A stretch of 64,000 nucleotides of DNA from Balneolaceae bacterium (GTDB lineage: Bacteria > Bacteroidota > Rhodothermia > Balneolales > Balneolaceae). The notes under the pieces were generated by a model. It was not told where the DNA came from. It ran no database searches and saw nothing but the letters and a program-made list of their open reading frames with translations. Positions 1-64,000 of the stretch are shown here, piece by piece. Both the position numbers and the translations under genes were made by a program. The DNA lies in NCBI GenBank assembly GCA_009711805.1, contig VEMX01000007.1, positions 62,001 to 126,000 of the forward strand, written 5' to 3'. The stretch's first letter is position 1; every line of letters begins with the position of its first letter.

Positions 1-53
1 CATCAATAACGAGCAAATCAGAACTAATCGTAACACCCTTTTATCAAGAAATT

Positions 54-1076
54 TCACTTACCTATTCTTCCTTTGTATCTATATTTTTTCAGTTTTAGCC
101 CTTCCTTGTCTTCAGTATAACTAAACGAATACAACGCACCATTTTCATCTGCATAAACCGGATATCTTTTTTCAAAGCGGATGGGTTTCTCAAGCTTTCT
201 ATTTCCTTCTAAATCAAATAAATCTACATATTTTATTCCTGTTCCAAGCTCAACATAAACCGCTATCAACATTCCCTTAGCTACATATATCCCATGTATC
301 ATTGAAGTGGCATAATCTTTAATGTTGTGGCTTTGAATATTATATGAGTCAGGAATCTCAGGTTGTTTAAAAATTGCATTATCTATTTTAAATATCTGCT
401 GCACTTTTCCTTCCGAATTAACTATACGAACCTTGCCATCTAAAGGGTGACTAAGAGCCACCAACAATTGGCCGGTAGTTTGTATTGTACTAAAACTTGC
501 GTTAGAATAGCTTAGCATTTTTCCTGCAATAGCAAGTGTAGGAGGTAAAAAGTCCACCTCAGCCTTTCCATTTAATTTATTGAAGCACTGTACGGTGTTA
601 TCATCTGCAAGTGGAACAATGGCCCCTGTATGTGCGCATAGATAGTCGTCGATTTCCACTAAATCCATATAAGGTTTCTCTACAATATATGAATTCAAGA
701 AATCACCTGATGCAGAAAAAATGCTAATCCGCCTCAATCCAACATCCAGCACATATACTATGTCATCTTCCCCAATATATAAATCAATGGGTCGTCTAAA
801 TTCTCCCGGCCCACTTCCTTTTTGCCCAAATCTATTCCTTTCTACCAACTCCTGATCGTAAACAATAATGGCCAACTGTTGCCTGTCGAGTATATAGAGT
901 TCTCCCTTTGAGTTAAAATCGATTTCCATTGCTCCACTTAACAGGTCTCCCTTCAATACCTGTTCACTACTTAATTCAAAATAATCAGAGAACCCGGCTG
1001 TTGACTGTGCGTTTGAAACCCACTTAAAACCTACATTAATACAAAAAAAACAGACAATAACTCTATACAAATTCAT
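54..1076 (-). CDS. 6-bladed beta-propeller secreted protein
   Basis: A 340-residue protein with an N-terminal signal peptide (about residues 1-24, ending near SNAQ) and a mature part of repeated beta-propeller strands. The motif FGQKGSGPGEFRRP near residues 82-95 is the G-x-G-x-GPGEF hallmark of the 6-bladed beta-propeller (NHL/TolB-like) proteins common in Bacteroidota. The molecular role of this family is not established; export to periplasm or cell surface is likely. It lies 112 bp downstream of a tiny secreted Cys-containing peptide gene on the same strand, with a hairpin between them. A paralogue (positions 35471-36598) has the same GPGEF signature. Family assignment is fairly sure, function unknown. 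Confidence 0.8.
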   Translation of the reverse strand: MNLYRVIVCFFCINVGFKWVSNAQSTAGFSDYFELSSEQVLKGDLLSGAMEIDFNSKGELYILDRQQLAIIVYDQELVERNRFGQKGSGPGEFRRPIDLYIGEDDIVYVLDVGLRRISIFSASGDFLNSYIVEKPYMDLVEIDDYLCAHTGAIVPLADDNTVQCFNKLNGKAEVDFLPPTLAIAGKMLSYSNASFSTIQTTGQLLVALSHPLDGKVRIVNSEGKVQQIFKIDNAIFKQPEIPDSYNIQSHNIKDYATSMIHGIYVAKGMLIAVYVELGTGIKYVDLFDLEGNRKLEKPIRFEKRYPVYADENGALYSFSYTEDKEGLKLKKYRYKGRIGK

Positions 1077-1097
1077 AGAAATAATTAAGTAATAAAT

Positions 1098-1123
1098 TTC
1101 CCCGGGGTAATACCACCGGGGAA
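1098..1123. promoter_or_regulatory. Intercistronic hairpin between small peptide and propeller genes
   Basis: A perfect 8-bp inverted repeat (TTCCCCGG at 1098-1105, CCGGGGAA at 1116-1123) lies between the small peptide gene and the propeller gene, both on the minus strand. There is no clean T-run on the minus strand, so an mRNA stabiliser or partial attenuator giving more peptide than propeller is as likely as a terminator. Function is inference. Confidence 0.5.
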
Positions 1124-1188
1124 TTCTTTTAGTTTAAAATTATAAATCCCAAAACGGAATCGATAACAATTTCCAAAAAACACTTACC

Positions 1189-1404
1189 CTACTCTACAAT
1201 AATATCAGCACAGGGATAACTTTCTGGACTACATGGAACAATTGTTGCCTGCCAATCTACACAAGCTATTTTACTTTCACCCGTCACACCATCCAAGCAA
1301 GAAATCATGTACAAATCCTCAATTTCGGCGGTTGTTTTATTCAATGATGCGGAGACAAAAACACTTGTTACTATAAATAAACATATAAATGTTATTCTTT
1401 TCAT
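1189..1404 (-). CDS. Small secreted cysteine-containing peptide
   Basis: A 71-residue ORF with a clear signal peptide (MKRITFICLFIVTSVFVSA, residues 1-19) and a short mature part with four cysteines (SCLDG, ACVDW, PCSPE, PCADI) and an acidic end. No named family is recognised with certainty. Size, signal peptide, spaced cysteines and position directly upstream of a 6-bladed propeller gene recall the NVEAL-type small peptides found next to propeller genes in Bacteroides, although the NVEAL motif itself is absent. The next gene upstream (birA) is 123 bp away, so this gene probably starts its own transcript. A real gene is likely from the signal peptide and the spacing; function unknown. Confidence 0.6.
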   Translation of the reverse strand: MKRITFICLFIVTSVFVSASLNKTTAEIEDLYMISCLDGVTGESKIACVDWQATIVPCSPESYPCADIIVE

Positions 1405-1527
1405 AATCTAATACTTAGGATTAAAACTGAACAACCATTGTAAAAAAAAAACATTTCATCTCCAAATGAAAATAAACGTTCTCTTTTATTAACGAACTTC
1501 CATTACACTCTCAATAACTCCCTTCCT

Positions 1528-2310
1528 TCACAAATTAACCCTCACCTGCTCGTAGGCAAACTTTTGTACATCCATATGTTCATCCAGGGCAACTAAGACG
1601 CCGGCAGCATTTATTCCCAAAAACTTAAATCTTCCTGTTAATTCTTTGCCCCCAACAGTTAGCTTCACCCATTCGCCGTAATTAAGCATTCGGCAATTCA
1701 CAGCTTTTGGGAGTCCTTCATCCTGTTTTACCCACAGACGGTAGTAGTACTCTATGCGTTGCAATAATTCGGCCAGTATCTCTTCCCTGCTTTGTTCTTT
1801 TTGGGTAAGCTGAAACAATGAAGTTGCCTTATTGGAGAGAGCATCCCAAAAATCCCGTTGATTCACATTCAGCCCGATCCCAACAATCACTTTGTTTAGT
1901 TTATCACCACTGAATTGGGTTTCTGTTAAAATACCGGCCATCTTTTTGTTGTCAACCAGTACATCGTTTGGCCATTTGATGCTTGCCCAACTGTCATCAC
2001 CCGCTAAATCCATCAACTCTGTGATAGCCAGTGCACACCCTAACGTAAGCAACGGAAGGCGATCGGCTTTGGCAGGGGTAAATATCAAGCTAAACGTAAG
2101 GTTTTGCCCCGGAGTAGTTTGCCATTGCCTTTGATATTGCCCTCGCCCTTTTGTTTGGGTATCGGTAAGTATAACCGAGCCATGCGCCAACTCTCCGCCC
2201 TCTTGTTGCTTGGCGTAAGTGTTAGTGGATTCAAGTTCCTCGAAATAATGCAGGTGATGGCCCAGCCACGCTGTGGACAACCGGTTGTTAAAAGCGGAAC
2301 AGTTAAACAA
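1528..2310 (-). CDS. birA: Biotin--[acetyl-CoA-carboxylase] ligase
   Basis: Biotin protein ligase: activates biotin to biotinyl-AMP and attaches it to the carrier lysine of acetyl-CoA carboxylase and other carboxylases in the cytoplasm. 260 residues. The biotin-loop motif KGRGQYQRQW is near residues 54-63, the catalytic KWPND motif at 112-116 followed by KKMAGIL, and GIGLNVNQ near 143-150. The C-terminal SH3-like domain is present. There is no N-terminal winged-helix domain, so this is a monofunctional (group I) ligase that would not act as the bio-operon repressor. Assignment is firm. Confidence 0.93.
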   Translation of the reverse strand: MFNCSAFNNRLSTAWLGHHLHYFEELESTNTYAKQQEGGELAHGSVILTDTQTKGRGQYQRQWQTTPGQNLTFSLIFTPAKADRLPLLTLGCALAITELMDLAGDDSWASIKWPNDVLVDNKKMAGILTETQFSGDKLNKVIVGIGLNVNQRDFWDALSNKATSLFQLTQKEQSREEILAELLQRIEYYYRLWVKQDEGLPKAVNCRMLNYGEWVKLTVGGKELTGRFKFLGINAAGVLVALDEHMDVQKFAYEQVRVNL

Positions 2311-2401
2311 AGGAAATTAGTTTTACAGCTTAAATTCCTCTGAATATACTATGAATGATGATAAGAAATGATTGCTTGCAACACCTGCCAATCAGCTTTT
2401 A

Positions 2402-2701
2402 CTATTCTCCAATCTGAATTACGGAATCTTCCGTACCAAATTCGTTGGCTACATACTCATCAGCACTTTCATCATTTTCCCATCGCTCACCATCTATGTA
2501 ATATTTGAAGCGATATTCATTTTCAGGTTTCAGCCTTAAGGTTGTCTCCCAACGGCTCCCTCTTAGCTCCAGCTTGTCGGCACTGGTGCTCCAGTTATTA
2601 AACTCTCCGGCTACGGCAACTTCCTTCTCTGCCTGGTCAGCCGGTATTGATAAGGTTACTTTGCAGATGGTTCTCTTGGGGGTGAATTTTTTCGAAATCA
2701 T
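2402..2701 (-). CDS. CBM48 / isoamylase N-terminal-like glycogen-binding protein
   Basis: A 99-residue protein that is almost entirely an early-set immunoglobulin-like domain of the CBM48/AMPK-beta type. It contains VAVAGEFNNWS (about residues 30-40), WETTLRLKPENEYRFKYYIDGERW (48-71) and a C-terminal VANEFGTEDSVI strand, the usual order for this domain. No catalytic domain is attached, so binding of alpha-glucan or a regulatory partner is the probable role. Such stand-alone proteins are frequent in Bacteroidota. No signal peptide is seen, so it should be cytoplasmic. Family assignment good; ligand inferred. Confidence 0.8.
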   Translation of the reverse strand: MISKKFTPKRTICKVTLSIPADQAEKEVAVAGEFNNWSTSADKLELRGSRWETTLRLKPENEYRFKYYIDGERWENDESADEYVANEFGTEDSVIQIGE

Positions 2702-3010
2702 ACATGCGGCGTTTTGTTAATCTGTTATGATATCTGAATCTATTTATTCGTCTCTGATCAAGCAATAAGTACCCGGTAATCAAATTATTACTATATCGTG
2801 AATATAGTGTTGGAGCGATTTGGAGATTGGTTATTTGTTAATACCGCAGGCATGCTTTAGGCAGGGAATTAGTAATTAGGCAAGAAGGCAGAAGTGGATA
2901 CTTAGCTGATTCAATATCCCGGACCTAAAATACAACCCATGGCTTTAGTCGTGGGACAGAAGTGGAAACAATTGATAACTGAACCATTCTTAATTGTTCA
3001 AAAATTATCA
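2702..3010. other. Intergenic region without a recognised gene
   Basis: About 309 bp between the CBM48 gene and the isomerase gene. I see no convincing ORF or RNA. It holds one copy of a short A/T-rich motif (GAACCATTCTTAATTG, 2981-2996) that recurs near 39911 and 40721. It also has a TTAGGCAGGGAA string near 2857 resembling TTGGGCAGCGAA at about 14431. Confidence 0.4.
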
Positions 3011-4060
3011 CTACACCTCAGCAAGTTTGCTTTTCAGTAAGTCGATTTTGGCGATAGGAGTAGGATCTACATTATTGACAAGGGCAAGATAAATACTGAT
3101 CCAGTCTCCAAGTTGAATAAGTGAAAACAGGCGGGCAAGTCTGCTTACTCCATAGGTTTCTATTTCTATCACAGAAAGAGCCTGGTCTATCACCAACTCT
3201 TCAACAATTTCCATCCGGCGCTGTACTTTGGGATGGTCTTTGGTATCCTTCAATAAAATAACGCTCAGACGGCCGGTAAGGTGAGCAATCTGTTCCCATC
3301 CCACAATTTCATTATGATTCATCTCCGGGAGTACGTTTCCATAGGCCAGCATCTTGGCATTCTCCTCAAATTGTCCGCGCCACCGCAGGTTTACCGGCTC
3401 CATCATCCCTGCATCTGAGTAGATAATGGGAAGTGTTTCGCTTAATTCTTCAGCTATGGCAAGTGCTTCGTTTCCATTTAAGTCTGAAAAGTCATCCACT
3501 CCTTCACGTAACAGCTTATAGGTTTCTTCCAGGGCTTCATCTCCTTCACCCAGAAAACCCAGTTTTTGAAAAATTCTGAAAAGAGGAACAAAGCTATATG
3601 CAAGAGCAGCGCGAGGCGGCATTCCTCCCGGAATCCTGATATAATCAAAGTCTTCTTTTTCAGCAGTAACCAATAATTGTCCCCCCGAGGTTACAGCAAT
3701 CACTTGAGCCCCCTTCTTTAAAGCATTTTCCAACGCCGACAAGGTTTCCTCTGTATTACCAGAGAAGCTACAGGTAACAAACAGGGTGTTTTCTCCAACC
3801 CATTCCGGAATTTCGTAATGACGGTTTACATAGACGGGTACCGGGCATGTCGTCAGGGAATAAGCCCTGGTCAGGTCGGCGCCTATGGCAGACCCTCCCA
3901 TCCCCGCAAAACATATATTTTCAATTTTACTTTCATCTATCGTGAGTTCCAGATCTGCGGTAGCAGCTACAATTTCCTGCCAGTGTTCAGGAAAAGCTTT
4001 CACCAGCCCCCACATATCTTGGGTATCTATATTCTTTATTTCGTCTTTGGTAATTGCCAT
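3011..4060 (-). CDS. Bifunctional phosphoglucose/phosphomannose isomerase
   Basis: A 349-residue SIS-domain sugar-phosphate isomerase, interconverting glucose-6-P or mannose-6-P with fructose-6-P in the cytoplasm. Sugar-phosphate-binding motifs are GMGGSAIGADL (about residues 53-63) and SFSGNTEETLSALE (98-111). The C-terminal half carries PEMNHNEIVGWE with the conserved catalytic Glu/His region of bacterial PGI/PMI enzymes. Its start codon overlaps the end of ptsI at position 4060, so translation is probably coupled and the three-gene HPr-EI-isomerase unit is one transcript. Whether one or both activities are present cannot be told from sequence. Confidence 0.88.
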   Translation of the reverse strand: MAITKDEIKNIDTQDMWGLVKAFPEHWQEIVAATADLELTIDESKIENICFAGMGGSAIGADLTRAYSLTTCPVPVYVNRHYEIPEWVGENTLFVTCSFSGNTEETLSALENALKKGAQVIAVTSGGQLLVTAEKEDFDYIRIPGGMPPRAALAYSFVPLFRIFQKLGFLGEGDEALEETYKLLREGVDDFSDLNGNEALAIAEELSETLPIIYSDAGMMEPVNLRWRGQFEENAKMLAYGNVLPEMNHNEIVGWEQIAHLTGRLSVILLKDTKDHPKVQRRMEIVEELVIDQALSVIEIETYGVSRLARLFSLIQLGDWISIYLALVNNVDPTPIAKIDLLKSKLAEV

Positions 4061-5787
4061 TATCTTTTTTTCCAGTCGTTAAATAGTTCCTGTACTTCTT
4101 TTGCTGATGTAAGCCTTAATGCATCCTGCCCCAGAGCTTCAAAATCTGTTTTTTTGTAAGAGCTTAATAGTTTTTTTATTCGTGGAATAGAATGAAGATT
4201 CATACTTAGCTCGTGTATCCCCAAACCAAATATACAAGCTGCTCCAATTTCGAGCCCGGCTAATTCACCACATACGCTCACTTCAATATCTGCTTCCCGG
4301 GCAGCCTTGTGGGTCATATCAATTAACTTTAAAACTGCCGGGTTGTAATGCTGAAACAGTGTACAAATATCTTCATTGCCCCGATCAACGGCCAGGGTAT
4401 ACTGTGTTAAATCGTTGGTGCCAATACTAAAAAAATCTACTTCCCTGGCAAACTCAAAAGCTGACAGAGCTACACTGGGTACTTCAACCATCAATCCCAG
4501 GGGTACACTTTCATCAATATTGATCCCTCCAGCGAGTAAATCGGATTGTGCCTGTTCCATCTCTTTCCGAATTTCGCCTACTTCTTCGATGACAGAGACC
4601 ATAGGTACTAATATTTTCACTCTACCCGGATAACTACCAGCCACTTTCAAAATAGCACGTAATTGTTTTCTGAGCATCTCACGCTCATCCAACAGCATTC
4701 GAATACCCCGCCATCCTAAAAAGGGATTAGCCTCTTTATTTGTCCGAATACTCCCTTTATCTCCCCCCACATCAAACAGTCGTATTGTAGCGGGTCCTTC
4801 AATACCTTTGAGCATCTTGGTATAAAAAGCGACCTGTTCTTCAAAACTTTTTTGAAACCTGCGGCCAAATAAAAGGGATTCCGTTCGCAACAATCCTACA
4901 CCCTGGGGCGAACTTTCTACGGCTTTATCAATTTCTTCTTCGAACTCCACATTGGCCAGTAAACGAAAAGGGAATCCATCCCTGGTTTCAAATTCTGCCT
5001 GTTGCTTTAACTGTAGGGCATCGGCGGCCAAGGCTTTTTGCCTGGCCCTATATCTTAAAATCGTATCCGAATCAGGATCAAAAACAACTTCTCCCAACTC
5101 ACCGTCAATGGCTGCATTTTTTGCTTCTGATGCTGCTTTCAATGCGTTTTTTGAACTTACCACACAGGGTATACCCAACGATTGTGCGATGATAGCGGCA
5201 TGCGATGTCACTCCCCCTTTTTCCATTACCAATCCTGCTATCCCATTTTCATAGTAAGAAATTAAATCGGTGGGACTCATTTCTTTGGTCACAATAATGG
5301 AACCTTCTTTTGCTTTTTGCTCCTCTCTTTTATCACAGACAAGCCGCACCAGTCGGTCTCGTATATCTTCCAGGTCTATAATGCGCTGCCGGAAGAGTTC
5401 GGAACCACTTTCCTTCAGGCGTTCAATAAATTCACAAAATGTCTGATAGACAGCAAAATCAACGCTCAGTCGTTTTTTTTCTATAATCTGATAAACTTTC
5501 TTTTCTACTTCAGGATCTTCTACAATCTGCTGTTGGGCTTCAATAATATCAGCTGAATTCCGATCGTTCAGCTCACGGCCCATCTGTACAAGCTCATCTG
5601 TCAATTCTTTTTTAGCATTCTGAAACCGTTGTTTATGTAGGATTACCGCATCTTCTTCAATTTGACGTGGCGATACCGTGGCAATCGTGGTATCTATCAC
5701 ATATATGTCTCCTACAGCAATTCCTCGGCTTCCAGCCTGACCTGTAATCAACAAACTTTCTTTTGATTCACTCATCTCATTCATCAT
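4060..5787 (-). CDS. ptsI: Phosphoenolpyruvate--protein phosphotransferase (EI)
   Basis: Enzyme I of the PTS: takes phosphate from PEP and passes it to HPr. 575 residues, full length. The phosphorylated His is in GGVTSHAAI (His196). The PEP-binding barrel follows with LLRTESLLFGRR, FDVGGDKG, VPMVSVIEEV, GTNDLTQYTLAVDRGNE and the active cysteine in VCGELAG. It overlaps HPr by 11 bp at its start and the isomerase at its end. No EIIB/EIIC sugar permease is in this window. An EIIA-like domain does occur on the permease at 18947-21049, so a regulatory rather than a transport PTS is possible (inference). Confidence 0.95.
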   Translation of the reverse strand: MMNEMSESKESLLITGQAGSRGIAVGDIYVIDTTIATVSPRQIEEDAVILHKQRFQNAKKELTDELVQMGRELNDRNSADIIEAQQQIVEDPEVEKKVYQIIEKKRLSVDFAVYQTFCEFIERLKESGSELFRQRIIDLEDIRDRLVRLVCDKREEQKAKEGSIIVTKEMSPTDLISYYENGIAGLVMEKGGVTSHAAIIAQSLGIPCVVSSKNALKAASEAKNAAIDGELGEVVFDPDSDTILRYRARQKALAADALQLKQQAEFETRDGFPFRLLANVEFEEEIDKAVESSPQGVGLLRTESLLFGRRFQKSFEEQVAFYTKMLKGIEGPATIRLFDVGGDKGSIRTNKEANPFLGWRGIRMLLDEREMLRKQLRAILKVAGSYPGRVKILVPMVSVIEEVGEIRKEMEQAQSDLLAGGINIDESVPLGLMVEVPSVALSAFEFAREVDFFSIGTNDLTQYTLAVDRGNEDICTLFQHYNPAVLKLIDMTHKAAREADIEVSVCGELAGLEIGAACIFGLGIHELSMNLHSIPRIKKLLSSYKKTDFEALGQDALRLTSAKEVQELFNDWKKR

Positions 5788-6049
5788 CCATTCCGAACTT
5801 GTTTTCTATAAGTTCCACAATTGTTTTCAGGGCTTTTTTCTCATCCGGGCCATCCATTTCCAATTCAAGCTCGGCTCCTTCTTCAGCTGCAAGGGTCATC
5901 ACTCCCAAAATACTTTTACCGTTTACCCGATATCCGTACATATGTATATAGAAATCAGATTCAAACTTGCTGGCAAGTTTTACCAATGCCGCCGAGGGCC
6001 GGGCATGCAAACCTGCTGAATTTAATATTGTGACTTTCTTTTTAATCAT
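5777..6049 (-). CDS. ptsH: HPr phosphocarrier protein
   Basis: A 90-residue HPr. The EI-phosphorylated His15 is in AGLHARPSA, and the regulatory serine is at the classical position 46 in NGKSILGVMTL. Both sites match HPr proteins that serve EI and HPr kinase. It is the first gene of the HPr-EI-isomerase run and the next gene overlaps its end by 11 bp. About 170 bp of unique DNA upstream precede repeat locus A and should contain its promoter. Confidence 0.93.
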   Translation of the reverse strand: MIKKKVTILNSAGLHARPSAALVKLASKFESDFYIHMYGYRVNGKSILGVMTLAAEEGAELELEMDGPDEKKALKTIVELIENKFGMDDE

Positions 6050-6540
6050 ATTGAAAATATAGCTTCATAAAATGAAAATAAAATAACCAACAATCCATTA
6101 AGGGCAGCGAATTTACGAAGTTTTTGCCTTACGTTTTTGAAGTGTTTAAATACCTGTTGTCTTAACAAGCTCAAGTATCAATGTAAGTGCGTAGCCACAG
6201 CTATTCCTTCGGATTACATATGGGGTGTCAGGGATTGTTTGCGGGCCTGATGAGTAAGTTTTTGATGATGGCACATTAAAGTTGATACGCTTATGTCTGC
6301 TCTGATATTCTAAAACCATCTGCGCAACTCAGCGGTTCATCTGCGGGCCTCTGCGAGAAAAGAGAAGTGGGAAAAGGCTGGGAGGTTGGTTTGGGTAGTG
6401 TAGTTTCACGCGGATTTTCGCAGAGTTAGGCGCAGAGTTTCGCGGAGTGAGGGCAGAGGTGATGAGTAATTTTCTGATGATGGCATATTAAAGTTCATAC
6501 GCCCATTCTTGCCCATATACAGAATCCGGTATTCCCAAAC

Positions 6541-7209
6541 CATCTGCGTAACTCAGCGTTTCATCTGCGAGCCTCTGCGAGAAAAGGAAAGTTTGGAAAA
6601 AGCTGGGGAGGTTGATTCGGACATGGTAGTTTCACACAGAGTTAGGCGCGTAGGGGGGATATTAGAGGTCATTTGCGAGCCTGATGATTGAGTTTTTTAA
6701 TGATGAAACATTGAAATTAATGAGTAATCCGAGTTTCTTATCTGAAAGTTTTAAATAGGTTAAGAGTTGTTTGTAGTGAACCTCAGCTAATGATTCAACG
6801 GATTTTATCTCGACAATTACTTTGTGGTTGACTAATAGATCCATTCGGAAGCCCTGTTCCATTTCAACTTCTTTATATACAACGGGCACTCCCAATTGAG
6901 TTAGTACGGTGAATCCATCGTTACGAAGCTCATAAGCTAATGCCTGCTCATACACGGATTCCAGTAATCCCGGTCCCAACGTGGAATGTACTTTAAATGC
7001 CGCTCCCCGAATGGCATACGATATATCATTTTCGTGCATAAATTCCCCGCTTTTTAGTTGAACATAGTATTCCAAAGCCATCGGCGCAACTCAGCGGTTC
7101 ATCTGCGAGCCTCTGCGAGAAAAAAGAAGTGGGAAAAGGCTGGGTGGTTGGTTTGGGTAGAGTAGTTTCACGCGGATTTTCGCAGAGTTAGGCGCAGAGT
7201 TTCGCGGAG
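6541..7209. repeat. Direct duplication, copy 1 (copy 2 at 7284-7949)
   Basis: A block of about 670 bp (leader, complete GxxExxY gene, second leader) is repeated at 7284-7949. The two genes differ by one base seen in the reading frame (Ser versus Pro, near the 3' end). Left of the genes the copies differ by a 3-bp indel in a G-run and by small changes in the leader. The unit length is about 740 bp. Near identity points to recent duplication or gene conversion. Confidence 0.85.
6662..7081 (-). CDS. GxxExxY family PD-(D/E)XK-fold protein, copy 1
   Basis: A 139-residue protein with the family-defining G-L-L-E-S-V-Y (GxxExxY) in GPGLLESVYEQALAYEL, near residues 36-52. The PD-(D/E)XK nuclease-like core is complete: Asp in FRMDLLV, then VIVEIKSVE (E-x-K), then QLLTYLKL (Q-xxx-Y). 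No catalytic residue appears to be missing. Members are known as PDDEXK_3/GxxExxY proteins; their biological role is undetermined. The start codon is embedded in the conserved repeat junction (CCATCGGCGCAACTCAGCGG on the plus strand). It differs from copy 2 by one residue (Ser for Pro about 15 residues from the end). Confidence 0.85.
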   Translation of the reverse strand: MALEYYVQLKSGEFMHENDISYAIRGAAFKVHSTLGPGLLESVYEQALAYELRNDGFTVLTQLGVPVVYKEVEMEQGFRMDLLVNHKVIVEIKSVESLAEVHYKQLLTYLKLSDKKLGLLINFNVSSLKNSIIRLANDL

Positions 7210-7401
7210 GGCCGGGGTTGTTTGCAGGCCTGATGATGGCACATTGAAATTTCTACACTCATGCCTGTCCGGTATTCCAGAACCATCTGCGTAACTCAGC
7301 GGTACATCTGCGAGCCTCTGCGAGAAAAGGAAAGTTTGGAAAAAGCTGGGGAGGTTGATTCGGACATGGTAGTTTCACACAGAGTTAGGCGCGTAGGGAT
7401 A

Positions 7402-7821
7402 TTAGAGGTCATTTGCGAGCCTGATGATTGAGTTTTTTAATGATGGAACATTGAAATTAATGAGTAATCCGAGTTTCTTATCTGAAAGTTTTAAATAGGT
7501 TAAGAGTTGTTTGTAGTGAACCTCAGCTAATGATTCAACGGATTTTATCTCGACAATTACTTTGTGGTTGACTAATAGATCCATTCGGAAGCCCTGTTCC
7601 ATTTCAACTTCTTTATATACAACGGGCACTCCCAATTGAGTTAGTACGGTGAATCCATCGTTACGAAGCTCATAAGCTAATGCCTGCTCATACACGGATT
7701 CCAGTAATCCCGGTCCCAACGTGGAATGTACTTTAAATGCCGCTCCCCGAATGGCATACGATATATCATTTTCGTGCATAAATTCCCCGCTTTTTAGTTG
7801 AACATAGTATTCCAAAGCCAT
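7402..7821 (-). CDS. GxxExxY family PD-(D/E)XK-fold protein, copy 2
   Basis: Second 139-residue GxxExxY protein, identical to copy 1 except for one Pro/Ser change near the C-terminus. The GxxExxY helix, the D...ExK triad and the QxxxY motif are all intact, so both genes look functional. It is flanked on both sides by the CTCTGCG-rich leader repeats. A short minus-strand reading frame upstream (8046-7957) runs into the leader and is not counted as a gene. Confidence 0.85.
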   Translation of the reverse strand: MALEYYVQLKSGEFMHENDISYAIRGAAFKVHSTLGPGLLESVYEQALAYELRNDGFTVLTQLGVPVVYKEVEMEQGFRMDLLVNHKVIVEIKSVESLAEVHYKQLLTYLKLSDKKLGLLINFNVPSLKNSIIRLANDL

Positions 7822-8111
7822 CGGCGCAACTCAGCGGTTCATCTGCGAGCCTCTGCGAGAAAAAAGAAGTGGGAAAAGGCTGGGTGGTTGGTTTGGGTAG
7901 AGTAGTTTCACGCGGATTTTCGCAGAGTTAGGCGCAGAGTTTCGCGGAGGGGGGTTATGCATGGTTTCGCCTTTCCTGATAAAGTCATCATTCAAAGCTG
8001 ACAGAAATAATTCTTTTTGTTTTGGGGAGGTCTCCTCTATTTTCAATTCATCATTAATCTTTCTCGGAATGTTTCTTAAATTCAGCCGAACTAATCAGAT
8101 CAAGTAATTTT

Positions 8112-8399
8112 ATGTCCGTAACCGAAAAAGACGTACGCTACGTAGCAAACCTGGCCCGGCTCAAGCTTCCTGAAAACGAAGTTAAGTCGCTTGCCAACGA
8201 TATGAACAAGATATTAGAGTACATGGAACTACTGAATGAAGTAGATACTTCCAATGTAGCACCGCTCGAACATGTAATTGAGCTGGACAGCCGCCTCCGC
8301 ACCGATAAAGCTGAAAAACCACTGGATCATGATGATGCCCTCAAAAATGCTCCCGATGCCGACAGTGATTACTTCCGGGTTCCAAAGGTGATAGAATAA
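8112..8399 (+). CDS. gatC: Aspartyl/glutamyl-tRNA(Asn/Gln) amidotransferase subunit C
   Basis: A 95-residue GatC. It contains the family pattern VRYVANLARLKLPENEV (about residues 8-24), then MNKILEYMELLNEVDTSNVAPLEHV and the C-terminal YFRVPKVIE. GatC stabilises GatA in the GatCAB complex, which converts misacylated Glu-tRNA(Gln) or Asp-tRNA(Asn) in the cytoplasm. gatA and gatB are not in this window. It ends three bases before the YfhO-family gene, suggesting a shared transcript. Confidence 0.93.
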   Translation: MSVTEKDVRYVANLARLKLPENEVKSLANDMNKILEYMELLNEVDTSNVAPLEHVIELDSRLRTDKAEKPLDHDDALKNAPDADSDYFRVPKVIE

Positions 8400-8402
8400 A
8401 CT

Positions 8403-10883
8403 ATGGCTACTTCAGACTCCCCTACGTATGCAGAACAGGATTTTTTTCTGAACCTGCCCAAGTCGCGACAGCATATCATTGCGCTGTTAATCCTCTTTTT
8501 GATTCCCTTTGTGCTTTTTACCGCCACCACCATAGGCGGCAAAGAGTTCCAACGCCACGATATTATGCAATGGAGGGCCGGCGCCGAGTCTGTTATCGAC
8601 TACCGGGAACAGTATAATGAAGAGCCCCTCTGGGTAGAGAATATGTTTATGGGGATGCCTGCTTTTGTGGTCTCTGTAAAACACACCGTCCCCAACCTGG
8701 ATTGGCTTAAAAAACTATTTACCAATATTTATCCTGCATTTCAGTATTGGGTACTTGGGGCAGGTATGTATTTCCTGCTCACCCTAATGGGGTTCCGAAC
8801 CCTGACCAGTGTATTCGGGAGTTTGATGTATGGACTGACCACCTACTTTCCGGTCATCATTATTGCCGGACATACCTCCAAATTTGAAGCCCTGGCTTTT
8901 GCTCCCTGGGTTATCGCAGGGTACTGGCTGCTTAGCCAACACAAAAAAAAGCTGCCCGGCCTGCTCCTTTTCTCTGTGGCCCTGGCACTTGAATTCCGTG
9001 CCGGACATCCCCAAATCACTTATTACTTCTTTTACCTGTTAGGCATTTTATGGCTCGTTGACAGCTGGAAGGCGTACCAAAACAAAGAAATGAAGCAATG
9101 GGGGGTAACTACCAGCCTCTTAATAACCGGTGGACTGGTTGGCATTCTGGGAAACGCAGATCGGCTGCTTACCCTGCATGAGTATTCCGCATACAGCACT
9201 CGGGGCGGTTCTGCCATTAATGCCACAGAAGGACTTAGTTCGGGATATGCTTTTACCTGGTCACAGGGTATTAAAGAAACACTAACTCTTATCATACCGG
9301 ATCTCTTTGGCGGGGCATCTCCCGATTATTGGGGTGCTAAACCGGGAACATCCGGTCCACATTATATAGGTGCTCTCAGCCTCCCTTTTATTTTAATGGC
9401 CCTTATTCGCCAGCGTTCCCGAATGATGTATGCTTTCTTTGCGGCAGGAACCCTGGCTATCTTTTTTGCATGGGGACATAATTTTGCTGTATTAAACGAG
9501 TTTGCCTTCGACTATATCCCTTTCTTCAACAAATTCAGAGCTCCCGAAACCTGGCTCACCCTCACAGCCTTCTGCTATACTGTTGTAGCCGCCTACGGAT
9601 TGAGCTGGCTGGCGGACTATGCCAAAGAAAAATCCAGCTCCTTCAAAACGCTGTATGCGCCCTTAGGAGTTACCGTTTTAATCGCCGTTTTTGTTTTTGT
9701 GAATGTGAAGTCCATGGATTTTAGCCGGCCGGGGGAGGTTCAAAACATTGCCAGCCAGATAGCACAACAAAACCAGGTGAGCGCGCAAAACCCACAGGTT
9801 CAGCAACGTGCTCAACAATATGTAAATACAAACCTGAAACCTGAACGGAAAGAAAAAGCCAACAGAGATGTGCTTCGTTTTTGTATCATCATCGCGATAT
9901 GTGGGGGACTTATATATCTGATCATTAACCAAAAAATTCCACTTGGCGCGGCTCTCATAGCCGTTGTTGTTATTACCGGTTATGATATGATATCCGTAGA
10001 TCAGCGGTATGTACCAGAACGTGCCATTGTTGAGGGTAATGTAGATGCCGAGCGTACTATTCTCTCCCAACGCAGAGATATAGATACTTACATTCAGGAT
10101 CACATTTCAGAAAACACAGCCTATCCGTATCGTGTATTCCCCCTCCTCGACAACCCTTTTAATAACGCTGTTCCCTCTTACTTCTACCCTACCATTGGCG
10201 GATATACAGGAGCCAAGCTAAGCATTGTACAAGATGTAATCGATCAGCAGAATGGAGCCCTGTACAAAGGAGAGTATGGATTAAACCTGGATTTACTGAA
10301 CCTGATGAATATAAAATACATTACCTATCGCCAAGGACTTCAGTTACCCGGATTACGGATAGCACATCAGGGACAGCAAGGAGTGGTTTACGAGAATACC
10401 AATGTACTGCCCAAAGCATTTTTTGTGGATTCTGTCATTACAGTTCAAAAACCGGTAGAAGCTTTTGAATACCTGAACCCAGGCAACATCAATTTTGCTG
10501 AAACGGCTGTAGTTGAAACCTCAGCAAACATCAGTTCTACCACAGATTCTACTGCTTCGGCAGAAGTAACTGAATACACCGGGCCCGAAATAACCCTTAA
10601 AGTAAGCCGATCTAACCCCGGCTTCCTGGTACTCAGCGAAACCTATTACCCTGCCGGATGGAAAGCGACCCTGGATGGAGAAGAAATCTCCATATACAAA
10701 ACCAATTATATGTTCCGGGGAATGGAGATACCGGCAGGCGAGCATACCCTCAAGTTAGAGTTTAATCCCTCCTCATACACTACAGGAGTGACGCTTGCAT
10801 GGTTATCCTTTGCCATTCAGCTGGGCCTTGCAGTAGCTGTTGGGTTTATGCATTTCAAGGACAGGCAATCCAATGAGTCCTAA
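8403..10883 (+). CDS. YfhO-family multi-pass membrane protein (GT-C-like)
   Basis: An 826-residue integral membrane protein with about a dozen hydrophobic segments: a first helix near residues 28-45, a series over 110-420, two near 495-535 and one close to the C-terminus. A large soluble domain lies between residues about 540 and 790 and contains YPYRVFPLLDN and LSETYYPAGWKATLDGEE. That organisation matches YfhO-type bacterial membrane proteins, thought to be GT-C glycosyltransferases or lipid-linked sugar-modifying enzymes. It overlaps the following glycosyltransferase start by 11 bp, linking it to the polysaccharide genes. Substrate unknown. Confidence 0.82.
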   Translation: MATSDSPTYAEQDFFLNLPKSRQHIIALLILFLIPFVLFTATTIGGKEFQRHDIMQWRAGAESVIDYREQYNEEPLWVENMFMGMPAFVVSVKHTVPNLDWLKKLFTNIYPAFQYWVLGAGMYFLLTLMGFRTLTSVFGSLMYGLTTYFPVIIIAGHTSKFEALAFAPWVIAGYWLLSQHKKKLPGLLLFSVALALEFRAGHPQITYYFFYLLGILWLVDSWKAYQNKEMKQWGVTTSLLITGGLVGILGNADRLLTLHEYSAYSTRGGSAINATEGLSSGYAFTWSQGIKETLTLIIPDLFGGASPDYWGAKPGTSGPHYIGALSLPFILMALIRQRSRMMYAFFAAGTLAIFFAWGHNFAVLNEFAFDYIPFFNKFRAPETWLTLTAFCYTVVAAYGLSWLADYAKEKSSSFKTLYAPLGVTVLIAVFVFVNVKSMDFSRPGEVQNIASQIAQQNQVSAQNPQVQQRAQQYVNTNLKPERKEKANRDVLRFCIIIAICGGLIYLIINQKIPLGAALIAVVVITGYDMISVDQRYVPERAIVEGNVDAERTILSQRRDIDTYIQDHISENTAYPYRVFPLLDNPFNNAVPSYFYPTIGGYTGAKLSIVQDVIDQQNGALYKGEYGLNLDLLNLMNIKYITYRQGLQLPGLRIAHQGQQGVVYENTNVLPKAFFVDSVITVQKPVEAFEYLNPGNINFAETAVVETSANISSTTDSTASAEVTEYTGPEITLKVSRSNPGFLVLSETYYPAGWKATLDGEEISIYKTNYMFRGMEIPAGEHTLKLEFNPSSYTTGVTLAWLSFAIQLGLAVAVGFMHFKDRQSNES

Positions 10884-12180
10884 AAAAGTACTCCTGATAA
10901 CTTATTACTGGCCTCCCGCCGGGGGATCGGGAGTACAACGCTGGGTTAAGTTTTGCAAGTACCTCAGAGAATTTGGTTGGGAACCAATCGTATATACCCC
11001 TTCAAATCCTGAACCCCCGGCCATCGACAAAACCCTTGTCAAAGATATTCCCGATGATATCACGATATTAAAAAGACCGATTTGGGAACCCTATTCATTG
11101 TATAAAAAATTACTGGGAATGAAAAAAGACGCCAAGCTTGGCGCCGGGCTGATGAAACAGGAAAAAGGCTCGTCATTGCTTCAGAAACTTTCTATCTGGA
11201 TGAGGGGAAACCTGTTTATCCCCGACGCCCGCAAGTTTTGGATCAGGCCTTCGGTTAAATACCTTACAGCTTACCTGGAACAGCATCAGGTTGATGCTAT
11301 TGCTACCACTGGTCCCCCTCACTCCATGCATATGATTGGTCTTGGAGTAAAAGAAAATACGGGGATCCCTTGGCTGGCAGATTTTAGAGACCCCTGGACG
11401 AATATCGATTTTTTTGAAGATTTGTCGTTGTCAAAGTGGGCCCGTAACATCCATCATAGATTGGAAAAGAAAGTTCTGGAGCAGGCAGATTCTGTGACGG
11501 TTATAGGTCCAACTATGAAAAAAGAATTTGAGGAAATTGTTGATAAAAAAATCTCAATCATTACAAATGGATATGATGAGGATGATTTCAGAGATATTGC
11601 CGTTGCCCCTTCAGAGGATCATTTCCTGCTATCCCATATTGGTATGATGACGCCAACACGAAATCCTGAAACATTATGGCAGGCACTTACGGAATTGAAT
11701 GCTGAATCCGATGAATTCAGGAATAAGTTCCGCCTTCAGCTCATTGGTAAAATTGATATTACAATCCGTGAAAAGATACTGCACTACAGCTTGGAACAAA
11801 ATGTAGATATCATAGATTATGTTCCACACGATAAGATTATCCGCATGCAAAAAGAATCGGATGCCCTGCTTTTGGTTATTAATGAATCTCCCAACGCCAA
11901 TCTTTTACTGCCGGGAAAACTGTTCGAATATCTTGCAGCTCGTAAACCTATTATCTGCCTAAGCCCGGTAGAAGGAGATGTCTGCTACGTTCTGGATAAA
12001 ACCAAAGCCGGTATTTTAATCAATACCTATGATAAAGAAGCATTAAAAACTCACTTGCGACAGTTATTTAACCAATGGAAAGAAGGGAACATTAGCAGTA
12101 ATAATGAAAGCATTGATGAATTTTCCCGGAAAAACCTCACGCAACAATTAGCCAGCCAATTAGATCATTTAATTTCATGA
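10873..12180 (+). CDS. Glycosyltransferase (GT4-like, GT-B fold)
   Basis: A 435-residue glycosyltransferase. The chosen start (ATG at 10873) gives MSPKKVLLITYYWPPAGGSGVQRW, a typical N-terminus of family 4 enzymes with a glycine-rich loop. The middle has WLADFRDPWTNIDFFEDL and the C-terminal nucleotide-sugar domain includes LLLVINESPNANLLLPGKLFEYLAARKPI, with the Glu of the family 4 motif. It overlaps the YfhO gene upstream and shares an ATGA stop/start overlap with wecB at 12177-12180. Cytoplasmic, probably membrane-associated, adding a sugar to a surface polysaccharide. Donor and acceptor not predictable. Confidence 0.87.
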   Translation: MSPKKVLLITYYWPPAGGSGVQRWVKFCKYLREFGWEPIVYTPSNPEPPAIDKTLVKDIPDDITILKRPIWEPYSLYKKLLGMKKDAKLGAGLMKQEKGSSLLQKLSIWMRGNLFIPDARKFWIRPSVKYLTAYLEQHQVDAIATTGPPHSMHMIGLGVKENTGIPWLADFRDPWTNIDFFEDLSLSKWARNIHHRLEKKVLEQADSVTVIGPTMKKEFEEIVDKKISIITNGYDEDDFRDIAVAPSEDHFLLSHIGMMTPTRNPETLWQALTELNAESDEFRNKFRLQLIGKIDITIREKILHYSLEQNVDIIDYVPHDKIIRMQKESDALLLVINESPNANLLLPGKLFEYLAARKPIICLSPVEGDVCYVLDKTKAGILINTYDKEALKTHLRQLFNQWKEGNISSNNESIDEFSRKNLTQQLASQLDHLIS

Positions 12181-13241
12181 GTAAAATTGTAACCATAGTA
12201 GGTGCCCGACCACAATTTGTTAAAGCAGCTGTAGTCTCAAAAGCTCTAAATAATGCAGGTATCGCAGAGACAATTATTCATACCGGGCAGCATTATGATT
12301 ATAACATGAGTTCTATTTTCTGGGATGAACTGGGAATTCCGGCCCCGGAAAAAAACCTGGAAGTTGGTTCAGGAAATCATGGAACTCAAACCGGCTTTAT
12401 GATGCAAAAACTGGAAGAGTATATTCTTTCATCAAAGACACCCCCCAGAGCATTAATGGTGTATGGAGATACCAACTCAACCCTGGCGGGTTCACTGGTT
12501 GCCGCCAAACTGAACATCCCTGTTATCCATGTTGAAGCAGGCCTGAGAAGCCATAACCGGGAGATGCCGGAAGAAATAAACCGGGTGGTAACCGATCATG
12601 TCAGCAATCTGCTTTTTTGTTCTTCCGAAGAATCTATAAAAGAATTAAACCGCGAAGGAATAACCGAGGGAGTACATGTGGTAGGCGATGTAATGCATGA
12701 TGCCCTCCTCACCTTCTCAGAGAAAGCCGAAGAGATGTTTACCCTTCGGGATATTATACCTGGCGTCCATGGTGAGTTTGTACTGGCAACCATACACCGA
12801 CCTTCCAACACCGATCAAGCCGAGAACCTCAAAGCTATACTTCAGGCTTTCGGGGAAATTGAAAAAACCATTGTATGGCCGGTTCACCCCCGCAATAAAG
12901 CTACCATCACAAACCTGGACATCCCGGATAACCTGGTACTGACAGATCCGGTATCATATTTCAAGATGATGATTCTTCTTGGTAATTGCAGTCTTGTTAT
13001 CACAGATTCGGGCGGACTGCAGAAAGAGGCCTATTGGATGAAAAAAAGATGTATCACTGTTCGAAATGAAACAGAATGGGTTGAAACACTTAGCGGCGGA
13101 TGGAATACCCTTACCGGTGCTGATACATCCAAAATCCTGGCTGCTGTAGTTAAAGATCCTGAAACCAACTGGAAACCGCTCTATGGTGATGGGAAGGCGG
13201 CAAACCAGATTACAAAAATTATTAAAGAAGAATTGTTTTAA
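12177..13241 (+). CDS. wecB: UDP-N-acetylglucosamine 2-epimerase (non-hydrolysing)
   Basis: A 354-residue enzyme converting UDP-GlcNAc to UDP-ManNAc for surface polysaccharide. Motifs include VGARPQFVKAA (residues about 7-17), GQHYDYNMS, VYGDTNSTLAGSL (about 98-110), HVEAGLRSHNREMPEEINR (about 121-139), ATIHRPSNTD and TDSGGLQKEAYWM (about 281-293). These are the substrate and UDP-binding signatures of the family. It starts within the stop codon region of the preceding glycosyltransferase (ATGA overlap). Confidence 0.92.
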   Translation: MSKIVTIVGARPQFVKAAVVSKALNNAGIAETIIHTGQHYDYNMSSIFWDELGIPAPEKNLEVGSGNHGTQTGFMMQKLEEYILSSKTPPRALMVYGDTNSTLAGSLVAAKLNIPVIHVEAGLRSHNREMPEEINRVVTDHVSNLLFCSSEESIKELNREGITEGVHVVGDVMHDALLTFSEKAEEMFTLRDIIPGVHGEFVLATIHRPSNTDQAENLKAILQAFGEIEKTIVWPVHPRNKATITNLDIPDNLVLTDPVSYFKMMILLGNCSLVITDSGGLQKEAYWMKKRCITVRNETEWVETLSGGWNTLTGADTSKILAAVVKDPETNWKPLYGDGKAANQITKIIKEELF

Positions 13242-13248
13242 TACTGCA

Positions 13249-14340
13249 ATGGCAAAACCTAAAGTTCTGTTTATACATCTGGGAAGATCATCCTTTGTAA
13301 AGGAAGACCTCAGGATTCTGAATGAGATTGCAGACGTAAAGGAATTCTATTTTAATCCCCGGAAGTTCTCATCATCTATTGTTACTGGAGCTTCCCTTAT
13401 CTGGAATTTTATTCGACAGTTTTTCTGGCTTGCCAAAAATTTTGGAAACACATATGGCATCTATTGCTGGTTCTCGGATTATCATGGGGTTCTGCCCGCT
13501 TTGTTCGCAAAGACATTCAACAAACCCATGATTACTATACTGGGTGGCTTCGACTGTATCAAAATGCCCCATCTTGATTACGGTATTTTTTGCAGCCGCT
13601 GGAGAACTCCTCTTGGCACCTATGTGGTTAATAACAGCACCCTTCTCCTTCCGGTAAACGACTCACTGATCCATACAAAGAAAATAGCAAAACACTGGCC
13701 CGATGCTCACCCAAACGGCCTTGTAGCTAACATTCCCAGCTTTAACACCCCATACAGAGACCTTCCAACAGGATATGATGCAGATGTTTGGGAAGCGGGA
13801 AAAATAAAACGGGAAAAAATAGTATCAACAGTAGCAGCTTGCTCTACTATACAAATTGCCAAAAGAAAAGGGTTGGATCTCTTTATCCAAACTTCTGTCT
13901 TATTGCCGGATTATACGTTTTACATTGTGGGAGTATCGGATGAACTTAAAGCAGAATTGATCAAACACTATACTCCGGGTACTAATCTGAAATTTTTACC
14001 GCGACAAAAACGGGAAGACCTGAACAAGGTATACACTAAATCCTCAGTTTACCTTCAGCTTTCCCGGGCCGAAGGGCTCCCCAATGTATTGTGCGAGGCC
14101 ATGATGTGCAGCTGTGTACCTGTGGGAAGTTCCGTGTTTGGCATTCCGCATGGTATTGGCGATACCGGCTATGTTGCCGAACGTCCTGATCCTGAACACA
14201 TAGCAGAACTGGTAACAACAGCTCACCAACAGGCCGATCAATTGAGAAAGAAAGCCCGCCGGCGTGTCATAGATCATTTCTCCCTGGAACGTAGAAAAAA
14301 TACACTAACTAAATTACTCAGTGAATTCGGGCTTGGCTGA
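13249..14340 (+). CDS. Glycosyltransferase (GT-B fold)
   Basis: A 363-residue protein starting at the ATG at 13249, 7 bp after wecB, with MAKPKVLFIHLGRSSFVKEDL. The C-terminal half has the GT-B sugar-nucleotide pattern SSVYLQLSRAEGLPNVLCEAMMC, with the E-x7-E-like spacing of family 4, followed by VPVGSSVFGIPHGIGD. The N-terminal acceptor domain is more divergent. Last gene of the YfhO-GT-wecB-GT run, so likely the same polysaccharide pathway. A longer in-frame start at 13183 would overlap wecB and is less likely. Confidence 0.82.
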   Translation: MAKPKVLFIHLGRSSFVKEDLRILNEIADVKEFYFNPRKFSSSIVTGASLIWNFIRQFFWLAKNFGNTYGIYCWFSDYHGVLPALFAKTFNKPMITILGGFDCIKMPHLDYGIFCSRWRTPLGTYVVNNSTLLLPVNDSLIHTKKIAKHWPDAHPNGLVANIPSFNTPYRDLPTGYDADVWEAGKIKREKIVSTVAACSTIQIAKRKGLDLFIQTSVLLPDYTFYIVGVSDELKAELIKHYTPGTNLKFLPRQKREDLNKVYTKSSVYLQLSRAEGLPNVLCEAMMCSCVPVGSSVFGIPHGIGDTGYVAERPDPEHIAELVTTAHQQADQLRKKARRRVIDHFSLERRKNTLTKLLSEFGLG

Positions 14341-14873
14341 TTTTTCTGACAGGCTGAAGAATAAGGCTCTATGTTAATGTGTGTATTGGATCCCTCATTC
14401 ATTGAGGATTGCTGTTATTGTGCCGTGGGCATGCCTTGGGCAGCGAAGTTTTGTGTACAGTTTTATCAGGATATGAACGATATAAAATACCGGCTTACTT
14501 TTTAAGGTATATCCTTTTTTACAGGCAAGACCTCCAAGGTTTTTTCCCGTAGAGATCACTTTGCGATAAACCTTGGAGGTCTATACCCTAATAATTTAAG
14601 TTATTGAAAAACAGAAAATATGTTTTGGAGCCCCCCTAAGCATCCCCCAAAAAACCATCGGCCAAAACCCAATAGTGGCACGATGTCAATTCCGATGGTT
14701 GCTCTCCTGAACCCAATCAACACCCTGACACCCCTAACCGGTTCCTGGTCGCCATCCCTCGATGAAGCATGGTGCGTTGATGGCATGTATTGCCTCGGGA
14801 TTTTTTAGGAATCGATTCTGCAAACTGTAAGCTGTGACCCCTGCAGGGTCTACAGCCTGCAGAAAGTCCGGGA
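14341..14873. other. Intergenic region with two hairpins, no supported gene
   Basis: 533 bp between convergent genes. It contains a 15-bp perfect inverted repeat (separate entry) and a weaker palindrome near 14829-14852 (GACCC-CTGCA-GGGTC). Small overlapping ORFs on both strands at about 14601-14808 match nothing I recognise. A TTGGGCAGCGAA string near 14431 resembles ones near 2857 and 59436 (reverse). Confidence 0.4.
14528..14582. repeat. Perfect 15-bp inverted repeat with 25-nt loop
   Basis: AGACCTCCAAGGTTT at 14528-14542 pairs perfectly with AAACCTTGGAGGTCT at 14568-14582. The hairpin lies in the convergent gap between a glycosyltransferase (plus) and the HprK-like gene (minus). It could terminate transcription from both sides or be a REP/MITE-type palindrome; there is no long T-run after the arm. 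The structure is certain, the role is inference. Confidence 0.6.
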
Positions 14874-16010
14874 TTATACCTCAGCATCCCGCTTAATTCT
14901 CTGCTTAAACACTTCCTTCATTTTCGACTTAAATTCCTCATGAGGCATATCCCCCGGAATACTTATTCTTCTGCAATCCAGACGGGTAAATGCCTTTTCC
15001 AGTCCTTCCCTCCATCTGCCTGTAATCTGCGCCGGATGAAATGGTGAGTCAGAAGAGATGTTAGTTTTTTTCAACCTCTCGAAAAACAATTTAAACTCCG
15101 ATTCCAGAATTTTAACAGTCTCGGCAGCGGCTTCTTCGGCACTTAATGTTTCTGTAACTATAGAACTCCCTTCATCTCTCTTCAAAATAAGATACCAGCT
15201 AACCGGCAGCTCTTTTCTTTCAAAATGTTCATATAGTTCACCGGGCGATATTCGTCTTCTAACCTTAGCCAGTCCCTTCATCGACTGGTACTTCCAGTGC
15301 ATCCGGTTTGCGGCTGATACATTACCAAGTAATCGCTGCTCTATTTCTGGTTTTCCATTCACATTGTAGGCATAGAGCTTGGGGTAGTTTAAATTGGGAA
15401 ATACTGTCCCCTTTGCGGATAGCACACAAATATCATCTGCTACGAACGAAGCTCCCCCCTCATAACAAAATTCTAACTCAAGTGATGTCTTTCCGACGCC
15501 TCCATATCCTCCAAAAAGAATTACCTCATCCCCCATTTTAATTGCTGAGCTGTGAATAGGATATACACCAACTTGGAAAACTAAACCAGGAACTAAAACT
15601 TGTTCATGAAACATCTGCCCGATTCGTTCCTGGCGGTTATTATAGCCTAAGCTCCGCCAACGCTGTAGCCAGCCATGTATACGATTTACCGGTTTCCTTA
15701 CGGCATATAAAATCCGGGCAAGTTGGTTTTCATCAAACACAAAACATAAACGGGCCAGCCTGTTATCTGCATGAATCCGGTTCTCTTCAGGGAAAACTCC
15801 TGCTTGTTGATCAAAATCTTGTTCTTCCAGAATTTCAATGCGTAGAACATTTTCTTTGTTCTCTCCTTGAGGATAGGCCGACAACTCCCTGAATAAAAGC
15901 CCGGCAAGTTCTGTATCTCTGCATACTACCTGCACATTTTTACCAAAAATTTTAAAAACTTCGGTATTCTTTGTGTTATTACTAAATTCATCCGCAGTGG
16001 AAAACGCCAT
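14874..16010 (-). CDS. HprK-like P-loop protein
   Basis: A 378-residue protein with a Walker A loop GGYGGVGKTSLE (residues 167-178) preceded by VYPIHSSAIKMGDEVILF and followed by SFVADDICVLSAKGTVFPN. The H-S-S-A, P-loop, V-A-D-D order is that of the HPr kinase/PEP carboxykinase-like fold. The N-terminal ~120 residues do not resemble HprK. Similar HprK-related proteins occur in polysaccharide and peptide-modification clusters with unknown substrates. It sits between a glycosyltransferase and a flippase but on the opposite strand. A true HPr kinase is possible since HPr here has Ser46, but the fold match is only partial. Confidence 0.65.
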   Translation of the reverse strand: MAFSTADEFSNNTKNTEVFKIFGKNVQVVCRDTELAGLLFRELSAYPQGENKENVLRIEILEEQDFDQQAGVFPEENRIHADNRLARLCFVFDENQLARILYAVRKPVNRIHGWLQRWRSLGYNNRQERIGQMFHEQVLVPGLVFQVGVYPIHSSAIKMGDEVILFGGYGGVGKTSLELEFCYEGGASFVADDICVLSAKGTVFPNLNYPKLYAYNVNGKPEIEQRLLGNVSAANRMHWKYQSMKGLAKVRRRISPGELYEHFERKELPVSWYLILKRDEGSSIVTETLSAEEAAAETVKILESEFKLFFERLKKTNISSDSPFHPAQITGRWREGLEKAFTRLDCRRISIPGDMPHEEFKSKMKEVFKQRIKRDAEV

Positions 16011-16109
16011 GCGCTAAACAACCATTTATTAACATTCTTATACTGATGCCTTAATAATACTGCTTATTTCCAACTGAAACCTAAATCTTCCTTTACAAGC
16101 TGTACACCC

Positions 16110-17591
16110 GTGGGCATAATTAAAACGCAAAGTATTCAAAACAGCATCATTACCTACATAGGTATTGCCCTGGGGTTTATTTCCACCCTGTACCTCTTCC
16201 CCAATATTTTGAGCACAGACGAATATGGCCTCACCCGCGTCATCCTCGCAGTGGCTTTTATTTTTACTGAATTCACCCATCTGGGGATGAAGAACATCGC
16301 CATCAAATTCTTCCCGGAATTCGAAAACAAAGAAAACAAACACAACGGTTTTTTATTCCTGGTACTGTTTATCCCGCTCATCGGCTATATAATTTCGTTG
16401 GGCGTACTTTTTTCGTTTGATGATTTCATTATCCAAAAATACACCCAGGACTCTACCCTTTTTGGGGATTATTTTCTGTTTCTGATCCCCCTAATTGCCG
16501 GCATACTCTACTTTGATGTGTTAAATAGTTATATCCGTGCCAACAAAGATTCCGTTCCCGGCTCTGTTGTCAATGAAGTGATTCTTCGCATACTGGTTAT
16601 TGCATTGTTGATCTTGCATTTCTATGAGTACCTGAGCTTCCAGCAATTTATGACAGGCTTTGTATGCAGCTACCTGTTCCAGCCCGTCATGCTTACCATA
16701 TACCTCTTTCGTACCGGTAGTTTCAACATAAAACCCAATTTTGATTTCCTGAATAAGACGCTGATGAAGCGGATCGGAAACTACGGTGTTTTTGTGCTTT
16801 TGGGAGGCATGACCCACATCATCGTCAACAATATTGATATTCTGATGCTGGGATCCCTGGCCGGATTAACCAACACCGGCATCTACACCATCGCCTTTTA
16901 TATTGGCAGTGTGATTGTGGTTCCTCAAAAATCGGTAGGCAAAATTGCTCCCTCTTTACTTTCACGCTATCTGCACAGCGATAACATCCCGGAAGTTGAA
17001 CACATTTATAAAAGTTCTTCGCTAAACCAACTGGTGGCAGGGTTTCTCATTTTTACAGGTATCTGGGCCAACCTGGATAATCTCATAGATATTCTCCCGA
17101 CCGAATATGCCGGAGGGCGATGGGTGGTCATAATCATCGGAATCTCCAAACTTTTTGATATGGCAGGCGGAGTAAACGGCAATATTATTATGCATTCCCG
17201 CTATTATAAATTCAACATGATGGCCACCTCGGTGCTGATCTTTGTTTCCATAGGATTAAATTATGTTCTTATTCCACTCTATGGAATTACAGGTGCGGCT
17301 ATTGCAACTGCCATCTCCCTGCTGATTTATAACCTGGTTAAAAGCATATATGTATGGTATCAGTTTTCCATACAACCTCTCTCCCCCAAAGTGATCCCGA
17401 TTATCCTGATATCTGCCGCCATTCTGCTGATTTCTTTACAAGTGGATCGTATTGGTAATCTCTATATTGATATTATCCTTCGATCGGCAATTATCACAGT
17501 TATATATAGCGTTGCGATGGTTACCCTGAATGTATCGGATGAAGTGAATAAACTTTGGAGACAGATCCTCAATGTGCTTGCGAAAAAATAA
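16110..17591 (+). CDS. Polysaccharide flippase (Wzx/MATE-like)
   Basis: A 493-residue membrane protein with about 12-14 hydrophobic segments spread over its whole length, typical of oligosaccharide flippases that move lipid-linked sugar units across the inner membrane. It begins with a GTG codon at 16110 (MGIIKTQSIQNSIITYIGIALGF), the usual N-terminus for this family. Features include VLLGGMTHIIVNNIDILMLG in the middle and KLFDMAGGVNGNIIMHSRYYKFNM. Placed after wecB and the glycosyltransferases, it probably exports the same polysaccharide. The 99-bp gap upstream lacks a clear ribosome-binding site. Confidence 0.85.
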   Translation: MGIIKTQSIQNSIITYIGIALGFISTLYLFPNILSTDEYGLTRVILAVAFIFTEFTHLGMKNIAIKFFPEFENKENKHNGFLFLVLFIPLIGYIISLGVLFSFDDFIIQKYTQDSTLFGDYFLFLIPLIAGILYFDVLNSYIRANKDSVPGSVVNEVILRILVIALLILHFYEYLSFQQFMTGFVCSYLFQPVMLTIYLFRTGSFNIKPNFDFLNKTLMKRIGNYGVFVLLGGMTHIIVNNIDILMLGSLAGLTNTGIYTIAFYIGSVIVVPQKSVGKIAPSLLSRYLHSDNIPEVEHIYKSSSLNQLVAGFLIFTGIWANLDNLIDILPTEYAGGRWVVIIIGISKLFDMAGGVNGNIIMHSRYYKFNMMATSVLIFVSIGLNYVLIPLYGITGAAIATAISLLIYNLVKSIYVWYQFSIQPLSPKVIPIILISAAILLISLQVDRIGNLYIDIILRSAIITVIYSVAMVTLNVSDEVNKLWRQILNVLAKK

Positions 17592-17634
17592 GAGTATTCA
17601 AAAACTCCTTTAAGAAACTCTCCTTCTCTACCCT

Positions 17635-17642
17635 TATCTTTG
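17635..17642 (+). promoter_or_regulatory. Bacteroidota-type -7 element ahead of hisS
   Basis: TATCTTTG matches the TAnnTTTG element of the Bacteroidota housekeeping promoter and lies 33 bp upstream of the hisS ATG at 17676. I do not see a good TTG element at the expected upstream distance, so this rests on the -7 box only. Confidence 0.5.
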
Positions 17643-17675
17643 CATTCAAATTTGAATCGACTCAAAAGTTTATAC

Positions 17676-18938
17676 ATGGCTAAGGCAAAGTACACCACGC
17701 ATATTGGAATGGTAGACATCCTCCCCGGAGAAGTTGAAAAATGGAGAGCACTGGAAGCTATCATTCATGAGGAAGCAGCAAAATTCAATTTTGAGGAAAT
17801 ACGCACTCCCATCCTGGAACAAACCGAACTGATTGTACGCGGTGTTGGCCAGCTCACCGATATTGTATCCAAAGAGATTTTTGCTTTTAAAAAAGGAGAC
17901 AGCCACTATGTGTTACGCCCTGAACTAACAGCCCCTGTGGTACGCTCTTATGTGCAACACCACCTGAACCAACGCGGAGGCTCTCAAAAACTGTACTATA
18001 TCGGCCCCATGTTCCGTGCTGAAAAACCTCAGAAAGGACGCCAACGCCAGTTCCACCAGTTTGGAGTGGAAATTATGGGCAGTAATGATCCGGTAGCCGA
18101 TGTAGAATGCATTGCTTTTATGATGCGTATCTATCAGCGTATTGGGATTGAGAACTTTGAGTTGAAAGTGAATTCCGTGGGCGATCCTGAAAGCAGGGAA
18201 GCTTATAAAACCGCCCTGCGCGATTACCTGGGACCCAACCTGGATAAACTCAGCGAAGTTTCCCAAAAACGCTTCGAAAAGAATCCCATGCGCATTCTGG
18301 ATTCCAAAGAAGCTGAAGACCAGGAATTCATCAAACAGGCACCGGTAATACGGGATTTCTTGAATGAAGAGACGGAAGAGCATTTCGAAAATGTACTGGC
18401 TTATCTGGATGACCTGAGTATCTCTTATACCGAAGATCCCTACCTGGTGCGCGGCATGGATTACTATACCCGTACCGCTTTTGAGCTTACCAGCCCCGAT
18501 TTAGGCTCGCAGGATGCCCTGGCCGGCGGCGGACGCTACGATCTGCTGGTAGAAGAAATAGGTGGCCCCTCAACACCGGCTGTTGGTTTTGCAGCGGGAA
18601 TGGAACGGCTCCTTATTGCCTGCGAAGAACTGGATATCAAACTCGCCGAGCCCAAATCGGTGGATGTATATTTTGTATCACTGGGGGATGAAGCCAGAAA
18701 GTGGGCATTAACGCACTTGCCCAAGGCTCGGGAAGCCGGGATATCTACCACCATGGATTATATGGGACGCTCCATGAAAGCCCAGATGAAAGACGCCAAC
18801 CGTGAAAATGCAGATTATGCCGTTATTGTTGGAAGCAATGAGCTGGCAGAAGGGAAGTTCACCCTGCGGAATATGCGAGAAAGTGAAGAAATGTCGCTGA
18901 GTTTTGATCAGATTATAGAAAAACTGGCCAGCCGATAA
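17676..18938 (+). CDS. hisS: Histidine--tRNA ligase
   Basis: Class II synthetase charging tRNA-His, about 420 residues from the ATG at 17676; a longer in-frame start at 17640 overlaps the promoter element and is unlikely. Class II motif 2 region MFRAEKPQKGRQRQFHQFGVE is near residues 110-130. HisA motif LVRGMDYYTRTAFE and motif 3 GGGRYDLLVEEIGGPSTPAVGFAAGMERLL follow. The C-terminal anticodon-binding domain ends in LRNMRESEEMSLSFDQI. Stands alone between the flippase and a convergent permease. Confidence 0.95.
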   Translation: MAKAKYTTHIGMVDILPGEVEKWRALEAIIHEEAAKFNFEEIRTPILEQTELIVRGVGQLTDIVSKEIFAFKKGDSHYVLRPELTAPVVRSYVQHHLNQRGGSQKLYYIGPMFRAEKPQKGRQRQFHQFGVEIMGSNDPVADVECIAFMMRIYQRIGIENFELKVNSVGDPESREAYKTALRDYLGPNLDKLSEVSQKRFEKNPMRILDSKEAEDQEFIKQAPVIRDFLNEETEEHFENVLAYLDDLSISYTEDPYLVRGMDYYTRTAFELTSPDLGSQDALAGGGRYDLLVEEIGGPSTPAVGFAAGMERLLIACEELDIKLAEPKSVDVYFVSLGDEARKWALTHLPKAREAGISTTMDYMGRSMKAQMKDANRENADYAVIVGSNELAEGKFTLRNMRESEEMSLSFDQIIEKLASR

Positions 18939-18946
18939 TATGCCAG

Positions 18947-21049
18947 TTACTGGAGTGCCCTCAGTTTGCTGATATCATCTTTATCTCCAATAATCAACAA
19001 TTCATCGTTTTCCTGAAGCACGGTAACACCATGTGGTATCTTGATGGCTCCATTCCTTCGGATGATTGTTATCAGGCTTTGTCCAGGCAGGGTTATGTCT
19101 TTAATCATTTTTCCAATAAAAACCCTGGTGCCGTTATCACGGCTCAGGGTTAAACGAATAAACCGTTCGTCCCTGAGCAGGATTTCTTTGAGTTCTGCCC
19201 TGTTCTCTGCTGCAACCCAACGCTGAAGGAAATTGTTTGCCCCTACCCTCTCTGCTATGTGTGACAACATGCGCAGGTGCTGACCTGAGGTTTTATCTGA
19301 ACCGATGAAAAATAGGATACATTGCAATTTTTCATACGTTACTTTCTGGTTGTCCAGTTTTTTTATTTTAGTAATTTCAAAACCACTTTTTATTCGCACC
19401 ATCACCATTCTCGGAAGAATTTCTCCGCTGATGCGGGCATGATTTAATACCACGCCGTCTGCTATGGAAATGACCTTATCCTCGTCCATCTTAGAAAGAA
19501 AGCTGTGTATTTCACTAACGGAGCGATTTGATTTTTCCGCCAACCTCTTACTGGCTTTTTCGATGATGTATTCATAACTGATATCACTTTCAAATTCGAG
19601 TACGTCGGCCCGGGCTATCATTTCTTCATATGGATCTTCCCGGCGAAGCCCTTTTTCTCTTAGAATGGTACGCATCTCCCGTTCAAGTCCGCGATCCTTA
19701 AATTTACCCAACCGGGCATGAACATGATAAATTGCCCCTTGCCGGTCAATTTTACCATAAGAATAATAGTAATACCAACCCACGGAAAAGATCATCACTC
19801 CAATAACAAAAAGAATGGATACGATTCCCATTTCAAAAATCAATACCGTAGAAACCAGCATTCCAATTAATTGTACCCAAGGGTAAAAAGGAGATTTGTA
19901 CCCGGGATCATATTCTTCAATCTGGCTTTCCCTCATCACAATAACGGCAAAATTCAACAATCCAAATATCAATAGTTTAAAGGCACTGGCAAGCTTGGCC
20001 ACTTCAGATACATTAAAAGCCAGAATGATAAAAATCATAATCCCCATGGTAGCCACAACGGAGGTAGTGGGGGTATTATATTTTCCAAGCTTGGAAAATT
20101 TTGAAGAAAGAAGTGAATCCCTCGCCATAGCCAGCGGAAAACGAGAGGAGGATAGAATACCAGCATTGCCGGTGGAGGCAAAGGCCATAATGGCAGCTAT
20201 AACTACTAAAATCAACCCTGTGTCACCCGGCAACCAATCCATGAATACCCGACCCGCCGTAGCCACCGGAGTGAGGTCTTCCCGGAAGGCACCCGGCTCC
20301 AGGACAGCTGTCATCAAATACACCCCTGCCACATATACCACTATGGCTGTGAAGATGGAAAGAAACATACCCCGGGGTATGTTTATATCTGGATTTTTAA
20401 CTTCTTCAGCTATACTGGCTACCTTTGTCAAACCTGCGTAGGAAACAAATACCATACCCACCGTTCCTAAAAAGCCCTGGAATCCATTGATAAAAAATGG
20501 CGTGAATTGCTCCCGGTTTACATCCAGAAAATCCAGCTGAAAAAAGTATGAGAAACCCTGAACCAGGTAGAATGCCATAATTGTGATTAATATAGCCACC
20601 AAAATTTTTTGGAGTAAACTGGTTTCTTTGGCCCCGAATATATTTAAGGCTCCAAATGCAAGAGTCAGAATCACGGCAATTGGTGTAATCGGGACTTCAA
20701 AAAAGATAGATATATAAGCGCCCATTCCTATAAGAGCGAAAGCACTTTTAAAGGTAAGTGAGAACCAGGATCCAAATCCACCTATGCTTCCCATCAATGG
20801 CCCGAGACTGCGGTCAAGTATATAATAAGTTCCCCCTGCCCGCGGAAGAGCCGTGGCCAATTCTGCCTTACTGAATAAAGTGGGGAGAACCAAGATGCCT
20901 GATACCAGGTAAGCTAAAAACACCGAAGGGCCCGTTTCTGCAGCAGCCAATCCGGGAAGCAGAAAGAAACCAGAACTAAACATAGCCCCGGTTGCAATGG
21001 CATATACGTCAGATAGTCCGAGTTCCTTTGATAGTTTCTTATGCTCCAT
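18947..21049 (-). CDS. APC-family permease fused to EIIA-like and TrkA_C domains
   Basis: A 700-residue protein. Residues about 10-430 form a 12-helix amino-acid/polyamine permease (APC) domain with GAMFSSGFFLLPG and PRAGGTYYILDRSLGP. Residues about 475-620 resemble the PTS EIIA type-2 (mannitol/PtsN) fold. Its phosphorylation-site region ISIADGVVLNHARI keeps a histidine at residue 537, where PtsN-type proteins have GIAIPH. Residues about 625-698 look like a TrkA_C (RCK_C) regulatory domain: FIGKMIKDITLPGQSLI, then ENDELLIIGDKDDI. This suggests an amino-acid or cation transporter gated by phosphorylation and ligand binding (inference). It ends 9 bp from hisS, convergent. Confidence 0.82.
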   Translation of the reverse strand: MEHKKLSKELGLSDVYAIATGAMFSSGFFLLPGLAAAETGPSVFLAYLVSGILVLPTLFSKAELATALPRAGGTYYILDRSLGPLMGSIGGFGSWFSLTFKSAFALIGMGAYISIFFEVPITPIAVILTLAFGALNIFGAKETSLLQKILVAILITIMAFYLVQGFSYFFQLDFLDVNREQFTPFFINGFQGFLGTVGMVFVSYAGLTKVASIAEEVKNPDINIPRGMFLSIFTAIVVYVAGVYLMTAVLEPGAFREDLTPVATAGRVFMDWLPGDTGLILVVIAAIMAFASTGNAGILSSSRFPLAMARDSLLSSKFSKLGKYNTPTTSVVATMGIMIFIILAFNVSEVAKLASAFKLLIFGLLNFAVIVMRESQIEEYDPGYKSPFYPWVQLIGMLVSTVLIFEMGIVSILFVIGVMIFSVGWYYYYSYGKIDRQGAIYHVHARLGKFKDRGLEREMRTILREKGLRREDPYEEMIARADVLEFESDISYEYIIEKASKRLAEKSNRSVSEIHSFLSKMDEDKVISIADGVVLNHARISGEILPRMVMVRIKSGFEITKIKKLDNQKVTYEKLQCILFFIGSDKTSGQHLRMLSHIAERVGANNFLQRWVAAENRAELKEILLRDERFIRLTLSRDNGTRVFIGKMIKDITLPGQSLITIIRRNGAIKIPHGVTVLQENDELLIIGDKDDISKLRALQ

Positions 21050-21109
21050 ATACCTGTCCCTGATATATTTTAGGTTTGTGTTGGTTAGATTCGAATCGGT
21101 TGAGGTAGG

Positions 21110-21394
21110 CTATTCTAAAATATTCCGCCCATTCGTTGTAGGATCTGAATCAGAATTAAAAAAGTCTCTGATTCTTGAAAACATCCGTATGATATACGCA
21201 ATAATCAGCAACCCTATTAGTCCCTGAATTTTTACTCCCACTACCGGGTGGAGATTAATTAAACCGATTATCAGCATTTCGATTAAAAGCATCTCTATTA
21301 AGAAAGAGACAACAAATACCAGTGAAAGCCAAACCAGCTCTTTGATCATGATATTTCGCTTTAATCTATCCATACAGTTGATCATTGTATACAT
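21110..21394 (-). CDS. Small membrane protein, unknown
   Basis: A 94-residue ORF with two strongly hydrophobic segments (LVWLSLVFVVSFLIEMLLIEMLIIGL and IQGLIGLLIIAYIIRMF) and a short charged, asparagine-containing tail. It lies upstream of the APC permease gene on the same strand, about 60 bp away, and could be co-transcribed with it. Alternative starts exist at the Met codons of residues 4 and 8. No family recognised; likely a real gene because of the coherent two-helix pattern. Confidence 0.45.
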   Translation of the reverse strand: MYTMINCMDRLKRNIMIKELVWLSLVFVVSFLIEMLLIEMLIIGLINLHPVVGVKIQGLIGLLIIAYIIRMFSRIRDFFNSDSDPTTNGRNILE

Positions 21395-21548
21395 ACACTA
21401 CCTAAAACCCTCCTCTGAAACACTCCATTCCCACCTCATCAAAAAAATCGAACATCTCCATAAATTTTAAATAGCAAGAAGAACTCAAAAGTTATGTCAT
21501 TTTATTTATCTTGTAACTCATTCTTATAAAATCAGTTTTAATTTAACA

Positions 21549-21579
21549 AACCGTATTCGTTCACAGATACGGTTTTTTT
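21549..21579 (+). terminator. Terminator-like hairpin abutting the antiporter start codon
   Basis: AACCGTAT (21549-21556) pairs with ATACGGTT (21567-21574) and is followed directly by a run of seven T ending at 21579, three bases before the ATG at 21583. It has all parts of an intrinsic terminator. No gene on the plus strand ends nearby upstream, so it would act on the leader of the antiporter transcript as an attenuator. Mechanism is inference. Confidence 0.6.
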
Positions 21580-21582
21580 ATT

Positions 21583-23427
21583 ATGGAACATCATATTCTC
21601 ATAGGTATTACCAGTGTTATTATTTTTGGGGTAGGGGCCCAATGGCTGGGCTGGCGTCTTAAGTTACCCGCTATATTATTGCTGCTTATATCAGGAATTG
21701 TAGCAGGACCTGTCTTGGGGTTGGTTGAACCTGACCGCCTGATGGGGGATCTGCTTACCCCTTTTATTTCTGTCTCCGTTGCCATTATCCTTTTTGAGGG
21801 TGGGTTAAGTCTGCGTTTCTCCGAGCTAAAGAACGTGGGGGGAGTTATTGGAAACCTGGTTAGTATAGGTGCTGTGCTTACCTGGATACTCTCGTCAAGC
21901 TTTGCCTACTACATATTTGGTTTTGGATGGGAATTAGCTGTTTTATTGGGAGCTATTCTCGTTGTAACAGGTCCAACCGTTATTATACCACTGCTTCGCC
22001 AGGTGCGCCCGGCCGGGCAAGTTGGTTCTATCCTGAAGTGGGAAGGTATTGTTATTGATCCTATCGGAGCCATGCTCGCCGTTTTGGTATTTGAGGTGAT
22101 ATTGTCCAGTGGACTGTCTGAAGCTACCAGTTTAGCGGTTATGAGCATTGTTAAAACCGTATTTTTTGGTACCGTAATTGGATTAGCCGGAGCCGGATTG
22201 TTATACCTGTTACTCAAAAAACACCTGTTACCCGATTTTCTTCAAAATCCGGTAAGCTTAATGGTTGTGGTAGCAGTCTTTACGGCTTCAGATATGTTCC
22301 AGCACGAATCTGGCCTGTGGGCAACCACTGTAATGGGGGTTGCACTTGCCAATCAAAAGGCGGCCCGGATTCATCATATTATTGAGTTTAAAGAGAACCT
22401 GAGGCTTCTGCTCCTTTCAGCTCTCTTTATCCTGCTTGCGGCCCGGGTTGAACTATCGAATCTGCTGAACAACCTGAACTGGGAGATGCTGGCTTTCCTG
22501 ATTTTTCTGATTTTTATTGTACGGCCTGCAGCTGTATATCTCTCAACGATTTTTTCATCTCTTAACTGGAAAGAGAAATTATTCCTGAGCTGGATGGCCC
22601 CACGGGGTGTGGTAGCAGCTTCCATTTCCTCAATCTTTGCCATTTCACTGATACAGAATGGTTTTGCTGAGGCCGAACAACTTGTATCTATTGTCTTCAT
22701 CACCATTATTAGTACGGTGGCCATTTATGGGCTCACTGCACCCTGGGTAGCCCGAAAGCTGGGAGTAGCCAAACCCATCCCCAAAGGTTTCCTCATTATT
22801 GGAGCCCACGACTGGGCCCTGGATATTGCCAAGGCTATACAAGATGTAGGCGGTAAAGTGTTAGTAGCCGATTCTAACTGGAAAAATATCAGTAAGGCCC
22901 GAAAACAAAATATCGATACCTATTACGGTAACGTTTTGTCGGAGTATGCGCTTGAATACATAGACCTGGATGGCATTGGCAGGCTGCTATCTCTAACGCC
23001 CAACGATGAAGTGAATACCCTGGCCGCCATTCGGTTTAGCGAGATATTTGGACGTTCTCATGTATTTCAACTTCCACCTAACTCCAAAACCTCTAAAGAA
23101 GAGAGCAAAGATGTTTCCAAAAGTTTGACCGGCCGCACCTTGTTTAAGGAAGACCTGAATTTTGACCGTTTCTCCTCCTTGGAAAGCCAGGGGCGTGTGA
23201 TAAAAACGGCAACATTAACCGAGACTTTTACTTTTGAAACCTACAAGGAAACCTATCAGAATGAAGCTGTGCCGTTGTTACTGGTTTCAAAAGACAATAA
23301 CATTCTTCCTTTTGTAATCGACAATCCTCCTACACCTCAGATCGGAGATATTGTAATTTCGCTGTCTGAACCCGATTCAGAGTTCCCGGAAGCTAATACT
23401 CCCGCCCAGAACCAAGTATCAGGATAA
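21583..23427 (+). CDS. CPA-type cation:proton antiporter with C-terminal RCK-like domain
   Basis: A 614-residue protein. Residues about 1-395 make a 12-13 helix CPA/NhaP-type Na+(K+)/H+ exchanger, including ALLLGAILVVTGPTVIIPLL-like sequence with the VTGPT motif and GIVIDPIGAMLAVLVFE with the ion-binding Asp. Residues about 398-500 resemble an RCK/TrkA_N nucleotide-binding domain (GFLIIGAHDWALDIAKAI ... LVADSNWKNI), although the glycine-rich loop is degenerate. The last ~100 residues are soluble. Likely role is pH, Na+ or K+ homeostasis in the inner membrane. The start codon follows a terminator-like hairpin. lysA begins 3 bp after its stop. Confidence 0.87.
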   Translation: MEHHILIGITSVIIFGVGAQWLGWRLKLPAILLLLISGIVAGPVLGLVEPDRLMGDLLTPFISVSVAIILFEGGLSLRFSELKNVGGVIGNLVSIGAVLTWILSSSFAYYIFGFGWELAVLLGAILVVTGPTVIIPLLRQVRPAGQVGSILKWEGIVIDPIGAMLAVLVFEVILSSGLSEATSLAVMSIVKTVFFGTVIGLAGAGLLYLLLKKHLLPDFLQNPVSLMVVVAVFTASDMFQHESGLWATTVMGVALANQKAARIHHIIEFKENLRLLLLSALFILLAARVELSNLLNNLNWEMLAFLIFLIFIVRPAAVYLSTIFSSLNWKEKLFLSWMAPRGVVAASISSIFAISLIQNGFAEAEQLVSIVFITIISTVAIYGLTAPWVARKLGVAKPIPKGFLIIGAHDWALDIAKAIQDVGGKVLVADSNWKNISKARKQNIDTYYGNVLSEYALEYIDLDGIGRLLSLTPNDEVNTLAAIRFSEIFGRSHVFQLPPNSKTSKEESKDVSKSLTGRTLFKEDLNFDRFSSLESQGRVIKTATLTETFTFETYKETYQNEAVPLLLVSKDNNILPFVIDNPPTPQIGDIVISLSEPDSEFPEANTPAQNQVSG

Positions 23428-23430
23428 TCC

Positions 23431-24585
23431 ATGTACCCGAATTCCATTATCTCTAAACTGAGAAACCATAAAACCCCTTTCTATTACTACGATATTGAGG
23501 TGCTCCAGCAAACACTTGAAAAAGTGAAGGCTGAAGGCCTTTCGCGAGGATTTCACATCCATTTTGCTCTCAAAGCTAATCATCAGCAGAAAATGTTGAA
23601 GTATGTAAAGGAAGCCGGCCTGGGTGCCGACTGTGTGAGTGGAGGTGAAATTCAACAAGCCATCAACTGTGGGTTTTCTCCTGACGAAATAGCATTTGCC
23701 GGGGTGGGCAAGAGCGATGAAGAAATTGAACTGGCCCTTTCTCACGATATCTTTTGTTTTAACTGTGAGTCTCCCCAGGAACTGAGGGTATTAAATGAAC
23801 TAGCCGGCAAGCATGATACAACCGCCCGTATAGCCCTGCGTCTCAACCCTAATGTTGACGCCAAGACCCACAAGTATATCACCACGGGCCTGAAAGAGAA
23901 TAAATTCGGGATTAATGAAGAAGATCTGGATTCTGTACTGGATGCCTTAGTTGATCTCGGCAACCTCAAACTCATTGGTATCCATTTTCATATTGGATCA
24001 CAAATTGAACAACTGCAACCTTTTAAAACGCTTTGCCGGCGCGCCAACGAACTCAGTTCCTATATCGAGGGTCGGGGATTCAAGCTCTCCGTCATTAATG
24101 TAGGTGGTGGATTTGGCATTAACTACGATCATCCGAATGATAATGCCGTTCCCGACTTTAAAACCTTTTTTGATCTCTTTGAGCAAAATATTCAATTAAA
24201 ACCTCATCAAAACCTTCATTTCGAACTGGGAAGATCTGTAGTGGGCCAGTGCGGAAGTCTTATCACCAAAGTTCTCTTCACCAAAAAAGGACGGGCCAAA
24301 AATTTCGCCATTGTTGATGCCGGCATGACCGAATTGATCCGCCCTGCTTTATACCAGGCCCGGCACCGCATTGATGTACTTACCAGCAACAAGCCTAAAA
24401 AAAACTATGATGTAGTTGGCCCGGTTTGTGAAAGTTCTGATACATTCCGGAAAGATGTTACCATCCCCGAGGTAGAACGCGGCGACTTGATTGCCATTCG
24501 CAGCGCCGGGGCATATGGAGAGGTAATGCGAAGTGCTTATAATCTGAGAGTTGCACGGCCCTCCGTCTATTCTGATGCCCTGTAA
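23431..24585 (+). CDS. lysA: Diaminopimelate decarboxylase
   Basis: A 384-residue alanine-racemase-fold, PLP-dependent decarboxylase. The Schiff-base lysine is in HFALKANHQQK (about residue 48). GIHFHIGSQIEQLQPF (about 179-194), VNVGGGFGINY and the cross-subunit cysteine motif GPVCESSDTF (about 330-339) follow; the last is typical of LysA, which makes lysine from meso-diaminopimelate. It begins 3 bp after the antiporter gene. The related carboxynorspermidine decarboxylases lack this pattern, so lysA is preferred. An aspartate kinase gene 1.5 kb downstream fits the same pathway. Confidence 0.88.
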   Translation: MYPNSIISKLRNHKTPFYYYDIEVLQQTLEKVKAEGLSRGFHIHFALKANHQQKMLKYVKEAGLGADCVSGGEIQQAINCGFSPDEIAFAGVGKSDEEIELALSHDIFCFNCESPQELRVLNELAGKHDTTARIALRLNPNVDAKTHKYITTGLKENKFGINEEDLDSVLDALVDLGNLKLIGIHFHIGSQIEQLQPFKTLCRRANELSSYIEGRGFKLSVINVGGGFGINYDHPNDNAVPDFKTFFDLFEQNIQLKPHQNLHFELGRSVVGQCGSLITKVLFTKKGRAKNFAIVDAGMTELIRPALYQARHRIDVLTSNKPKKNYDVVGPVCESSDTFRKDVTIPEVERGDLIAIRSAGAYGEVMRSAYNLRVARPSVYSDAL

Positions 24586-24640
24586 TAATTGATTCACCTT
24601 ATGATTACAGCTGCTGTACTAACCCGGAAGAGAACCAGTT

Positions 24641-25849
24641 TCACTGAAGCTGTCCGGCAATAAATCCTGTAGTCCACGCAGCTTGAAAGTTAAACCCTCC
24701 GGTAACTCCGTCTATATCCAGAACTTCGCCTGCAAAATAAAGTCCCGGCACCTTACGGCTTTGCATGGTTTTGATGTCTACATCTCTGAGACTAATCCCC
24801 CCGCAGGTTACAAATTCTTCTTTAAATGTTGTTTTGCCCTCTACCTGGTATTCATCATTGGTGAGCAGATGTACCAGCCTGTTTATGTTTTTCTTTCCCA
24901 TATTTTGCCAAATCATATGTTCGCCAAGCTCTAATTTATCCAGCAGAAAATCCCAGAGCCTTCCTGGCAGCTCAAAAGGATTCACATTTGAAATTTTCTT
25001 TTTAGGATGATCCGCTATAACTTCTTTCAGTATTGTCCTGATTTCCTGTTCCGGCTTTTCTCCCGTCCAGTTCACCAGCACCTTAAAATTGTAATTCACC
25101 TCGTGCAGATCACGGGCTCCAAAGGCTGACAGCTTTAAAATAGCGGGGCCGCTCATCCCCCAGTGGGTAATCAACAAAGGACCACTGCTGCTGAGTTTGC
25201 TTCCCATTATTTTAACAGAAGCAGGATTAGCCACCACTCCCATCAATTTCTTGATAGACTCATTCGGCATGTTAAAGGTGAAAAGAGAAGGTACCGGCTC
25301 TGCTATATCATGTCCCAGTGATTTCAGCCAGGCTAAACCCTTGGCTCTTGGACTTCCCCCTGTTGCTACAATCACTTTATCTACTGTCCTGCTCTCCCCT
25401 CCTCTGAATGCCAACCGAAACCTCTCTTCCAATGGGGTAATGCTCTGGACATTCAATTTGGTTTTAATTCCCACTCCCTGCCTGCCGGCCTCTCCCATTA
25501 AGCAATCAATAACCGTTTGAGAGGTGTTGGATACCGGAAACATGCGTCCATCTTCCTCTGTTTTCAACACTACCCCTCTCGACTCGAACCAATTTACCGT
25601 ATCTTTGGGTGAAAACACGCCAAATGCTTTTTTCAGCGGCTTCTCTCCCCTGGGATAAAATTTCACCAGCTCACTGATCCTGAAACAATGATGGGTGACA
25701 TTACACCTGCCACCGCCCGATACTTTCACTTTAGAAAGCAGTTTATTCGATTTTTCATAAATCGTCACCTTTGCATTGGGATGATGTCTGCTGGCTGAAA
25801 GTGCGCTAAAAAATCCTGCTGCACCTCCTCCTATTACTGCAATCTGCAT
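24641..25849 (-). CDS. HI0933/YhiN-family FAD-dependent oxidoreductase
   Basis: A 402-residue flavoprotein starting at the ATG at 25849 (MQIAVIGGGAAGFFSALSAS), which places the Rossmann GxGxxG loop at the N-terminus as in homologues; the longer frame to 25978 has no such support. The family motif SGGGRCNVTHHC is near residues 45-56. The C-terminus has the second FAD motif LYFAGEVLDIDGVTGGFNFQAAW. Members are annotated as NAD(P)/FAD-dependent oxidoreductases or BaiN-like; substrate unknown. Convergent with lysA. Confidence 0.86.
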   Translation of the reverse strand: MQIAVIGGGAAGFFSALSASRHHPNAKVTIYEKSNKLLSKVKVSGGGRCNVTHHCFRISELVKFYPRGEKPLKKAFGVFSPKDTVNWFESRGVVLKTEEDGRMFPVSNTSQTVIDCLMGEAGRQGVGIKTKLNVQSITPLEERFRLAFRGGESRTVDKVIVATGGSPRAKGLAWLKSLGHDIAEPVPSLFTFNMPNESIKKLMGVVANPASVKIMGSKLSSSGPLLITHWGMSGPAILKLSAFGARDLHEVNYNFKVLVNWTGEKPEQEIRTILKEVIADHPKKKISNVNPFELPGRLWDFLLDKLELGEHMIWQNMGKKNINRLVHLLTNDEYQVEGKTTFKEEFVTCGGISLRDVDIKTMQSRKVPGLYFAGEVLDIDGVTGGFNFQAAWTTGFIAGQLQ

Positions 25850-26096
25850 GTTTTTTGTCTTGATGAACTTTCTTTTGAGTAATTGCCTGTCTCTGATATC
25901 AATATACTTCAGAGCGTTTTCTAAAGATAAGGTTTCCACAGGGCAGTCTCTGCCCGAACTTTCATTCATTCCTATCATGTTGGCTGGAGCTTACTGCTTA
26001 AATGATGTCCTGGCAAAAGGGAAACATAATCCGGAATTTGACATGCAATAGGTTTGAAAACGTTTTATTTTTCGGCTCATTTTTTAAAAGGCATCT

Positions 26097-27464
26097 ATGC
26101 AGATAAACGTACTTAAATTCGGCGGCACCTCAATGAACGATCACCAAACCTGGAAACAGGTTCTGAACATCATTGAGCAATATGAATATCCGGTTGTGGT
26201 AGTTTCAGCCACAGCAAGAACCACGCGGCAGTTGGTGAAAATTGCTCAATTGGCTGCTGAAGGAAAATCAGAACAGGCAGAAGAGATCTCGAACGGCATT
26301 CGGGAACGGCATATCACACTGATAGAAGAGTTCCTCAAAGAAAATGATAGCAGCAAAAATGCACTTATTCTTCAAAGCTGCATAAAAAAAATCGACGAAA
26401 AGATTTCTAAGCTGAACAAACTGCTGCATTATATTGAAAAGAGTGGGGAGCTGTTGCCACAAATGAAAGATGCCGTAGCCAGTATCGGGGAGCAAATATC
26501 CTCTTACCTTCTGGCTCAGTGTGGGCTGGCGGTGAACCAAATGACCCAACACATTGAAGCCCGAAGGATTATTAAAACGGATAAAGAGTACGGCAGAGCC
26601 AACCCCAACCTGTTCCAGATTAATCAACACTGTGGTTCCCTGGAAACGGTTCTTGAAAATGGCTTTACTCCCATAATAGGCGGATTTTATGGCGAAGCCC
26701 CGGATAAAACCATCACTACCCTGGGATTTGAAGGATCCGACTATACGGCCAGCCTTTTAGGGGGTGCCCTGAACGCGGCCTCCATTGAAATCTGGACCGA
26801 TGTAAGTGGGATATATACCAGCGACCCACGCTCAATTGCTGACGCTCAGCCTATTCCTGAACTCAGCTATTTTGATGCCACCGAAATGGCCTATTTTGGA
26901 GCAAAAGTACTGCATCCTTCTACGCTAAAACCAGCCCAGGAAAGAAACATCCCGGTTTTAGTGAAGAATATATTCAGCCCGAAAGAAGAAGGAAGCCGGA
27001 TTGTACGTGAATCCAATCATGACCGGGAGGTACTGGCTCTCTCCTTCAAAGGTGACATAGCCACGGTAACCGTAAGCGCCTACGAAACCGTTATGGGCTA
27101 TTCCTTCCTTACCAAAGTGTTTGAGGTACTCGAAAACTATCGCCTGGCTGTGGATGCCGTAAATACAACCGAAGCATCTGTAACTATTGCCCTGGACAAT
27201 TCTGACATGCTTGATAAGCTATCCAAAGAATTCATAGAAATCGGAAATGTTTCCATAGAAAATAAAAAAGGCATCATTACCCTCATTGGCTGCTCTGTAA
27301 ATTCTGTGCAGGTCCTTACCGATCGCATTTTCAAAGCAGTCGGTAATGTAGACGTAGATCTGCTTTCATTTAGTAAAGAAAAACGAATCCTGAACCTGGT
27401 ATTGAATGAAGATCAACTGGTTGAGAGTACTCAAAAGATTCACAAAAGCCTCTTTAGTAAGTAG
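26097..27464 (+). CDS. lysC: Aspartate kinase
   Basis: A 455-residue monofunctional aspartokinase, catalysing the first step toward lysine, threonine and methionine. The N-terminal kinase motif KFGGTSMND is at residues 7-15. FEGSDYTASLLGGALNAASIEIWTDVSGIYTSDPR (about 220-254) holds the nucleotide/aspartate site. Two C-terminal ACT-type domains follow (from about residue 310), with SYETVMGYSFLTKVFEVL-like and VDLLSFSKEKRILNLVL segments, implying feedback control by amino acids. No homoserine dehydrogenase is fused. Repeat locus B begins shortly after its stop. Confidence 0.92.
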   Translation: MQINVLKFGGTSMNDHQTWKQVLNIIEQYEYPVVVVSATARTTRQLVKIAQLAAEGKSEQAEEISNGIRERHITLIEEFLKENDSSKNALILQSCIKKIDEKISKLNKLLHYIEKSGELLPQMKDAVASIGEQISSYLLAQCGLAVNQMTQHIEARRIIKTDKEYGRANPNLFQINQHCGSLETVLENGFTPIIGGFYGEAPDKTITTLGFEGSDYTASLLGGALNAASIEIWTDVSGIYTSDPRSIADAQPIPELSYFDATEMAYFGAKVLHPSTLKPAQERNIPVLVKNIFSPKEEGSRIVRESNHDREVLALSFKGDIATVTVSAYETVMGYSFLTKVFEVLENYRLAVDAVNTTEASVTIALDNSDMLDKLSKEFIEIGNVSIENKKGIITLIGCSVNSVQVLTDRIFKAVGNVDVDLLSFSKEKRILNLVLNEDQLVESTQKIHKSLFSK

Positions 27465-27514
27465 GATTTGTAGCAGCAAAACCAACATTACGGTTAATGT
27501 TGATTGCGAAAACG

Positions 27515-28345
27515 AACCTCCACAAGCTTCAGGCCCGCAAACAACCTCTGCCTCACTCCGCGAAACTCTGCGTGAAACTACACTACCCAAACCAACCTCC
27601 CGACCTTTTTTTCAATTCCTCTTTCTCGCAGAGGCTCGCAGATGAAACGCTGAGTTACGCAGATGGTTCTGGAATATCGAACTATGGATGGACAGGTGTG
27701 AGCTTAGGGATTTCAATATCCATTCATCAGGCCTGCAAATAACCCCGCTCCTCTCCGCGAAACTCTGCGTGAAACTACACTACCCAAACCAACCTCCCAG
27801 CCTTTTTTTCAATTCCTCTTTCTCGCAGAGGCCCGCAGATGAAACGCTGAGTTGCGCAGATGGTTCTGGAATACCGGACAGGCATGAGTGTAGAAATTTC
27901 AATGTGCCATCATCAGGCCTGCAAACAACCCCGGCCCTCCGCGAAACTCTGCGTCTTACTCTGCGTCTTACTCTGCGTCTTACTCTGCGAAGATCCACGT
28001 GAAACTACACTACCCAAACCAACCTCCCGACCTTTTTTTCTATTCCTCTTTCTCGCAGAGGCTCGCAGATGAAACGCTGAGTTACGCAGATGGTTTGGGA
28101 ATACCGGATTCTGTATATGGGCAAGAATGGGCGTATGAACTTTAATATGCCATCATCAGAAAATTACTCATCACCTCTGATCTCACTCCGCGAAACTCTG
28201 CGCCTTACTCTGCGAAAATCCGCGTGAAACTACTCTACCCAAACCAACCTCCCAACTTTTTTTCAATCCCTCTTTTCTCGCAGAGGCCCGCAGATGAAAC
28301 GCTGAGTTGCGCCGATGGTTTTGGAATATCGGATTCGTGGGTGGG
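27515..28345 (+). mobile_element. Repeat locus B: four leader units with degenerate GxxExxY cores
   Basis: Same element family as locus A, sense on the plus strand, between the convergent genes lysC and the CNNM gene. Leaders lie at about 27556-27662, 27753-27859, 27937-28089 and 28186-28314. Cores lie at 27663-27752, 27860-27936, 28090-28185 and a truncated one from 28315; a partial core tail precedes the first leader (27515-27555). The core at 27860 reads ATGGTTCTGGAATAC...TTTCAATGTGCCATCATCAGG, a shortened GxxExxY gene. The third leader contains a 12-bp unit (TCTTACTCTGCG) three times in tandem. No intact gene remains. ORFs that span this block are read-through of the repeats. Confidence 0.75.
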
Positions 28346-28358
28346 CAGACAGATTCTT

Positions 28359-29453
28359 TTATTTTGAAGAAGTATTCTTGCCCGTTCCTCTTGCCGTTTC
28401 AATCTGCTCCTTACTAACAATTCCCAACCGTTCTGCTCGTTCTCTCCATTTTTGGCGAGCCAGCTTCTGCATATCTTCGATGGCGTCAATTTCATCTACA
28501 ATCTCCATTCCCAGCAGGGTTTCCACTACGTCCTCCATGGTTACCACCCCGGAAAACCCTCCATACTCATCTACCACCACTGCAATGTGCTCCTGTTTTT
28601 TAAGGAGTCGTTCGAAGAGTGTTTTGAGTGATACAGACTGGGGAACAATCAACACATCCCTCTTTATTTCTTTCAATTTTTTGTCTCCATCTCCTTTCGA
28701 AAGTTGATAGAATAAGTCTGTTTTCAACACATATCCCAGAATATCTTCTTCATTCTCCCCATATACGGGTATGCGGGTAAAATGAAGTTCTTCCACATCC
28801 TCTAAAGCATCCTTAATCGTTGTTTGCTCATCAAACTTCACTACTACAATGCGGGGAGTCATAATATCTTTTACCTTCAGCGATTTAAAACGAATCAGGT
28901 TTTTGAAGATATTGGACTCCCCTTGCTCAAAAATGCCTTCCTCCACTCCCTTATCCGCCATCGCGCTAAACTCTTCCCGGCTAAGACTTGGGGTATCTTC
29001 ATCACTGGAAAGCAAATGAGTAATTCCTTTCGAGAGAATCACAAAAGGATAGCTAATAACAATCAAAGCTTTAATAGTCCGGGCTGAAAAAGGAGCCAAC
29101 TTTTTCCAATAGGTAGCACCCAGTGTTTTGGGGATTATTTCTGAAAATATCAGTATCAATAAAGTAAGTATTGCTGAGGTAACACTTACATAGGCATTCC
29201 CAAACACAATCTGTGCCTGTGCTCCAACTCCGGCTGCCCCCACTGTATGTGCTATGGTATTGAGACTGAGTATTGCCGATAACGGACGATCAATATCTGT
29301 TTTCAGTGCTGTTAATATTTTACCCGTTCGAGACTCTTTTTTCTCATGCAATGCCACATACGAGGGGGTAATAGAAAGCAGCACCGCCTCAAGGATGGAA
29401 CAGAGAAATGAAATTCCAATTGCCAGTAATAAATAAATTATCAGTAAACCCAT
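28359..29453 (-). CDS. CNNM/DUF21 and CBS-domain membrane protein
   Basis: A 364-residue protein of the CNNM (former hemolysin-family) group. The N-terminal DUF21 domain spans about residues 1-170 with three to four hydrophobic helices and an IIFSEIIPKTLGA-like motif. A CBS-domain pair follows (about 190-320), with VKDIMTPRIVVVKFDEQTTI, TRIPVYGENEEDILGYVLKTDL and VVDEYGGFSGVVTMEDVVETLLG. Such proteins bind Mg-ATP in the CBS pair and are linked to Mg2+ or other divalent cation transport. The usual C-terminal CorC_HlyC domain is absent or very short. Its 3' end lies next to repeat locus B. Confidence 0.87.
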   Translation of the reverse strand: MGLLIIYLLLAIGISFLCSILEAVLLSITPSYVALHEKKESRTGKILTALKTDIDRPLSAILSLNTIAHTVGAAGVGAQAQIVFGNAYVSVTSAILTLLILIFSEIIPKTLGATYWKKLAPFSARTIKALIVISYPFVILSKGITHLLSSDEDTPSLSREEFSAMADKGVEEGIFEQGESNIFKNLIRFKSLKVKDIMTPRIVVVKFDEQTTIKDALEDVEELHFTRIPVYGENEEDILGYVLKTDLFYQLSKGDGDKKLKEIKRDVLIVPQSVSLKTLFERLLKKQEHIAVVVDEYGGFSGVVTMEDVVETLLGMEIVDEIDAIEDMQKLARQKWRERAERLGIVSKEQIETARGTGKNTSSK

Positions 29454-29547
29454 AGATCGTAAGATAGAATATTGTACACACTTCTATAAAATTTCCGCTA
29501 ACTTTGTGCCCTCGCTCAGCTATTTAATTAAGGAGACGTATTATACT

Positions 29548-31500
29548 TTGCTCGCTTTAGAAAACATAACATTACATCTCGGGGACCGGGAACTCCTGGA
29601 TGCAGTCAGTATCGTTATAAATCCCGGTGAACGTATCGGACTTGTAGGCCCTAACGGAGCTGGCAAATCTACGCTCCTCAAGATTATAATGGGAGAGCTG
29701 GAAAAAGATTCAGGAAATATACAGATGGCCAATGAGGAAACACTCGGCTATCTTCCGCAGGACGGGGTAGATCCCGATTTTTCTCTCACGGTAATAGAAG
29801 AAGTTGAAACAGCCTTTGCCTCACTTTTTAAACTGGAACAAGAGGTTAAAGACATACAGCATAAGCTTGCAAATACAGATCCTCAAAGCCGGGAGCACGA
29901 ACGTTACCTTGAGCAATATGGTAAACTCCAAACCCAGCTGGAGACGTCCGGACTCTATAATCTGCGTTCGGAAATTGAAAAAGTTCTAATGGGCTTAGGG
30001 TTTGATGAGAGCGATTTTGAACGATCCACCTCGGAATTCAGCGGCGGATGGCTCATGCGTATTGCCCTGGCCAAACTTCTGCTTAAAAAACCTACTTACC
30101 TCCTTCTGGATGAGCCCACTAACCACCTGGATATTGAGTCGCTGCAGTGGATGGAGAATTTTCTGAATGAATATGAAGGAGCTGTAGTCGTAGTTTCTCA
30201 CGACCGGGCGTTTCTGGATACCATCACGAACCGGACCCTGGCTCTTCGAGATGGAACCCTCAGCGATTATGCAGGCAACTATACCTTTTATGAAAAAAAG
30301 TGGGAAGAAGAAAAAGAACTGCTGCTGAATGCCAAGAAAAACCAGGAAAAGCAGATTAAGGAAACCCAGGAATTTATTGATCGCTTCCGATACAAAGCTT
30401 CGAAGGCACGGCAGGTACAAAGCCGTGTCAAGCAGCTTGAAAAGATAGAGCGTATTGAAGTAGAAGAAGAGATGAGCAATGTATCTTTTCAGTTTCCGGA
30501 GCCAGAGCGCAGCGGACAAGTAGTAATGCGACTCCGGGACCTGCACAAAAGTTATGGCGACAATATCGTCTTTGACGGCATAGATCTCGAAATTGAACGA
30601 GGCGATAAATTTGCCATTGTAGGCCCTAATGGTGCAGGTAAATCTACCCTGATTCGTATACTTACCGGTAACGAATCCTATCAAAAGGGGGAACGGAAAC
30701 CTGGACACAATGTAACAACCAATTACTTTGCCCAGCACCAGGCTGATGAACTGAAGCCGACCATAAATGCCCTTGAAGTTATGCATGAAGCGGGTTCCGG
30801 AGAAAAAGAAAATCGCCTGCGGACTATTTTAGGCTGCTTCCTGTTCCAGGGTGATGATGTTTTTAAAAAAGTTAAGGTACTTTCAGGTGGTGAAAAAAGC
30901 AGGTTGGCGCTGGCCAAAATGCTGTTGTCACCTGCTAACTTTCTCATCTTTGATGAACCTACCAATCATCTGGACATGAGCAGTAAAAACATCCTTCAAC
31001 AAGCCATTCAGCAATATGAGGGAACTGTAGCCATTGTATCTCACGACCGGGCTTTCCTGGATCCCATTGTAAATAAAGTACTGGAAGTTCAGCCGGGGTA
31101 TATTAAAATGTACCTGGGTAATGTGAGTTATTATCTGGATAAAAAAAGAGAAGAAACTGAACTGCAAAAAAACACCCAGCAGAAAGAAGAAAAGAACGGA
31201 GAAAAACTTTCCCGTAAAGAAATCCGCAGAATTGAAGCCGAACAGCGGAATAAACTCAACCGCCGGGTACGCCCCATTAAAAACAAAATGAAGGCGTTGG
31301 AAAAAGAAATTGAGGAGATGGAAAATCGCAAATTGGAAATCGAAGACTTAATGGCCCAGCCTGATTTTTATGATGACAGTGAACAGGTAAAAAAATGCAC
31401 GATTGAATATGAACAAATTAAAACCGATCTAACCGACCAATACTCAAGGTGGGAAGAATATGCCAACAGAGTAGAAATGGTAGAAAACGAAATCTCATGA
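29548..31500 (+). CDS. ABC-F family ATP-binding protein
   Basis: A soluble protein of 650 residues with two ABC ATPase domains and no membrane segments. The start chosen is the TTG at 29548, preceded by AAGGAG at 29530-29535, giving MLALENITLHLGDRELLDAV. Walker A GPNGAGKST appears in both halves. Signature and Walker B are FSGGWLMRIALAKLLL...LLLDEPTNHLD and LSGGEKSRLALAKMLL...FDEPTNHLD. The linker and the C-terminal coiled coil (about 540-645, rich in Lys/Glu) match Uup/EttA-type translation factors acting on the ribosome. Its stop overlaps the start of the next gene (ATGA). Confidence 0.92.
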   Translation: MLALENITLHLGDRELLDAVSIVINPGERIGLVGPNGAGKSTLLKIIMGELEKDSGNIQMANEETLGYLPQDGVDPDFSLTVIEEVETAFASLFKLEQEVKDIQHKLANTDPQSREHERYLEQYGKLQTQLETSGLYNLRSEIEKVLMGLGFDESDFERSTSEFSGGWLMRIALAKLLLKKPTYLLLDEPTNHLDIESLQWMENFLNEYEGAVVVVSHDRAFLDTITNRTLALRDGTLSDYAGNYTFYEKKWEEEKELLLNAKKNQEKQIKETQEFIDRFRYKASKARQVQSRVKQLEKIERIEVEEEMSNVSFQFPEPERSGQVVMRLRDLHKSYGDNIVFDGIDLEIERGDKFAIVGPNGAGKSTLIRILTGNESYQKGERKPGHNVTTNYFAQHQADELKPTINALEVMHEAGSGEKENRLRTILGCFLFQGDDVFKKVKVLSGGEKSRLALAKMLLSPANFLIFDEPTNHLDMSSKNILQQAIQQYEGTVAIVSHDRAFLDPIVNKVLEVQPGYIKMYLGNVSYYLDKKREETELQKNTQQKEEKNGEKLSRKEIRRIEAEQRNKLNRRVRPIKNKMKALEKEIEEMENRKLEIEDLMAQPDFYDDSEQVKKCTIEYEQIKTDLTDQYSRWEEYANRVEMVENEIS

Positions 31501-32021
31501 AAAGAACTCTATTCCCTTATATGTTAATTCTTCTTATAGCCGTACTTTGGATTGGCTGTAGTCACTCTGAGCACACTCTTGCTGGATCTGAGTTAGACAA
31601 TGCCTCAGAGGCCATCATGATGGAAGTAAACGAAGCTACCCGATATGTGTTTAAGAAAACCGATTCTACATGGACGGGGCATAAAATGCTATACTCACTG
31701 AATAGTGAAAATGAGAAACAATTATTGGTTACATACAAAGTGGTCAAAGACAGTTCCTGGAAGTATTTTGATCTCTTTGTAAACCACCTCGATTTGTATT
31801 CGTTACCCGCTCAGCATGAAATTGAGGGATGGGTGCCCGATTCGGGGACTATGCCTAAACGAGTATATTCCTTTACTGTACATCTTGAGGATACCAGCCG
31901 AAGCTACTCGTACCAGGATCCTATAAAAGAAGTCACCAAGCACTGGCAGTCTACCCATGTCTTTTCTTTTGTTACACTGGTTCAGGATGAACTTAGCTGG
32001 AAGGAAGTTAAAGGAAAATAA
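31497..32021 (+). CDS. Lipoprotein, unknown
   Basis: A 174-residue protein starting at 31497 inside the end of the ABC-F gene (ATGA overlap). It has a lipoprotein signal, MKRTLFPYMLILLIAVLWIGC, with the lipobox Cys at residue 21. The mature part has no family that I recognise. Tight coupling suggests co-expression with the ABC-F gene rather than a shared function. Confidence 0.7.
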   Translation: MKRTLFPYMLILLIAVLWIGCSHSEHTLAGSELDNASEAIMMEVNEATRYVFKKTDSTWTGHKMLYSLNSENEKQLLVTYKVVKDSSWKYFDLFVNHLDLYSLPAQHEIEGWVPDSGTMPKRVYSFTVHLEDTSRSYSYQDPIKEVTKHWQSTHVFSFVTLVQDELSWKEVKGK

Positions 32022-32048
32022 CCGAGATTTTTCGCCATGTAGCAGAAG

Positions 32049-33590
32049 TTAACCGAGCCATCCTTCCCTGTCGAGGCTTCGGTATTGTATAGCTTCAGCT
32101 ATATGATTGGGATTGATGGATTCGGAGTGATCAAGATCGGCAATAGTTCGCGCCACTTTCAGGATACGGTCGTAGGCACGGGCCGAAAGTCCCAGAGAAG
32201 TAATGGCTTTTTTAAGGATTTGCGAACCGTCATCATCCAGTTTACAGACTTTTCGCACCATGCGAGTATTCATTTGAGCATTGCCATATACCCCCTTCAC
32301 TCCCATAAACCGTTTCGATTGTATCTCTCTGGCTACCACTACCCGTTCACGAATCTGCTTTGAAGATTCCCCTTTGGCTTTACCTGATAGTTCTTCATAA
32401 CTCACCTTGTGTACCTCTATATGTAAATCAATCCGGTCTAAAAGCGGACCACTTATTTTGCTCAGGTACCGCTGCATTTGTACGGATGTACTCCCACCCA
32501 TTTCATTCGGATCGTACCAATCACCGGAGGGAGAAGGATTCATGGAAGCCACCAGCATCACCCGGCTGGGATAGGTTACACTCATTCTGGCTCGCGAAAT
32601 GGATACAAACCCATCTTCCAGGGGTTGACGCATTACTTCCAGCGCACTCCGTTTAAACTCAGGCAGCTCATCCAAGAACAACACCCCGTTATGCGCCATC
32701 GAAATCTCCCCAGGCATGGGAATACTCCCTCCGCCTACCAAAGCTACATCCGAAACCGTATGATGCGGTGCCCGAAACGGCCGGTTGGTAATAAGCGCTT
32801 TATTGGCTTCCAGTATGCCCGACACCGAATGAATCTTGGTGGTTTCAAGTGCTTCTTCAAGAGTGAGGGGCGGTAGTATAGTTGGAATACGCCGCGCCAT
32901 CATTGTTTTACCGGAACCAGGAGGCCCTACCATAATCACATTGTGCCCGCCGGCAGCGGCTATTTCCAAAGCCCGTTTTACATTTTCCTGCCCGCGTACA
33001 TCGCTGAAATCCAATGGATTCAGCTTTCCATTCTGTGAAAAATATTGCTGAACGTTTACATGCAGAGGATCCAGGCTTCCCCGGTTTTCCAGCCAGTCTT
33101 TTACCTGGTTGATATGCTCAAAGGGAAATACTTGTAAATCTTCTACAACCGCTGCTTCTCCGCCGTTTTCTTTAGGTACCACCAGGTATTCAAACCCTTT
33201 CCGTTTGGCCTCCACAGCTACCGGCAATACTCCTTTTATCGGGCGGATTTTCCCGTCCAGGGCCAATTCGCCCACCATAACCGTATCGTCCAGTTTATCG
33301 GTATGCAGCTGCCCCGACATATCCAGGATTCCGATGGCGATAGGCAAATCAAAGGCATTCCCTTCCTTGGGGAGGTCGGCCGGAGCCAGGTTCACCGTTA
33401 TTCTTCCCAGCGGATAGTAGGAACCTGTATTCCGAATGGCAGCCTCTACCCGGTCCCGGGATTCCTTAACAGCTCGGTCAGGTAATCCAACCAGGAAAAA
33501 TTTAACCATTCCATTTGTGTGATGTGTTTCCACATCAATAATTTTTGCATCTACACCAACTGTCGAAGCACAAAATACGCGTGATAACAT
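32049..33590 (-). CDS. comM: YifB/ComM family Mg-chelatase-like AAA+ ATPase
   Basis: A 513-residue ComM-type protein. The N-terminal Lon-protease-like domain begins [23 protein letters not shown]. The central AAA+ domain has Walker [16 protein letters not shown] (about residues 219-233) and Walker B FLDELPEF with [13 protein letters not shown]. The C-terminal Mg-chelatase lid includes [25 protein letters not shown]. In competent bacteria ComM is a hexameric branch-migration helicase that extends recombination during natural transformation; whether this organism is competent is not shown here. Confidence 0.93.
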
Positions 33591-33683
33591 AATTTACCCC
33601 TGAATCTTTTATATTCTCTTTGCGTAGTCAGAGCGGCGCGAGGCAAACTCCTTACAATAATTTTTCAGAAAAAGCACAGAGTC

Positions 33684-34136
33684 ATGAATAAAGAAGAAGC
33701 AAAATCCAAAGCAAAAACCATGTATGAAGAAGTACAGGGTGGAGTGAATGAAGTAATAGGCAAAATTCGTGAAATGATAAAAGAGGGCAGTGCACGCAGG
33801 CTTATCATCAAGAATAAAGAGGGCAAAATTCTATTTCAGACTCAATTGGCTATGGGAGTTGGCGGTGCAGCGCTGATTGGTGCTATGGCCCCGGTTATTT
33901 CTGCTATAGGGATGTTTGCTATGTTCATCAATGATGTAACTATTTTGGTTGAAAAAGATCCTGACTACGAAGACGAAGAATATTCAGTTGATGCTGAAGT
34001 CATCGAAATTAATGAGGAAGATGAGGAAGAAGATGAAACTGAAGAAACCCCTGATGCCACAGCAGAAGAAGAGCAGGAAGGGGAAGAAGAGCCTGAAGAA
34101 AAAACGGTAGGTAAGAAAAAGAAGAGTGATAAGTGA
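33684..34136 (+). CDS. DUF4342 domain protein
   Basis: A 150-residue protein. Residues about 10-95 match the DUF4342 layout: an amphipathic N-terminus (VNEVIGKIREMIKEGSARRLIIKNKEGKILFQTQLAMG), a hydrophobic stretch (VGGAALIGAMAPVISAIGMFAMF) and DVTILVEKD. The remaining ~50 residues are an extremely acidic, low-complexity Glu/Asp tail ending in a short lysine cluster. Role unknown; membrane association likely. Ends before a bidirectional terminator shared with trxB. Confidence 0.78.
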   Translation: MNKEEAKSKAKTMYEEVQGGVNEVIGKIREMIKEGSARRLIIKNKEGKILFQTQLAMGVGGAALIGAMAPVISAIGMFAMFINDVTILVEKDPDYEDEEYSVDAEVIEINEEDEEEDETEETPDATAEEEQEGEEEPEEKTVGKKKKSDK

Positions 34137-34154
34137 TGACGTGATCAAGTAATA

Positions 34155-34184
34155 AAGTGATGAAGTTTTTCTACTTCATCACTT
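34155..34184. terminator. Bidirectional terminator between DUF4342 gene and trxB
   Basis: AAGTGATGAAGT (34155-34166), a 6-nt loop, then ACTTCATCACTT (34173-34184) form a perfect 12-bp stem in the convergent gap. The loop is T-rich on the plus strand. It should stop transcription arriving from either side. Confidence 0.7.
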
Positions 34185-34200
34185 GTCACTTTATAACGAC

Positions 34201-35181
34201 CTACTTCCAGTGCTCTTCGGCAATAGCTTCTTCTCCAATATCATCTTCGGCTAAAAAACGCTCCGCATCCAAGGCGGCTTTACAGCCTGTCCCTGCAGCC
34301 GTTACCGCCTGGCGATATACGGCATCCATAGCATCGCCACAGGCAAAAATACCCGGCAGGTCTGTTTCCGTTGATTGTCCTTTGGTTTGGATATATCCCA
34401 CATCATCCATCGTAAGCACATCTTTGAATAAATCGGTATTGGGCTTGTGACCAATGGCTATAAACACCCCGGTCACATCATCCAGAGTTGTTTCCTCATC
34501 ATTTTTCCTGTTCCTGATTATTGCACCTTCTACCACCTTATCACCTAATACTTCAATAAGCTCGCTATCCCACATGAACTCAATCTTATCGTTGTTGAAG
34601 GCACGTGTTTGCATAGCCTTGGATGCTCTCAGCTCATCCCGGCGGTGAATAACGGTTACCTTGCTGGCAAACTTAGTGAGGAAAGTCGCTTCTTCCATTG
34701 CGGTATCTCCCCCCCCCACCACAATCACATGCTGATCGCGGAAAAATGCACCGTCACAAGTTGCACAAGCTGATACTCCCTTCCCTCTCAGCTTCTGTTC
34801 ACTTTCGAGATGCAGCCATTTGGCCGAAGCCCCGGTTGAGATAATAATACTCTTGGCGAACACTTCTGTTTTTTCATCTACCGAAAGTTTATAAGGACGC
34901 TTGCTGAAATCCACATTATCGACAAAACCGTATCGACAATCGGCTCCAAAACGGCTGGCCTGTTCGCGAAAGTCCTGCATCATCTTAGGTCCCATCACTC
35001 CCTCGGGATATCCAGGGTAGTTCTCCACATCGGTTGTGGTCATCAGCTGACCACCGGGCTCAGGCCCTTCAAATACAATGGGGCTCAGATCAGCACGGGC
35101 GGCGTAAAGTGCGGCGGTGAGTCCGGCCGGGCCGCTTCCTATAATTACTACATCAAATGTTTTTCCTGCAATGTCGTCCAT
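34201..35181 (-). CDS. trxB: Thioredoxin-disulfide reductase
   Basis: A 326-residue NADPH-dependent flavoprotein that reduces thioredoxin. N-terminal FAD loop FDVVIIGSGPAGLTAALYAARA is present. The redox-active pair is in ACATCDGAFF (CATC). The NADPH loop is VVGGGDTAMEEA with HRRDELRA, and FACGDAMDAVYRQAVTAAGTGC closes the FAD domain. The ATG at 35181 is preferred; an in-frame TTG at 35211 would add ten residues without family support. Convergent with the DUF4342 gene. Confidence 0.94.
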   Translation of the reverse strand: MDDIAGKTFDVVIIGSGPAGLTAALYAARADLSPIVFEGPEPGGQLMTTTDVENYPGYPEGVMGPKMMQDFREQASRFGADCRYGFVDNVDFSKRPYKLSVDEKTEVFAKSIIISTGASAKWLHLESEQKLRGKGVSACATCDGAFFRDQHVIVVGGGDTAMEEATFLTKFASKVTVIHRRDELRASKAMQTRAFNNDKIEFMWDSELIEVLGDKVVEGAIIRNRKNDEETTLDDVTGVFIAIGHKPNTDLFKDVLTMDDVGYIQTKGQSTETDLPGIFACGDAMDAVYRQAVTAAGTGCKAALDAERFLAEDDIGEEAIAEEHWK

Positions 35182-35470
35182 AATAATATCTTGATTTTCT
35201 TGGGAGCCCAATGATACAAAAAAACCAGCTTCGTTTTGAGTCGAATATCTCTATTGGTTTGATAGGTTTTGTGATTGAGAGTGGTAGAAATCAGATAGTA
35301 AAATTAGATTACCTTTCACCCATACAACAAACCCTAAAACACCGCGCAGCCTCTGTTGCACTAATGGGTTGAACACAGCGTTTCTGATTCATTGATTGCT
35401 GGGATAACCATGGATTATGAGTTGGTGTTGTGGAAGCTTGAATAGGTTTTATAGCGCTATAGTTTCTCTC

Positions 35471-36598
35471 TTACTTTATCGTACCTCTGTTTATAGAAAC
35501 TTTCAGATCGCTTTCATTCATTTCAATAAAATAAAATCTATCCTTAGTATCTTTCCACATAAATATTGAAGTAGTAGGATTTCGTATTGCCATCTTTAAG
35601 ATTGTGCTCTTTCCCTGCATCACAAGATCTTCACTATACGTTTCTACAATCACTTCCCAATGATAATTTAACTCAGATTCACTATTAGAAGGCCCATTCA
35701 AATTAAGCTTTGAATAAATTATAACTATAGTACCATCTTTTAACTGATATATACCTTCAGTAGAATAATTAACACTCCCTTTTACTTTTCCATCGCGAGA
35801 ATAACTGGTAGAATGAGGAACTTTTGGATTATCATTATTAGAGTACGAGGTCACAGCGTCATCAGATAATTCTTTATCACCTGCAATTGTCCGATTTAGC
35901 TTCCATCTCATCTCATTGTTTAATACATATTCAAAAATTTCCCCATAATATATACCCGGAACAAATATAACCCTCCCTCTATCATCTAAAATGGAATTTC
36001 CCGGATAAATTTGCATCCTCGAATCCGCAAATGCAGATGTGTACTTTAAACTCTTAAATGGAGCAAATGACTGTTCCCGAGCTGAAAATGCTCCATCATA
36101 AACATGAAGTAAATCGTCATTATATTTACCTTTCAACGGTAATTTATAAATAACAAGGTATTTTTCATCCAATTTTATTATTTCCCTCGGCCATAACATT
36201 TCTTTAGGCATTACAGCCGTCTCTACTAATTCCCCTTCATAAGAAAGCTTATTTACCCGTTTATTTAAATTATCAAGAACAATGAGGTGGTCTTCCTCGC
36301 AATAAACAGCAGTGAAATCTAAAAATTCTCCCGGCCCTCTTCCTCTACGTCCAATTGAATTCAGGTATTCTCCGTTTTCATTAAAAACAAGAATTTGCAT
36401 CTGCATCTTATCAGAAACATAAATATTAAATTCACTATCAGTGCATACTGATGCGGGCCTTGTCAGAAAATAAGTTCCATCATCAGATTCAATCTTTAAA
36501 TCGATCTCAAGTTTATTCTCTTTATCCTGAGCCATAGTTAGATCACATAAAATTAATAGTACAATAAAAGTTAAAAATATCCCATACGCTTTATACAT
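35471..36598 (-). CDS. 6-bladed beta-propeller secreted protein (second copy)
   Basis: A 375-residue protein with signal peptide MYKAYGIFLTFIVLLILCDLTMAQ and a propeller body containing IGRRGRGPGEFLDF, matching the GPGEF signature of the protein encoded at 54-1076. The two are only moderately similar overall, so they are paralogues rather than a recent duplication. No small Cys peptide gene is seen upstream here. Probably periplasmic or surface-exposed; function unknown. Confidence 0.78.
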   Translation of the reverse strand: MYKAYGIFLTFIVLLILCDLTMAQDKENKLEIDLKIESDDGTYFLTRPASVCTDSEFNIYVSDKMQMQILVFNENGEYLNSIGRRGRGPGEFLDFTAVYCEEDHLIVLDNLNKRVNKLSYEGELVETAVMPKEMLWPREIIKLDEKYLVIYKLPLKGKYNDDLLHVYDGAFSAREQSFAPFKSLKYTSAFADSRMQIYPGNSILDDRGRVIFVPGIYYGEIFEYVLNNEMRWKLNRTIAGDKELSDDAVTSYSNNDNPKVPHSTSYSRDGKVKGSVNYSTEGIYQLKDGTIVIIYSKLNLNGPSNSESELNYHWEVIVETYSEDLVMQGKSTILKMAIRNPTTSIFMWKDTKDRFYFIEMNESDLKVSINRGTIK

Positions 36599-36949
36599 AT
36601 AAACAATTTTCTTGTTAAAATAGATGATTGATATTTATTATGTCATCTCTTTTAGTAAGCTGTGTTCAAGTCATTACTGCAATTAAAAAACTTGTTCTGT
36701 TGAACTTATGGCATTTAACCCTAACATGCAGCCATTTAAGTATTGTTCAATAACAAGAAGCCAATTATTGTATTTTAGCAAGAGCAATGGGTATAATAGC
36801 GATCACATGCATTATGATTTTTAGATATCCAACAAGTTTTCCTATTCCATTAAGAGAATTAAACTAATCCAAACCTAACAATATGAACAACTATATTTGC
36901 GAAATTCGCTTATTTCATTAAGTTAGGTCAAAACCTTAATGGAGACGTT
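36599..36949. other. Intergenic region between divergent genes
   Basis: 351 bp of A/T-rich sequence separating the second propeller gene from pntAA. No ORF or RNA gene is convincing. Promoters for both directions should lie here. GGAGACG at 36941-36947 sits just before the TTG start of pntAA and probably serves as its ribosome-binding site. A small imperfect hairpin (AGGT-CAAA-ACCT) lies near 36924-36935. Confidence 0.4.
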
Positions 36950-38074
36950 TTGAATGTTGGAGTTTTAAAAGAAACGGCTGAATATGAACAACGGGTTGCC
37001 CTCAATCCCGATGTAGCAGGAAAATTAATCGACAAGGGGCTTGAAGTATGGATCGAAAGTGAAGCTGGACTAGCCTCAAGTTTTCTGAATGAACAGTATG
37101 AAAAAGCCGGGGCTACTGTAACTGCTTCGCGAGAGGAATTACTGGCAACCGCCGACCTGTTGCTGGCCGTGCAAACGCCCCCTGCCGAAGATCTCAAAAA
37201 ACTTAAAAAAGGAGCTGTTGTAATCTGCTTCTTGTGGGCACTGCAACATCCCGATTTAGTGGAACTGCTTAAAGAGCTCGAATTAACCGGTATGGGGATG
37301 GATGCCATCCCCCGAATATCCCGGGCACAAAATATGGATGCCCTCTCATCCATGAGTTCTATTGCGGGATACAAATCCGCCCTTATCGCAGCTAATGAAC
37401 TGGACAAATATCTCCCCATGATGATGACCGCCGCGGGTACCATTCCTCCGGCCAAAGCACTTATCCTGGGAGCAGGTGTAGCCGGGCTACAGGCCATAGC
37501 TACCTGTAAGCGTTTGGGAGCTCGAGTGGAGGCCTATGACATTCGCCCTGTGGTAAAAGAACAGGTGGAAAGCCTGGGGGCTTCGTTCGTGGAAATTGAA
37601 TTGCAGGAAGAAGATACTGAAACCGAAGGCGGCTATGCCAAAGAGGTATCTAAAGACAACCAGGAGCGGCAGCGGGAGGTAACTCACCGGCATGTGGCAA
37701 AATCGGATATTGTGATAACCACAGCTCTTATCCCTGGCCGACCCGCACCGCTGTTAGTGACCAAAGAAATGGTGTACGACATGAATCCCGGTTCGGTAAT
37801 TGTAGACCTGGCTGCTGAAAACGGGGGAAATTGTGAACTGACGGAGGCAGGAAAAACTATTATCGAGAATGAAGTCAAAATTATTGGCCCGTTGAATATT
37901 CCCAGCCAGCTGGCTCATCATGCAAGCCAGTTATATGCCAAAAACATGCTGAACCTCCTTGACCTGTTGATTGAAGAGGGTAAGCCGAATTTCAATTTTG
38001 ACGATGAAATTTTACTGAACACCACTATTACCCATAAAGGCGAAGTTATTTCACCGTTAATTAAGAATAATTGA
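36950..38074 (+). CDS. pntAA: NAD(P) transhydrogenase subunit alpha part 1
   Basis: A 374-residue protein covering the NAD(H)-binding dI domain of proton-translocating transhydrogenase. The N-terminus NVGVLKETAEYEQRVALNP is the alanine dehydrogenase/PntA signature. RISRAQNMDALSSMSSIAGYKSAL (about 122-145) and the Rossmann loop LILGAGVAGLQAIATCKRLGA (about 172-192) follow. It begins with TTG at 36950 after GGAGACG. The membrane part of the alpha subunit is a separate gene (pntAB) 57 bp downstream, as in Rhodospirillum-type split enzymes. The complex uses the proton gradient to make NADPH from NADH. Confidence 0.93.
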   Translation: MNVGVLKETAEYEQRVALNPDVAGKLIDKGLEVWIESEAGLASSFLNEQYEKAGATVTASREELLATADLLLAVQTPPAEDLKKLKKGAVVICFLWALQHPDLVELLKELELTGMGMDAIPRISRAQNMDALSSMSSIAGYKSALIAANELDKYLPMMMTAAGTIPPAKALILGAGVAGLQAIATCKRLGARVEAYDIRPVVKEQVESLGASFVEIELQEEDTETEGGYAKEVSKDNQERQREVTHRHVAKSDIVITTALIPGRPAPLLVTKEMVYDMNPGSVIVDLAAENGGNCELTEAGKTIIENEVKIIGPLNIPSQLAHHASQLYAKNMLNLLDLLIEEGKPNFNFDDEILLNTTITHKGEVISPLIKNN

Positions 38075-38131
38075 ATTAAGAATTAGCAATCGCCCTATGA
38101 TTTCTAACTCTGATATTCCTAATTGAATACT

Positions 38132-38416
38132 ATGTCATCCTTAATCTTTTCCTTATTCATATTTGTATTGGCCTGTTTTATTGGCTTCGAACTCATATCC
38201 AAAGTACCGCCAACCCTGCATACCCCTTTAATGAGCGGGGCTAACGCCATTTCGGGCATTACCATTGTGGGAGCCCTTATTGTTGCAGGCAGCGTGGGAG
38301 GTCAACTTGCCCATATCATTGGTTTCCTGGCTATTATATTTGCCACCATTAATGTGGTGGGCGGTTTTATGGTTACCGACCGTATGCTCGAAATGTTTAA
38401 GAAAAAGGAGGACTAA
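38132..38416 (+). CDS. pntAB: NAD(P) transhydrogenase subunit alpha part 2 (membrane)
   Basis: A 94-residue membrane protein with three to four helices: LIFSLFIFVLACFIGFELI, GANAISGITIVGALIVAGSV and IIGFLAIIFATINVVGGFMV. VPPTLHTPLMSGANAISGI is the conserved PntAB motif. The ATG at 38132 is preferred over an in-frame TTG at 38123. It is followed after 3 bp by pntB. Forms part of the proton channel of the transhydrogenase. Confidence 0.92.
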   Translation: MSSLIFSLFIFVLACFIGFELISKVPPTLHTPLMSGANAISGITIVGALIVAGSVGGQLAHIIGFLAIIFATINVVGGFMVTDRMLEMFKKKED

Positions 38417-38419
38417 CGC

Positions 38420-39847
38420 ATGAGCCAGTTTCTGCCTGAATCTATCCTGACTTTTTTGCCTGATTTCATTCAAATTATCTACCTCATTGCCACTGCCTTC
38501 TTTATCCGGGGCCTTAAGCTGCTCAATTCGCCTGCCACGGCCCGCCGGGGGAATCAATATGCAGCCATTGGGATGTTAATTGGTGTAGTCATCACCTTGT
38601 TCGACCAGCAGATTCTTTCTTTTGAGTGGATTATTGCCGGAGTGCTGATTGGTGGGCTTATAGGAGCCGTGCTGGCCAAAAAAGTAGAGATGACGGCCAT
38701 GCCTGAACTGGTAGCGGTATTTAATGGCTTCGGAGGTGGTGCCTCGGCCCTGGTTGCATGGGGAGAGTTCACCCGTACTGCAGATCCAACCCTCATCCCC
38801 GCCGACGGCCTGATCACCACCGGACTGAGTATCTTCATCGGGGCTCTCACTTTTACCGGCAGCTTTGTGGCTTTTGGTAAGCTAAAAGGTTTTATATCGG
38901 GACGGGCCATCACCTTCCCGGGACTCAATCTTATCAATATTGGTTCTATGATAGGAGTACTGACTTTAGTGGGAATATTCGCCTTCGACCCCACCAACCA
39001 AACCATTTTCTGGATTGTACTGGGCGTTTCTCTCCTGATTGGGATCACTTCGGTCATCCCTATTGGAGGGGCTGATATGCCGGTGGTGATCTCCCTGCTG
39101 AACTCCTATTCGGGTATCGCTGCTTCCATGGCTGGCTTTGTACTCAACAACAACCTGTTAATAGTTTCCGGAGCCTTGGTGGGAGCCGCCGGACTCATCC
39201 TTACCCAAATCATGTGCAAGGCTATGAACCGATCACTGGCCAATGTCATTTTCGGATCCTTTGGCGGAAATGACGGGGTGGGTGGGTCAGGGCCAACGGT
39301 TGCCGATGGCGACAAGATTGTCCGGGAAACCAGTCCGCAAGACATGGCTATACAGGTAAGTTATGCCGACAAGGTCATCATTGTACCGGGATATGGACTT
39401 GCTGTTGCTCAGGCGCAGCATGTGGTAAAAGAAGTAGCCGAAAAACTGGAAGCAAAGGGGGTAACGGTGAAATATGGCATTCACCCGGTAGCCGGTCGCA
39501 TGCCCGGACACATGAATGTGCTGCTGGCTGAAGCCGATGTGCCTTACGATCAGCTCTATGACATGGACCAAATCAATCCCGAGTTTTCTACTACGGATGT
39601 AGTGATGGTTATTGGAGCCAATGATGTGGTAAATCCCATGGCCAGAACCGATCCCGGCAACCCCATCTATGGCATGCCTATCCTGAATGTGGATGAAGCC
39701 AAGCGCACGGTGATATTCAAGAGAAGTCTGAGTCCGGGATACGCCGGCATCGACAACCCTCTTTTTTATGATGAGAAAAACCAAATGTTTTTCGGGGATG
39801 CCAAGAAAAGCCTGCAGGAACTTAGTGAGGCCCTTAATGAAGTCTAG
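38420..39847 (+). CDS. pntB: NAD(P) transhydrogenase subunit beta
   Basis: A 475-residue protein. The N-terminal ~270 residues hold about nine membrane helices (GLIGAVLAKKVEMTAMPELVA, FNGFGGGASALVAWGEF). The C-terminal dIII NADP(H)-binding domain has IVPGYGLAVAQAQHVV, GIHPVAGRMPGHMNVLLAEADVPYD, VVMVIGANDVVNPMA, FKRSLSPGYAGIDNPLF and a YDEKNQMFFGDAKKS end. Complete with pntAA and pntAB. A shortened copy of its 3' end occurs 0.8 kb downstream (40569-40643). Confidence 0.95.
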   Translation: MSQFLPESILTFLPDFIQIIYLIATAFFIRGLKLLNSPATARRGNQYAAIGMLIGVVITLFDQQILSFEWIIAGVLIGGLIGAVLAKKVEMTAMPELVAVFNGFGGGASALVAWGEFTRTADPTLIPADGLITTGLSIFIGALTFTGSFVAFGKLKGFISGRAITFPGLNLINIGSMIGVLTLVGIFAFDPTNQTIFWIVLGVSLLIGITSVIPIGGADMPVVISLLNSYSGIAASMAGFVLNNNLLIVSGALVGAAGLILTQIMCKAMNRSLANVIFGSFGGNDGVGGSGPTVADGDKIVRETSPQDMAIQVSYADKVIIVPGYGLAVAQAQHVVKEVAEKLEAKGVTVKYGIHPVAGRMPGHMNVLLAEADVPYDQLYDMDQINPEFSTTDVVMVIGANDVVNPMARTDPGNPIYGMPILNVDEAKRTVIFKRSLSPGYAGIDNPLFYDEKNQMFFGDAKKSLQELSEALNEV

Positions 39848-39991
39848 TTTTTTTGGTAAGACAAAAGACGAGATTTTTTGTCAGTTGTCACTGAACGCAC
39901 ATTTCCAATTGAACAATTCTTAATTGACCAATTCCCAATAGCTACTTACATCTATTCACTGCTCTGTGTATCTTTTTCCAAAAACAAATTC

Positions 39992-40510
39992 ATGAAACAC
40001 CCTTTACACAAGCTCTTATCTGTTGTTATCATCACCTCTACTTTATTTATAACCGGCTGCCTTAATAGCCCCTCCCCGGGCGAATGTAACAGATCCATTG
40101 ATCTTTCATATGCTGATCAGAATAAACTGGATTCCCAGCTTAGCGCAATTGATGATTACCTTACCGAGCATGAGATTAGTGCCCAAACCCATCAAGAATC
40201 CGGACTGCGATATGTTATTAATGAAGCAGGCACCGGCACCGCCCCAACCATCTGCGACAAAATTGCTGTGAAATACACCGGAAAACTGATGGAAAATAAC
40301 GACGTGTTTGACCGTTCCGACAAGCCGATTTCTTTTATCCTCGGAAACCTGATTCCAGGCTGGCAGGTGGGGATACCGCTTGTAAAACCGGGAGGCTCCA
40401 TCACATTATACATCCCGGGTGAGTATGCCTATGGTTCAAGAGGAGCTGGAGATGATATTCCCGCAGATGCCAACCTTATTTTTGAAATCGAGCTGGTTGC
40501 TGCACAATAA
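39992..40510 (+). CDS. FKBP-type peptidyl-prolyl isomerase lipoprotein
   Basis: A 172-residue protein from the ATG at 39992, with lipoprotein signal MKHPLHKLLSVVIITSTLFITGC (lipobox Cys at 23). The C-terminal half is an FKBP domain: IAVKYTGKLMENNDVFDRSDKPISFILGNLIPGWQVGIPLVKPGGSITLYIPGEYAYGSRGAG with the GWQ and YG contacts, then IPADANLIFEIELV. Catalyses prolyl cis-trans isomerisation of exported proteins, probably in the periplasm at the membrane. The in-frame extension to 39878 comes from the repeated spacer and is not protein-like. The gene is flanked by two related copies of the pntB 3' region. Confidence 0.9.
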   Translation: MKHPLHKLLSVVIITSTLFITGCLNSPSPGECNRSIDLSYADQNKLDSQLSAIDDYLTEHEISAQTHQESGLRYVINEAGTGTAPTICDKIAVKYTGKLMENNDVFDRSDKPISFILGNLIPGWQVGIPLVKPGGSITLYIPGEYAYGSRGAGDDIPADANLIFEIELVAAQ

Positions 40511-40568
40511 ATTATTCAGCCCTTTAAATAAAATCATTAGTATATCAACCACTTTTAAACTAAAAAAA

Positions 40569-40643
40569 TATCAATGCCGGCTATCAATCAACTCCTTGTG
40601 AGAGTGCCTTTTTATGATGAGAAGAACCAACTGTTTTTTAGGT
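40569..40643 (+). pseudogene. Remnant of a pntB 3' end
   Basis: TTTTTATGATGAGAAGAACC and the following bases encode P-F-Y-D-E-K-N-Q-L-F-F, against L-F-Y-D-E-K-N-Q-M-F-F at the real pntB end (about 39760-39798). It is then followed, as after pntB, by GACAAAAGACGAGA (from 40658; 39860 after pntB), TTTTTGTCA and GAACAATTCTTAATTG. So the end of pntB plus its 3' spacer exists twice, with the FKBP gene between. The remnant has no start and soon stops. Confidence 0.6.
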
Positions 40644-40752
40644 GAAACTTGAAAAAGACAAAAGACGAGAGATGAGGGACGACATTTTTGTCAATTGTCG
40701 CTTAATACACATTCCTAATTGAACAATTCTTAATTGATCACCCACAAATAAA

Positions 40753-41004
40753 GTGAAGATTCAAGTACCTACAGAGGAACACTTTGCAAAAGAAAAACGT
40801 CGTAAACGACGGGATTTCATGGGTGGATTGATTACAGGCCTGATCGTTTTTGGGTTGATCGGTATGCGGGTGGTTTTTCGGTATGGATTTGATAAAGTGG
40901 AAACCTACACCTGGATAGCTCTTGGTTTTGGGATACTTTCCTTTGGCTTGCTGGCCCGCTGGTTTGGTGCGGAGTTCTGGAGCAGAATTTCCGGGTGGAA
41001 TTAA
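40753..41004 (+). CDS. Small membrane protein, unknown
   Basis: An 83-residue ORF starting with GTG at 40753. A basic N-terminus (KEKRRKRRDFMGG) is followed by two hydrophobic helices (GLITGLIVFGLIGMRVVF and TWIALGFGILSFGLLARWF). The positive-inside charge pattern supports a real small inner-membrane protein. No family recognised. It follows the pntB remnant and ends about 40 bp before the convergent decarboxylase gene. Confidence 0.55.
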   Translation: MKIQVPTEEHFAKEKRRKRRDFMGGLITGLIVFGLIGMRVVFRYGFDKVETYTWIALGFGILSFGLLARWFGAEFWSRISGWN

Positions 41005-41047
41005 ATTTCTTTCATCCCCAAGAAGAATGACCAGCTATTGCCTGTAC

Positions 41048-42388
41048 CTAAAGATGTGCTTCTATCCGCTGTATAAGCTCCGGAACAAAATTCTTTTGCT
41101 CTGGCTTCATCAGTACACTCCTCAAAATCGTAACCTGCCCGGTGTCCACTTTAATCTGGGGATGAAACTCGGCAAAACCGGAAGCCGGCACTTTATACAA
41201 AGAGAGATAAAATGATTGTTCTCTCATCCCCGCATCAAACACTTCTTTGGATTTAGCCGAAATTTCGGATGTTGTTTGAACCTCCGCTGGGAAATACCCG
41301 ATAATATCGAGCTCCGGCTTTTTGAACACCTTTAAACCGTCACTTTCATTCATCAAGGTTTCCATGCGTAAAGCGGCTTCCCTGCATTTTCTCATGACTG
41401 GCCCAAACCCTTCACCCTCTTTCAGGGGAAACAATTGCAGGGTTGCCCACAGAGCCACGGCTGCTGCTCCCGCTCGTGAACACTCCAGGCTTATTTCCCC
41501 GAGGTGTAAATCATCGGAAGTAAAATAGGTATAGGGGGAATCATGCTTATAAAACCTTCCCGCTTCAGGATCTTTAAAGAGTACACATCCGCAACCATAG
41601 GGTTGCAAACCATGTTTATGAGGATCCACGACGATGCTGTCGGCTTCCTGCATGAGTTTCCAGGAGGCGCCGTCGATAACATCCGAGTCTTTCAGCGTTC
41701 TGAAAAAGCCGCCATAAGCAGCATCAATATGAATACGAATACCATGTGTACGGGCCCAGGGTAAAATCTTGTGCAAGGGTTCTACTTCTCCCAGCCCGGT
41801 AGTTCCCAGGGTTACCACAATAGTTCCTATCTCCTCTGGTTGCACCTGGTCCAGCATTAGATCTCCGGAAAGCTCAACCGGAATTTTTATCCCTTCAACT
41901 CCAAGCACCCCGCACATACGTTCGTGGGTATAATGAGAGTTCGCTGAAAAGGCAATTTTTTTCTTTGGATGTGTTTGCCGTGCAATCCACAGAGCTTCCA
42001 GGTTGGCAATGGTGCCACTGGCTGTAAGGTGTCCCAGATACTCATCCCCATAACCAAAAAAAGAGGCCAACTCTGCTATTACCTCCTTCTCCATTTCGGA
42101 AGAAGGCGGGCCGCCATCCAGGGCATGATTGTTTGGGTTAATGGTCATGGCCATGGCGTAGGCTGCCTGGGCTAATGGGTGCGGGGGCTTCAGCATCTGT
42201 CCGGCATACACGGGGTGGTGAAACGGGTAGTTTCCTTTTAACCGAGTAGAAAGTTCACCAAACACTTCGGCTACTCTCTCATCGTCTACCTGTAATGATT
42301 TATCTGTTGCCGCATCACCAAACGATTCTCGCCACTGTTTTAGCTCTGATAATCCCTTGTTAAAATGCTTCTCTGTATGCTTGTCCAT
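41048..42388 (-). CDS. Group II PLP-dependent decarboxylase
   Basis: A 446-residue enzyme of the glutamate/tyrosine/aspartate decarboxylase family. It contains GHLTASGTIANLEALWIAR (about residues 118-136, phosphate-binding), HIDAAYGGFF (about 220-229, with the PLP-contacting Asp) and SIVVDPHKHGLQPYGCGCVLF, with the Schiff-base Lys in DPHKHG. Related enzymes make beta-alanine, GABA, tyramine or similar amines; the substrate cannot be told here. Next downstream of, and 9 bp from, the DUF3078 gene on the same strand. Confidence 0.85.
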   Translation of the reverse strand: MDKHTEKHFNKGLSELKQWRESFGDAATDKSLQVDDERVAEVFGELSTRLKGNYPFHHPVYAGQMLKPPHPLAQAAYAMAMTINPNNHALDGGPPSSEMEKEVIAELASFFGYGDEYLGHLTASGTIANLEALWIARQTHPKKKIAFSANSHYTHERMCGVLGVEGIKIPVELSGDLMLDQVQPEEIGTIVVTLGTTGLGEVEPLHKILPWARTHGIRIHIDAAYGGFFRTLKDSDVIDGASWKLMQEADSIVVDPHKHGLQPYGCGCVLFKDPEAGRFYKHDSPYTYFTSDDLHLGEISLECSRAGAAAVALWATLQLFPLKEGEGFGPVMRKCREAALRMETLMNESDGLKVFKKPELDIIGYFPAEVQTTSEISAKSKEVFDAGMREQSFYLSLYKVPASGFAEFHPQIKVDTGQVTILRSVLMKPEQKNFVPELIQRIEAHL

Positions 42389-42397
42389 TACTATCCA

Positions 42398-43273
42398 TTA
42401 AAAAATGCTTAGGGTAACTCCGGCCGAGAGTACTTGCTTCAACTGCAGCTTGGAAGAGAAGTCGGCATCGTATCTCATCTCAAACTGAAAAGAAGCGCTA
42501 ATGGTTTTATTAATCTGCCCTGCCAGTTCATTGACCCACATAATATCCGTTTTGTCAATGGTCATATGCAGATTGGTAAACGTTTCGAGACTGCTGGCAT
42601 AATTCACATTTTCCATGATCTCTTTCTGCAAAGTTATACCTGTTGTTAAACCACCCTCTGAGCGAAAATTGTCTCCCGGTTCTAACCCATAGTTCTCGGT
42701 GAGGCTGTCGTCATTTACAATGGTCTGTTTTAAACCTACACCAAACTCAAAAGTGAGTTCAGTGTTAGGCTGGTATGAGATACCAATTCCTTCGTTAAAA
42801 TAGGCCGGGGCAAAAAAGTTAGAAATCAGGGAGTCACCTCCGGCAACCTTTGCATTATATTCATACCCTTCATCAAACTGGGTTTGCAAAGAAACAGCTC
42901 CATAAGCTGAAAACTGCCCGTTTCTTTCAAGGGCATAGGTAAAGCGGTTTCTTACCGCAATAACATCATCTGTTTTACGCACTCCCTCCTCTTTCACCTT
43001 ACTTTGTCCGTATTTCATATTCACCCTGAACCCGTAGGCAAATTGTTTATCTCTGTACATAGCCATATATACTGTTGAGGCCCGGCCACTTAGTGTACTT
43101 ACCCCACCCTGAGACCAGTTATTATAAGATGCCTGGGCTCCAAAGAGATTAGCCGACCATGTGTTTTCCCATCCATTCAGGGTATCGGGAACCACGACTG
43201 CCTGGCTGTGAGCATTATTTGTTACTGATAGAATGAAAAAGAGCGTACCGCTAATAAATAAAAAACGCTTCAT
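42398..43273 (-). CDS. DUF3078 outer-membrane-type protein
   Basis: A 291-residue protein with signal peptide MKRFLFISGTLFFILSVTNNAHS. The mature chain alternates hydrophobic and polar residues in beta-strand fashion and ends in an aromatic residue (LSAGVTLSIF), as outer-membrane beta-barrels do. WSANLFGAQASYNNWSQGG near the N-terminus is the DUF3078 hallmark of Bacteroidota proteins. Role unknown. Confidence 0.82.
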   Translation of the reverse strand: MKRFLFISGTLFFILSVTNNAHSQAVVVPDTLNGWENTWSANLFGAQASYNNWSQGGVSTLSGRASTVYMAMYRDKQFAYGFRVNMKYGQSKVKEEGVRKTDDVIAVRNRFTYALERNGQFSAYGAVSLQTQFDEGYEYNAKVAGGDSLISNFFAPAYFNEGIGISYQPNTELTFEFGVGLKQTIVNDDSLTENYGLEPGDNFRSEGGLTTGITLQKEIMENVNYASSLETFTNLHMTIDKTDIMWVNELAGQINKTISASFQFEMRYDADFSSKLQLKQVLSAGVTLSIF

Positions 43274-43313
43274 GGAATAGTTATTCTGTCCTGATTAGTA
43301 TGACTGATTATGA

Positions 43314-43811
43314 TTAATTGTTTTTAAAAAGTACCGCCTGATGTAACTTGCCTTCTTTCAACATTACCTCAATATGCTCCCCGGTTTTAGTAGGAACACT
43401 CATTCCTGTAAGTTCAGACAAAAGTGGATATCGCCGGTGCCCACGGTCGAGCAGAGTAACAATATCGATAGCTAAAGGTTCATATGCACTGCATATGGCT
43501 GATAATGCACGAAACATTGTTTTTCCTGAAAATATCACATCATCAATCAGGAATACTGCCTTATCGTTGCAATCCGGTATCTTCACCATCGGACTATCCC
43601 CAAAAACATTAAACTGCTGTACCGGCTTTTCCTCTCCAAGATGAGCTGCCAAATAAGCAGATATTTGTGTAGCCGTTGCATAGCCGCGTTCATTAAGCCC
43701 AATGAGGACTATTTCCTGTTCAGGATTTAGCCGTTCCCATATCTGTATAGATAAACGTTTGAGAGCCCGCTCAATGCGAGGCTGATCCATCAATACTATT
43801 TGTTTTTTCAT
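43314..43811 (-). CDS. PyrR-like phosphoribosyltransferase
   Basis: A 165-residue protein from the ATG at 43811. The PRPP-binding signature is VFLIDDVIFSGKTMFRALSAI, with IVLIGLNERGYATATQISAYL earlier and VTLLDRGHRRYPLLSELTGMSVPTK later. This order matches PyrR, the uracil-sensing regulator/uracil phosphoribosyltransferase of pyrimidine genes, or a close PRTase relative. The longer frame to 43916 is low-complexity upstream sequence. pyrF lies far away in the window, so regulation of it in trans is conceivable but unproven. Confidence 0.75.
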   Translation of the reverse strand: MKKQIVLMDQPRIERALKRLSIQIWERLNPEQEIVLIGLNERGYATATQISAYLAAHLGEEKPVQQFNVFGDSPMVKIPDCNDKAVFLIDDVIFSGKTMFRALSAICSAYEPLAIDIVTLLDRGHRRYPLLSELTGMSVPTKTGEHIEVMLKEGKLHQAVLFKNN

Positions 43812-43833
43812 AGAAAAATTTATGTATTCGCAC

Positions 43834-43841
43834 CAAAGGTA
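43834..43841 (-). promoter_or_regulatory. Candidate -7 element for the PyrR-like gene
   Basis: On the minus strand TACCTTTG (plus: CAAAGGTA) matches TAnnTTTG and lies 23 bp upstream of the start at 43811. No clear TTG element at the normal distance. Confidence 0.4.
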
Positions 43842-43939
43842 AGGTTTTGTACACTTAGTGTTATAAAATATCCAAAAAAATATGGGTAAAATTTTATACC
43901 TTAGAAACGGTAACATCTACTAAAAAGAGAGGTTTAGTT

Positions 43940-44230
43940 ATGAGAACAAATACCATTATTACAGGCCTTGTTGCCTTTGCCAGCGGCTTCGTAACCGGAT
44001 TACTGCTGAGCCCCAAAAACGGAAAAGAAAACAGAAAGTGGATTAGTAATCATACCAGAGATACCAAAAACTGGATAGAAGATCACGGCCACAAGCTTTT
44101 TGAAGAAAGTGAAAAGAGGATTGACCGCCTTTCAAAAGGATTAAAAAATACCGTAAAGGAAAATGTACCTGACCTTTACCGTGCTACCGAATCCCTGCAC
44201 TTTTCCGATACTGAAAGTCATGACTCCTAA
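43940..44230 (+). CDS. YtxH domain protein
   Basis: A 96-residue small protein with one N-terminal membrane helix (TNTIITGLVAFASGFVTGLLLSPKNGKENR). The glycine-rich helix followed by a basic L-L-x-P-K-x-G-x-x-x-R turn is the YtxH pattern. A helical, charged remainder follows. General-stress-type membrane protein of unknown role. Overlaps the next gene's start by 11 bp. Confidence 0.82.
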   Translation: MRTNTIITGLVAFASGFVTGLLLSPKNGKENRKWISNHTRDTKNWIEDHGHKLFEESEKRIDRLSKGLKNTVKENVPDLYRATESLHFSDTESHDS

Positions 44231-45368
44231 ACCTGGCTTTGATTATTCCGAGCGTGTACTTCAGTGGATTTGGGAACAGTTACTGTTTAATCCACGCCAG
44301 CTAACAACTACTTGTGGAAAGAGTGTACAGATTATTCATCAGGGAATATCCAATCGCACAGATGGTCCCGATTTTAAGAGAGCCGCCCTTGTTATTGATG
44401 ATATTGAGTGGCATGGAGATGTTGAACTTCACACCCTCTCCGGAAACTGGAATCAACACGGGCATGCAGTGGATCCTAACTTCAATACCGTAATACTGCA
44501 TGTGGTGGCAGAGCCTGAGCCCGCTCCGGTACAATGTGCCAACGGGAACATCCCCTACACGCTGAATCTTCTCCCATACATAAAAGCTGAATTCCGCCCA
44601 TTCCTTAAAAACAGAGATCACACTTCGGGACTTCCCTGCGGTTCCGGGCTATCGTTTATATCTGAAGACGCCTTCAGAAAACAAATTACCAAAGCACACC
44701 AGGAATATTTTGACCATAAGTCCGATGCCTTTATCCATTTTTACGATCCGGAACTACTGCCCAGCCAATCCTGGAAACAGGCCCTGATTATTTCCCTGTT
44801 CGACGGTCTGGGCATTCCGCATAACCGGGGAGCCATGCGTGAAATAGCCGGCACCTTACTATCAGGCATGCCGGGCTCTCTGGGTGAAACTATTCAAACG
44901 GCGATGCAGGCAGCATCAAAAGCACACTGGAAGCTGAAATCGGTGCGCCCGGCCAGTCATCCCCGCAGAAGGGTTCAACAAGCAGCACGTTTGGCCTATT
45001 GGATTAACCGGACTGATTTTGCCGACTTTCTAAATCCGCATCCCCAACAAGGCTGGACTCAATTATTGACGCAGGCAAAGATCTCTCAAAGCGGGCATTT
45101 TAAAATTTTATATGGCACTGTTTTTCTCCCTGCGCTCTATATTTTAGGGAATTTGTATGCCTCTGATACCATTTCTGAAGCTGCGTATTCGGCGTGGCTC
45201 TCCCTCAAATCTCCTATCCCCAAAGAGGTGATATCATTGTTTAATACCCTTTCAGTGGATAAATCTGATTTCAGGAATAAACTCGGTGCCGTCTATCAAT
45301 TACGCAGCTACTGTAAGCCGGGCAGATGTTCAGAATGCTTTGTACTAAAAAAAGCAATTCAGTCTTGA
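44220..45368 (+). CDS. DUF2851 family protein
   Basis: A 382-residue protein from the ATG at 44220 (MTPKPGFDYSERVLQWIWEQLLFNP). IIHQGISNRTDGPDFKRAALVIDDIEWHGDVELHT is the conserved core of DUF2851, a Bacteroidota-rich family of unknown function. The C-terminus has a cysteine cluster YCKPGRCSECFVLKKAI that may bind metal. It begins inside the YtxH gene end, so the two are probably co-transcribed. Confidence 0.85.
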   Translation: MTPKPGFDYSERVLQWIWEQLLFNPRQLTTTCGKSVQIIHQGISNRTDGPDFKRAALVIDDIEWHGDVELHTLSGNWNQHGHAVDPNFNTVILHVVAEPEPAPVQCANGNIPYTLNLLPYIKAEFRPFLKNRDHTSGLPCGSGLSFISEDAFRKQITKAHQEYFDHKSDAFIHFYDPELLPSQSWKQALIISLFDGLGIPHNRGAMREIAGTLLSGMPGSLGETIQTAMQAASKAHWKLKSVRPASHPRRRVQQAARLAYWINRTDFADFLNPHPQQGWTQLLTQAKISQSGHFKILYGTVFLPALYILGNLYASDTISEAAYSAWLSLKSPIPKEVISLFNTLSVDKSDFRNKLGAVYQLRSYCKPGRCSECFVLKKAIQS

Positions 45369-45395
45369 TTGATTTTAAAGTGATTTCTATCTTTG
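45365..45395 (+). promoter_or_regulatory. Promoter of tRNA-Gln
   Basis: TTG at 45365-45367 and TATCTTTG at 45388-45395, 20 bp apart, match the Bacteroidota consensus TTG-N(17-23)-TAnnTTTG. The tRNA starts 25 bp downstream. Confidence 0.65.
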
Positions 45396-45419
45396 GGGTC
45401 TGTCAACGACATGGATTAT

Positions 45420-45490
45420 TGCCCGGTCGTCTAATGGCAGGACAGCTGGTTTTGGTCCAGTCAGTGGGGGTTCGAATCCTCCCCGGGCAA
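45420..45490 (+). tRNA. tRNA-Gln (TTG anticodon)
   Basis: Cloverleaf folds by eye. The acceptor stem TGCCCGG (45420-45426) pairs with CCGGGCA (45483-45489). The anticodon loop TTTTGGT, between GCTGG and CCAGT, presents TTG. The T loop is TTCGAAT within GGGGG/CCTCC. CCA is not encoded (the following bases are CAC), so it is added after transcription. Confidence 0.93.
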
Positions 45491-45501
45491 CACAAAATTA
45501 T

Positions 45502-45529
45502 AAAGGATGACTGAAGAGCCATCCTTTTT
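45502..45529 (+). terminator. Terminator after tRNA-Gln
   Basis: AAAGGATG (45502-45509) pairs with CATCCTTT (45520-45527), followed by T residues to 45529. It ends 39 bp before the prs start. Confidence 0.6.
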
Positions 45530-45567
45530 GTTTATAAACACCGAACCGAAGGCCTAATTAATTAACA

Positions 45568-46500
45568 TTGGATACTCCTCTCGCGATATTCTCAGGAACA
45601 AGTAATCCTGCATTAGCACGAGCCATTGCTGAGAACTACGGCACTACGCTGGGTGAAGTCACGATTAAGAAATTTTCTGACGGTGAGCTTTATGTAAAGT
45701 ATGAACAAAGCATTCGCGGAGAGGATATTTTTGTCATTCAGTCTACTCCGCCTCCCGGAGATAATATTATGGAGCTGCTGCTTTTGCTGGATGCTGCTAA
45801 GAGAGCATCGGTGAAAAGAGTAACGGCTGTAATTCCGTATTTTGGCTATGCACGCCAGGACCGGAAAGACCAACCCCGGGTTTCTATCGGCTCTAAGCTG
45901 ATGGCAAACTTACTGGTGAAAGCCGGAGCAGACCGAGTTTTAACAATGGACCTTCATGCAGCCCAAATTCAAGGCTTTTTTGATATCCCTTTGGATCACC
46001 TGTATGCGAGCAGGGCTTTTATTGATCATTTTACTTCTAACCCAATCGAGAACCTTGTGGTTGTTGCACCGGATGTTGGAAGTTTAAAAATGGCCCGTGC
46101 ATACTCTAAGAAACTGGGAGCCAGTCTTGCTTTTATTGATAAGCGAAGACCCAAGGCAAACGAATCTGAGATCATGAACCTGATCGGTGAGGTAGAGGGA
46201 AAGAATGTGTTGATTGTCGACGACTTAATCGACACAGCCGGAACACTTACAAATGCAGCATCAGCGCTTAAAGATCGAGGCGCTTTGAATATTATTGCAA
46301 CATGTACCCACCCGATACTATCGGGACCGGCATTTCAGCGAATTGAAGATTCGCCGATTGATGAACTATTGGTAACGGATACGGTATCGCTTCGTCAGCC
46401 TTCTGACAAAATTAAGGTATTAAGTATTGCAAATATTTTTGCCGAAGCTATACAACGCATCCACACCAATGACACTATTAGTGCACTTTTTGATAATTAA
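45568..46500 (+). CDS. prs: Ribose-phosphate pyrophosphokinase
   Basis: A 310-residue PRPP synthetase, making PRPP from ribose-5-P and ATP for nucleotide, His and Trp synthesis. It starts with TTG at 45568. Motifs: KKFSDGELYVKYEQSIRGEDIF, TAVIPYFGYARQDRKDQPR (ATP/flexible loop), VVAPDVGSLKMARAYSKKLG and the PRPP loop NVLIVDDLIDTAGTLTNAA (about 211-229). Followed by rplY and pth, a common gene order. Confidence 0.94.
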   Translation: MDTPLAIFSGTSNPALARAIAENYGTTLGEVTIKKFSDGELYVKYEQSIRGEDIFVIQSTPPPGDNIMELLLLLDAAKRASVKRVTAVIPYFGYARQDRKDQPRVSIGSKLMANLLVKAGADRVLTMDLHAAQIQGFFDIPLDHLYASRAFIDHFTSNPIENLVVVAPDVGSLKMARAYSKKLGASLAFIDKRRPKANESEIMNLIGEVEGKNVLIVDDLIDTAGTLTNAASALKDRGALNIIATCTHPILSGPAFQRIEDSPIDELLVTDTVSLRQPSDKIKVLSIANIFAEAIQRIHTNDTISALFDN

Positions 46501-46520
46501 TTGACTAAGGTAAACGCATT

Positions 46521-47234
46521 ATGGCACAGCCAGAATTAGTAAAAATTGACGGTACACCAAGAGAACTTAGCCGACAAGCTAACAAAGCTCTTCGGGAAGA
46601 ATTTAGAGTTCCTGCGGTTCTATACGGACCAAAAATTGAAGAGAATGTACACTTTTCAATAGATGAGTTAGAGCTGGAGAAAATTCTTCGCAGTGCTCAA
46701 ACTAAACTGCAGGAGTTAACAGTTGATGGTAAAACCTACAAGACACTGCTTAAAAAAACTGAATTTGATCCGGTTACCGATCGTCCGCTTCATGCCGATT
46801 TTTACGTGCTTGCGGATGACCACAAAGTAACCCTGCGTGTTCCGGTTAAAATTACCGGTAATGCCAAAGGAGTTGTTGAAAGTGGCGGCCGGGTATTTCA
46901 GCCTATGAACTTTGTACGTATTCGGGTTCTGCCGGAAAATATACCAGCTGTATTTAAACTGGATATTACCGACCTCGATATAGGTAACTCACTGCATATT
47001 TCAGACATTGAACTGGAAGGCATTATCCCACTGGATGATCTCAGCAGAACTATTATAACCATTCGTCCACCAAAAGGAGCCGACTTCCTCGAAAATCTCG
47101 TTTCTGGTCTTACAGAAGACGAGCCGGTTGAAGCTGTTGCTGAAGACGAACTTGCTGAAGGGGAAGAAGCCGCTGAAGGTGAAGAGCCGGAAGAAGGTGA
47201 AGAAGCCGCTGAAGGTGAACAGGACACCGAATAA
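46521..47234 (+). CDS. rplY: 50S ribosomal protein L25 (general stress Ctc form)
   Basis: A 237-residue L25/Ctc-type protein, binding 5S rRNA. The N-terminal L25 domain spans residues about 5-95 (RQANKALREEFRVPAVLYGPKIEENVHFSI, then DPVTDRPLHADFYVL). The C-terminal TL5 domain (about 100-195) has VRIRVLPENIPAVFKLDITDLDIGNSLHISDI. A very acidic tail (EEGEE repeats, residues about 200-237) ends it. Located between prs and pth as in many bacteria. Confidence 0.93.
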   Translation: MAQPELVKIDGTPRELSRQANKALREEFRVPAVLYGPKIEENVHFSIDELELEKILRSAQTKLQELTVDGKTYKTLLKKTEFDPVTDRPLHADFYVLADDHKVTLRVPVKITGNAKGVVESGGRVFQPMNFVRIRVLPENIPAVFKLDITDLDIGNSLHISDIELEGIIPLDDLSRTIITIRPPKGADFLENLVSGLTEDEPVEAVAEDELAEGEEAAEGEEPEEGEEAAEGEQDTE

Positions 47235-47269
47235 TATCTATCAACCTCTAACCGTGGCAACTGTTTGAT

Positions 47270-47827
47270 ATGTCCATCATTGTTGGATTAGGAAATATTG
47301 GACAGAAGTACCAAGGTACACGCCACAATATTGGTTTCGATATTGTAGACTTACTATCCGATACTATATCTGCATCATTTGGCCCGGCTAACGGGCCATT
47401 TGACGTTGCAGAGGGCCGTCATCGCGGACGGAAAGTGATTCTGGTTAAACCTACTACATATATGAACAGGAGTGGTATTGCCGTTCGCAAGGCACTCGCA
47501 AAATATAAGGCAGATCGTAACGACTGCCTTATTGTGTATGATGACCTGAACCTTCCTGTAGGTGACATCCGCCTCAGAAGTACCGGAAGCCATGGAGGGC
47601 ACAACGGCATTGCCAGTATCATTGAACAGCTTGGCAGCCGGGACTTTCCCCGACTTCGTTTTGGGATTGGGAATGACTATCCCAAAGGCAAGCAAGTTGA
47701 CTTTGTTTTATCCGGCTTTAAGAAATCAGAAATACAATATGTTGAAGACGGGATGCAAAAAGCCCATGATGCAGCTCTCAACTTTGTAAGAGACGGCATC
47801 AACAAAACGATGAACTACTTTAATTAA
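47270..47827 (+). CDS. pth: Peptidyl-tRNA hydrolase
   Basis: A 185-residue Pth releasing peptides from stalled peptidyl-tRNA. The N-terminal GLGNIGQKYQGTRHNIGFDIVD has the catalytic His at residue 19. The usual GLGNPG motif has Ile in place of Pro. LVKPTTYMNRSG, VYDDLNLPVGDIRLR and GSHGGHNGIASI contain the other conserved Asn/Asp/His positions. Starts 36 bp after rplY. Confidence 0.93.
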   Translation: MSIIVGLGNIGQKYQGTRHNIGFDIVDLLSDTISASFGPANGPFDVAEGRHRGRKVILVKPTTYMNRSGIAVRKALAKYKADRNDCLIVYDDLNLPVGDIRLRSTGSHGGHNGIASIIEQLGSRDFPRLRFGIGNDYPKGKQVDFVLSGFKKSEIQYVEDGMQKAHDAALNFVRDGINKTMNYFN

Positions 47828-47884
47828 TTACACAGATCAAGCCTTACGGGCATAAGCTAATTATAAACTAACGCAATCGGAATT

Positions 47885-50068
47885 ATGCAAACAATCACAT
47901 ACTTAGTACCGGTGGCAGGGGTAATCGCACTCTTGTACACGTTTTTTAAAACTTCATGGGTTACCAAGCAAGAAGTTGGAACCGAAAAAATGAAGCGCAT
48001 CAGCAAGCATATTGCTCGTGGTGCTATGGCTTTCCTCAAAGCTGAATACAAAGTTCTTTCCATTTTCGTAGCTGTTGTGGCTATAATTCTTGCAGTCAGT
48101 GCTGATCCCGCTACATCAAGCTGGATGGTTGCGATCTCATTTGTATTTGGAGCCTTCTGTTCTGGTTTGGCTGGTTTCCTCGGTATGAAAGTTGCCACCA
48201 AAGCGAACGTTCGTACTACAAACGCCGCACGTACCAGCCTGGGCAAGGGACTTGAAGTTGCTTTTGCCGGTGGTTCTGTAATGGGTCTTGGCGTTGTTGG
48301 CCTGGGTGTTTTAGGATTGAGTTTATTGTTCATACTGTTTGGTGAGCTCTTCGGCCTCGAAGGTCCTGCTGCAGTAAACAAAGTATTAGCTATTGTTACC
48401 GGCTTTTCTTTTGGAGCTTCTTCTATTGCACTTTTTGCACGTGTGGGTGGAGGTATCTACACTAAAGCAGCCGATGTTGGAGCTGACCTTGTAGGTAAAG
48501 TTGAAGCAGGTATACCGGAAGATCATCCGCTGAATCCTGCTACTATTGCTGATAACGTTGGAGATAATGTAGGTGACGTTGCCGGTATGGGCGCCGACCT
48601 TTTTGAATCATATGTAGGATCAATTATTGGTACTATGGTATTGGGTGCCGCTTTTATGACTATTCCTGAATGGACAGACGGCTTCAATGGCCTTTCTGCG
48701 GTACTGCTTCCATTAGTACTTGCTGCAACCGGTATCCTTACTTCTATTCTTGGCACCTTCTTTGTACGTGTTAAAGAAGGCGGAAATCCACAAACTGCAC
48801 TAAACATTGGTGAGTTTGCTTCTGCATTTGTAATGCTGGTCGCTTCTTTTTTCATCATCCGGTGGATGTTGCCTGCCGAATGGACTTTTGATGGCCAAAC
48901 CCTGACTTCCCTTGGAGTATTCTGGGCTACTATTTTTGGTCTTGCAGCCGGCCTGTTGATCGGATTGATTACCGAGCATTACACAGGTACCGGCACTCGC
49001 CCTGTTTGGTCTATTGTTAAGCAGTCTGTTACCGGATCTGCCACAAACATCATTGCCGGACTTGGAGTGGGTATGATCTCAACCGCTATTCCGATTATCA
49101 TTATTGCGGCTGCTATTATTGGAGCGCATCACTTTGCAGGTTTGTACGGTATTGCTATTGCTGCTGTAGGGATGCTCTCAAATACAGGTATTCAACTGGC
49201 CGTTGATGCTTACGGACCGATCTCTGATAACGCTGGTGGTATCGCTGAAATGGCGGAACTCGAGCCTGAGGTTCGGGAACGTACCGACAAGCTGGATGCG
49301 GTAGGTAATACAACAGCCGCTATCGGTAAAGGGTTTGCGATTGGTTCTGCCGCTCTTACCGCTCTAGCCCTTTTTGCTGCTTTCATTACCGCTTACAATG
49401 CAACTCACGCTACCCCGCTAACAGGTATTGATGTAACACAGCCCACGGTTATGGCTGCTCTTTTTGTAGGGGCAATGCTTCCATTCTTATTCTCTGCTCT
49501 TTCTATGCAGGCTGTAGGCCGTGCTGCCATGAGCATGATTGAAGAAGTGCGGCGCCAGTTCAAAGATATTCCTGAACTGACTGAAGCACTTGGTGCAATG
49601 AACCGAAACGAAGGTAAAAAACTTGAAGATTGGTCTGATGAAGACCGCACCACCTTTGAAGCTGCGGATGGTAAAGCTGAATATGAAAAATGTGTGGCTA
49701 TTTCTACTCAGGCTTCTATTCGTGAAATGATTCTCCCAGGACTCCTGGCGGTAATTGTACCGGTACTATTTGGATTTATAGGTGGCCCGGAGATGCTGGG
49801 CGGTCTGCTTGCGGGTGTAACTGCAGCGGGTGTACTGATGGCCCTCTTCCAATCTAATGCCGGTGGTGCATGGGATAACGCCAAAAAAATGATTGAAGAA
49901 GGTGTGACCATCAACGGCGTTGAGTATGGAAAAGGTTCTGAGCCTCACAAAGCCGGTGTGGTTGGTGATACCGTAGGTGATCCTTTCAAGGACACTTCAG
50001 GCCCTTCACTCAACATCCTGCTTAAGCTGATGTCAGTAGTAGCTCTTGTAATTGCTACCATGATCTAA
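47885..50068 (+). CDS. hppA: Membrane-bound (K+-dependent type) pyrophosphatase
   Basis: A 727-residue ion-pumping pyrophosphatase with about 16 membrane helices. PPi-hydrolysis motifs are [49 protein letters not shown] (about 195-243) and the C-terminal [25 protein letters not shown]. Residues 474-483 read [10 protein letters not shown]; Ala478 and Gly481 are the pair that marks K+-dependent enzymes (K+-independent ones have Lys and Thr). Whether it pumps H+ or Na+ cannot be settled by eye. Single-gene transcript with a strong terminator after it. Confidence 0.94.
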
Positions 50069-50092
50069 GCTAAACAAGTTTGTATATTCCAG

Positions 50093-50127
50093 GCCCCGGA
50101 CTTCGCAATGAAGTGTGGGGCTTTTTT
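50093..50127 (+). terminator. Terminator after hppA
   Basis: GCCCC (50093-50097) pairs with GGGGC (50117-50121), with an inner ACTTC/GAAGT stem (50100-50104, 50110-50114) and a run of six T (50122-50127). Typical intrinsic terminator. Confidence 0.8.
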
Positions 50128-50324
50128 GTTTAAAGTATTGATCATAATTAACCGTGAAATGAGTTATCCCGAGTGTATCAAAATAAGAACCGAGAGCAAA
50201 TCTTTAACACGAGGCATCTCCAAATAGAGGATATACACCTTTTTTGAAATCCTTCGCGAATCAATCCAGAACTTCTTTAATTACATTGCACTCAGGACGA
50301 CACCCCAATAAAAGCACCTATTCT

Positions 50325-50999
50325 ATGGCATCACCTACCGATATTTTCAAACTCTTTTTTCACCACGATATGCGGCTGGACAAACTGGCCAAAAGAAACG
50401 CTAACCGAACAAAAGAAGAAGTGGAAGCCACCCTGGCTGATTTCATGAAGCCCGATCCCACCTATTCCAAATTCTACCTTACCGGAACCGACCTGGCTAA
50501 TGAACGCTTTGGGTTAAACACCCTCACTCATTATCAACAGGTGTTATCTGCGCTGGAGCAAGCTTTTGACAGTGTCTCTTATTTTACTGCTAAACAGAAG
50601 TATAACTCCCTGAACGAAGCTATACCGGCATTAGAACTGGGTGAAGTTGTAGTACTGGCAAAAAGTGATACCATAGATTTCGATGTCTCAACCATTCATA
50701 TTGACACTAACTCCAATGTGGGGCACTTCAAAAGCGAGTTAAAGGAAGCTCTTGAACAAGAGCTGATTGTGGTATATAAAGAACAGGCCAAAGACGGCTT
50801 CGACCTGCATATCTTCTCTAAGAAAAATATCTACCGTGATATGTTTTTCCCCTTGCAGGAACTTGTGCCTGATGCTTTTCGCTTCTTCAGTATCAATGGC
50901 AAAAAATTCAGGTCCGAGCGGCACTTCTACTTCGAAACCTGGGCGCTCCACAAACCCCCGCATGGCTTTGAAGAAGTCTTTCCCGAGTCAGTTCTCTAA
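50325..50999 (+). CDS. Conserved-looking cytoplasmic protein, unknown
   Basis: A 224-residue protein from the ATG at 50325 (MASPTDIFKLFFHHDMRLDKLAKRN); the longer frame to 50244 has a non-coding look. No signal peptide or membrane segments. It is mixed alpha/beta with many aromatic residues, including KFRSERHFYFETWALHKPPHG near the end. No family recognised. It lies between hppA and feoA with gaps of 197 bp after the hppA terminator and 104 bp before feoA, so it is probably its own unit. Confidence 0.65.
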   Translation: MASPTDIFKLFFHHDMRLDKLAKRNANRTKEEVEATLADFMKPDPTYSKFYLTGTDLANERFGLNTLTHYQQVLSALEQAFDSVSYFTAKQKYNSLNEAIPALELGEVVVLAKSDTIDFDVSTIHIDTNSNVGHFKSELKEALEQELIVVYKEQAKDGFDLHIFSKKNIYRDMFFPLQELVPDAFRFFSINGKKFRSERHFYFETWALHKPPHGFEEVFPESVL

Positions 51000-51060
51000 A
51001 TAAAAATGCATCTCATAACCTGCTCCACTGTTCTTCATAAAACATTCATATTACATCTTT

Positions 51061-51083
51061 TTATTTAGACTGTGTTTAAATAA
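51061..51083 (+). promoter_or_regulatory. Candidate iron-responsive operator before feoA
   Basis: TTATTTAGAC - TGT - GTTTAAATAA is a 10-bp inverted repeat with one mismatch, placed about 20-43 bp ahead of the feoA ATG at 51104. Its shape recalls TTTAGAC/GTCTAAA-like boxes of DtxR/MntR-type metalloregulators. Regulator identity is inference. Confidence 0.45.
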
Positions 51084-51103
51084 TTATTTATCTTACCGGG
51101 GTC

Positions 51104-51325
51104 ATGTTGAAACCAATCATAAATACCAAAAAAGGGGAACAGTTTGCCATCCAGTGTTTGGGTTGCAGCTGCGAAGAAGCCTGCCAGCTACAACAGCTGG
51201 GATGTGTTGAAGGAGTAACCGGGAAAGTCATCTCCAATTATTCGCGTGTAATCCTGGAAATAGGAAATACCCGGCTGGCCATCAGTAAAGATTTGGCCAA
51301 ATCTATTCTGGTCACTACAACTTAA
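51104..51325 (+). CDS. feoA: FeoA-family protein (first)
   Basis: A 73-residue SH3-like FeoA domain protein. It carries an unusual four-cysteine N-terminal stretch (QCLGCSCEEACQLQQLG) followed by VEGVTGKVISNYSRVILEIGNTRLAISKDLAKSI, which matches the FeoA strand order with the final R-L-A-x-S motif. FeoA supports FeoB-mediated ferrous iron uptake. The Cys-rich segment is not typical for FeoA and could bind metal (inference). First gene of the feo operon. Confidence 0.78.
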   Translation: MLKPIINTKKGEQFAIQCLGCSCEEACQLQQLGCVEGVTGKVISNYSRVILEIGNTRLAISKDLAKSILVTTT

Positions 51326-51340
51326 TCAAGCAGAACATAT

Positions 51341-51565
51341 ATGCCGCTATTATTATCCGAAAAAACAGATCCTGGTGTTTGTCAGATTCGAAATATAACA
51401 GGCAGTAATGCTCCCCGGCTGCTCGAAATGGGTATAACCCCAGGCATTTCCATTGAAGTAATTCGCTCGGCCCCTCTTGGCTTTCCTATCGAAATTAAAC
51501 TCAGAGGCTATTCTCTTTCCCTGCGAAAGTCTGAAGCCCAATGCATAGAAATAGAGCAGAAGTGA
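51341..51565 (+). CDS. feoA: FeoA-family protein (second)
   Basis: A 74-residue FeoA with the normal family pattern CQIRNITGSNAPRLLEMGITPGISIEVIRSAPLGFPIEIKLRGYSLSLRKSEAQCIEI. It starts 15 bp after the first feoA and overlaps the feoB start by about 25 bp. Two FeoA genes before feoB are seen in several Bacteroidota-type operons. Confidence 0.88.
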   Translation: MPLLLSEKTDPGVCQIRNITGSNAPRLLEMGITPGISIEVIRSAPLGFPIEIKLRGYSLSLRKSEAQCIEIEQK

Positions 51566-53718
51566 ATACACAACCGGCTGATCATTCACCTACTATTGCC
51601 TTGGTGGGAAACCCGAATACAGGAAAATCTACCATCTTTAACGGCCTTACCGGTCTGAAACAGAAAATCGCCAATTATCCGGGGGTAACCGTAGAACGAA
51701 AAACGGGAACAGCCCGGGTGAATGGTCAGCAATATCATATTGTAGATTTACCGGGTACCTATAGCCTCAATTATACCAAGATTGATGAACGTATTACTTA
51801 CCAGGCGCTCATTGGTGAATATGAACATGAAAAAGTACCCGATCTTGTACTTATTATAGTAGACTCAAGCAACCTTGAACGCAACCTGTTTTTGGCCACC
51901 CAGCTTATGGATCTGGAAATACCGGCCATGATTGTACTTAACATGGATGACGTAGCCAGGGAAAAAGGCATCACCATCAATAAAGAACGGATTGAAAGGA
52001 AGCTGGGGATACCCGTCCTCTCTGTTTCGGCCCACCGGAAAGAAGGGATTAAGGCCATTAAAGAAGCTATACATTCCCATGAATATAAGCGGCCGGGTCC
52101 GTTGAAATGGGAACCTCCACAACCACTCCGCAGAGCCATAGCACACCTGGTAGAAAAGTGGATTGAACCCCATACCAATCTCCCAGACCGTTCCTATGCC
52201 ATTGAAGCCCTGCGCTTGATTAGTAATAACAAGCTCCCCGATTCTTTTTACAATTTTGAAGAGGCTGAATTAGGACAAAAAGCCATAGAAGAGGCTTGCT
52301 CTATTATTGAACAGGAAGGAGGCAATCCAGTAGCTGCTGAAGTGATGGCCCGTTATGACTTCATTAACGAATGTACCCAAGACTCTGTAGAACAAGAAGA
52401 AACAGATGAGTTTAGCCTTACTGATCGTATTGATGCTGTAGCCACACACAAGGTTTTTGGACCTATTTCTTTTGTCCTCATATTGCTGGTAATGTTCCAG
52501 GCCATCTTTAGTTGGGCTACCCCTTTCATGGATATGATAGACCTGGTATTTATTGAATCCGGAAACTGGCTTTCTTCTGCTTTACCTCCCGGTATTTTGA
52601 CCGACCTGCTGGTGGAAGGAGTAATTGCCGGACTTGGAGGAGTAGTTATTTTTCTACCTCAAATTATGTTTCTGTTTTTCTTTATCTATGTGTTAGAGAG
52701 CAGTGGCTATATGGCGCGTGCCGCTTTTGTAATGGATGGCTTTATGACACGTATTGGGCTGCACGGACGTTCCGTAGTTCCCCTTATTTCAGGTTTTGCC
52801 TGTGCCATCCCCGGCATCATGGCCACGCGAAACATTGAAAACTGGCGAGACCGCATTATCACTATTATGGTACTGCCTTTTATGTCATGTTCGGCCCGCC
52901 TGCCGGTATATGCCCTGCTGATTGCGGCTTTCATTCCCAAGACTACTGTTTTTGGATTTATAAATATGCAGGGGCTCACCTTCTTTGGGCTTTACTTTTT
53001 TGGAATTGTGATGGCCATTATTGCCGCTCTGGTTATGAACCAGTTTTTCCCGAAAGAACAGCAGAGTCCTTTCATGATGGAGTTGCCAGATTATAAAATG
53101 CCCAAATGGTCGGTGGTGTTTCATAATGTAATTGATCGTGGACGTATCTTTGTAACCGAAGCCGGAAGAATAATTATTGCCATCTCTATTGTTCTCTGGT
53201 TCCTGGCTTCTTTTCCAAAAACAGATTTCCCGGCCGACACGCCCAGCCAGACTGAAACAGCAACATCGTCTTTCAGTCCTCAGCAAATGCCCCAGGCGTA
53301 CCAGCTAAAACACAGTTATGCCGGGCAGTTTGGCAGCTTTATAGAACCTGTAATTGAACCTTTGGGTTTTGACTGGAAAATCGGAATTGGATTACTTACC
53401 TCTTTTGCAGCCAGGGAAGTTATGGTAGGAACCCTGAATACCATTTACAGTATTGAGGATGAAAACTCGGATATAGTTACCCTCAAACAGAAATTGATTA
53501 ATGACCGTGATCCGGAAACAGGCGAAGCTGTATACTCCACAGCTACGGCGGTATCACTGATGATTTTCTTTGCCCTGGCCATGCAGTGTATGAGTACGCT
53601 GGCCATCGTCCGCAGAGAAACCAATTCCTGGAAGTGGCCACTTATCATGTTTGGCTATATGACCACCTTAGCGTATCTCTGCTCGTTCCTGGCATTTCAA
53701 ATTGGAAGTTCCCTATAA
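51541..53718 (+). CDS. feoB: Ferrous iron transport protein B
   Basis: A 725-residue Fe2+ transporter. The G domain holds G1 VGNPNTGKST (residues 22-31), G3 DLPGTYSL and a G4 variant NMDD. A helical GDI region follows to about residue 290. The membrane part has about eight to ten helices with the Gate motifs FVLILLVMFQAIFSW, SGFACAIPGIMATRNI, VLPFMSCSARLPVYALL and FAAREVMVGTLNTIYSIED. Located in the inner membrane. Translationally coupled to feoA. Confidence 0.95.
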   Translation: MHRNRAEVNTQPADHSPTIALVGNPNTGKSTIFNGLTGLKQKIANYPGVTVERKTGTARVNGQQYHIVDLPGTYSLNYTKIDERITYQALIGEYEHEKVPDLVLIIVDSSNLERNLFLATQLMDLEIPAMIVLNMDDVAREKGITINKERIERKLGIPVLSVSAHRKEGIKAIKEAIHSHEYKRPGPLKWEPPQPLRRAIAHLVEKWIEPHTNLPDRSYAIEALRLISNNKLPDSFYNFEEAELGQKAIEEACSIIEQEGGNPVAAEVMARYDFINECTQDSVEQEETDEFSLTDRIDAVATHKVFGPISFVLILLVMFQAIFSWATPFMDMIDLVFIESGNWLSSALPPGILTDLLVEGVIAGLGGVVIFLPQIMFLFFFIYVLESSGYMARAAFVMDGFMTRIGLHGRSVVPLISGFACAIPGIMATRNIENWRDRIITIMVLPFMSCSARLPVYALLIAAFIPKTTVFGFINMQGLTFFGLYFFGIVMAIIAALVMNQFFPKEQQSPFMMELPDYKMPKWSVVFHNVIDRGRIFVTEAGRIIIAISIVLWFLASFPKTDFPADTPSQTETATSSFSPQQMPQAYQLKHSYAGQFGSFIEPVIEPLGFDWKIGIGLLTSFAAREVMVGTLNTIYSIEDENSDIVTLKQKLINDRDPETGEAVYSTATAVSLMIFFALAMQCMSTLAIVRRETNSWKWPLIMFGYMTTLAYLCSFLAFQIGSSL

Positions 53719-53741
53719 TCTTTATCATAGATAGACTGAAT

Positions 53742-53876
53742 ATGGATATACAATCTGTCATAGCTATTCTGCTGCTGATACTTAGCATTGGGTTTCTTAT
53801 CTGGAAGTTTGCCGGAAATGTTCTCCGCAAAAAAGGTTCAGGCAATGACTGCGGCCCAGATTGCAAATGCGATTAG
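53742..53876 (+). CDS. FeoB-associated Cys-rich membrane protein
   Basis: A 44-residue protein with one membrane helix (IQSVIAILLLILSIGFLIWKFAG) and a C-terminal CGPDCKCD cysteine cluster, the pattern of the FeoB-associated Cys-rich family. It starts 24 bp after feoB and is the last gene of the feo operon. The repeat locus C begins about 10 bp after its stop. Confidence 0.85.
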   Translation: MDIQSVIAILLLILSIGFLIWKFAGNVLRKKGSGNDCGPDCKCD

Positions 53877-53888
53877 GGGATTATAGAT

Positions 53889-54444
53889 TTCATGCAACTC
53901 AGCATTTCATCAGCGGGCCTCTGCGAGAGAAGAGTAGTTGGGAAAAGGCTGGAGAGGTTGGTTTGGGTAGTGTGGTTTCACGCGGATTTTCGCAGAGTAG
54001 GGCGCGGAGTTTCGCGGAGGGGTGGCGGGGTTGTTTGCAGGCCTGGTGATGGCACATTGAAATTCATCAGTCGTACTAGCCCCTATACAGAAATCTGTAT
54101 TCCAAAACCATCTGCGCAACTCAGCGGTTCATCTGCGGGCCTCTGCGAGAAAAGGGAAGTGGGGAAAAGGCTGGGGAGGTTGGTTTGGGTAGTGTGGTTT
54201 CACGCGGATTCTCGCAGAGTAGGGCGCGGAGTTTCGCGGAGGGGTGGCGGGGTTGTTTGCAGGCCTGGTGATGGCACATTGAAATTCCTGCACTCATGCC
54301 TATCCGGTATTCCCAAACCATCTGCGTAACTCAGCGGTTCATCAGCGGGCCTCTGCGAGAGAAAAGAGATTGAAAAAAGGCTGGGGAGCTTGGTTTGGAT
54401 AGTATAGTTTCACGCGGAGTTTCGCGGAGTGAGGTCAGAGGTGG
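53889..54444 (-). mobile_element. Repeat locus C: three leader units with degenerate GxxExxY cores
   Basis: Same element family, sense on the minus strand, between the convergent feo operon and a methyltransferase gene. Leaders lie at about 53890-54019, 54112-54241 and 54322-54429. Cores lie at 54020-54111 and 54242-54321, plus a fragment at 54430-54444. The cores retain, on the minus strand, ATGGTTTTGGAATAC or ATGGTTTGGGAATAC, then TTTCAATGTGCCATCACCAGGCCTGCAAA, the shortened ends of the GxxExxY gene. No intact gene. Several ORFs predicted across this block are only read-through of the repeat. Confidence 0.75.
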
Positions 54445-54511
54445 TGAAGGTCGTTTCTATTCAAATGTTGTCAACGATTTATTTAACATCTACACGGGTG
54501 ATGAATAAAAC

Positions 54512-55255
54512 TCACTTTTTAACTGCTACAACTATAAACCGTTCAGAAACGGTTTCTTCAAAATCTGCTCCTTTATAATTCCCCATCGTCTGTTCTACCT
54601 GAAAACCACGTTTTGTTAATTCAGAAACAAACCACTGAGGTTCATACAATTTCACCCTCTCTATATAGTTCTTCGATCCATCCAGTTTTGGCCCGCTGAA
54701 TTCAATCTCTTTTTTTATTACATCTCCCTCAACTTGCCGTTTTATCTTATACTCTATTCCGTCAAAAGCCCCCTCTGAGTGTGGCTCAAAATCCGCTCTC
54801 ACTTTTCGGGCGTTCATAAAATCAATTATAATTTTACCGCCCTTTCGGACCATAGCATTTTGAGCGTCCAGAACTTTCATGTTTTCGGTGTCGTTATCAT
54901 AATATCCAAAGGTGGTAAACAGGTTTATGATAGCATCGAATTTCTTACCGTTTAAGGGATGACGCATATCCCTGATTTGAAATGAAATATTATCCAGCTT
55001 TAGTTTTTCTGTCTTTCTACGGGCGGTGTCAATGGCTTCCTCAGATAAATCAATGCCGGTGACCGTATATCCTTGCTGAGCAAAGTAGAGCGAATGGCGA
55101 CCACGGCCGCATCCCAAATCAAGAATTTCCGGAAACTCATCAACGGGTATAATCTGTTCTATTAATCTTCCCAGGCAGGCCGCTTCCGCCTCATCCCTGT
55201 TGGCATACAATTTTTCATAAAGTGGGCTGTCAAACCACTGTTTAAACCAGTTCAT
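54512..55255 (-). CDS. SAM-dependent class I methyltransferase
   Basis: A 247-residue methyltransferase with motif I EILDLGCGRGRHSLYFA (about residues 42-58), the acidic loop VTGIDLSEEAI and motif IV FDAIINLFTTFGYY. The ATG at 55255 (MNWFKQWFDSPLYEKLYANRD) gives the N-terminus expected of this group; six more codons to 55273 are possible. Substrate unknown. Convergent with the feo operon. Confidence 0.85.
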   Translation of the reverse strand: MNWFKQWFDSPLYEKLYANRDEAEAACLGRLIEQIIPVDEFPEILDLGCGRGRHSLYFAQQGYTVTGIDLSEEAIDTARRKTEKLKLDNISFQIRDMRHPLNGKKFDAIINLFTTFGYYDNDTENMKVLDAQNAMVRKGGKIIIDFMNARKVRADFEPHSEGAFDGIEYKIKRQVEGDVIKKEIEFSGPKLDGSKNYIERVKLYEPQWFVSELTKRGFQVEQTMGNYKGADFEETVSERFIVVAVKK

Positions 55256-55450
55256 TGATTCTTCTTCCTTCATTCGCTAATGATATACCCCTTGGTAAAA
55301 AATGTGATCCCATCAGGATAACAAGATACCGATTTCATTATTCTCTTTTTATTTGCTATCAGATGATATTCGGTATGTAACGTTCTTCCAACCTAAGAAG
55401 AAATGCGGTACGTTACATATCGTATTTCAGCTATCGTAATTTTCTCTTTG

Positions 55451-58400
55451 TTACTGATCTACACCAGGCACTTTGTCGGGGGCATCGTGCTGCCACCAGA
55501 ATGTACCTCGTTCTTCTTTATTTGGGAAAACTTCATCCAGAGTATCCCCCTCGTACATATATCCATTTTTGAGGATGTATGAAATAGAGGTTGTATTTCG
55601 GATATCATTCAGTGGGTTTTTGTCCAGAATCACAAGGTCAGCCACCTTTCCAGCTTCCACTGTTCCCAGATCCTGGTCCAGGCCAATTGCTTCGGCCCCT
55701 AATATAGTCGCCGTTTTAAGAGCGTCATGCTCCGACATCCCGCCAGACTGCATTGCCCACAGCTCCCAATGATATCCAAGCCCCTGAAGCTGTCCGTGAC
55801 TTCCTACCCCGGCTCTTCCTCCGGCTTCCACCAGGTCTTTTACAAACACTCCCAGCTCTTCAAATACGTGTTCTTCTTTCATAAACCAGCCGGCCCCTCG
55901 TCTTCTTGTATGAGCGTCCAGGTTTTCATGAGGCGTAAATAGCTGCATCTTCTTATTGTCATGAGGACGCTCAGTTGCATAGTAATAGTTTTCGGCCCAG
56001 GGACCACCATATGCAACTAATAATGTTGGGGTATATACGGTTCTCGAAAAGGATACCAGGTCTATCACATCTTTATATAATGGGAAAATCGGAAATGAGT
56101 GTTCATGTCCGGGGTATCCATCAATCACCTGGGTCAGGTTTTCTTTGAAATCCAGGGAGCCCTCGGTGGTGGGCATCAGCTTTTGCTCTTTGGCTGCCTG
56201 TATAATCCATTGACGCTGCTCCCTGTTCCCTGCCCCATACATCTTTATGGTTTTGGTATCATAGTATTCACTATACCGTTTTAACACATCCCGTGCATGA
56301 TCAAGGTCTTTAATATTTTCGCTGCTAAAGACTCCCGGACCTGTAGAATATACCCTGGGGCCCAGTAGTTTCCCGGCATGTACCAAATCCCCATATGTCA
56401 GCACATCGGTAGTAGCAGTTTGCGGATCGCGGGTGGTTATCACCCCAAAAGCCAGGTTCACCAAATACGACCATAACTCTCCGCGGTGCAGGTTTACCGG
56501 CACTCTGAAATGAGCATGTGTATCTACAAAACCAGGTATAATCGTTTTACCCGCCATATCCTTTACTTCGGCCTCTTCCGGAATGTCTACGGACCCTCTT
56601 TCCCCTACTGCTTCAATTCGGTTATTCCGAATAACCAGATCCGCATTTTCTATTACTTCATCTCCCCGCATGGTGATGACGGTAGCTCCCCTGAGAGCCA
56701 ACACGCCTTTGGGAAGATCCCGATCAGCCATTACTGTTATCCTGATCTCATCGGGCTGATAGCCTTCATCTTCCTTTTCATCATCTTCGGAGGTTTCCTT
56801 GCTTTCTTCTTCTTTTTCCTTCTCCTCTTCCTTCTCTTTCTCAGCTTCTTCAGCGGCTTCAAGGCTGTCCTTATAGGCCTCTTCAGCTTCAAAGTCATAG
56901 ATCATATGCGCATTGCCTATCGACCAATGCACCTTCTCCGCATCCCAACTCCAGGCAGGGAATTGCCCACCTATGTCGGTAAGCTGAGTACTTGGGAATG
57001 AACTGGAAGATCCGCCTACAGAAATAGAAGGTGCTTCACCACCTACCTGGGGTACGGTAACCACAAAGAGGTTATTATTAACCTGGGCCAGGGCCTGATC
57101 ACCTTCCGGGGCCATCTCAATCCAGGATGCTCTTGGCCGGAATGATGAACCGGGGGCACTTTTTCCCCTTACCTGTACATGTTCCTTCTCATCGGTTCCA
57201 TCCCAACGAATGGAGGTTAACCCATCTCTTCCTGAAAGATAAATCCGGTCCGAAGCTTTCACAAAATGCGGATTAGACCTTCCATTAGTATAGGTGATAA
57301 AATTGTTCTCGCTGCCTTCGACATCAATCCAGATCAAATCACTGGTTCCTCTGAATGCCGAACGGCGGGTTGCATTCCTGAAGTCCTGGGGCTGCCCTTT
57401 TATAAGTACAATGCGGGAACCATCATTATTCCAAACCGGATCCTGAAATACTCCCTCCTCTTTATTTAGTTGTTTGAGGCTCCGGCCGTTAGGTTTCACC
57501 TTATAGACCTTACCGCTCTCGGGTGTCCAGCTTACAAATGCAATCCACTTGCCATCCGGCGACCATACCGGCTGAGCCTGTGTTTCATCAAGATCTACCA
57601 GTTTTTTAGGCTCTCCATCTGGGAGCTTCATAGTATACACTTCATTCAAAGCTGTAAAAGCCAGTGTTTTGCCATCCGGAGAGGGCACGGCATCGCGGAT
57701 CTGTGTAATTTCGAACTGAGGGGTATCCTTGATGGGGTAGTCGAAATCCAGCTCGGGTCCCAGTTCAATACTTGAATTGACACTAAAAGGAATTTCCTCA
57801 GCCTCTCCCCCCTCAATTGGGATTTTCCATATTTTCCCGCCATAAGAAGTTACCACAAACTTGTTGTCAGGAGTGAACGACATTCCCGGCAGCACATCCC
57901 GGGAGGCTCTGGATTCCTGGTCGTCGTGCTGCACCGGATAAGCCAGCCAGCTTTCATCGCCTGTCTCCAGGTTTCTTTTCACCAAACCCGTATGCTCTTC
58001 AAACCTTGAACCATATACCAGCCATTTACCATCACTGGATAATGTAGGTCTGAAAGATGATCCATAGCGGTTTGTCTGAGTGGTAATATCTCCCGTTTCC
58101 CGGTCATAGGTGGCGATCTGGTATTGCGGGAGTGAAGCGTTATAATCCCAACTTCCCGATCTTCTTGAAAACCATATATAGCGGTCATCTTTCCCAAAAG
58201 TTCCTTCCAACATTCTGAGGTTAGAGGGTTCATCAACCAGTGCAGTACCTGATCCACCTTCTATATGATACATCCAGATCTTGTGGTTGCCCGGGCTATT
58301 CTTAGAAGCTATCACATAGTTTCCGTCCGGCATCCATTCAGGCGATTGATATTCATTACTCTTGCCGCCTGTTAGCGCTTCTTTTTCATCGGTTTCCAAA

Positions 58401-58798
58401 TCATAAATCCAGACGGCTTCCCCACCTGAAGCATCAGAGATATATGCAATCTTTTTACCGTCGGGACTGTAGCGGGGCTGGCTGTCGAACTGCATACCGC
58501 TGGTAAGCTGAGTAGCCTCTCCCCCTTGCATGGGCAGGAGATACAAATCTCCTAAGAAATCGAAAACGATGGTTTCCCCATCGGGACTCACATCTACGGC
58601 GATCCAGGATCCTTCATTTAAATCGAAACTAAATTCTCTGCCTGCTTCAAGTGGCAGTTCATTCTTCTTTTCTTCTTTGGTGGTATCAGCTTCCACTGGT
58701 TTATCCTGACTAAACCCTTGCTGATACGCAAGTACTCCCATTAGTAATGCAGCCGACACTATTTTTAGCAGGGCTGTCATCGTGTTCTTGTATTTCAT
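55451..58798 (-). CDS. Secreted TolB-like propeller plus amidohydrolase protein
   Basis: An 1115-residue exported protein with a signal peptide (about residues 1-31). An N-terminal TolB/PD40-type beta-propeller (about 55-640) shows repeated S-P-D-G-K motifs such as VSPDGETIVFDFLGDLYLLP, YSPDGKKIAYISDASGG and WSPDGKWIAFVSW. A Glu/Lys/Ser-rich linker (about 655-690) follows. The C-terminal amidohydrolase-like barrel (about 705-1090) begins ALRGATVITMRGDEVI and has the metal motif GFVDTHAHFRV; at the usual catalytic Asp position it reads VGSHGQLQGLGYHWELW. Likely a periplasmic metallohydrolase; substrate unknown. Confidence 0.85.
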   Translation of the reverse strand: MKYKNTMTALLKIVSAALLMGVLAYQQGFSQDKPVEADTTKEEKKNELPLEAGREFSFDLNEGSWIAVDVSPDGETIVFDFLGDLYLLPMQGGEATQLTSGMQFDSQPRYSPDGKKIAYISDASGGEAVWIYDLETDEKEALTGGKSNEYQSPEWMPDGNYVIASKNSPGNHKIWMYHIEGGSGTALVDEPSNLRMLEGTFGKDDRYIWFSRRSGSWDYNASLPQYQIATYDRETGDITTQTNRYGSSFRPTLSSDGKWLVYGSRFEEHTGLVKRNLETGDESWLAYPVQHDDQESRASRDVLPGMSFTPDNKFVVTSYGGKIWKIPIEGGEAEEIPFSVNSSIELGPELDFDYPIKDTPQFEITQIRDAVPSPDGKTLAFTALNEVYTMKLPDGEPKKLVDLDETQAQPVWSPDGKWIAFVSWTPESGKVYKVKPNGRSLKQLNKEEGVFQDPVWNNDGSRIVLIKGQPQDFRNATRRSAFRGTSDLIWIDVEGSENNFITYTNGRSNPHFVKASDRIYLSGRDGLTSIRWDGTDEKEHVQVRGKSAPGSSFRPRASWIEMAPEGDQALAQVNNNLFVVTVPQVGGEAPSISVGGSSSSFPSTQLTDIGGQFPAWSWDAEKVHWSIGNAHMIYDFEAEEAYKDSLEAAEEAEKEKEEEKEKEEESKETSEDDEKEDEGYQPDEIRITVMADRDLPKGVLALRGATVITMRGDEVIENADLVIRNNRIEAVGERGSVDIPEEAEVKDMAGKTIIPGFVDTHAHFRVPVNLHRGELWSYLVNLAFGVITTRDPQTATTDVLTYGDLVHAGKLLGPRVYSTGPGVFSSENIKDLDHARDVLKRYSEYYDTKTIKMYGAGNREQRQWIIQAAKEQKLMPTTEGSLDFKENLTQVIDGYPGHEHSFPIFPLYKDVIDLVSFSRTVYTPTLLVAYGGPWAENYYYATERPHDNKKMQLFTPHENLDAHTRRRGAGWFMKEEHVFEELGVFVKDLVEAGGRAGVGSHGQLQGLGYHWELWAMQSGGMSEHDALKTATILGAEAIGLDQDLGTVEAGKVADLVILDKNPLNDIRNTTSISYILKNGYMYEGDTLDEVFPNKEERGTFWWQHDAPDKVPGVDQ

Positions 58799-59063
58799 AA
58801 TGCTTTTGTGATAGGTTATAATTTCCCTGCCCGAAGCTAAAAAAATTGGATCAGCACCCCCAATCCTTTTTCAAAATATATCATTAACCCATTTAACCCG
58901 GGTTATTTACTAAGTCCCAAGTCATGCAGAGAGTGTCTTTTGATGCTTTGATTGGAATGGGGATACAGGAAATGGCTTGTTGGTATGCTCCGGAACAATC
59001 CCGCGGGGGATAAGTGCATATCCTCTTCCGAAGGTTAGAAGATCATTTTTCTTCTTTCCCGGA

Positions 59064-59122
59064 TTAACTGTGATAGGTATGATGGACAGTGATCAATTGA
59101 TATCACAGCCTATCACAGTTAA
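59064..59122. repeat. 14-bp perfect inverted repeat with nested symmetry
   Basis: TTAACTGTGATAGG (59064-59077) pairs perfectly with CCTATCACAGTTAA (59109-59122). The 31-nt space holds a second symmetric stretch, GTGAT-CAATTG-ATATCAC. CTGTGAT occurs in both orientations. Could be a small transposon end pair or operator cluster; role unknown. Confidence 0.55.
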
Positions 59123-59576
59123 AAAAGTAAAAAGGCGAAAACGCAGTATAGTGAGAATTGGAGCCTCCCACCGGGCAGAGCAGTTCAGGATAACCTCGTT
59201 GATGGGAGAATTAACCCAAGTCGATATTAAGGAGTCACACAGCAGGTATTGCCTCCCGAAAGGATCCCTTTTGGAAGAAGCATCTCCCGCCTCGGAGGGA
59301 GAAACACCCCAGGTCTGCATTAACCCGGATTATTCACCAAGAAATTTAATCGTAGGCAAGGCGAAGTGGAAATGGGAACGGAAGGGTACTGTGGTACCCT
59401 GAGTACCCCAATTTTCACTTGAACGCAGCGTACGGGGAAATTTCGCTGCCTAATTCATACCTCAAAATTGGGCTATTACATAAAGCAATTCAACGGTAAT
59501 ATATTCAAGTATATAGATCGCTATTTTGCATCCATTCGTGAATAATTCGGGTTAATTCTATTCAGCAGCTAAAAGT

Positions 59577-59599
59577 CTTCTTATTTTGGGAATAAGAAG
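59577..59599 (+). promoter_or_regulatory. Operator-like inverted repeat before pyrF
   Basis: CTTCTTATT (59577-59585), a 5-nt spacer, then AATAAGAAG (59591-59599): a perfect 9-bp inverted repeat directly before TATCTTTT (59603-59610), a near TAnnTTTG -7 element, and 28-50 bp before the pyrF start. Position suggests repressor control; the regulator is unknown. Confidence 0.45.
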
Positions 59600-59626
59600 T
59601 GTTATCTTTTCCAAAAATTTATTCTC

Positions 59627-60466
59627 ATGACATTTACCAAGAAGCTGGAAACAGCCATCAAAAGTACAAAATCGACCCTTTGTGTGGGCCTTGATCCAAA
59701 CCTGGACCTATTACCCCAACCGGTAAAAAATCAGTTTGAAACAGCCGAAGAGCAAGTTACCCATTTCTGTAAACTGGTGATTGATTACTCCTTGGGTTAC
59801 AGTGCAGCCTACAAACCAAACCTTGCTTTCTTTGAAGCTCTGGGACGAAACGGGCTGGGCGTTCTGGAAGAAGTGATCAATCACATTCCGGATGATAAAA
59901 TTGTTATAGCTGATGCCAAAAGAGGAGATATCAGTTCCACTGCAGAACATTATAAGAAAACTTTTTTCGATTATTTTGACGTTGATGCGGTAACCCTGAA
60001 CCCCTTGATGGGATTTGAAACACTGGAAGCATTTGGCAAAGATGAGAACAAAGCCATCTATGTGTTAACACTCACTTCTAACGCCGGGGCTATTGATTTT
60101 TTCAAAAAACCCTTTGCCCAATTTGACTCCATGGGGCAATATATAGCACACAAGCTTGCCGCAAAGTCGGCTGATTATCAATCACATTTGGGAATGGTCA
60201 TTGGAGCAACTCAGGCTGAGGAAGCCTCCCTGGTGATTGAGCAGCATACTAAGGGAGCATTGTTAATTCCGGGAATTGGAGTGCAGGGAGGCTCTATAAA
60301 TGAACTCAAAAAGGCGCTCATTAATCATGCAGGCCTACCTCTCATTAATTCCAGCCGTGGGATCATTTATGCGGGTAAAGATCATGAAAACTGGCCCGAA
60401 CTGGTTGAAGAAAAAGCCAAGAAAACCCGAAACGAATTAATGCCTATTACTAATCAATATGTCTAA
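59627..60466 (+). CDS. pyrF: Orotidine 5'-phosphate decarboxylase (type 2)
   Basis: A 279-residue OMP decarboxylase, last step of UMP synthesis. Motifs LCVGLDPNLDLLPQP, YKPNLAFFEALGRNG and the catalytic IADAKRGDISSTAEHY (about residues 92-107, D-x-K-x-x-D) are present, with IPGIGVQGGSINELK near the end. Length and the long form of the motif fit the group 2 enzymes. It overlaps rnhA by 8 bp. Confidence 0.93.
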   Translation: MTFTKKLETAIKSTKSTLCVGLDPNLDLLPQPVKNQFETAEEQVTHFCKLVIDYSLGYSAAYKPNLAFFEALGRNGLGVLEEVINHIPDDKIVIADAKRGDISSTAEHYKKTFFDYFDVDAVTLNPLMGFETLEAFGKDENKAIYVLTLTSNAGAIDFFKKPFAQFDSMGQYIAHKLAAKSADYQSHLGMVIGATQAEEASLVIEQHTKGALLIPGIGVQGGSINELKKALINHAGLPLINSSRGIIYAGKDHENWPELVEEKAKKTRNELMPITNQYV

Positions 60467-60902
60467 AAAACCCGAAGTTATTGTATACACTGATGGCGCC
60501 TGCAGTGGAAATCCAGGCCCGGGAGGCTGGGGAGCTTTATTAATATGGGGGGGGAAACGAAAAGAAATTTCGGGTGGTCATCCTCAAACAACAAACAATC
60601 GTATGGAAATGCAGGCAGTTATTGAAGCATTGCGAGCCTTGAAAAAACCCTGCCTGGTTAAAATCCATAGTGACAGTGCACTTATCATCAATGCCTTTAC
60701 ACAAGGATGGATTCAAAACTGGCAAAAAAGGGGCTGGCGTAAATCCAATAAAAAGCCCGTGGAAAATAAAGATCTGTGGCAAGAGATGTTAAAAGTGATG
60801 CAGCCTCATGAAGTGAAATGGATTAAAGTAAAAGGACATTCAGGACATCCGCTAAACGACCGGGTGGATGCACTTGCGGTGACCGAATCGAAGAAGTTTT
60901 AA
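60459..60902 (+). CDS. rnhA: Ribonuclease HI
   Basis: A 147-residue RNase H cleaving RNA in RNA/DNA hybrids. Catalytic residues are seen in VYTDGACSGNPGPGGWG (Asp12), NNRMEMQAVIEAL (Glu), KIHSDSALIINAF (Asp) and GHSGHPLNDRVDALA (Asp). WIQNWQKRGWRKSNKKPVENKDLW is the basic substrate-handling region of the E. coli type. Starts inside the end of pyrF. Confidence 0.94.
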   Translation: MSKKPEVIVYTDGACSGNPGPGGWGALLIWGGKRKEISGGHPQTTNNRMEMQAVIEALRALKKPCLVKIHSDSALIINAFTQGWIQNWQKRGWRKSNKKPVENKDLWQEMLKVMQPHEVKWIKVKGHSGHPLNDRVDALAVTESKKF

Positions 60903-61066
60903 GACGAATGGTGAAGGACGGATGAGGGAAGACAAAGGACGAGCGACATATTCCGACATATGGCAACCTATTCACCAACGATTTGTTGTTACACTTTCCG
61001 GCCGCATTAAGGAAATCTTTTCACCCAAAACGACAAGCTCACTATTAATCTAACAATCGATATTCT

Positions 61067-62050
61067 CTAAAGAGATGAAAAAGGCTTCAAGTCCAAATCA
61101 TCATACTGTCCAAGGTCGGCTTTCATTTTCCCGGTGATCGCAATCATGGCGGCATTATCGGTACAATAGCTTATTTTGGGGATATATAACTTCAATCCCA
61201 TCTCTTTAGCCATCTTTTCTGTTTTATCCCGCAACATGGAATTGGCGGAAACTCCTCCGGCCAGCAGGATAGTTTTAACCCCTGTCTGCTTCACGGCTTT
61301 CTTTAACTTTTTAACCAACACTTCAGCAATAGCAAAAGACACACTGGCACAAATATCATTCAGGTGTTCTTTTACAAATGCCTCTTCCTGATCCCGCACA
61401 TAATAGAGTGCACTGGTCTTTAATCCAGAAAAGCTAAAATCCAGTCCTTTATGCAACATCGCCTGGGGAAATGTGTGAAAAGCCGGATCCCCATCTTTGG
61501 AAAGTTTATCAATTTCTGGTCCGGCGGGATAAGGCAGCCCCAATATTTTACCGATTTTGTCAAAAGCTTCTCCTGCGGCGTCATCACGGGTTTTTCCAAT
61601 AACCTCATGCTCAAAAGGAGACTTTACATATACCAACTGCGTATGTCCGCCAGAAACAGTGAGAGCCACCAGCGGGAATTCCGGCTCATGATCGATAAAA
61701 TTAGCGTAGATGTGGGCATCCATATGGTTTACACCAATAATGGGGATGTTCCGCGAAGTAGCCAATCCTTTGGCAAAGCATATTCCAACCAGTAGCGAAC
61801 CTAACAAACCGGGCCCCTGGGTTACCGCAATACTATCGATCTCTTCCAGTGAGACACCCGCTTCGTCCAGTGCTTGTTCTACTGTTTGTGAGATGGTTTT
61901 TTGATGGGCTCGTGAAGCCAGTTCGGGGACTACACCTCCAAATTGCAGGTGTATAGACTGGGAGGCAATGATGTTAGATTTGATTCCTTCAGCAGTAAAA
62001 ACAGCTGCTGAGGTGTCATCACAAGATGATTCAATAGCTAAAATATTCAT
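61067..62050 (-). CDS. tsaD: tRNA N6-adenosine threonylcarbamoyltransferase
   Basis: A 327-residue TsaD, forming t6A37 in ANN-decoding tRNAs together with TsaB/TsaE. Motifs: N-terminal LAIESSCDDTSAAVF, the metal-binding NHMDAH (about 107-112), TVSGGHTQLVYV and LLAGGVSANSMLRD near the C-terminus. Slightly shorter than most homologues (about 335-340) but no motif is lost. TATCTTTA lies just before its start on the minus strand as a possible -7 element. Confidence 0.93.
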   Translation of the reverse strand: MNILAIESSCDDTSAAVFTAEGIKSNIIASQSIHLQFGGVVPELASRAHQKTISQTVEQALDEAGVSLEEIDSIAVTQGPGLLGSLLVGICFAKGLATSRNIPIIGVNHMDAHIYANFIDHEPEFPLVALTVSGGHTQLVYVKSPFEHEVIGKTRDDAAGEAFDKIGKILGLPYPAGPEIDKLSKDGDPAFHTFPQAMLHKGLDFSFSGLKTSALYYVRDQEEAFVKEHLNDICASVSFAIAEVLVKKLKKAVKQTGVKTILLAGGVSANSMLRDKTEKMAKEMGLKLYIPKISYCTDNAAMIAITGKMKADLGQYDDLDLKPFSSL

Positions 62051-62467
62051 GCGTTAAAGATACGAATGTTGTGGGTGAATGACACTTTTGATGAATGATT
62101 TAGGGCGCCGGAGGAATAATAAAAAATCTCCTTTTCATGGTAAGTGATCATTGTGCAACATCCCCGAGACATCGGCTGAGATTGCCGCGTTGGTGGAAAG
62201 TCCCTTCTCTTTCTTACATGCCATCCTCTTCGCGTGCCGTAGACATCCCCACGGAAATGGAAGGAAGTGTTGAATGTATCTCAACCCGAATGCCCGGTGT
62301 TTGAATTAAAGCTCTCCCTTTTCCCTTCTCACATATTGCAATCGAGCAGATTACTCGCCTTTTAGAAGACATTTATATTCCATGACTCACCATCATCTCA
62401 AAACAAAAAAATCCCGCCCGGAAAACCGAACGAGATTTTAAATGTATTGTAACCTAAAAGAGATTAT
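62051..62467. other. Intergenic region between tsaD and dnaK
   Basis: 417 bp. It holds the dnaK terminator at its right side. The rest shows no ORF, RNA or repeat that I can support. The tsaD promoter should lie at its left edge. Confidence 0.4.
62405..62440 (-). terminator. Terminator of dnaK
   Basis: On the minus strand ATCTCGTTCGG pairs (with some G-T pairs) with CCGGGCGGGAT, followed by a run of seven T. It lies about 30 bp after the dnaK stop codon. Confidence 0.7.
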
Positions 62468-64000
62468 TTACTTCTCATCTTCATCATCAACTACTTCGTA
62501 GTCAGCGTCAACGGCTTCTTCGCCACTCTCGTCGCTACTTTCAGTTGTTGATTCGGCTCCATCGGCTCCCGGTGTTGGGCCGCCTGCAGCTCCTGCACCT
62601 GCTCCCGGTCCTCCGGCAGCGCCTGCGCCAGCAGCAGCTTCTTCCTGGGAAGCCTTATAGATTTCCTGAGAAGCGGCTGACCATGCCTCGTTCACAGCAT
62701 CAATGGCTGAGTCGATCTCATCCATATTTTCTGCTTTGTGCACTTCTTCGAGGTGCTCAACTGCTTCGTTAATCTTTGTTTTATTGTCTTCTGAAATCTT
62801 GTCACCGTACTCTTCAAGCTGCTGCTTGGTGGAGAAGATAAGGCCATCTGCCTTGTTCAGCTTCTCAATACGTTCACGAAGTTCTTTGTCTTCCTCTTCG
62901 TGCTCTTCGGCAGCTTGCTTCATTTTTTCGATTTCCTCATCAGACAATCCTGAAGAAGATTCGATTCGAATACTTTGTTCTTTACCCGTTCCTTTATCCT
63001 TGGCTGTGATATTCAACACACCATTGGCGTCAAGATCGAAGGTAACTTCAACCTGAGGCACTCCGCGAGGGGCCGGTGGTATTCCATCCAGGTGGAAACG
63101 TCCCAGGGTACGGTTATCCTGTGATTTGGCTCGCTCACCCTGCAATACATGAATCTCTACACTCGACTGGTTGTCGGCGGCAGTAGAAAATACCTGCGAC
63201 TTGCTGGTTGGGATTGTGCTGTTAGCCTCAATCAGAGGAGTCATCACTCCACCCAGGGTTTCAATTCCCAGTGTAAGGGGGGTTACATCCAGAAGTACTA
63301 CATCTTCAACATCACCAGATAATACACCGCCTTGTATGGCCGCACCTACGGCTACAACTTCATCAGGGTTTACACCTTTACTTGGATCCTTGCCAAAAAA
63401 CTCTTTAACCGCTTCCTGAATTTTGGGGATACGTGTTGATCCACCAACCAGTATTACCTGGTCAATATCACTTTTAGAGAAATCCGCATCCTTTAATGCT
63501 TTTTCACATGGGCTAATGGTTCGTTTCACCAGATCATCTACTAACTGCTCAAACTTGGAGCGGCTAATATCTATATCCAAATGCTTTGGTCCAGAATCGG
63601 TTGCCGTTACAAATGGCAGGTTCACATTGGTTTTTTGTGAACTTGAAAGTTCAATCTTGGCTTTTTCGGCTGCATCTTTCAGACGCTGCATCGCCATTGG
63701 GTCTTCTCTTAGATCAACTCCTTCATCCTTTTTAAATTCATCAGCCAGATAATTAATCAGGCGAGAGTCAAAATCATCTCCACCAAGGTGAGTGTCACCG
63801 TGGGTGGACTTCACTTCAAATACTCCGTCACCTAACTCAAGGATAGATACGTCAAATGTACCTCCACCAAGGTCATATACTACAATGGTCTGGTCATCAT
63901 CTTTTTTGTCCAGTCCATATGCCAGGGATGCGGCGGTTGGTTCGTTAATAATTCGTTTTACTTCCAGGCCTGAAATTTTACCTGCTTCCTGTGTTGCCTT
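62468..64000 (-). CDS. dnaK: Chaperone protein DnaK (5' end outside window)
   Basis: The reading frame continues to the right edge, so only the C-terminal ~510 residues are seen. They begin [33 protein letters not shown] and include [48 protein letters not shown] and the substrate-binding domain with [22 protein letters not shown] Gly/Ala-rich linker near the end leads to [10 protein letters not shown]. Hsp70 chaperone working with DnaJ and GrpE. A strong terminator follows. Confidence 0.96.

Follow-up and report, generated by a model that had tools for sequence, protein, structure and literature searches.

A putative regulatory cassette of EIIANtr-like and RCK_C domains at the C-terminus of an amino-acid permease in Balneolaceae

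Introduction

What is the function of a domain resembling a protein of the phosphotransferase system (PTS) when it is fused to the C-terminus of an amino-acid permease? The question is raised by a 64,000-nucleotide stretch of DNA from a Balneolaceae bacterium (contig VEMX01000007.1, positions 62001-126000; hereafter, the window), which encodes such a permease and also Enzyme I (EI) and HPr. An earlier note on this DNA proposed that phosphate from phosphoenolpyruvate (PEP) may pass through EI and HPr to a histidine in the permease tail and thus control amino-acid or cation transport. The window belongs to a genome of 4.08 Mb whose closest named relatives are Balneolaceae (e.g., Gracilimonas and Fodinibius); the host is marine or salt-loving. 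The way in which EIIANtr governs K+ and nitrogen physiology has long been an open question, for which conflicting models have been put forward in E. coli (PMC13104625), and transporters carrying a fused EIIA-RCK_C tail offer one-polypeptide systems in which the effect of EIIA and the need for its phosphorylation can be tested. No paper describing a permease of this architecture was found among the open-licence literature.

Domain architecture of the permease

The permease (700 aa; positions 18947..21049, minus strand) begins with an ATG codon and was delineated by its open reading frame, Pfam matches, and a family alignment. Residues 10-421 (19787..21022, minus strand) constitute an AA_permease_2 transmembrane domain (Pfam E 4.9e-43), which scores 148 bits against PF13520 and 132 bits against PF00324; its relatives in the PDB are the CAT-like transporter 6f34/5oqt and AdiC. 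No NCBIfam equivalog model reaches its own cut-off for the permease, and the substrates, judged at the level of the family only, are probably amino acids. The transmembrane part is followed by an EIIANtr-like domain (PTS_EIIA_2, residues 492-625; 19175..19576, minus strand), which is supported by Pfam, a PDB profile search, Foldseek, and hhalign, and by a TrkA_C (RCK_C) domain (residues 644-699; 18953..19120, minus strand) related to PDB chains 3jxo, 4j9u, and 4ys2/5f29. In the domain search that the earlier note had suggested, both exceeded the Pfam cut-off of 27 bits, PTS_EIIA_2 with 32.7 bits (E 8.8e-08) and TrkA_C with 43.5 bits (E 3.1e-11). A chance domain match can be ruled out, since all 24 members of the full-length family alignment match the three domains, and the PDB profile, Foldseek, and profile-profile alignment agree.

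The fold of the tail was assessed in two further ways. A profile built from 69 tails, when compared with the PDB, recovered PtsN chains (4gqx, 1.7e-12; 3urr, 3.3e-12; 1a6j, 3.1e-09) as well as the TrkA/RCK_C chain 3jxo (2e-10). An AF2 model was also built for the tail (pLDDT 80, with the first 32 residues, a linker, being unreliable); Foldseek matched it to the IIANtr structures 1a6j, 2a0j, and 3urr (probability 1.0, target TM 0.73-0.82; 0.75-0.82 for 1a6j and 2a0j) and to TrkA RCK_C, while the N-terminal EIIA-fold domains of SLC4 anion exchangers gave a weaker structural match. The order of domains first read from the letters of this DNA, an EIIA-like domain and then an RCK_C-type domain, is thus upheld by Pfam, the PDB profile, and AF2/Foldseek.

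Conservation of the putative active site

PtsN proteins have two invariant residues, the histidine and an arginine located 16 residues before it (PMC1201152); this arginine, common to all IIANtr and IIAMtl proteins, is R57 in E. coli and R51 in Neisseria (PMC1201152). In the permease, His537 (codon 19439..19441, minus strand) is aligned with His73 of E. coli PtsN, and profile-profile alignment with Balneolaceae PtsN (97.5%, E 5.9e-12) places it on the active histidine, i.e., at the phospho-acceptor position to which the earlier note had assigned it. The catalytic arginine is missing: position -16 is an arginine in 0/88 permease tails versus 15/15 local PtsN proteins. The RE..STG motif of PtsN has also been lost in the tails of APC permeases, and the residue preceding His537 is Asn, whereas it is Pro in PtsN ("PH" becoming "NH").

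Among 88 relatives, the position of His537 is occupied by His in 62, Tyr in 20, Phe in 3, Asn in 2, and Gln in 1, with two lineages carrying Tyr or Phe instead of His. On a tree of these 88 proteins, built on the permease part only, switches between His and another residue were counted three times, and the column changed state 7 times in all, versus a median of 23.5 for the columns of the domain. With so few changes, the histidine matters where it is kept, and retention merely by descent is ruled out as the full story, as substitutions at this position are far fewer than elsewhere in the domain.

Two arginines are conserved together with His537. Arg539 (codon 19433-19435, minus strand), at position +2, is found in 69 of the 88 relatives; in Neisseria PtsN, the +2 arginine has been suggested to coordinate the phosphate (PMC1201152). 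Arg552 (codon 19394-19396, minus strand), on the strand that follows the His strand, is kept in 62/62 His proteins and gone from 23 of the 26 non-His proteins, and its two losses fall on the same clades as those of the histidine. This co-loss is suggestive of a shared pocket, although the two or three independent events behind it are too small a number for a statistical test, and His537, Arg539, and Arg552 may all line that pocket. Because the same two clades have lost both His537 and Arg552, Arg552 could serve as a stand-in for the missing Arg57.

Tandem paralogs of the permease occur at loci L106, L112, L105, L107, L113, L115, L117, and L156. Those at L106 and L112 are mixed: position 537 is His in one copy but Phe in its paralog, which gives each of these genomes a natural His/non-His pair.

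Conservation along the permease is lowest in its EIIA half, and this, together with the three counted losses of the histidine, is what would be expected of a degenerate, functionless remnant in decay. Such a remnant is very improbable: the domain has been preserved in frame in members of several phyla and of two transporter superfamilies, and it retains invariant or near-invariant residues (R593 and F607 in 88/88, H591 and W611 in 87/88). The RCK_C part, in turn, holds several of the most conserved residues of the tail (P672, D682, R665, and G688), as would be the case if the RCK_C half were the active sensor (of K+, a nucleotide, or c-di-AMP, as in KtrC, CpaA, and BusR) and the EIIA-like half a structural adaptor. 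The RCK_C domain of the tail resembles chains solved with c-di-AMP (4ys2/5f29) and also KtrA and BusR, and RCK_C ligands such as c-di-AMP are possible because a single gene for a diadenylate cyclase (PF02457, 152.6 bits) is present in the genome. However, a pure adaptor leaves the constrained His and Arg positions unexplained, and no ydaO riboswitch was found upstream by Rfam in the window; we regard this division of labor as quite unlikely.

We favor, with modest confidence, an explanation in which the EIIA-RCK_C tail serves as a regulatory cassette gating the amino-acid transporter, its EIIA-like half mainly binding or sensing and not being a relay station. The cytoplasmic tail would gate transport according to the ionic or metabolic state of the cell, and its EIIA-like domain would act like PtsN bound to the tail of a transporter, but fused in cis. 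Having kept His537, Arg539, and Arg552, this diverged EIIA might bind or sense an anion, a nucleotide, or a partner protein rather than pass on phosphate from PEP; a role mainly in binding or sensing is suggested because the catalytic Arg and the RE..STG motif of PtsN have been lost.

The PTS of the genome and phosphorylation of the tail

Both PTS proteins reported for the window are encoded there with their active-site motifs. HPr (90 aa; 5777..6049, minus strand) contains the His15 motif GLHARPS and the Ser46-type motif KSILGVM, and EI (575 aa; 4060..5787, minus strand), the gene of which overlaps the end of the HPr gene, contains GGVTSHAA. This HPr is the only one in the genome, which also has one EI (counted by the EI-specific N-domain), one HPr kinase/phosphorylase (HPrK/P), and a single canonical PtsN, a stand-alone protein whose site is MSTGVGKGLAIPHAK (IPHAK). 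The absence of EIIB and EIIC, first remarked for the window, extends to the whole genome, in which neither PF02302 (EIIB) nor PF02378 (EIIC) was matched in a search confined to these two families. Because EI, HPr, and HPrK/P are present without EIIC or EIIB of the two searched families, the PTS looks regulatory (PTSNtr-like), and, given those families, PtsN looks like its standard end point.

Two statements of the earlier note need to be qualified in this respect. The permease had been described as lying next to the PTS; it shares the window with EI and HPr, but "next to" is loose, because a distance of 13-17 kb, in which unrelated genes lie, separates them from it. It had also been held that a full sugar PTS elsewhere in the genome, with its own EIIA as the only HPr partner, would speak against a relay to the permease. 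Half of this is found: the canonical PtsN is present and is the obvious partner of HPr, whereas EIIC and EIIB of the two searched families were not found.

The relay itself, in which phosphate would pass from PEP via EI and HPr to His537 and switch transport, Arg552 (and Arg539) replacing Arg57, is possible but rather doubtful. Several elements of it stand, namely, the tail does contain EIIA and RCK_C domains, EI and HPr are available, and His537 is placed and constrained as expected of a phospho-acceptor; moreover, the distributions of Arg552 and of the +2 arginine fit a site of this kind. The loss of the Arg57 equivalent and of RE..STG, the Asn before His537, and the genome's own PtsN all argue against it. 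HPr was found in all 48 sampled genomes, among 296 of the phylum, that have a full-length cassette in frames of the ~700-aa class, a class set by frame length plus full-length match and not by inspection of single proteins. Outside the permease's own family, 18/18 genomes with a full-length cassette have HPr versus 180/260 overall (Fisher p 0.001), a comparison confounded by descent. Yet HPr is also present in every checked genome of the two lineages with Tyr or Phe tails (e.g., Balneolaceae genomes G010 and G025), where the histidine has been dispensed with. In addition, HPr, EI, and stand-alone PtsN are all absent from seven of the genomes sampled, which belong to a single family (f13); four of the seven carry an EIIA-tailed antiporter, and all four tails keep His, Arg+2, and Arg+15. 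The rule that the histidine occurs only where HPr exists, to which the genomes with the permease cassette conform, is broken by these antiporter tails; therefore, the genome-level HPr test does not favor a relay. Judged from sequence, the conserved histidine is a sign of a functional pocket and not of HPr-dependent phosphorylation, because Tyr/Phe tails coexist with HPr and PTS-less genomes keep His. A caution follows for EIIA-like transporter tails in general: an aligned histidine is no proof of a phosphorelay.

Distribution of the cassette among transporters

The permease with the cassette is conserved in Balneolaceae, Cyclobacterium, Rhodothermales/Salinibacter, Gemmatimonadota, and a few other MAGs. 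Its divergent neighbor in the window (21583..23427, plus strand) is a CPA1 antiporter with TrkA_N that resembles YcgO/NhaP2, as indicated by NCBIfam PRK05326 (158 bits, below the cut-off of 355), and at 21 of the 79 permease loci an antiporter of this family is encoded close by. Two members of the same antiporter family in Rhodothermia (at loci L159 and L130) combine Na_H_Exchanger, TrkA_N, PTS_EIIA_2, and TrkA_C domains, with the last two forming their C-terminal tail, and further antiporters with an EIIA_2 plus TrkA_C tail are encoded at L213-L216. The EIIA-RCK_C tail is thus a portable cassette, carried by APC permeases in several phyla and by YcgO-like K+/H+ antiporters in Rhodothermia. 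It is conceivable, but unlikely, that EI and HPr phosphorylate His537 of the fused tail, with Arg552 replacing Arg57, and that the level of PEP would set amino-acid and K+/H+ transport jointly through the cassette shared by these two unrelated transporter superfamilies.

Other antiporters have tails that differ at the active site. Those of ~825 aa (Na_H_Exchanger, Usp, and an EIIA-like tail) mostly have Asp, Glu, or Lys, and once His, at the histidine position. Among those of ~760 aa (L218-L223), the proteins at L218, L219, L221, and L223 keep the Arg-Glu motif of PtsN and the PH site; the RE..PH site is complete in some (L218 and L223), which is a point in favor of the relay, and these four proteins are better candidates than the permease for direct phosphorylation by HPr, as far as their motifs tell. 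Given these antiporter classes with varied tails, EIIA-like tails are a recurrent accessory of transporters, with active sites ranging from intact to lost. The ~825-aa pseudo-EIIA antiporters (L114:3255-5732, L078, L079, and L080) are encoded directly upstream of the permease in some genomes.

A small upstream protein and other features of the window

Located 60 bp upstream of the permease on the same strand is a gene, recognized by its open reading frame and conservation, for a small hydrophobic protein with two predicted transmembrane segments (94 aa, with the true start possibly later; 21110..21394, minus strand). It is kept at the same place in Balneolaceae relatives (~20 matches over overlapping loci), has the motif DLHPVLSVKIQGLIGL..I.Y.IRM..R, and matches no Pfam or NCBIfam model. 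Its position and conservation suggest a possible role as a transporter subunit.

Elsewhere in the window, positions 6306-7954 contain a tandem duplication with two 139-aa open reading frames (6662-7081 and 7402-7821), the products of which are identical but for one residue and resemble proteins of the GxxExxY type; they are flanked by ~147-nt repeats in three local copies. Repeats of ~140-190 nt, spaced 200-230 nt apart, are found at 27552-28341, 53878-54497, and 6306-7954, and are both dispersed and clustered; those at 53.9-54.5 kb are related to the copies at 6.3-8.0 kb, and spurious open reading frames cross the repeats. In a glycosyltransferase region, a 378-aa protein (14874-16010, minus strand) has a P-loop-like GYGGVGKTS motif and matches no Pfam or NCBIfam model.

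Comparison with known systems

The transmembrane domain of the permease is like that of APC amino-acid transporters (GkApcT, 6f34/5oqt; TIGR00909); unlike members of TIGR00909, the protein scores 166 bits against a cut-off of 556.8 and has the tail in addition. The 56-70 C-terminal residues are like TrkA_C/RCK_C of TrkA, KtrA, and CpaA, but, in contrast to these proteins, the permease is devoid of RCK_N, which is found in the neighboring antiporter. The EIIA-like domain shares with canonical PtsN (PTS_EIIA_2, PF00359) the fold, the position of the histidine, a hydrophobic residue at -2, and a basic residue at +2, and differs from it in the absence of the RE motif and STG, in the Asn before the histidine, and in its fusion to a permease and RCK_C.

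An EIIA fold without a PTS role is already known from a membrane transporter, as the N-terminal domain of SLC4 proteins (band 3/AE/NBC) is a non-PTS EIIA fold fused to the transporter (PMC4664831). The permease tail is comparable in this sense, but SLC4 is a different transporter, its domain is N-terminal, and its structural match to the tail is the weaker one. A second precedent comes from E. coli, in which PtsN, as a free protein, inhibits YcgO in trans: its unphosphorylated form binds the tail of YcgO, a contact for which a block of activation through RCK has been proposed (PMC11808508). TrkA and KdpD are further binding partners of PtsN (PMC13104625). In contrast to the PtsN-YcgO/TrkA systems, the tail described here is fused in cis, belongs to an amino-acid permease, and has no catalytic Arg, and no CorC was detected by Pfam. 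As in those systems, an EIIANtr-fold domain would act on a transporter that bears RCK_C, and the antiporter encoded next to the permease is itself YcgO-like.
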